DNA of 22,735 nucleotides. It comes from a virus. A program made the translations under genes and the position numbers. Where the stretch lies: IMG/VR virus record IMGVR_UViG_3300025736_000219, positions 1 through 22,735 of that record; one strand, 5' to 3'. This document shows positions 1-22,735 of the stretch, in pieces (the stretch's first letter is position 1; each line of letters starts with the position of its first letter). Below the pieces are notes generated by a model, which saw only the letters and a list, made by a program, of their open reading frames with translations, made no database searches and was not told where the DNA came from.

Positions 1-1103
1 TCAACGGTCATGACTGGGATAGGTCTGTACTCTTGCAAAACCCCCGACACATCATATGTTTGTACATCGGAAGGGTCATGCGTAACGAATATATCCGATA
101 TTTTCATAGCCCCTGCAATACTCGTAACGGGCAAGTCGTATTGTAAGCCCAAAGTTCGGTTTCTCGGAATGGTCGTGGGTATGTAATTAATTACAATAAC
201 GCCCTCAATATTCACGGGAATAGCTACCGAACCGTTCCCAAGGAAAAACTTCATGTTCCCGTTAGAAACTCCCTGAGCCGTGTCCATTTCAACGCTGTAC
301 ACACCGCTTGTTGTATCCGCTCCTGAAATAGGATACGCCGTCATTTCTGATCCGTTATAGGCAAAAAAAACAACATCCCCAACACTTGCAATAGGATAGT
401 CGAGTTTAAAATCTCCCGATGTATTTCCTGTTCCACCACCCGCAACGTGCCGATCTATTATTTCCACCCTGTCCACGTTTCTCTTCCATTCTGCCGTACT
501 GTTGCGTGTCGTTTCGAGCGTCGTGTAATCGTAAAATCCATCAAATTTTGCCGCTGTGTCTGGCGGTTCGTATTGAATTCTGTATCGTACCTGACCTGCA
601 TACACAAAACCATAATCGTAAAATTCGTTATTCACCCTGTCAGATGCTTGTTGATAACTTGCTCCGTAATCAGTTGAACGGTATACACGGAATGCAGGGA
701 CTTCGACGATTGTTATTGCTACACCGACAAAATCCGATCCCCAAAAAGGTTTTGCTTTCATATCGACAATTCGTGCAAGTTTACCGCTAAACTCTCTATA
801 ATCTGCTATAACGTGTTTTCGTTTCGTGTAATAATTAAATAATTGAATTGCTTTTTCAAGTGTAAGTCCGTTCCAAGTCAGAACCAAGGGCTGCAAATCG
901 TTTTTTCCCATGTTATACAATTTCCCGTAATATCCCTTGCTCTCAATCCACTCTCTGAGATAATGACCACCTTGTATTGCGTCAGGAAAATCATCAACTT
1001 CTGTGCTGTTTTCCGTGCCAACTGTCCAAGCAACTTTGTTGACCTCGCCTGCTAACTCAAGAATGGGGTCACTTATAGTTAGTTCTCCAACCAGATATAA
1101 CAT
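1..1103 (-). CDS. Distal tail/baseplate protein, partial (runs off left edge)
   Basis: The minus-strand frame is open from an ATG at 1103 to the window edge: 367 codons and no stop, so the 3' end is missing. The protein starts MLYLVGELTISDPIL and is rich in predicted beta strands, with no signal peptide or membrane segment. Residues about 222-313 form a module (TSGDF, YPI, VGD, later FFLGNG and EGVI) that also occurs inside the tail tube protein encoded at 10994-12037. Its place after the tape measure gene is where siphoviruses encode distal tail (Dit-like) or baseplate proteins, and the tail-tube-like module agrees. I do not recognise the N-terminal 220 residues, so the tail role is inferred from position and the shared module. 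A fibre or tail-associated adhesin is the main alternative. A terminator at 1115-1143 lies just upstream of its start; the ribosome binding site is weak (GGATG). Confidence 0.7.
   Translation of the reverse strand, partial: MLYLVGELTISDPILELAGEVNKVAWTVGTENSTEVDDFPDAIQGGHYLREWIESKGYYGKLYNMGKNDLQPLVLTWNGLTLEKAIQLFNYYTKRKHVIADYREFSGKLARIVDMKAKPFWGSDFVGVAITIVEVPAFRVYRSTDYGASYQQASDRVNNEFYDYGFVYAGQVRYRIQYEPPDTAAKFDGFYDYTTLETTRNSTAEWKRNVDRVEIIDRHVAGGGTGNTSGDFKLDYPIASVGDVVFFAYNGSEMTAYPISGADTTSGVYSVEMDTAQGVSNGNMKFFLGNGSVAIPVNIEGVIVINYIPTTIPRNRTLGLQYDLPVTSIAGAMKISDIFVTHDPSDVQTYDVSGVLQEYRPIPVMTV
165..440 (-). other. Beta-rich module shared with the tail tube protein
   Basis: Residues about 222-313 of the partial distal protein align with residues about 133-224 of the tail tube protein (DNA 11366-11641). 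Shared positions include TSGDF-x-L-x-YPI-x2-VGD, then NG-x-[ML/LQ]-FF-x-GNG, and N-x-EGVI followed by a Y-x-P. The nucleotide sequences have diverged, so this is an old duplication or two separate acquisitions of one module. Its function is unknown; an Ig-like or surface-exposed decorative domain is plausible. Confidence 0.7.
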
Positions 1104-1114
1104 ATCTCATCACA

Positions 1115-1143
1115 TCCAAAAAGAAGTGGGGTGTAAACCCCAC
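1115..1143 (-). terminator. Intrinsic terminator after the secreted-protein gene
   Basis: On the minus strand a 7-bp stem GTGGGGT/ACCCCAC with a TTAC loop is followed by TTCTTTTTGG. The stem begins five bases after the stop codon of the upstream gene (1148-1150) and lies before the start of the distal tail gene at 1103. It therefore sits inside the late operon. Confidence 0.75.
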
Positions 1144-1147
1144 CCCA

Positions 1148-1609
1148 TTAAAACTTTCTCGTTATTCTGTATTCTGTCTGAGTTGGTGTTGCTGCTTTTA
1201 AGATAATTCTGTCGTACCACATTGTATTAAGTGTGTACGTAAAATCTTCTGTAACCGTGAAAGGAATTGTTTGGAGATTGTTAAAATAAATCTCCAATGT
1301 TCCTGACGTAACCGTTACTTCAATCAAAGTGTCTGCAAGAAAATTAACTGTTACTTCATGGGTAACTGGTGTCGCTGCTACTGCATTTGAAGCGTCCCAC
1401 GTTGCTCCCCTTAAAACAATCGGTTCAACGTCTGTGTAAATGACCGTCAAGTCGTCTGAATACACGAAATGAGAATACACAACCGTTTCACTTGCCTTTA
1501 TCAATTTCCCGTCAAACACAATATTACCGCCTGAGGTGTTCTGATACATCACACTTGCGAAACTTGTCATTACCGCTAAAACCAAAATCAAAATCATTAA
1601 TTTCTTCAT
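1148..1609 (-). CDS. Small secreted protein with signal peptide, tail region
   Basis: 153 residues from the ATG at 1609. This start was chosen because AGGAGAG lies 8 bases upstream; a GTG at 1618 is too close to that site. The N-terminus MKKLMILILVLAVMTSFASV is a classic signal peptide: two lysines, a hydrophobic core, and a likely cleavage after SFA. There is no lipobox cysteine. The mature part (about 130 residues) is rich in Val, Thr, Ile and Tyr and looks like all-beta. The gene starts directly after the tape measure stop codon, whose TAA abuts the ribosome binding site, so the two are co-expressed. I do not recognise a family. Export by the Sec system would place the product outside the membrane. 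Possible roles are envelope or receptor modification during infection, superinfection exclusion, or an exported tail accessory; none is shown by sequence. Confidence 0.8.
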   Translation of the reverse strand: MKKLMILILVLAVMTSFASVMYQNTSGGNIVFDGKLIKASETVVYSHFVYSDDLTVIYTDVEPIVLRGATWDASNAVAATPVTHEVTVNFLADTLIEVTVTSGTLEIYFNNLQTIPFTVTEDFTYTLNTMWYDRIILKAATPTQTEYRITRKF

Positions 1610-1623
1610 ATTTCCCACTCTCC

Positions 1624-4600
1624 TTAATATGGCATTACCTCTGAATTTCGATGTATTTCATTTGCTAACCGCCGTTCAAGTTCTTCTAATACTGCTTCTG
1701 CTATCGCTTTTTCGTTCATTCCATCTCGTGCCGAAACTTGTATTGCACCGCTACCTACCGATACGTTTGTCTGGTTGCTGTTTGAGGTATTGTTCTTCAC
1801 CCAATTTGGCGTTGGCATATCCTGTCCGAATATTTTGCCAACCGCTATTCTTGGCACAACCATCTCTCCTGAATGCAAATAGGCAAGGCCTTCCGATTCG
1901 ATGTAACCGCCGCTTGCAAATCCTTTCAGTTCTGACTTTTCAGCTTTTTCTTTTTCAAGTGAAGCCATATCCGCTTTTGCGCTTTGAACCGCTGCGCTGG
2001 CTGCGGAGGCTGCGCTTTGAACCGCTGACACAACGCTTGACACAATCCCTTGTATCTGGCTTGCTGCGTTTTGGGTTGTTGATACCATTGCTTGTGCTGC
2101 ACTTGTTACCAAACCTTGTAAGACTTGGAAATATTCCGTGCTGAGCTTGAGCATTCGTTCACGTAATATTCCTATCTGTTCATCTGTTTTTTGTAAGTAT
2201 TCTTCACGTTTGAGTTGCGCTTCTTGCACGAATAACATATGGGTTTGGGTTTCAAGCCCAAGGATTTCCGCAAAGATTTGTTGAGTAATTGTTATTTCTT
2301 CTGCAAACATTATCCTCGCTTGTTCTATTAGTAACCCTGCAAAGTTGTTTACGTTTGCCATGATAGCGTCCAAAGCTAATTGTTGTGCTTCCGCCATAAC
2401 ATCATTGATCGTTGTCAAAACAGTTGTTTTAAAATCCATTATCATCTGTGAGTTTTCTGCCACAAACTGTCCCAGTTGGTCTATTTGACCGCTATTATCA
2501 GTTGATATCCCGATCTGAGCGTTAAGTGCATCCATGGACGTTGCCACTCGTTGAGCCACATCCTCTATCATGACTGGAATTCCTTCGAGTTCTTGAACCA
2601 TAGCGTCTTTCGCCTCGAGCGTCTTTTCAGTAACCTGTTTCGGCATATCAGCCATGGCATCTGTGATACGGGTTTTTATTCCTTCGGTTTCTTCCGGCAA
2701 ACCTTGTAACTGAACCAACATCTCGTCTGTTTCAGTTTTTAAGCCTTCGGATAAACCGCTAAAACTATTTTCCAAACCGCTTGTATCCATCGTTCCGATG
2801 CCTTTTGATAGCATTTCGTTCAATTGTTCGATGGTTGAGGATAAACTTTCAAGGGTTTCCTGCATGGTTTTTTTGACTTCTTCGGTTCCTGCTTTTACCC
2901 CTTCTGCGACCGCAACGCCTGTTTCTTCGGCTTTTGCTTTTGCCTCTTCTGGTAGTTTTCCCATCCCTTCTGTGGCAGCGTCCACCATCTCATCAACTTG
3001 TGTCTTTACAGAATCCGACACACCTTCAACATTTTCTTTTGTTGAAGTTACCATATCTTCTCCTGCTTGATTGACTTCTTCTGCTGCCTCTTCTCCTATA
3101 CCGCCAACACCACTCAGAGTTTGCTCGATGGTTTTTTCTATTTCCTCGCTTGAGGTTTGAATCTCACCACCGACGTTTTGCCAAGTTTCTGCTACAACAC
3201 TTGCCATTTCAGTTGCAACGTCTTGCATATCTCCCATCATGGAAGAAATAGCATCCATCTCACCTTGAGAAAGCCCATCTTTCATAGCTGCTGCTATAAA
3301 GGCAGATAATTCTTGTAACTGTCCTTGTATAGCTCCCTGCATCATGAGTGATTCCATCAAACTGTCAAGGATTGCCTGCTTAAGACTCGCATCAAGGGAT
3401 TGCTTGAATTGGTCGTACTTAAATTCGTTTATAAGGGCTTCTTGTCCTTCTTTTCCCATATCGGCAAAGGCTTTCGAGAACTCTTCACTGCTGCCGTAAA
3501 TAACACCTTGTACCCGTTCCACGTAGGCTTGAAGTTCTCCCATCATGGAATCGTCAAACTCAAAGGTTATGAAACTCTTAATAGCTCCACTCAAGCCTGA
3601 CGACAGTGTGCTTTTTACGCTCTCAAATGTGGAATAGAACCCTTGAGCCTCTGAGGATAGATTATTCACCTTCAAAATGAATTCATCAAGTGATATTTCT
3701 CCGTTCGCCAGAGCTGTTTTAAGGGTATCCATTTCATCCGTAAAGGCTTGACCGATCCCGATGTTCGTGCCGGCAAAGGCATTATTAATGTTTTCCATAA
3801 CACTTTCAAATTCATTCATTGAACTAACAAGAACCGTTGCTTTATTTCCGAGTTCTTCTAACCCTTGTGAGAATTCTTCTTCGGATATCGTTCCCTTGTT
3901 AAGGGCTTCCGCAAGGGCTTCAAACTGTTCTCTCAAAACTTCCGCAGGTTGACCGACTTTTGCAATCGCATCTCTGATCACGGAATAAGCCTCTGCTACG
4001 TCTTGTGCTTTATAACCGAGCTTTTCCAGAGCTTGTATGTATTCTTGCTGAGTGAGTTTTCCATCAACGAAAGATTGATCCAATTCGTTGAGTTCTTTTT
4101 GTAGGAATACGGATGCTTGCCCCGTTTCCTTTATCGCGTCGGTAACTGCCGAATGTTTCCCTGCCAACAATTCAACCTCGTCTGCGAGTTTTTGAATTTC
4201 AGATACATACTCTTCCTGAGTGATAGTGCCTTCCTGGAAAGCATTGTTGAGTTCGTCCATACGGGCTTTATATTTTCCGCTTGCAATTCCCATCTTTCCG
4301 AGACCATCACTAATAACCCTGAATGAACTGCCAACTGTTTCTGCAAGTGTTTTGAGGTTTTCAAGTTCAACTGCAAGCTCCCCTAAATCCTCGCCTGCTT
4401 CGAGTTTGATGGTTGCTTTTTCTGCTATATCGTCAAGCATTTGGCCTAAACCTGTGTCCATTAATCCTTGTTGATCCAAAGCTGCATAGGTGGTAGTAAT
4501 CCCAACCGAAACTGACGCTACCGTCTGAGCTTTTTTTGCAAGGGCTTCAAGTTCTATTCCTGCCTGCTTAATTGCGTCTTTTCTTCCTTTTTCTCCAAAG

Positions 4601-7600
4601 CCTAAAAAGCCACTTCCGAGATTGTCAAGCGCTTTTTTCTTTGCAATCTCCATCTCGTTTCCGTACTGCTTTAATTTTTCGGAAGCGGTAGAATAAAACT
4701 CTGATAAATTTGTAAGACCTTTTCCGCCTGCTTCTTCTGCAAGCCTTTCGTTCTCATCTGCCAATTGTTTTATTTTAGTAATTGCAGGCTCCACACTTCC
4801 AGAAATAACAGTTTTGACAACATCACCGAAACGCTTAAACCCTGCTGAGCTGCCAAGGAAATTGACGTTATCTCCCCAATCCAACTGGGACTCGAATTTA
4901 CTAAAGTCCAGAGCTTCGCTGATCCCTTTCCCTTGTGTCCATTGCAAATCTTTCATCGCTTCTTCAGACGTGTTCATCCAATCAGTTACCGCTCCGCTAA
5001 TATTAACTAAACCGCCTATGATTTCGATGATGCCGCCTATACCACCAATAATTCCTTCGACCTTTCCCGATTGAAAACCTGCAACCGCCGCTTGTGTCCC
5101 GTGAGCTATATCGGACACTCCTGAAGCTACCGTTGCGAGTGTATTTAAAACGTTCTTCCATTCTCCGTCAACAAGTTTTGCCGCTTCTGATAAAAGCGTG
5201 GCTATACCCGAAAAATAACCTGCGATCTTTTCACATTGTTCCTTAAAATGAGCCATATCTAAATTAACTTTTATCTCTTCTTCGTTGACTTTTTCTTTGA
5301 AATCATCGTAAAACTCTTTAAGCTTTGTTAAGCCTGCCTGATAGTTTTCTTCACCTATGCTTGGTCTGAGAGTTTCAAGGTTCTCCTGCATATCTTTTAG
5401 GAATCCTTCAATATCCCCAAACTGTTCCTTGAACTTCTCTAACAACTCTGCTTTCTCGAAAATTCCTGTTGATTCATCTGCCAGTTTTGCAAACCCCTCG
5501 ATCTGCTTAACAAAATAATCGTCAAAGGTTTTTGATTGTGTATCTAAAAACTTTTGAAAGGCATTATCCTTTTGTTGATTCGCCCAAACCTCACCGTAAC
5601 TCTCTGCAAGGTTTTCAATAAGTTCTATTTGTTTTTTATAGTTTTCTTCTGCGCTTAATAACGCCTGAGCCATTGCTCCTTCATCTCCACCCATAGCGTC
5701 TACATAGGCTTTGTTGAAGTTTTTTATAGCTTGTGCTTGTTCCTCAGCTGCATTTTCTGTGATTATTCTTTGCGCCTTGTAATATTCTTCAAGGTCAATC
5801 AGGCCCGCTTCGTACATATCCTGAACATAACTTAAATCGTCTTCCATTTTTCCCGCAATAGCTTCAAAGACGGTTGGTTCATCCTCGTATTTTGACATCA
5901 TGCTTTGATAATCTTTTAAGCTTCGTTCCGTGGCTTCTTGAATCGCTTTATTGACCTGTTCTATTTTGATTTCGTACTGCTTTTCATCCATCAAGCCGTT
6001 TAAAAATTCTTTTTCATATTCCTTTGTGAGCTTTTTTAAGTTTTTAACGACCACGGGTGCAACATCTTTATATGCTTCTTTGATTTTATCAACTTGTTCC
6101 TTTGCGCCTTTTTCAGTAATCTTCAATAATTCTGTATAGGTTTTAGCGTATTCTGTTTCCAAAGTGCCAAGCATCTTATCAATTTCTTTCTGGTCTATTG
6201 CTAAAGACGGTACGATTTCTGCTTCTTCCGATAGGAGTATGAGTTTCTGCTTGACAAGGTCAAGATGTTCATTAATGTCCTCTGTATCTCCGATCTTTAT
6301 GTCTATTGCCCCGATCTCTTTCTGGATGGTTTCAAGCCTTTCAAACGGTATCGCTAAATCCGCTGCCTCGTCCTGCAACTCTATGATCTTTTTCCGCCAT
6401 TCTTCCAGTCCTTCCACTTGAGCCTGTGTCAAGCTGCCAAGGTGTTTTTCTGTTCCTTCTATTGCTTTTTTATAGGCTTCAATTTCTTTTTCAACCTTGT
6501 CAAGTGTTCTTTTCCCACCTTCTTCGAGGGTTTCGTTTAAGTCCTCTGATGCCTTCGTAAAGGTTTCCGTTGCTTTTTTTGCGTTTTCATTAGCCGTTGT
6601 AAGATCATCCAGTTTGGTGGTATATTCTCCAAGTATTGCGTTGATCCCTTCAAGTTCCTTTCTGTTTTCTTCTACATTTTCTCCGATCGAGATCGCTTTT
6701 AACAACTCGTCTTTTTTCGTTTTGTATATGCTAATCATGTCGTTGAGGTATTCTTCCACATTATTGGAATCCAACAACTTTTCTTCTGCAAGTTTTATCT
6801 CGTTTAAAAAGTCAAGAACCACCTTTTCTGCTTCTAATTGTTTCTTTGCTGCTTCTTCTTCACTTTTTCTTGCGGCTTCAAGCCTTTCTATTTCGTCCGT
6901 AAGGTTTTTATATTCTTGAACCAGGCGTTGTAACTCAGCCTCATTCTCGGCTGTCCAACTGTTTGGTTTTGAAGCCTTCATGCTCAGCAGATCGTCTATC
7001 GCCTTTTTATAAGCCGACATATCGCTTTTCAGTTTGTCAAGCTTATCCCCAAAAATTTCAAATTCCAAGGCGGTTTTCTTCATACTTAATGCAAGCCCAT
7101 CAAACACACCTGCAAAACCCTCTGATACAACTTTCAAATCTTTAAAATCGTTCTCGAGGTTGTTGATTGCAAGACCTGTTTCGTCCATACCCTGCTTAAC
7201 TCTGTCATACAGATCGGGGTCAAAAGCATCCGTGCCTTTAAGTTCTTCAAGTTCTTCCATCTTTGACTTGTAAGCATCTAATTGTTTTTCGAGTGCCTCG
7301 AGCGAAACAAGCATAGCGTTCGCTTGTTCTTCATAGGCATTTGTTGACCCGTCGAAACTCCCGATAGCATCCTTTAGCAGATTAATGCTGCCTGCCTGAG
7401 CCTCATATGCCTTGTTGAGGTCAATCATTGCCGCTTCGTGCTCTTTTAAGCGTTTTTCTCTGCGTTCTTCTTCGAGGATTAAAGCCTTAATTTCCTCTCT
7501 CAACTCAGCCATTTTTGCTCTTTCTTCGTCAGTAAGATCGCCCATATCATCCGACAAACTCACCATCTTTTTCAAGGCTTCCTGATACGCCTCACGCTTT

Positions 7601-10251
7601 GCCGTGAGTTCGTCAAGACTATTGCCTTCTAATTCTGCGTTCTCAATACGGTTTTTGATGTTTTCATCGAGATTGTCATATAGCTCATTAAAACCTTCCC
7701 GCGCTTGCTTTTGTTCTTCAAGGACACGAGCCAGTTCTTCTTCTTTTTTCTTCTGCTCTTCAAGGGCTTTGTTATGGTTTTCTATGGCTTTTTGGTTCTT
7801 TTCATAACTTGGTAGCAGCTTTTCGATTGATTCGTTATAATGTTCAACGGATATTTCACCGTTTACATACTGTTTGGCGAGTTGTTCGAGGGTCGTTTTT
7901 TGAGCTTGGATATGTTGTTCCATAACTTCCCATTCGTCGAGTTTGAACAAGTCTGCTTTAACAGCTATTTCAGCTAAAGTGAATTTATAGCCATCTAATG
8001 TATTGGTAAGGTTTTGCTGCTGTTCTTCAAGGAGTTTTGCCGCTGCCGCTGCCTCTTTTTGCTGTTGCGTAAGGTCTTTTAACCTGCTATCAACTTCTGT
8101 AAGTGTCGATGCCAGTTGTTGTCCCTGTTCTGAACTTGACCCAAATCTTTCTATCAACATTTGGAGTTCTATTTTATAGGCTTTAAGCTCGTCTGTGTTC
8201 ATGTTCCCGACGTTCTTCATATTTTCAAAGGCTTTGTCCAAGTCTACCAAGGAAACCCCTAAGCTCTCATTTGACATACGCAATTCTTCTTGTATCTCAA
8301 AAGCTTCCTCACCCTCAGCAATATATACTTGCATTTCTTCGGCAAGGTTGATGTATTGTTGTCCCAATCCTGACGGGAAATATTCTTCTAAGGTCTTTCC
8401 TTGTGCTTCTGCTTTCGCTTTTGCCTCGTTAAGAAAGTCAATAAAGGTTTGCGCCTGAGAGCGGAATGTTTCAAACTGATCTATATCGGTAAAACCTTCC
8501 CTCGACATTTTCGCAAGTCCCGAAAAAACTTCCGTTACTTCATCGTTTGTCGATCTCAACTCGTTGACATAATCCGACATAGCGTTTGCATAATCCATTG
8601 CTTTAAATGTATCTCCAACAAACGGCAAAGAGTTCCAAAAAGTTTTATCAACTTCTATATCTCCAAACTCGTTCATCTGGTTATACAAAGCCGTTACCTC
8701 ATCCGTGGCTTTTTTGGTCAATGCTTGTATAGCTGCGAGTCCAGCCGTTAAAATAGCTGTCCAGCCAATAGCACTTGCTATTTCCGGATGTACCGAATTG
8801 AAGTTTTTAAGCCCTGATGTTGCTTTCCCAATAGCTTGGCCAAGAACACCAAACTTTTGCGTTCCTGTGCCACTCATATCTCCGAGCAACTTTGATGCGT
8901 CCGCGGTTACGTTTCCGAGGCCTTTCACTTCCGTTATTATTTTGGTAAAACCAGTAAACTTCCCGATTGCAGAAAAAGCAATGCCAAGCTTCATGAGGCT
9001 TGCCACAAGTTTTCCTATGCCTCCGGCAGCCAACAAAACTGGGCCGCCTATTCCCACCAGTTTCGCAATAAATCCCTGAACTTCGGGAGAAAGACCCTGC
9101 AACCATTGGGAGAATCCTTTCAAAGCCTCTGTGATCTCGTGCATCATGGGGAGTAGGAATTCACCGAGTGAGGCACCAAGGTTCTGAAAATTGTTCTTGA
9201 GTATTTGTAACTGCGACCCCAAATCAGATTCTCTGTAAGCAGCCATCTCCAGAGCTGATGAAGATTCCTTCAAGGCTTGTGTCTGCTTTTCAAGATTGTC
9301 AACGTTTGCCATCAGGATTTTGGCTATTCCTTGTTGTTCCATTCCAAACAACTGTGTCATGGCTTTGGCTTTTTCAGTTTGTGAAGAAAAACCATCCATA
9401 TAGTCTTTGACATCTGCCATGATGAGGGATAAATCTTTCAAACTGCCATTAGCTTCATAGACATCAATGCCAAAATCAGACGCGGTGGTCTGGAGTCGGA
9501 CCAGCATGCTTCTTAATCCGGTTCCTGCTTCCTCAGCCTTTTTCCCGTTGGTCATGAGTATACCCAGCGAGGCGTTCAATTCCTCAAAGCCCATACCGGC
9601 ATTCGCAGCATCTCCGGCCACGTTCTTTAACGCACCTCTCATTTCTGGAAGTGTAGTCTTAAATGCCTGTACTGATCCGGCAATTGTGTTCATGATGATG
9701 CCGGATCTTTCTTCCAACGAATAGCCAAGATTATCGAATTCATCCCGATAAACGTTCATGGCATCCGTGAAGATATTAACCGAGTCATCCATGGCAGAGT
9801 TCATATCCTGAAGGGGTTGAGCTGCTGCAATGGCGAGTGTCGCCACATCAGATGTGGAGGCCATGATTTCGTTGAAATTCATGCCTGCCGATGCCATGCT
9901 GTAATAAGAATTAATGATGCTGTCCGATGCCACTTTATGTTCATTCGAAAAATCAACGGCAAGGGTTTTCAACCTCTCCATTTGTACGGCGTTCATATCC
10001 AAGACCGAATGAAGATCGGCAAATCCTCTCTCCCATTCGGCAGCCCCTTTGATAAGCACACCGCTAACAGCGGTTAAAGCGCCACCGGCAACCAACATCT
10101 TGTTGGAGATTTTGTTGACGGATTCAGCGACCTTTTCCATATGGGCCTTTGTCTTTTCCGCTGTCTTGTTCGCTTTTTCAAACTCCTGTTGGAATTGAGA
10201 TGAATCAGCTTTCAGTTCCGCCACCAGTTTGTAAATTGCACTTGTTGCCAT
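1624..10251 (-). CDS. Tail tape measure protein (very long)
   Basis: About 2875 residues from the ATG at 10251, preceded by GGGGGTGA; a GTG at 10260 also exists. It sets tail length and occupies the tail tube lumen. The N-terminal region (about 1-430) resembles TP901-type tape measure proteins: MATSAIYKLVAELKADSSQF, a coiled-coil start, then hydrophobic stretches near 400-435 and 490-515. Another glycine-rich hydrophobic stretch (GIIGGIGGIIEIIGGLV) lies near 1735. Most of the rest is charged helical coiled coil rich in Glu, Lys, Gln and Ala. From about 2001 there are four repeats of 56, 56 and 64 residue spacing with the pattern L-x4-x2-G-x-[IL]-[TS]-x2-E-[YF]. The C-terminus carries GFASGGYIESEGLAYLHSGE, the usual tape measure tail motif. 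No peptidase or transglycosylase motif was seen. It follows the chaperone genes and overlaps the T frame by 47 bases. Confidence 0.95.
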   Translation of the reverse strand: MATSAIYKLVAELKADSSQFQQEFEKANKTAEKTKAHMEKVAESVNKISNKMLVAGGALTAVSGVLIKGAAEWERGFADLHSVLDMNAVQMERLKTLAVDFSNEHKVASDSIINSYYSMASAGMNFNEIMASTSDVATLAIAAAQPLQDMNSAMDDSVNIFTDAMNVYRDEFDNLGYSLEERSGIIMNTIAGSVQAFKTTLPEMRGALKNVAGDAANAGMGFEELNASLGILMTNGKKAEEAGTGLRSMLVRLQTTASDFGIDVYEANGSLKDLSLIMADVKDYMDGFSSQTEKAKAMTQLFGMEQQGIAKILMANVDNLEKQTQALKESSSALEMAAYRESDLGSQLQILKNNFQNLGASLGEFLLPMMHEITEALKGFSQWLQGLSPEVQGFIAKLVGIGGPVLLAAGGIGKLVASLMKLGIAFSAIGKFTGFTKIITEVKGLGNVTADASKLLGDMSGTGTQKFGVLGQAIGKATSGLKNFNSVHPEIASAIGWTAILTAGLAAIQALTKKATDEVTALYNQMNEFGDIEVDKTFWNSLPFVGDTFKAMDYANAMSDYVNELRSTNDEVTEVFSGLAKMSREGFTDIDQFETFRSQAQTFIDFLNEAKAKAEAQGKTLEEYFPSGLGQQYINLAEEMQVYIAEGEEAFEIQEELRMSNESLGVSLVDLDKAFENMKNVGNMNTDELKAYKIELQMLIERFGSSSEQGQQLASTLTEVDSRLKDLTQQQKEAAAAAKLLEEQQQNLTNTLDGYKFTLAEIAVKADLFKLDEWEVMEQHIQAQKTTLEQLAKQYVNGEISVEHYNESIEKLLPSYEKNQKAIENHNKALEEQKKKEEELARVLEEQKQAREGFNELYDNLDENIKNRIENAELEGNSLDELTAKREAYQEALKKMVSLSDDMGDLTDEERAKMAELREEIKALILEEERREKRLKEHEAAMIDLNKAYEAQAGSINLLKDAIGSFDGSTNAYEEQANAMLVSLEALEKQLDAYKSKMEELEELKGTDAFDPDLYDRVKQGMDETGLAINNLENDFKDLKVVSEGFAGVFDGLALSMKKTALEFEIFGDKLDKLKSDMSAYKKAIDDLLSMKASKPNSWTAENEAELQRLVQEYKNLTDEIERLEAARKSEEEAAKKQLEAEKVVLDFLNEIKLAEEKLLDSNNVEEYLNDMISIYKTKKDELLKAISIGENVEENRKELEGINAILGEYTTKLDDLTTANENAKKATETFTKASEDLNETLEEGGKRTLDKVEKEIEAYKKAIEGTEKHLGSLTQAQVEGLEEWRKKIIELQDEAADLAIPFERLETIQKEIGAIDIKIGDTEDINEHLDLVKQKLILLSEEAEIVPSLAIDQKEIDKMLGTLETEYAKTYTELLKITEKGAKEQVDKIKEAYKDVAPVVVKNLKKLTKEYEKEFLNGLMDEKQYEIKIEQVNKAIQEATERSLKDYQSMMSKYEDEPTVFEAIAGKMEDDLSYVQDMYEAGLIDLEEYYKAQRIITENAAEEQAQAIKNFNKAYVDAMGGDEGAMAQALLSAEENYKKQIELIENLAESYGEVWANQQKDNAFQKFLDTQSKTFDDYFVKQIEGFAKLADESTGIFEKAELLEKFKEQFGDIEGFLKDMQENLETLRPSIGEENYQAGLTKLKEFYDDFKEKVNEEEIKVNLDMAHFKEQCEKIAGYFSGIATLLSEAAKLVDGEWKNVLNTLATVASGVSDIAHGTQAAVAGFQSGKVEGIIGGIGGIIEIIGGLVNISGAVTDWMNTSEEAMKDLQWTQGKGISEALDFSKFESQLDWGDNVNFLGSSAGFKRFGDVVKTVISGSVEPAITKIKQLADENERLAEEAGGKGLTNLSEFYSTASEKLKQYGNEMEIAKKKALDNLGSGFLGFGEKGRKDAIKQAGIELEALAKKAQTVASVSVGITTTYAALDQQGLMDTGLGQMLDDIAEKATIKLEAGEDLGELAVELENLKTLAETVGSSFRVISDGLGKMGIASGKYKARMDELNNAFQEGTITQEEYVSEIQKLADEVELLAGKHSAVTDAIKETGQASVFLQKELNELDQSFVDGKLTQQEYIQALEKLGYKAQDVAEAYSVIRDAIAKVGQPAEVLREQFEALAEALNKGTISEEEFSQGLEELGNKATVLVSSMNEFESVMENINNAFAGTNIGIGQAFTDEMDTLKTALANGEISLDEFILKVNNLSSEAQGFYSTFESVKSTLSSGLSGAIKSFITFEFDDSMMGELQAYVERVQGVIYGSSEEFSKAFADMGKEGQEALINEFKYDQFKQSLDASLKQAILDSLMESLMMQGAIQGQLQELSAFIAAAMKDGLSQGEMDAISSMMGDMQDVATEMASVVAETWQNVGGEIQTSSEEIEKTIEQTLSGVGGIGEEAAEEVNQAGEDMVTSTKENVEGVSDSVKTQVDEMVDAATEGMGKLPEEAKAKAEETGVAVAEGVKAGTEEVKKTMQETLESLSSTIEQLNEMLSKGIGTMDTSGLENSFSGLSEGLKTETDEMLVQLQGLPEETEGIKTRITDAMADMPKQVTEKTLEAKDAMVQELEGIPVMIEDVAQRVATSMDALNAQIGISTDNSGQIDQLGQFVAENSQMIMDFKTTVLTTINDVMAEAQQLALDAIMANVNNFAGLLIEQARIMFAEEITITQQIFAEILGLETQTHMLFVQEAQLKREEYLQKTDEQIGILRERMLKLSTEYFQVLQGLVTSAAQAMVSTTQNAASQIQGIVSSVVSAVQSAASAASAAVQSAKADMASLEKEKAEKSELKGFASGGYIESEGLAYLHSGEMVVPRIAVGKIFGQDMPTPNWVKNNTSNSNQTNVSVGSGAIQVSARDGMNEKAIAEAVLEELERRLANEIHRNSEVMPY
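3645..4251 (-). repeat. Degenerate 56-residue repeats in the tape measure protein
   Basis: Four consecutive units start near residues 2001, 2057, 2113 and 2177: LNNAFQEGTITQEEY, LDQSFVDGKLTQQEY, LAEALNKGTISEEEF and LKTALANGEISLDEF. The spacings are 56, 56 and 64 residues. The G-x-[IL]-[ST]-x2-E-[YF] signature resembles SHOCT-type short helical hairpins. More distant copies occur near 7838-7900, 5925-6020 and 5750-5820 in the same gene. Confidence 0.7.
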
Positions 10252-10573
10252 CACCCTCACCCCCTTTTTTGTGCTTTCTGATTTTGATGTTCAACGCCTT
10301 CTGAATCTCTTCGGGCGTATCTAACTCGTCATCCTTTTTTCCATTTGTTTTCTTGTCCGGATTCATTCTTTCGTATCTTTTTCGCATATGCTTCAAATAC
10401 ATTTTCATCTGAGAATATGTCAGACACCCTATTTCCCAGAGGGTCCATTTGTATTCTTTTGAGAGGATTTCATAGATTTCTCCAAGTTCCGATTCTCCGT
10501 CTCCATGATCTTCTTCGCCATCACGCTCACCTGAAAGGCTATCTGTTGAAGAACGCCCAGCAGGTTCTTTGCT
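10205..10573 (-). CDS. Tail assembly chaperone T frame (made only as GT fusion)
   Basis: This frame has no start of its own and is reached by a -1 shift at the slippery heptamer 10579-10573, adding 122 residues to the first 127 of the G protein for a GT product of about 249. After the shift the frame reads SKEPAGRSSTDSLSG, an acidic linker (GEEDHGDGESE), then LGEIYEILSKEYKWTLWEIG and a Lys-rich tail. The Y-x-W-T-x2-E-I pattern before a short helix is typical of siphovirus T domains. GT proteins bind tail tube subunits and the tape measure protein during tail assembly. The frame ends 47 bases inside the tape measure gene, the usual layout. An internal ATG at 10408 has no convincing ribosome binding site. 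Confidence 0.85.
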   Translation of the reverse strand, partial: SKEPAGRSSTDSLSGERDGEEDHGDGESELGEIYEILSKEYKWTLWEIGCLTYSQMKMYLKHMRKRYERMNPDKKTNGKKDDELDTPEEIQKALNIKIRKHKKGGEGDGNKCNLQTGGGTES

Positions 10574-10953
10574 AAAAAAGATTGCAGATCATTCATCTTG
10601 AGCATCGCCTCAACAGCTTCATCAATATGTTTCTGTGGAGAACTTCTTATCATAATAAGATTTTCTTCTATTCTTAAAGCATATTCTTCTTCGTTTTCAC
10701 TTTTTTTAGGATGTGTGATGCCAATAGTTAAAAGTCGCTGGTTGAGATCCATATTGTTCTTGGCCATCTTGAAATGTTCCATCCCGATCTCCTCAGCTCT
10801 GTTTGTAGCCTCTTCCATCACTTCAACGATCTTTAACATCTGCATGCCCGATATCTCTTTAATGACTATCTTTTTATATGTCGTGCATCCATCATCTTCA
10901 TAGCCAAGGTTCAATATTTTTACTTGCGGGTTAATTGCCTTTTCATCACTCAT
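10429..10953 (-). CDS. Tail assembly chaperone G
   Basis: 174 residues from the ATG at 10953, with GGAGG five bases upstream; an in-frame TTG at 10965 lies before that site and is unlikely. The protein (MSDEKAINPQVKILNLGYED) is largely helical and soluble and has no membrane segment. It lies between the tail tube and tape measure genes, the fixed position of the G/GT chaperones in siphoviruses. A TTT TTA codon pair near residues 126-127 forms the slippery site from which the GT product arises. The last 45 or so codons overlap the T frame. Family membership is inferred from position, size and the frameshift, because G proteins share little sequence. A terminator lies between it and the tail tube gene. 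Confidence 0.85.
   Translation of the reverse strand: MSDEKAINPQVKILNLGYEDDGCTTYKKIVIKEISGMQMLKIVEVMEEATNRAEEIGMEHFKMAKNNMDLNQRLLTIGITHPKKSENEEEYALRIEENLIMIRSSPQKHIDEAVEAMLKMNDLQSFLAKNLLGVLQQIAFQVSVMAKKIMETENRNLEKSMKSSQKNTNGPSGK
10573..10579 (-). promoter_or_regulatory. -1 ribosomal frameshift site T TTT TTA
   Basis: On the minus strand the zero-frame codons are TCT TTT TTA GCA, giving the heptamer T TTT TTA, a textbook X XXY YYZ slippery site. A -1 slip enters the frame that encodes the T domain and stays open for 122 codons to 10205. Confidence 0.88.
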
Positions 10954-10966
10954 ATTTCCCTCCAAT

Positions 10967-10990
10967 AAAAAAGGGGCTTTTCAGCCCCTT
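10967..10990 (-). terminator. Intrinsic terminator between tail tube and chaperone genes
   Basis: On the minus strand AAGGGGCT-GAAA-AGCCCCTT is followed by a T run and then at once by the GGAGG of the chaperone gene. It lies four bases after the tail tube stop codon (10994-10996) and has a stable GAAA loop. It probably limits downstream expression relative to the abundant tail tube protein. Confidence 0.82.
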
Positions 10991-10993
10991 TAA

Positions 10994-12037
10994 TTATTCT
11001 TCGTATTCGTCAATAACCATCAGCTGTTCACCTTCGGGTTTCGAGGTGTCAGCCAGCATTTCCATTTCTATTGGCAGTTCGTGGAAGTCTCCTTCTGACA
11101 TATTATAATCCATGCCGTTTGTAACTTTTGCCTTCCAAATTGTGAAATCTCTCACCTTTCCGCCGGCGGTCTTTTTCCTTATCAGGAGCTGAACCGCAGG
11201 AGCCTCAACCGCACTCCCACCAATTTTAAGCCGCTTTCTTGCAACGGTTTCATAGGAGTAATTGACGTAATAAGGTGTATCCACCGCATAGCTCTCGGTA
11301 GAAATTGGGATAATTCCCCCGTTGGAAGCATCAATGTTATAATCTGTTCCTTCGGTTAAAGGTGTAGGAACGGGGGTGTATGTGGCTCTGATAACACCTT
11401 CGACATTGATTGCATCCGCTGTTGTCCCGTTGCCTTCAAAAAACTGAAGGTTTCCGTTTGTTGCTCCCGCTGTTGTAACTGCTTCAACGCTCAATGACCC
11501 ATTCGCGGTAACAGCGCTTCCAACTGCAGCGACCGCATAAGAAATACCATCCACCACAACCGAATCAATATCGCCTACGGCCGTTATCGGGTAGGAAAGT
11601 GTGAAATCTCCTGAAGTATCACCAGATGTTCCGCTTCCAGAAAATTCTTCAATTTGTTGTGTGCTTGGTGCACTATTCACCACAACGGATGACACCTTTT
11701 GGTTATTCAAATACAGCGTTGTGTATTTGTCTGAAAATTCTATCTCTTCATCCACTGCACTCTCTGATCCACTTTCGATATTAACCACGTTCGCCCCGAT
11801 CAACAGTGCAAGGTTTTCCATACTCATGTTGGGCGTAGTTCCCGTTATCGTTCCTGTTTCTCCGGCCTTTGCAGTTGCAAGTGTTCTTTTTGGAAAGCCG
11901 GCTTCAAGCTTAGCCTGCTCGACTTCGAGTTTAACCTGTGTGTCGCCTTTACTGGCACCGATATATCTCTTGCTTTTTCCGACAAAAACGTCGGCGTTTC
12001 CTATGTCATATTCCTGTTTGATGTTCTTTGTTGACAT
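10994..12037 (-). CDS. Major tail tube protein with inserted module
   Basis: 347 residues. The protein is beta-rich with an acidic C-terminus (MVIDEYEE). Residues about 1-110 (MSTKNIKQEYDIGNADVFVG) and 225-347 look like the tube subunit. Between them, residues about 133-224 form an extra domain introduced by a Gly/Ser/Thr linker (SGSGTSGDTSG) and shared with the partial distal tail gene at 165-440. The position between the tail terminator and chaperone genes fits the tube subunit that polymerises around the tape measure protein. The length is above the roughly 150-250 residues common for tube proteins, explained by the insert. The start ATG overlaps the upstream stop as TAATG, so translation is coupled. 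The domain boundaries are approximate. Confidence 0.88.
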   Translation of the reverse strand: MSTKNIKQEYDIGNADVFVGKSKRYIGASKGDTQVKLEVEQAKLEAGFPKRTLATAKAGETGTITGTTPNMSMENLALLIGANVVNIESGSESAVDEEIEFSDKYTTLYLNNQKVSSVVVNSAPSTQQIEEFSGSGTSGDTSGDFTLSYPITAVGDIDSVVVDGISYAVAAVGSAVTANGSLSVEAVTTAGATNGNLQFFEGNGTTADAINVEGVIRATYTPVPTPLTEGTDYNIDASNGGIIPISTESYAVDTPYYVNYSYETVARKRLKIGGSAVEAPAVQLLIRKKTAGGKVRDFTIWKAKVTNGMDYNMSEGDFHELPIEMEMLADTSKPEGEQLMVIDEYEE

Positions 12038-12435
12038 TACATATCACCTCTTTCAATGTATTTTGTTTTTAATTTCGCTGTTTTAGTGAAAAAACGCTCA
12101 TTACCTTTTGTAGACATCATCAGTTCGACATCACCGGTCTCTTCCAGCCTAAATTGTTGGGCAAATATCGGATCATCCGGTGGTGAAAAACTTTTCTTTT
12201 GCAATGCGTTGACCACTACCCCCAGTTTTTCATCTATTCCTTGTCCGACCAGAGAAGAAAAAGTCAAATCCATTTCTGCCGTTCCGGCTGTTCCAAGGTC
12301 TGGAGATATGACCAGCTCAATATAGATCCTGTCATCCTGAATCGGTTCAAATTGTCCTGAAAGATTCACTTCTGTTTCCAGTTCCGTTTCAATAAACTCT
12401 TTAATGACCCTCTTTAAAGTTGTTGAGGCATCCAT
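12037..12435 (-). CDS. Tail terminator / completion protein
   Basis: 132 residues. The protein begins MDASTTLKRVIKEFIETELE, a helix, followed by alternating beta strands (RIYIELVISPDLG, AEMDLTFSSLVG) and ends with KTKYIERGDM. This size and layout fit the gpU/gp17-type tail terminators that cap the tube and join it to the head, and the gene lies directly upstream of the tube gene as in SPP1-like phages. There is no diagnostic motif, so the call rests on position and size. Its start overlaps the end of the 110-residue gene by one base, and its stop overlaps the next ATG, consistent with a translationally coupled connector cluster. Confidence 0.6.
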   Translation of the reverse strand: MDASTTLKRVIKEFIETELETEVNLSGQFEPIQDDRIYIELVISPDLGTAGTAEMDLTFSSLVGQGIDEKLGVVVNALQKKSFSPPDDPIFAQQFRLEETGDVELMMSTKGNERFFTKTAKLKTKYIERGDM

Positions 12436-12767
12436 TATTGTCCACCTCCATCTAAATAGATGAGGGAATATTCTTTGGTCTTGGAGACTTTTAAAACAAT
12501 AAACTTTTCCAAATTAATGATCAGCCGGTCTCCTTCCTGAATCTGGGTATCCAAAGCTGAAAAGAAGGTAATGTTTTCTCGCTTCACCAGATTACCCGTC
12601 TTTGATTCAACCCCCCAAGCATCTGAAGGCTTTTTCATCAATATCTTTTCAGTTTTTAAAAATCCATAATTCCCTTTCAGATATCCCATAGCATCCTCAT
12701 TTGTCACCTTCCGGTACACTTCCGCCATTACGCCATATCTTTCAACCATGCTTTTGACAGACATCAT
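12435..12767 (-). CDS. Head-tail joining (stopper-like) protein
   Basis: 110 residues starting from one of two tandem ATGs (12767 or 12764); the first overlaps the preceding stop as ATGA. The sequence contains VERYGVMAEVYRKVTNEDAM, then beta strands ending in DRLIINLEKFIVLKVSKTKE and YSLIYLDGGGQ. Small beta-barrel proteins of this size between the HK97 gp10-like and tail terminator genes are usually head-closure stoppers (SPP1 gp16-like). The pattern of a stated physical quantity strand pair followed by a short C-terminus is compatible, but the family is not certain. In SPP1 the stopper precedes the gp10-like gene, whereas here it follows it. Confidence 0.5.
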   Translation of the reverse strand: MMSVKSMVERYGVMAEVYRKVTNEDAMGYLKGNYGFLKTEKILMKKPSDAWGVESKTGNLVKRENITFFSALDTQIQEGDRLIINLEKFIVLKVSKTKEYSLIYLDGGGQ

Positions 12768-13240
12768 TTACTCATCTCTTTTTCAATTTCTTTTTTTATG
12801 ACCGCTTCAAACACACTCTGGGTGGCTTTTTCTTTCAAGGCATCTGTAAGGAATGGCCTGCCTTTGGTACCCTTTTTGCCAATGTTCCTGACGATGGCTC
12901 TGGTTATTAAAAACTGTGCTGGTTCTTCTTTAACACCAAGTTTTCTGCTCACCCATTCTCTTATAGGCTTATAAGGTGGGTAATGAGGACGCGTTCCTTC
13001 GTGAACGAAAACACCGTGCGGTTCGGTTACCATGATTTTGTAATGAGCGAATGCCACTTTAACTTGTTGAATTGATTTTGCAAGGTCACCCCGGTCTTGG
13101 ATAATGTGTTTATATTTTCTTTTTTGCATGATGTTTCTCTTGGCCTGTGAACTGACACTTGTTGCAATTTTCCCGATGGCTCTATGCAAAAACTTTCCTT
13201 CCGACATTGCCTTTAATGCCGGTGTTAATTCATCCTTCAT
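12764..13240 (-). CDS. HK97 gp10-like head-tail/tail completion protein
   Basis: 158 residues. Features typical of the HK97 gp10 family are a basic N-terminal helix (IGKIATSVSSQAKRNIMQKR), a GDLAKSI motif, a central EPHGVFVHEGTRPHYPP strand-loop, and a C-terminal GRPFLTDAL motif. Family members act at the head-tail junction or in tail completion. The start overlaps the stop of the 120-residue gene as ATGA, and its own stop overlaps the next ATG, so four connector genes form one coupled block. I see no disruption. Confidence 0.8.
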   Translation of the reverse strand: MKDELTPALKAMSEGKFLHRAIGKIATSVSSQAKRNIMQKRKYKHIIQDRGDLAKSIQQVKVAFAHYKIMVTEPHGVFVHEGTRPHYPPYKPIREWVSRKLGVKEEPAQFLITRAIVRNIGKKGTKGRPFLTDALKEKATQSVFEAVIKKEIEKEMSK

Positions 13241-13599
13241 AGAACGCCTCCATTCACCGTGTACTTTCCGCTAATGGTGGAGAAATAGGTATTAATGAGC
13301 CGGTCAACTTCATTCACGCCATAAAAGGCTGTTTGTGGTTGAGAAATCTTATAGGAATAACCCTCAAAGGTTTCTGAAACCATTTCGCCTTCTTTTTTCG
13401 ATTCAGGATAGAGTTCATAAAAACATATTTTGACACAAATTCTGTTCAGCAAATGTGCCCGTGGTTTTTCTGCAATCTCGACTTTGACAATTCCGCTCAA
13501 TAAAAGGGAAGCAAAATCAAGTTCCTGTTGTATTTCGGTTGTTTCGTGATCGTCTTCGGGGTAATAGTATTGATAATCACTAATGCTTGCAAAACTCAT
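13237..13599 (-). CDS. Head-tail connector / adaptor protein
   Basis: 120 residues beginning MSFASISDYQYYYPEDDHETTEIQQELDFA... (shown partly). The N-terminus with aromatic and acidic residues followed by a helix (QQELDFASLLLSGIV) and a second helix (RAHLLNRICVKICFYELYPE) resembles the small helical adaptors (gp15/gp6-like) that bind under the portal. It is the first gene after the capsid cluster, where adaptors are normally encoded. The GGGGG-type ribosome binding site lies just downstream of a terminator hairpin at 13614-13642. The call rests mainly on position, predicted helices and size. Confidence 0.6.
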   Translation of the reverse strand: MSFASISDYQYYYPEDDHETTEIQQELDFASLLLSGIVKVEIAEKPRAHLLNRICVKICFYELYPESKKEGEMVSETFEGYSYKISQPQTAFYGVNEVDRLINTYFSTISGKYTVNGGVL

Positions 13600-13613
13600 T
13601 CAAATACCCCCTT

Positions 13614-13642
13614 CAAAAAGAAAGGAAGGCCTTAAGCCTCCC
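13614..13642 (-). terminator. Intrinsic terminator after the capsid block
   Basis: On the minus strand GGGAGGC-TTAAG-GCCTTCC forms a 7-bp stem with one G-U pair, followed by TTTCTTTTTG. The stem starts directly after the stop codon of the 86-residue gene (13643-13645), and the next ribosome binding site follows the T run. It separates the capsid genes from the connector genes. Confidence 0.65.
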
Positions 13643-13900
13643 TTATACTTTCTTCAACCATTTCTCAAATTTCTTATAGTCATTAGGTTCAAAGAAAACC
13701 TTATCGCCTCTGTTAAACTTCCTACCCTTATAAGTGAGGGTTGCGAAACCGGTTATCTCAGCTTTAATTTCATCTGATGGCTTCATCTGCTTTGAAACCG
13801 GTTTGGATTCTTTGACCTCGTCCTTTTCCTTTTCAATCTGTTCCGCCATCTTTGGCTTCCAATGCTTCTTTTCCTCTTTCTTTTCGTTTTTCTCGCTCAT
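13643..13900 (-). CDS. Small charged protein downstream of major capsid
   Basis: 85 residues from the ATG at 13900 (AGGGAG nine bases upstream; an in-frame TTG at 13903 is less likely). The first 50 residues are highly charged and low complexity (Lys, Glu, with KKEEKKHWKPKMAEQ). The C-terminal 35 residues look folded: ITGFATLTYKGRKFNRGDKV followed by an F-x-P-x-D-Y-x-K-F helix. Small genes at this place often encode head-decoration or DNA-packaging accessory proteins, and the C-terminal strand-helix resembles YqbF/HI1506-type short domains, but I cannot assign it with confidence. It starts within 20 bases of the capsid stop, so it is co-expressed. Confidence 0.7.
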   Translation of the reverse strand: MSEKNEKKEEKKHWKPKMAEQIEKEKDEVKESKPVSKQMKPSDEIKAEITGFATLTYKGRKFNRGDKVFFEPNDYKKFEKWLKKV

Positions 13901-13914
13901 CAAGCATCACTCCC

Positions 13915-14901
13915 TTAAGTTCCTGAGCTTTCTTCCCAAGTCATGAGAACAGCCGCGTCATAATTTGCAACCTGTACACCCGTGGAAGATGTGGTTGTGT
14001 ATTCGTCTTGTCTCTTCCTGGCATTTCTCGCATACTCCGTCTTGATATTTTCAGTAAAAATACCAAATGCCAAGTTGGAAGGAGATGTCAGCAAAGCCGT
14101 ATTGGATGGCATCGAGGATACCCCTTTGAGTTGTCTTCCCATAAACGTAATGGGATTCTTGTTGTTTAGCAAAGCATTGTCTCCCATCGTGGAAACCCTT
14201 CCGGTGAGTTCATACACATAATCCTCAATGACTTCAAAAGGCACGAAATAAATCAAGTCTCCGCCTTTCTTCCATTTTTCCGGCATTGCCTTCAAAGCCG
14301 TCTTAAGTAGTCCCTTATAACCATTATCTGGATTGAATGTTTCTTCAACCATGTGTTTACCGGGATTTTCTTTAATCAGCTTGAGCCAGCCGTTATAAAC
14401 ATTGATAAATTCCAATTCCTCATCCGTTATGTTGAGATAATCGGCTGCTGAGGCGTTTGTGTTTTGTACATCTTCATTCCCGTTGATTGCCAAATCCTGC
14501 AAATCGTTGGAATACTGCTGGGCAATCAGTCTCATGATATGATCAGCGGCCTTATTCCCTTCGACGTTTTCAACCTTGAACTGATCTGTGATGTCTGTTG
14601 CGAGGACGGTTTCGATCAGATCAATTTCGTTGTGACCCGTGGTAATGGATGAATAATTCGTTGGTGCTGTACCCTCAACGCCCTTTCTGAGCATCCTTCT
14701 TGCCACACCGATATCATAAGCAATACCATGAAGCTGTTTCATTCTTTTGAACTGGATCATGTCAAAGATTTCAGTTTCTTTGAGCATGTAGTCAATAAAC
14801 ACCTTCGCTTGTTCTGAACTCAGTTTCCCCGATGTTACAATATCAGTCGTTGAAATTGCATCCTTAACGATTTCTATGTTGTTTTTAGGCATCATCATCA
14901 C
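13915..14901 (-). CDS. Major capsid protein (HK97-fold)
   Basis: Up to 328 residues. Four ATG codons in a row follow an AAGGGGTG site; the spacing favours the third or fourth, so the protein may begin MPKNNIEIVKDAI. The gene directly follows the protease/scaffold gene, as for an HK97-fold capsid. The sequence has an N-terminal helical arm (LSSEQAKVFIDYMLKETEIF), a central region with KMVEE-like loop residues, a helix with LKTALKAMPEKWKK, a VPFEVIEDYVYEL segment, the conserved late segment with GRQLKGVSSMPSN, and a C-terminal strand region (GVQVANYDAAVLMTW). The RMLRKGVEG loop resembles the E-loop region. The exact capsid subfamily is not determined. Confidence 0.88.
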   Translation of the reverse strand: MMMMPKNNIEIVKDAISTTDIVTSGKLSSEQAKVFIDYMLKETEIFDMIQFKRMKQLHGIAYDIGVARRMLRKGVEGTAPTNYSSITTGHNEIDLIETVLATDITDQFKVENVEGNKAADHIMRLIAQQYSNDLQDLAINGNEDVQNTNASAADYLNITDEELEFINVYNGWLKLIKENPGKHMVEETFNPDNGYKGLLKTALKAMPEKWKKGGDLIYFVPFEVIEDYVYELTGRVSTMGDNALLNNKNPITFMGRQLKGVSSMPSNTALLTSPSNLAFGIFTENIKTEYARNARKRQDEYTTTSSTGVQVANYDAAVLMTWEESSGT

Positions 14902-14904
14902 CCC

Positions 14905-15264
14905 TTAAACGTGAACTACGTTCGAGAAGACTGACTTCTCTTCGTCTGTGTTTTCGTTGGAAGGTGTGTTATCACCCTTACTGATAATCGCATTGGTCAT
15001 CGTTCCAAAAGCAACCGTTAAGTCCTTAATGCTTTTCTCAAGTTCGGAAACTTTCTTGTCGTTTTCCACCACTTTTTCCTGCGTCTGTGTCTGAGTTGTC
15101 TGTGTTTCCGCCTGCTTTTGAACATATGCCTTTTCGATCTTGTCAAGGCTTTCATCCATCTTCTTGGCCATGCCGTCAATCTTTACGGATAAAGACTTTT
15201 CAATGGCCTTCGTCTTTTCATCAATCATCGTTGAAACGATTTCTTTTACCTTCTTTTCGTCCAT
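14905..15264 (-). CDS. Possible nested scaffold protein (internal in-frame start)
   Basis: An in-frame ATG at codon 194 of the protease gene (MDEKKVKEIV) would give a 119-residue coiled-coil protein that lacks the protease domain. An AAGGAGAG motif lies upstream, but the spacing to this ATG is long (about 12 bases from GGAG), and another ATG six bases closer is out of frame. Lambda C/Nu3 uses this arrangement, so it is plausible but not shown. Confidence 0.3.
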   Translation of the reverse strand: MDEKKVKEIVSTMIDEKTKAIEKSLSVKIDGMAKKMDESLDKIEKAYVQKQAETQTTQTQTQEKVVENDKKVSELEKSIKDLTVAFGTMTNAIISKGDNTPSNENTDEEKSVFSNVVHV

Positions 15265-15843
15265 GTCATCTTCACTCTCCTTATTATTGTTTTTTTCCAT
15301 ACCCAGTGCCTTCTTTAAAAAACTAAAGAATTTGTTGAACTCCTTGTCTTCCATTTCAAAATGTGCGTTTCCAGCCATGCTCAGTCCAGTTATCTCACCT
15401 TTTTTAATCTCTTCCCAAGTGTTTTCATCAATGACTTTGATGCCGACTGCCCAAGCTCCTGCATCATCGGGAAACAGATTGTCTTTTTCCTTCACAATCC
15501 AAGACTCTGCCACATATCCGTACTCAGGATGATAATCATGTTGTTTATCCACCGAATAACCGGCACGCCCATCGACCATGAATCTGTGGGCTGCTTTTTC
15601 AATTTCCTCTGCATTTGCATAGTCTCCATCCGTATCCACTTCATCTGGAGAATAAACAATTCCATAAACCATCCGTTTTTCCTCATCTGTCTTGACTATC
15701 CTGATCTCTTTGATTTTTTCTTTCATGGAATCATCCTCTTTTCCATTTTTATCCGTTTTCCAAATAATTGTTTTTCTGTTTGCTCCCTTGGATACAAGGG
15801 AGATAAAGGAAACAGAAATATCCTTAAGCTTTCTTGTGTTCAT
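14905..15843 (-). CDS. Prohead protease (XkdF-like) fused to scaffold
   Basis: 312 residues from the ATG at 15843, with GGAGGT about six bases upstream. The N-terminus KDISVSFISLVSKGANRKTI is typical of PBSX XkdF-like proteins, which supports this start over an ATG at 15726. Residues about 45-165 form the protease: a candidate catalytic His102 lies in QHDYHPEYGYVAES and Ser155 in EITGLSMAGNAHFE, as in S78-type serine proteases. Residues about 195-290 are a charged coiled coil with a Gln/Thr-rich patch (AETQTTQTQTQEK), as expected for scaffold. The protein would guide capsid assembly and then cleave the scaffold and capsid N-termini. A terminator lies upstream at 15869-15894. A possible nested scaffold start at 15264 is described separately. 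Confidence 0.88.
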   Translation of the reverse strand: MNTRKLKDISVSFISLVSKGANRKTIIWKTDKNGKEDDSMKEKIKEIRIVKTDEEKRMVYGIVYSPDEVDTDGDYANAEEIEKAAHRFMVDGRAGYSVDKQHDYHPEYGYVAESWIVKEKDNLFPDDAGAWAVGIKVIDENTWEEIKKGEITGLSMAGNAHFEMEDKEFNKFFSFLKKALGMEKNNNKESEDDMDEKKVKEIVSTMIDEKTKAIEKSLSVKIDGMAKKMDESLDKIEKAYVQKQAETQTTQTQTQEKVVENDKKVSELEKSIKDLTVAFGTMTNAIISKGDNTPSNENTDEEKSVFSNVVHV

Positions 15844-15868
15844 TTGACACCTCCTTGCTTTTTGGCAT

Positions 15869-15894
15869 AAAAAAAAGACACCCGAAGGTGTCTT
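15869..15894 (-). terminator. Intrinsic terminator after the MuF/immunity region
   Basis: On the minus strand AAGACACC-TTCG-GGTGTCTT forms a perfect stem with a UUCG-type tetraloop, followed by eight T. It lies 54 bases after the stop at 15948 and directly before the ribosome binding site of the protease gene. No convincing promoter follows, so capsid expression seems to need read-through. Confidence 0.88.
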
Positions 15895-15947
15895 CTATAA
15901 TAACCGGCCTATTCCACTTAAAGAATACTCCGGGGAAAATAGTCAAA

Positions 15948-16322
15948 TCATTTTTTTTCTGTAGAATAAACCTTCTTCTCCTCATCCCAGAAGACTTTGA
16001 GTTTCCCGTCTCTGATTTCAGGGAGATGGTACCACCATTTTTCCTTTGGTTGTTTTTTGTCGAGATGAGAATATCTAAACATCTCGCAGGCTGTATCGAG
16101 ATCATTCAATAGAATTTCGTCTATTTCCTTTAACATCATTTTATCAGCATCGGAGCAGGATGAGAAATTGTTATAAACATCATCTCTGTAATAAGTTACC
16201 GTTACAGCATCTTCAGGAGGGAAAATCCTACCATCCGGTTCTGTCCAGTTATCCCAATTGTTTTTATCCATATCGCAGACCACATTAATTTTGTACACTT
16301 CAATCATTTCCCGTATAGTCAT
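15948..16322 (-). CDS. Candidate immunity protein for the MuF toxin
   Basis: A 124-residue protein (MTIREMIEVYKINVVCDMDK onward) in the same frame as the C-terminal part of the 615-codon frame. It has its own ATG at 16322, with AGGAAGGG about 10 bases upstream. It is acidic and rich in Trp and aromatic residues (WDNWTEPDGRIFPPED, EKWWYHLPEIRDGKLK), which suits a cognate toxin inhibitor. It would overlap the toxin stop at 16300 by 23 bases if the upstream frame is shifted by -1. It is followed by a strong terminator. I know no family match; the role comes from its position after a toxin-like domain, its size and acidity. The alternative is that it is simply the C-terminal domain of the minor head protein. 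Confidence 0.5.
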   Translation of the reverse strand: MTIREMIEVYKINVVCDMDKNNWDNWTEPDGRIFPPEDAVTVTYYRDDVYNNFSSCSDADKMMLKEIDEILLNDLDTACEMFRYSHLDKKQPKEKWWYHLPEIRDGKLKVFWDEEKKVYSTEKK

Positions 16323-17795
16323 CTTCTCTGAACCCTTCCTTCTCTTCAGGATTTTCAGGACTTTCGCTTTTTTTAAGAGGTAGTAAAACTCCTTATCCTT
16401 TACCAAATCATCATAAAATCTGCTGCTTGGAAACACAGTAGCTATTTGTTGGCCTTTAACATTGACAACTGCCGTAAACAGCTTATTATTATGACGTAAA
16501 ACAGATATCAATTGAGGAAAACCCCTATCTGCTGATATTATACCCCATACTTCGCCTTTAAACAGTATATCTTCTGCAAATTGTTGATAATCATCCACAT
16601 CGCTCAGTTCAATTCCAGCTGATTTAAAAGCTTTTTTATGTTTCTTAAAATGATCCAACAATGCCTCATTCTTCCAAGAACTTTTTTTTATGAAGCTCTT
16701 GAATTCTCTATCATACACTTTCTCTTTCCGTGCGATTTTAACCATCATTCGGGCTGCTTCAATAGACCCAACATTCCAGTTTACTTTACCTGAATCCGTT
16801 GCAAGTAACATATTGTCAGCAAACTCTTTCGCATAAGACTCATCATCCAACATCCGCTGAGATTCTTCCTCAATTGTATAGTCCCTGTCGAGGACATTAC
16901 ACCGGCAATTATAATGGAAGGGAGGCAATGAAAATGACAATGGGAGATCTCCCGTGGCCTTTGACGTTTCAGAAACGTTCTTCACCCACGGCAATTGGCT
17001 CTTGACATCTTCAGGTGTTTCAAGTGAATTGAATTGATCCACAAACCTCTTGGCTGTAGCTGTTTCGAAAACTCTTCCGTGCATGGAACGACAGATATCA
17101 CACGTTCTGCCGTCTTCAGTAGCAATAATCTCATAGGCTTCGATTTGAGTTTCGATAAAGCCATTCACCGTAGCATTCATTCGAGCTCTTGAGATAGTGT
17201 TTCTGGAAAGCCCCTCGAAATATTCCTTTGGTGTCATGTTGCCCGGAACCTTTGGCCACTCACCATCTTCAAGGACTTCCCCATAAAAATAGCTTTGCAG
17301 AACCTCTCCCAATTCCTTTGTGGATAATTCCTTTTCAAGTCCTTGTCTGAGTAGCTCCGACATCTTTTCTCCTGGGTACCGATCATAGTAGTTTTTCATC
17401 CACCAGTTCGTGTGGGTTCTCAGATATTCTATGGCTTCGTAGTCAATCTCTCTGAGAGAGGAAGAAAGAAACTTTTCTGCTTTTTCTATTCCTTTTTTAA
17501 AGCGTCTTAAAAACGCTTTTTTTGTCGCCTTAAAGGTTTCTCTGATTATTTTGATAACACTTTCTTCTGCTTCTAAGGCAAATTCATTGCTTAACTTGTT
17601 CTTGAATAATTCAGCGATTGCTTTTGGGTCTCTCAAATCATCCTTGACCATTTCGCTTCTGGCCTCAACCACGTTCCGTTTCCAACAATCCCAGATAGTC
17701 GCATACAACTCAACACTCAGATGTTCATAGATGGGACTGTACCCTTTTTCAACTTCGATCAGATACTTAATTTCATCCGTGAGAACCGTGCTCAT
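15948..17795 (-). CDS. MuF/SPP1 gp7-like minor head protein with C-terminal toxin domain
   Basis: The unbroken frame has 615 codons. Its ATG overlaps the end of the portal gene by 23 bases. Residues about 1-310 are the MuF minor head domain: helical N-terminus, then RMNATVNGFIETQIEAYEI, Cys232 and Cys235 (TEDGRTCDIC) and PPFHYNCRC with His294, Cys297 and Cys299, a likely metal site. Residues about 375-470 look like a BECR-type ribonuclease toxin: LLDHFKKHKKAF with two histidines, DDYQQFAEDILF, then FTAVVNVKGQQIATVFPSS. MuF proteins with such toxin tails form a known class in temperate phages. At residue 476 a run of seven A allows a -1 shift to a stop at 16300; the following 0-frame residues (AKVLKILKRRKGSEK) look out of frame, and residues 492-615 look like a separate immunity protein. 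The toxin would thus be 16300-17795 with a shift. Activity is inferred only. Confidence 0.85.
   Translation of the reverse strand: MSTVLTDEIKYLIEVEKGYSPIYEHLSVELYATIWDCWKRNVVEARSEMVKDDLRDPKAIAELFKNKLSNEFALEAEESVIKIIRETFKATKKAFLRRFKKGIEKAEKFLSSSLREIDYEAIEYLRTHTNWWMKNYYDRYPGEKMSELLRQGLEKELSTKELGEVLQSYFYGEVLEDGEWPKVPGNMTPKEYFEGLSRNTISRARMNATVNGFIETQIEAYEIIATEDGRTCDICRSMHGRVFETATAKRFVDQFNSLETPEDVKSQLPWVKNVSETSKATGDLPLSFSLPPFHYNCRCNVLDRDYTIEEESQRMLDDESYAKEFADNMLLATDSGKVNWNVGSIEAARMMVKIARKEKVYDREFKSFIKKSSWKNEALLDHFKKHKKAFKSAGIELSDVDDYQQFAEDILFKGEVWGIISADRGFPQLISVLRHNNKLFTAVVNVKGQQIATVFPSSRFYDDLVKDKEFYYLLKKAKVLKILKRRKGSEKMTIREMIEVYKINVVCDMDKNNWDNWTEPDGRIFPPEDAVTVTYYRDDVYNNFSSCSDADKMMLKEIDEILLNDLDTACEMFRYSHLDKKQPKEKWWYHLPEIRDGKLKVFWDEEKKVYSTEKK
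16368..16374 (-). promoter_or_regulatory. A7 slippery run at the toxin/immunity junction
   Basis: The minus strand reads CTC TTA AAA AAA GCG in the 0 frame, giving the heptamer A AAA AAA. A -1 slip (or one extra A) continues as AGC GAA AGT and encodes SESPENPEEKEGFREDDYTG plus two residues before TGA at 16302-16300. Confidence 0.6.
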
Positions 17796-19275
17796 TTTGC
17801 CTCAACCCCCGGAGGATATCGGTTAGTGTATCCTTTAAATCATCTGCCTTATCCTTTTTTTCCAAACCCGTATTGAATCCCAACATGGCTATTGGAAGGT
17901 TTGCCCATTCTTCTTCGTATCTCTCTGTTTTGATTTCAGGAACCATTATATTTAAAACACTTTGTATTTGATTGACAGTCATCTGGCTCACAAAAGGTTG
18001 TAAAGACCCACTGATCTCTGTACGATCTTTTACATCATTGTCTTCAAATTCAAACCACCAACACTTAATATTCATTTCTTCAAGAATATAATCAATAACT
18101 TCTTCAATTTCCCTTCTTAAAGGTCTGAAAACACTTTTCTCAGTAACTCTTTCAGACTCTAAGGCAGTTGCCCGTGTATAATCGTCCGTTTCGCCCGTAT
18201 ATATGGGCGGCAGCTGGAAAGATGATCTGATTTTTTTCCGGTTTTGCTCATCGTATTCAACAAAGAGTGCATCTTGTTGCATCAGATGAGCTAACGGCTC
18301 AAACCTCACCTTAACCTGCTTCTTTTTTTCGTCGCTAATAACGGCTTCGTCTTCCTCAGGAGCTGCCTCAAGTAATAAAATCTTGTGAGAATTGTCTACC
18401 CCCTTGGATTCATTGAGATATTCTTTGAGATTATTCATGCCTTCCTCTGAAAGCACACCACCTTCAACAATCACTGCCATGGGGATATGTCTTCCGTTTT
18501 CAAAATAATAGTAATTGATCAGTTCTGATTTCCTGCTGCCCAAAACAGATAAGAGGTTTCCCATGTATCTTGGAATGCCATAGGGTGTTCCGGGAGCGTC
18601 TATCTTGAAAGCGATTATCTCAGTGGCCTTTTTATCGTATGGGTATTTCCCGTATTCGCCTGTCTCATAATGCAGGTCTCTTGGGTCTCCAAAATCCTTG
18701 AAATAGACCTTTTGATTCAGACTGTTTATTTGGGCAAACTTAAAAAACCTCCGCTTTTGCGTGATGTGCTTAGGGCCGTAAGGCGTTCTGACTACGCGTG
18801 TATGAATAACAGCCGTTGGTTTTAAAAATCTCATGGTTACAGGAGGAATATGCGAAAACCCAACGATTTCATCAAGTGGGTTTCTAATGACCTCCAGATA
18901 ACCGGTCCCTGTTCTTTCTCTGTCTTCTAAGGCCTTTTGAAGGTTTTTGATGAGATTGTTTTCTGCTGAGTAGTCAAACAGCAGCTCTATGCTCTTCTTT
19001 TCTTCCAAGGCTTCTGGGTTTTCTTTTTCCTTCTCGGCCAAACCATCGGCCAATCTTAAACGCCAAGTCGTGATCACGTTATTCTTATACGCTCTGATAC
19101 ACTGGGGAAGGATGTTTGATTCTTCCACGAATGTCTCAAGTATCAGCGCATCGTATTTGGGTGTATAGACTTTATCCACCCCAAAATAACTGATAAACGG
19201 ATCATCGATTTTTTTAGACTCGATGGGTGTTTCCCGTTTAACGATATTTACCTTTATTTCCTTATTTTTATTCAT
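17773..19275 (-). CDS. Portal protein
   Basis: 500 residues, PBSX XkdE-like. The portal is the dodecameric ring at one capsid vertex through which DNA is packaged and ejected. Seen in the sequence: an N-terminal basic segment, AYKNNVITTWRLRL, a conserved region ERTGTGYLEVIRNPLDEIVG, a DAPGTPYGIPRYMGNLLSVL helix region, VIVEGGVLSEEGMNNLKEYL, and a C-terminal DDYTRATALESERVTEKSVF followed by the helix FRPLRREIEEVIDYILEEM. The start ATG overlaps the terminase stop (ATGA) and the gene overlaps the MuF gene by 23 bases, as in many packaging clusters. No frameshift is seen. Confidence 0.92.
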   Translation of the reverse strand: MNKNKEIKVNIVKRETPIESKKIDDPFISYFGVDKVYTPKYDALILETFVEESNILPQCIRAYKNNVITTWRLRLADGLAEKEKENPEALEEKKSIELLFDYSAENNLIKNLQKALEDRERTGTGYLEVIRNPLDEIVGFSHIPPVTMRFLKPTAVIHTRVVRTPYGPKHITQKRRFFKFAQINSLNQKVYFKDFGDPRDLHYETGEYGKYPYDKKATEIIAFKIDAPGTPYGIPRYMGNLLSVLGSRKSELINYYYFENGRHIPMAVIVEGGVLSEEGMNNLKEYLNESKGVDNSHKILLLEAAPEEDEAVISDEKKKQVKVRFEPLAHLMQQDALFVEYDEQNRKKIRSSFQLPPIYTGETDDYTRATALESERVTEKSVFRPLRREIEEVIDYILEEMNIKCWWFEFEDNDVKDRTEISGSLQPFVSQMTVNQIQSVLNIMVPEIKTERYEEEWANLPIAMLGFNTGLEKKDKADDLKDTLTDILRGLRQNEHGSHG

Positions 19276-20651
19276 AATTTATGCCCCTTTGGTCTCTTTT
19301 TCTTTCCGGGTAATTTGAAGAGGATATCACCGATATAGGAAACGGTATCGACTACATCATCATTTGCCCCGTTCGGAAATGAAGTTAATTGTTCTTCCAA
19401 GACATCCTTGTTGGGAATACTTCTGACAATATAGACCTTTCTATTTTCAAAATGAGGTGTTATTCTCATGGCGCGGGTAACTTTATCCCCCGATGGTTTC
19501 AGTTCTAAAACGGGTATGGCGGTATTCGCCGTCAGCCATTGTGGTAAAGCTGCCTGATACTGCACGGATTCTATTCCAATTCGTAATGGTTTCCATTTGT
19601 TGTGATAATGGGTAACGATCTTTACCTGCTCGGGGAACAAGATATGATCCACGTAAAGATCCAACAGATAAACATTTTTTTGTTGGTCTATTCCGAATGT
19701 CAGCAGGGCAAAATAATCAGCCGTATCCCTTTTTGATATCGCGAGGTCTATGGTTTGAAATAGCCGGAGGCCTTTTGGAACCTCTGATGAGTCAAGGTAT
19801 TGAAACCAATCCCGTTTGAAGATGTTTCCCCCGATGATGGATGGCCGTTGCTGGTAAAGGGCATTAAATTCAAAACTACCGATATCTCTTTTTATTTCCT
19901 CGAGGTCTTCGAGGGAATACCGTTCAGGCCATAAGGCTTCACCAAGTTCTCTGCCAATGGGATCATCTTCTTCCGCAATCGCCGGCAATTTGATTTGAGT
20001 CCATTCGTCCCCCTGCTCTTGAATCAATCTTCCAACCAGATCATCTTCATGCCATCTCGTCATAACAAGAATAATGGCACCGGTTGGAGATAAACGCGTC
20101 CTCAAAGTGGAACCGTACCAGTCCCAGACTCTGTCTCGGTATGTTTTCGAGTTCGCCTCAGCCCTGTTTTTTATCGGATCGTCAATGATGGCAATGTCTG
20201 CACCTCTTCCGGTAATGGGTCCGCCCACACCAGCAGCTACAAGCCCACCTCGATGGCCTTCAATTCCCCAGCGCTGAACCGATTGCGAATCACTTGCCAA
20301 TTTTGTGCCAAATATGTCCGACCATTCATCGATGGTGTGTTTTGCGATTCTTGAAAAGTCATACGAAAGGTCAGCTGCATAGGATGAGATAATCATTTCT
20401 TTGTCCGGGTGAAAACCTAAATACCATGCAGGAAATTTTTTAGTTACTGTCTCAGACTTTGAATGCCTTGGCGGCAGCATTATCATCAATTTCTTAATTT
20501 TTCCGTTGACGACATCTTGCAGAGCATCGGTTATGATTTTGTGATGACGCCCTGTTTTCCAATAAAAATGGCCATCCAGTTCAAGGAAGTCAAGGAAACT
20601 ACGCCGTATCAGGTTTCTTCTCGGTGATTCTTCGGTTATCCGCTTTTGCAA
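19272..20651 (-). CDS. terL: Terminase large subunit
   Basis: 459 residues from a TTG start at 20651. No in-frame Met follows until after the ATPase P-loop, and GAGGTGG lies upstream. The ATPase domain has a deviant Walker A, PPRHSKSET (60-68), and Walker B IAIIDDP (153-159), with a coupling segment GAIILVMTRWHEDDLVGRL. The nuclease domain begins near 295, with candidate metal ligands Asp302 (TIDLAIS), Glu361 (IGIESVQY) and Asp431/432 (NGANDDVVDTVSYI), consistent with the TIGR01630/Terminase_6C type. It packages DNA into the prohead and cuts it. It overlaps the small subunit by 53 bases, an unusually long overlap, and the portal start by 4. Confidence 0.95.
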   Translation of the reverse strand: MQKRITEESPRRNLIRRSFLDFLELDGHFYWKTGRHHKIITDALQDVVNGKIKKLMIMLPPRHSKSETVTKKFPAWYLGFHPDKEMIISSYAADLSYDFSRIAKHTIDEWSDIFGTKLASDSQSVQRWGIEGHRGGLVAAGVGGPITGRGADIAIIDDPIKNRAEANSKTYRDRVWDWYGSTLRTRLSPTGAIILVMTRWHEDDLVGRLIQEQGDEWTQIKLPAIAEEDDPIGRELGEALWPERYSLEDLEEIKRDIGSFEFNALYQQRPSIIGGNIFKRDWFQYLDSSEVPKGLRLFQTIDLAISKRDTADYFALLTFGIDQQKNVYLLDLYVDHILFPEQVKIVTHYHNKWKPLRIGIESVQYQAALPQWLTANTAIPVLELKPSGDKVTRAMRITPHFENRKVYIVRSIPNKDVLEEQLTSFPNGANDDVVDTVSYIGDILFKLPGKKKRPKGHKL

Positions 20652-21084
20652 TTTCTCTCACCACCTCAAGTGGCAGTTGATCCAGATCTATTTCGTGGTA
20701 GTTGTTATTCGTGTTTTTCATTTCGCCTTTGGTGATTTCCGTGGGCTCGCCTTCTTCCAACCTCGCCTTGTCTATCGCGATCCCCAAACTTTTGGATAAG
20801 TCAAAAACATCTTTTGCCGTGTTCTCAACGCCTTGGAGTTTTCTCTTAATAACTTCAAATAAATCAGACAGTATGTCGAGTCTGGATTCTTTTGCGTAGC
20901 TCTTTCTTGCTTCGGTTGCTTTTTTTGTTTTGGAACGTTCCATTTTTATGTTGTTTTTTTTTAGAATTCTTGATATTGAGGCTTTACCTCGGTTGAATTC
21001 TCTCGAAACTTTGCTTATGGAAGAGCCTTTTTCGATGGCCTCAACAATAGCCATCTCTTCGTTTTTCGTGATTCTTTTAGCCAT
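20599..21084 (-). CDS. Terminase small subunit (probable)
   Basis: 161 residues from the ATG at 21084 (MAKRITKNEE), chosen because GGAGG lies eight bases upstream. A longer in-frame start at 21138 would run through a terminator hairpin and has no ribosome binding site. The N-terminal 45 residues form a helix-turn-helix (AIVEAIEKGSSISKVSREFN followed by RGKASISRIL), and the rest is helical with an acidic C-terminus. It lies directly upstream of the large terminase gene, the expected place for the DNA-recognition subunit that selects the packaging site. Sequence conservation of this family is poor, so the call rests on domain type and position. A regulator is the alternative, but its overlap with terL favours terminase. 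Confidence 0.78.
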   Translation of the reverse strand: MAKRITKNEEMAIVEAIEKGSSISKVSREFNRGKASISRILKKNNIKMERSKTKKATEARKSYAKESRLDILSDLFEVIKRKLQGVENTAKDVFDLSKSLGIAIDKARLEEGEPTEITKGEMKNTNNNYHEIDLDQLPLEVVREIAKADNRRITEKKPDTA

Positions 21085-21108
21085 CAAGGCCACCTCCTTT
21101 TTTCCAAT

Positions 21109-21135
21109 AAAAAAACCCGCCAAAAAAAGGCGGGT
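21109..21135 (-). terminator. Leader terminator of the terminase operon
   Basis: On the minus strand ACCCGCC-loop of seven T-GGCGGGT is followed by seven T and then ATTGG, with the terminase ribosome binding site a few bases on. It lies about 50 bases downstream of the predicted start of the promoter at 21191-21219, so transcripts must pass it. Confidence 0.85.
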
Positions 21136-21190
21136 CATTATGGAGTTGATTCAGAGATTACAAATATCTTTAAAACTATAATCTTACCCT

Positions 21191-21219
21191 ATTTTACCTT
21201 ATTGTGCGTACTTTGTCAA
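21191..21219 (-). promoter_or_regulatory. Sigma-70-type promoter of the late operon
   Basis: On the minus strand TTGACA (21219-21214), a 17-bp spacer and TAAAAT (21196-21191) are close to the vegetative consensus. The start is expected near 21184. A short inverted repeat (CTTTG/CAAAG, 21232-21247) lies just upstream of the -35. The promoter is directed at the terminase operon. Confidence 0.85.
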
Positions 21220-21250
21220 TAGCAACATTTTCTTTGCTTCTTCAAAGCTG

Positions 21251-21306
21251 GTGAACTACCCACCACTTCAAAACCGTTTCTCAGGTTTAAGTGGCGGGTA
21301 GTTCAC
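21251..21306. repeat. 18-bp inverted repeat upstream of the late promoter
   Basis: Arms 21251-21268 (GTGAACTACCCACCACTT) and 21289-21306 pair at 17 of 18 positions, and the one mismatch becomes a G-U pair in minus-strand RNA. An inner 5-bp pair (AAACC/GGTTT) extends the stem. No T run follows on either strand, so it is not a simple terminator. The arms resemble the subterminal hairpins of IS200/IS605-type elements, but no transposase gene is present. It could also serve as an operator, a packaging site, or an RNA processing hairpin. It starts one base after the stop codon of the regulator gene. Confidence 0.85.
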
Positions 21307-21307
21307 A

Positions 21308-21874
21308 TCAATATGATACCATAATTTTCCACAATGATCTTCTTTTAATTTTTCTAATTGCCGCTTCAGACAAGTTCATTTTAGCTCCTATCTCTCTATT
21401 GCTCAAGGTGCTATATCCCTTTGCTTTTTCTCTTTTTTCATAATCATGATTGATAAAACTATAAAAAAGGACCTGAGCTTCTCTGGAAGTGATCTCAGAC
21501 AACCATTTTTCAACCACTTTACAGACAACTCCCCCCGCGTATTGAACGATGATCCCCGCTATCTGCTTATCATCGAATTGGATCACATCCTTCATCTTCA
21601 ACAGTTCCTTTTTTAATTCAATATCTCCGGGAAGGGCGTTTTGGTACAAAGGGGGTTGAGCCTCGCTCCAATCGATTTTATTTTCTTCTTGATTCCAAAA
21701 CAGATGAACCCTCTTGTTGAGCTTCTTGACTAACGCTGTTTTATACTTTTGTAGAATCTCAACAACATCCGAGGATGAAAACGCTTCCCTATTTTTTACG
21801 TTATAATCTTTGTGTGTGTTATTATTTTTATCTATATTCCCCGACTTGTTCGGGGCTTTTTCTTGTATTTCCAC
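21308..21874 (-). CDS. Late-gene transcription regulator (ArpU/sigma-region-4-like)
   Basis: 188 residues from a GTG start at 21874; a G-rich site (GGGGGGAT) lies upstream and there is no later Met before residue 94. The C-terminal 60 residues resemble sigma region 4 or ArpU-type regulators: ITSREAQVLFYSFINHDYEK followed by LSNREIGAKMNLSEAAIRKI, with the helix-turn-helix at about 156-184. The N-terminal 30 residues are Asn/Lys rich and disordered. It lies directly upstream of the late promoter, the usual place for a late activator in phages of this kind, so activation of the packaging and structural operon is a fair inference. It overlaps the Nudix gene by 43 bases. Confidence 0.75.
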   Translation of the reverse strand: MEIQEKAPNKSGNIDKNNNTHKDYNVKNREAFSSSDVVEILQKYKTALVKKLNKRVHLFWNQEENKIDWSEAQPPLYQNALPGDIELKKELLKMKDVIQFDDKQIAGIIVQYAGGVVCKVVEKWLSEITSREAQVLFYSFINHDYEKREKAKGYSTLSNREIGAKMNLSEAAIRKIKRRSLWKIMVSY

Positions 21875-22431
21875 GGAGATCCCCCCCAGTCCTTTTCGAG
21901 CAGGTCAAGCACGTACACCGCCCACGTCTCAAGATTTCTTTTTTTTAACTCAGAAACTGTCAAAAACTCCCAGCAAGGGATCTCATTCGAGGGTCTTAAC
22001 TCTCCGTTGTATTCGGTAATGATCTGAGCAAAGCCAAGATGCACCTTGTCGACTTCTGTGTCATTAAGCTGAATATATATTTCTCCAAACGTTTTATGAG
22101 GAGTGATTCCAAGTTCCTCAATACATTCCCTGTCTCTTCCGTTGAGGATTCCCTCGTATCCATATCCATCTGACGGGTGTATATGTCCTCCAATGCCAAT
22201 TGTCCATTGTCCTTCAAGGCGCTCTTCATTCCCTTTTTTTCTCTGATAAGCAAGAATTCTTCCATCTTCTCTCAAAAGAACACAATAGGGGGTAATGTGC
22301 CGGTAAGCCATATCCTTTTCAGCGTCTCTTCTGATTTCCCAAATCCCGAACCGTTCAACAAACTTTTCAAAGTCGTCAAAGGCCATGTCCGCAGGCACAC
22401 ACAAAACCATCTCATCCATCTTTCCCATCAT
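21832..22431 (-). CDS. Nudix hydrolase (COG4112-like predicted phosphoesterase)
   Basis: 199 residues from tandem ATGs at 22431/22428, with GGAGG four to seven bases upstream. The N-terminal half matches the family pattern of VLCVPADMAFDDFEKF, a Y-R-H-I-T-P-Y segment and ILAYQRKKGNEERLEGQWTI. The Nudix box is GGHIHPSDGYGYE followed by R101-E102 and E105-E106 (RECIEELGI); the loop between Gly and Glu is longer than the standard motif, as expected in this subfamily. Such enzymes hydrolyse a nucleoside diphosphate linked to another group with Mg2+; the substrate is not known. The gene overlaps the XRE gene by four bases. Its C-terminus contains the G7 run that also forms the ribosome binding site of the regulator gene. 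Its role in the phage is unclear: it may alter nucleotide pools or act as a moron. Confidence 0.85.
   Translation of the reverse strand: MMGKMDEMVLCVPADMAFDDFEKFVERFGIWEIRRDAEKDMAYRHITPYCVLLREDGRILAYQRKKGNEERLEGQWTIGIGGHIHPSDGYGYEGILNGRDRECIEELGITPHKTFGEIYIQLNDTEVDKVHLGFAQIITEYNGELRPSNEIPCWEFLTVSELKKRNLETWAVYVLDLLEKDWGGSPWKYKKKPRTSRGI
21839..21862 (+). terminator. Possible plus-strand terminator inside the regulator gene
   Basis: On the plus strand CCCCGA-CTTGT-TCGGGG is followed by CTTTTTC. It lies in the first codons of the 188-residue regulator gene and overlaps the end of the Nudix gene. No plus-strand gene is seen upstream, so it could stop an antisense transcript or be chance. On the minus strand the same hairpin lies near the regulator start. 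Confidence 0.4.
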
Positions 22432-22619
22432 TTCGCCTCCATTCTCTTTTTGAAAAAATCTCTCAAAATTTGATTGTGATAAACATTAACGATACTCAAA
22501 TCCCGCCGTGTTCGTTCGTGATATGAAATGTCCATGGGATTTAATCCGGTTCTTTCTGCAAGTTCTTTCTGAGAAATTTTCAGTTTCATTCTTTTCGCTT
22601 TAACCTCTTTCCCTGTCAT
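22428..22619 (-). CDS. XRE-family helix-turn-helix protein
   Basis: 63 residues from the ATG at 22619, chosen because AAAGGGG lies nine bases upstream; the ATG at 22628 abuts that site. The protein is almost entirely one helix-turn-helix: GKEVKAKRMKLKISQKELAE with the recognition part RTGLNPMDISYHERTRRD, then a short basic C-terminus. It is a DNA-binding regulator, probably a dimer, and may control this short operon. Its stop overlaps the Nudix start (ATGA), so translation is coupled. Lacking an effector domain, it resembles small Cro-like or host XRE regulators. Confidence 0.85.
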   Translation of the reverse strand: MTGKEVKAKRMKLKISQKELAERTGLNPMDISYHERTRRDLSIVNVYHNQILRDFFKKRMEAK

Positions 22620-22639
22620 TTCCGTCATCCCCTTTAAGA

Positions 22640-22657
22640 ATTATATGCCTCACAGGC
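22640..22657 (-). promoter_or_regulatory. Possible -10 and operator of the XRE operon
   Basis: On the minus strand a consensus TATAAT (22645-22640) lies directly after a palindrome GCCT-GTG-AGGC (22657-22647). No good -35 is found at the expected spacing, so the promoter would be weak or activator-dependent. The palindrome is placed where an XRE dimer could block the -10. The rest of 22658-22735 shows no gene, only AT-rich sequence with two copies of AAATAC. Confidence 0.35.
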
Positions 22658-22735
22658 TTGATGGTTCTGGTCGATTTTCTCGTTTAAATACACTTCGTAT
22701 ACAAATACTCATGAAACAATTTCGGATGCGTTTAA

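Follow-up and report, generated by a model that had tools for sequence, protein, structure and literature searches.

Q systems depend on two DNA elements, a -10-like sequence within the initially transcribed region and a QBE between the -35 and -10 elements, and they act on terminators (PMC6606751). The core of 21Q has a sigma-region-4-like fold (PMC6606751). A -10-like sequence at -1 to +5 is likewise required by AlpA (PMC9371919), whose terminators start 54 and 26 nt past the transcription start (PMC7969949). The stretch of DNA analysed here (22,735 nucleotides; hereafter the window) corresponds to a viral contig of 22.7 kb whose packaging, head and tail genes are located on the minus strand. 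Judged from sequence comparison, it rather probably belongs to a tailed phage of the temperate type and harbors a late control region governed by antitermination in the manner of lambda Q or AlpA. The regulator family of this region has not been described as an antiterminator before, and Q-type antitermination is the best reading of its role. Our view of the regulator as a putative promoter-loaded antiterminator is based on the leader elements, which correspond to the published requirements of Q and AlpA; the leader layout of phi80 and the fold of 21Q are further precedents.

Promoter, terminator and terS start in the late leader

The late promoter on the minus strand, TTGACA-17-TAAAAT (21219-21191), agrees with the consensus at 11 of 12 bases; its -35 element TTGACA occupies positions 21214..21219 and its -10 element TAAAAT positions 21191..21196. 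Transcription is predicted to start at about 21184. Downstream on the same strand follows an intrinsic terminator (21109..21136; -15.3 kcal/mol) with a GC-rich 8-bp stem (GACCCGCC/GGCGGGTT, 21136-21114), a 7-nt loop and a T7 run (21115-21109). Its stem begins 48 nt from the predicted start, and the distance from the -10 element to the terminator is 60 nt. The ribosome-binding site AAGGAGG (21093..21099, minus strand), 10 nt downstream of the T run, belongs to the first late gene, which encodes the terminase small subunit (terS; 20599..21084, minus strand, ATG 21084-21082). This gene shows weak matches to phrog_1482 and phrog_3802 and precedes the gene of the terminase large subunit (19272..20651, minus strand; phrog_38, E 6e-121). 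An upstream in-frame ATG at 21138 was rejected as the start of terS, because it lacks a ribosome site and is positioned at the hairpin. The search for close relatives of TerS yielded just one near-identical contig. A second contig from another sample, 99.9% identical to the window, has an identical leader.

The separate counts of promoters and terminators in the leader region are at chance level; the combination of a promoter of at least 11/12 with a terminator within 110 nt was absent from all 60 dinucleotide-shuffled versions of the whole window. The preliminary description had proposed a near-consensus promoter about 50 bases ahead of a hairpin-plus-T7 terminator, followed by the terminase gene, and this arrangement is thus confirmed. 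Between the stop codon of the regulator gene and the promoter lies a further, very stable hairpin (21251-21306; 21-nt arms, -36.7 kcal/mol, z -8.5), which resembles a small inserted element and has weak DNA matches in Finegoldia and in a Bacillaceae plasmid. It was set aside as a candidate second terminator, since it lacks a T run and is absent from the related locus L085, which has no space for it.

The regulator family and the conservation of the start-site elements

The gene upstream of the leader (21308..21874, minus strand) encodes a putative late regulator of 188 residues with a sigma70-region-4-like C-terminal domain. The protein matches phrog_35069 (E 3e-19), as do 5/5 members of the alignment, and this family is listed in PHROGs as of unknown function. 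It passes the Pfam model Sigma70_r4 marginally (24.6 bits, cut-off 24.1). In AlphaFold models the window protein reached a pLDDT of 70.5, with most of the C-terminal domain above 90, and the homologue from Marinitoga phage MPV1 reached 80.3. The C-terminal domains of both models give Z values of 7-8 in alignments to sigma region 4 over 60-79 residues. This is the only structural match, and its Foldseek E-values are non-significant, which limits the claim to a sigma-region-4-like domain rather than a specific family. No Q structure is among the fold matches listed, an absence that is uninformative. The Q families PF06530, PF03589 and PF06323 gave no hmmscan match at E 0.1 for five members of the regulator family; lambda Q, used as a control, matched PF03589.

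Homologues of the regulator, with invariant residues that include LQxYK and INHDxE, are present in Marinitoga camini virus 1 and 2 (MCV1, MCV2), in MPV1, in other viral contigs and in 10 of 103 Thermotogota genomes. A single-protein search of the genome contigs with the regulator returned no relatives; they were found by an alignment scan and a whole-genome search. The similarity of regulator and terminase to Marinitoga prophages suggests a host among the Thermotogota. The start of the regulator gene is overlapped by a NUDIX-domain gene (21832-22431), which is preceded by a small HTH_3-like gene (22428-22628). The first codons of the regulator gene form a hairpin (21839-21855, CCCCGA/TCGGGG), which is retained with changed pairs in L085 (about 18-35, CCCCGC/GCGGGG); read from the other strand, a T run comes after it, so that it may stop antisense transcription.

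Inspection of the DNA downstream of each homologue revealed the same succession in at least 11 lineages, namely the promoter, a spacer element, a second -10-like hexamer (10/11) and then a terminator of varying sequence. The relatives' promoters reach up to 12/12 consensus bases, and the terminator stems begin +10 to +57 after the start. The spacer element of the window, GCACAATAAGG (21197..21207, minus strand), was recognized from the family consensus, which is about CACAAAATRTGG and common to the 11 aligned lineages. It abuts the -10 element and is a candidate loading site at the position of a QBE or ABE. The spacer information across lineages amounts to 9.26 bits, compared with 5.11 +/- 0.64 in shuffles. 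The second hexamer, TAAGAT (21181..21186, minus strand; about -2 to +4), is a candidate sigma-dependent pause element identified by lineage comparison. Such a hexamer occurs at offset 9-11 in 10 of the 11 lineages, compared with a mean of 1.5 and a maximum of 7 in shuffles. The second hexamer of L085 reads TATAAA. When the loci are aligned at the -10 element, neither the sequence upstream of the -35 element nor the leader RNA downstream is conserved. The role of likely late regulator, previously proposed for the upstream protein, is supported by this joint conservation of regulator and start-site DNA.

The clearest case is L085, whose regulator is 61% identical and whose terminase genes are of another type. 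It retains TTGAAA-17-TAAAATAGGGTA and a terminator that differs in sequence from that of the window. Its leader RNA is not conserved relative to the window, though the promoter is. MCV1 and MCV2 likewise have identical promoters and different hairpins. The terminases downstream of the layout belong to several unrelated types, thus indicating that the module of regulator, promoter and terminator is inherited apart from the packaging genes.

These comparisons bear on two readings that place the function in the leader RNA. In the first, a leader peptide, a riboswitch or a put-like leader RNA governs the terminator. The leader is indeed short and structured (-30.6 kcal/mol, z -3.0), and the loop CCUUUUUU could, judged by eye, pair with AAAAAAGG of the ribosome site. 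We nevertheless regard such attenuation as very unlikely, given that an Rfam scan found no family, that there is no leader ORF with a ribosome site, that the leader RNA differs between the window and L085 and that the terminator sequences are unrelated between lineages. Of the two options left side by side in the preliminary description, Q-type antitermination has therefore gained from the start-site DNA conserved with the regulator, the hexamer at the pause position and the terminators inside the late operon, while the leader attenuator has lost ground. In the second reading, the terminated transcript has a function of its own. The spacing of promoter and terminator would define a small regulatory RNA of about 75 nt, and lambda 6S is a precedent for a defined short terminated RNA. 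Its sequence is not conserved, which makes this reading extremely improbable.

A composite scan of 288 kb on both strands, for promoters of at least 9/12 that are followed by a -10-like hexamer (offset 9-11) and, within 110 nt, by a terminator, retrieved late leaders of this layout; a weak site in L126 was the only unrelated one. Shuffled versions of these loci yielded on average 0.08 sites per set; the shuffles preserve base composition, and shared ancestry among the lineages remains in these statistics. The strict terminator scan detected a terminator in 14/16 leaders, usually unmatched by shuffles. The hairpins of MPV1 and L102 are followed by weaker T runs, and L097 has no good -35 element. 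The layout was absent directly downstream of the homologues L096, L099, L117, L126, L128 and L130; some contigs end too early to show it. A subfamily of the Marinitoga group (L117, L118, L126, L130; KLVYRM start) is without the promoter-terminator layout directly downstream. One hit, in the Omnitrophota MAG L104, was dismissed as a chance occurrence of the motif.

The leader is not always adjacent to the regulator gene. Its distance is about 0.9 kb in L124 and about 2 kb in Marinitoga lauensis (L103; G001 C7:339707-340178), where stop codons break one regulator copy and the late leader downstream is intact; two more homologues are located on another contig of this species. A comparison of the region between leader terminator and terS in the Marinitoga phages L087 (4142-5929), L088 (6444-7902), L102 and L122 showed differing cargo genes, which are followed by a second similar terminator and a tRNA gene ahead of terS. 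L122 is devoid of cargo genes, suggesting insertion between duplicated terminators.

The reverse search with the DNA motif recovered five sites in the 103 Thermotogota genomes at no more than one mismatch. Four of them are late leaders of regulator-bearing prophages; L167, the fifth, lacks both terminator and regulator. The exact motif is present in 11 viral contigs, four of which were already known to carry the regulator: terminator and regulator were found in 3/3 rescanned contigs, and the fourth is L154 (the L093 contig). The remaining seven contigs have neither.

Internal terminators and the proposed mechanism

Strong terminators are confined to the coding strand of the window, with four of them compared with none on the opposite strand and none in shuffles. 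Apart from the leader terminator, these are T2 after the major head gene (13623..13643), T3 after the major tail protein gene (10972..10989) and T4 (1123..1146), all on the minus strand and inside the late operon. The scan found no minus-strand promoter of at least 10/12 between 21191 and about 3800 and no strong promoter directly after T2 or T3. Two 10/12 matches, at 3786 and 3346, are located within a long reading frame of 2878 residues. The presence of three strong terminators inside the late operon implies that read-through must be processive, and cancelling the leader terminator alone would not suffice for full late expression.

The same scan bears on the proposal that the leader terminator is the end, or insulator, of the early operon and that late transcription depends on leaky read-through or an unseen promoter. 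The terminator does come after the last early gene. There is, however, no space for another promoter between its T run and the ribosome site of terS, neither in the window nor in L085; the next 10/12 promoter matches lie far downstream, and a promoter just ahead of the terminator is conserved in every aligned lineage. We therefore consider the insulator quite unlikely.

According to the Q-type scheme that we favor, host RNA polymerase would start at the strong, unassisted promoter at about 21184 and, without the phage factor, stop about 75 nt further on at the leader terminator. The -10-like hexamer would re-engage sigma shortly after the start and thereby pause the polymerase. The 188-residue protein, presumably made late in the early operon, would bind the spacer element beside the -10 element. 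Most likely, it is loaded onto the polymerase during this pause and renders the enzyme terminator-resistant, so that the loaded enzyme would pass the leader terminator as well as the further terminators of the late operon. The regulator family is now tied to defined DNA elements, which makes a short in vitro test possible.

Comparison with known late-control systems

The RinA and Ltr families and Alt are likewise encoded by small regulator genes located immediately ahead of the late promoter and terS. In eight staphylococcal RinA/Ltr phages, namely phi11 (L139/L142), phi13 (L140), SAP8, phiRS7, QT1, BE21, 55-3 and StB12 (loci L143, L145-L149), the late promoter is followed by a strong hairpin-T terminator ahead of the next gene, and two RinA phages also have a -10-like hexamer at offset 10. 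RinA moreover has a weak similarity to sigma region 4. The comparison brings this terminator to attention in well-studied staphylococcal phages whose late regulators have been described as activators. No terminator was recorded in the strict shuffle runs for SAP8 and Hujiaoplasma, owing to the stretch or the T-run rule, and TP901-1 and A118 have no clear promoter-then-terminator pair. The sequence relationship of the regulator family to these proteins is weak at best: hhalign returned a probability of 20% against RinA, restricted to the HTH, and no match against Ltr.

RinA, Ltr and Alt differ from our proposal in that they are published as activators, with Ltr and Alt binding or needing repeats upstream of the promoter. 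The study of phi13 Ltr reported a promoter element at -15 to -5 and essential upstream repeats and left the terminator unmentioned; its reporter extends to 50 nt past the start (PMC13123087). According to the coordinates determined here, this reporter takes in the hairpin plus a portion of the T run. The phi13 data fit activation and antitermination alike. The essential repeats indicate that Ltr acts, at least in part, upstream of the promoter. A conventional activator of the Ltr/RinA type would raise initiation near the promoter of the window, and the terminator would damp the background and be partly read through at high initiation. Position and size of the regulator fit published late activators; the dependence of phi13 Ltr on upstream repeats (PMC13123087) and the weak Sigma70_r4 and DUF1492 matches of RinA point in the same direction. 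Yet the near-consensus promoters of the window and its relatives would need little help, the -35 element of several relatives starts only a few to 20 nt past the stop codon in otherwise unconserved upstream sequence, and activation leaves the conserved second hexamer and the internal terminators unexplained. This reading is accordingly judged unlikely. Promoter-loaded antitermination as a general late switch of phages with a small regulator before terS, including RinA and Ltr, is a tentative extension that we regard as possible but doubtful; no proposal of antitermination for RinA was found in the literature searched, which covered few subscription papers.

The closest counterparts of the proposed antitermination are the lambdoid Q systems (lambda Q, 21Q, phi80 gp17). 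They have in common with the window a regulator gene just upstream, a strong late promoter with an early terminator, a -10-like sequence near the start and an element between -35 and -10; read-through into the late genes would be a further common trait. In the record annotation of phi80 the pR' terminator lies 58 nt after the -10 element, compared with 60 nt in the window; the layout was taken from this annotation, as our scan missed the pR' promoter. The strict terminator scan also found none within 250 nt at lambda pR', which documents that it overlooks longer or imperfect hairpins. The differences are that lysis genes come first in the lambdoid phages, whereas the late genes of the window start with the terminase, that the -10-like sequence of lambda is located at offset 12 instead of 10, and that the regulator is without a sequence match to the three Pfam families of Q.

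The GafYZ system of the Caulobacter gene transfer agent, in which a phage-like late cluster is subject to both activation and antitermination and a putative element lies between -10 and -35 (PMC11150451), is comparable to the system proposed here, but it is a two-protein system with IHF, and the tested terminator is located after the first gene. AlpA of Pseudomonas aeruginosa is a bacterial death-pathway regulator of other sequence with the binding motif GGGACG. Its -10-like sequence at -1 to +5 corresponds to that of the window at about -2 to +4, its binding element between -35 and -10 has a counterpart in the candidate spacer element, and its terminators at 54 and 26 nt compare with a stem at 48 nt. 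The leader described here would extend Q-type antitermination from proteobacterial phages and AlpA to relatives of Thermotogota phages.
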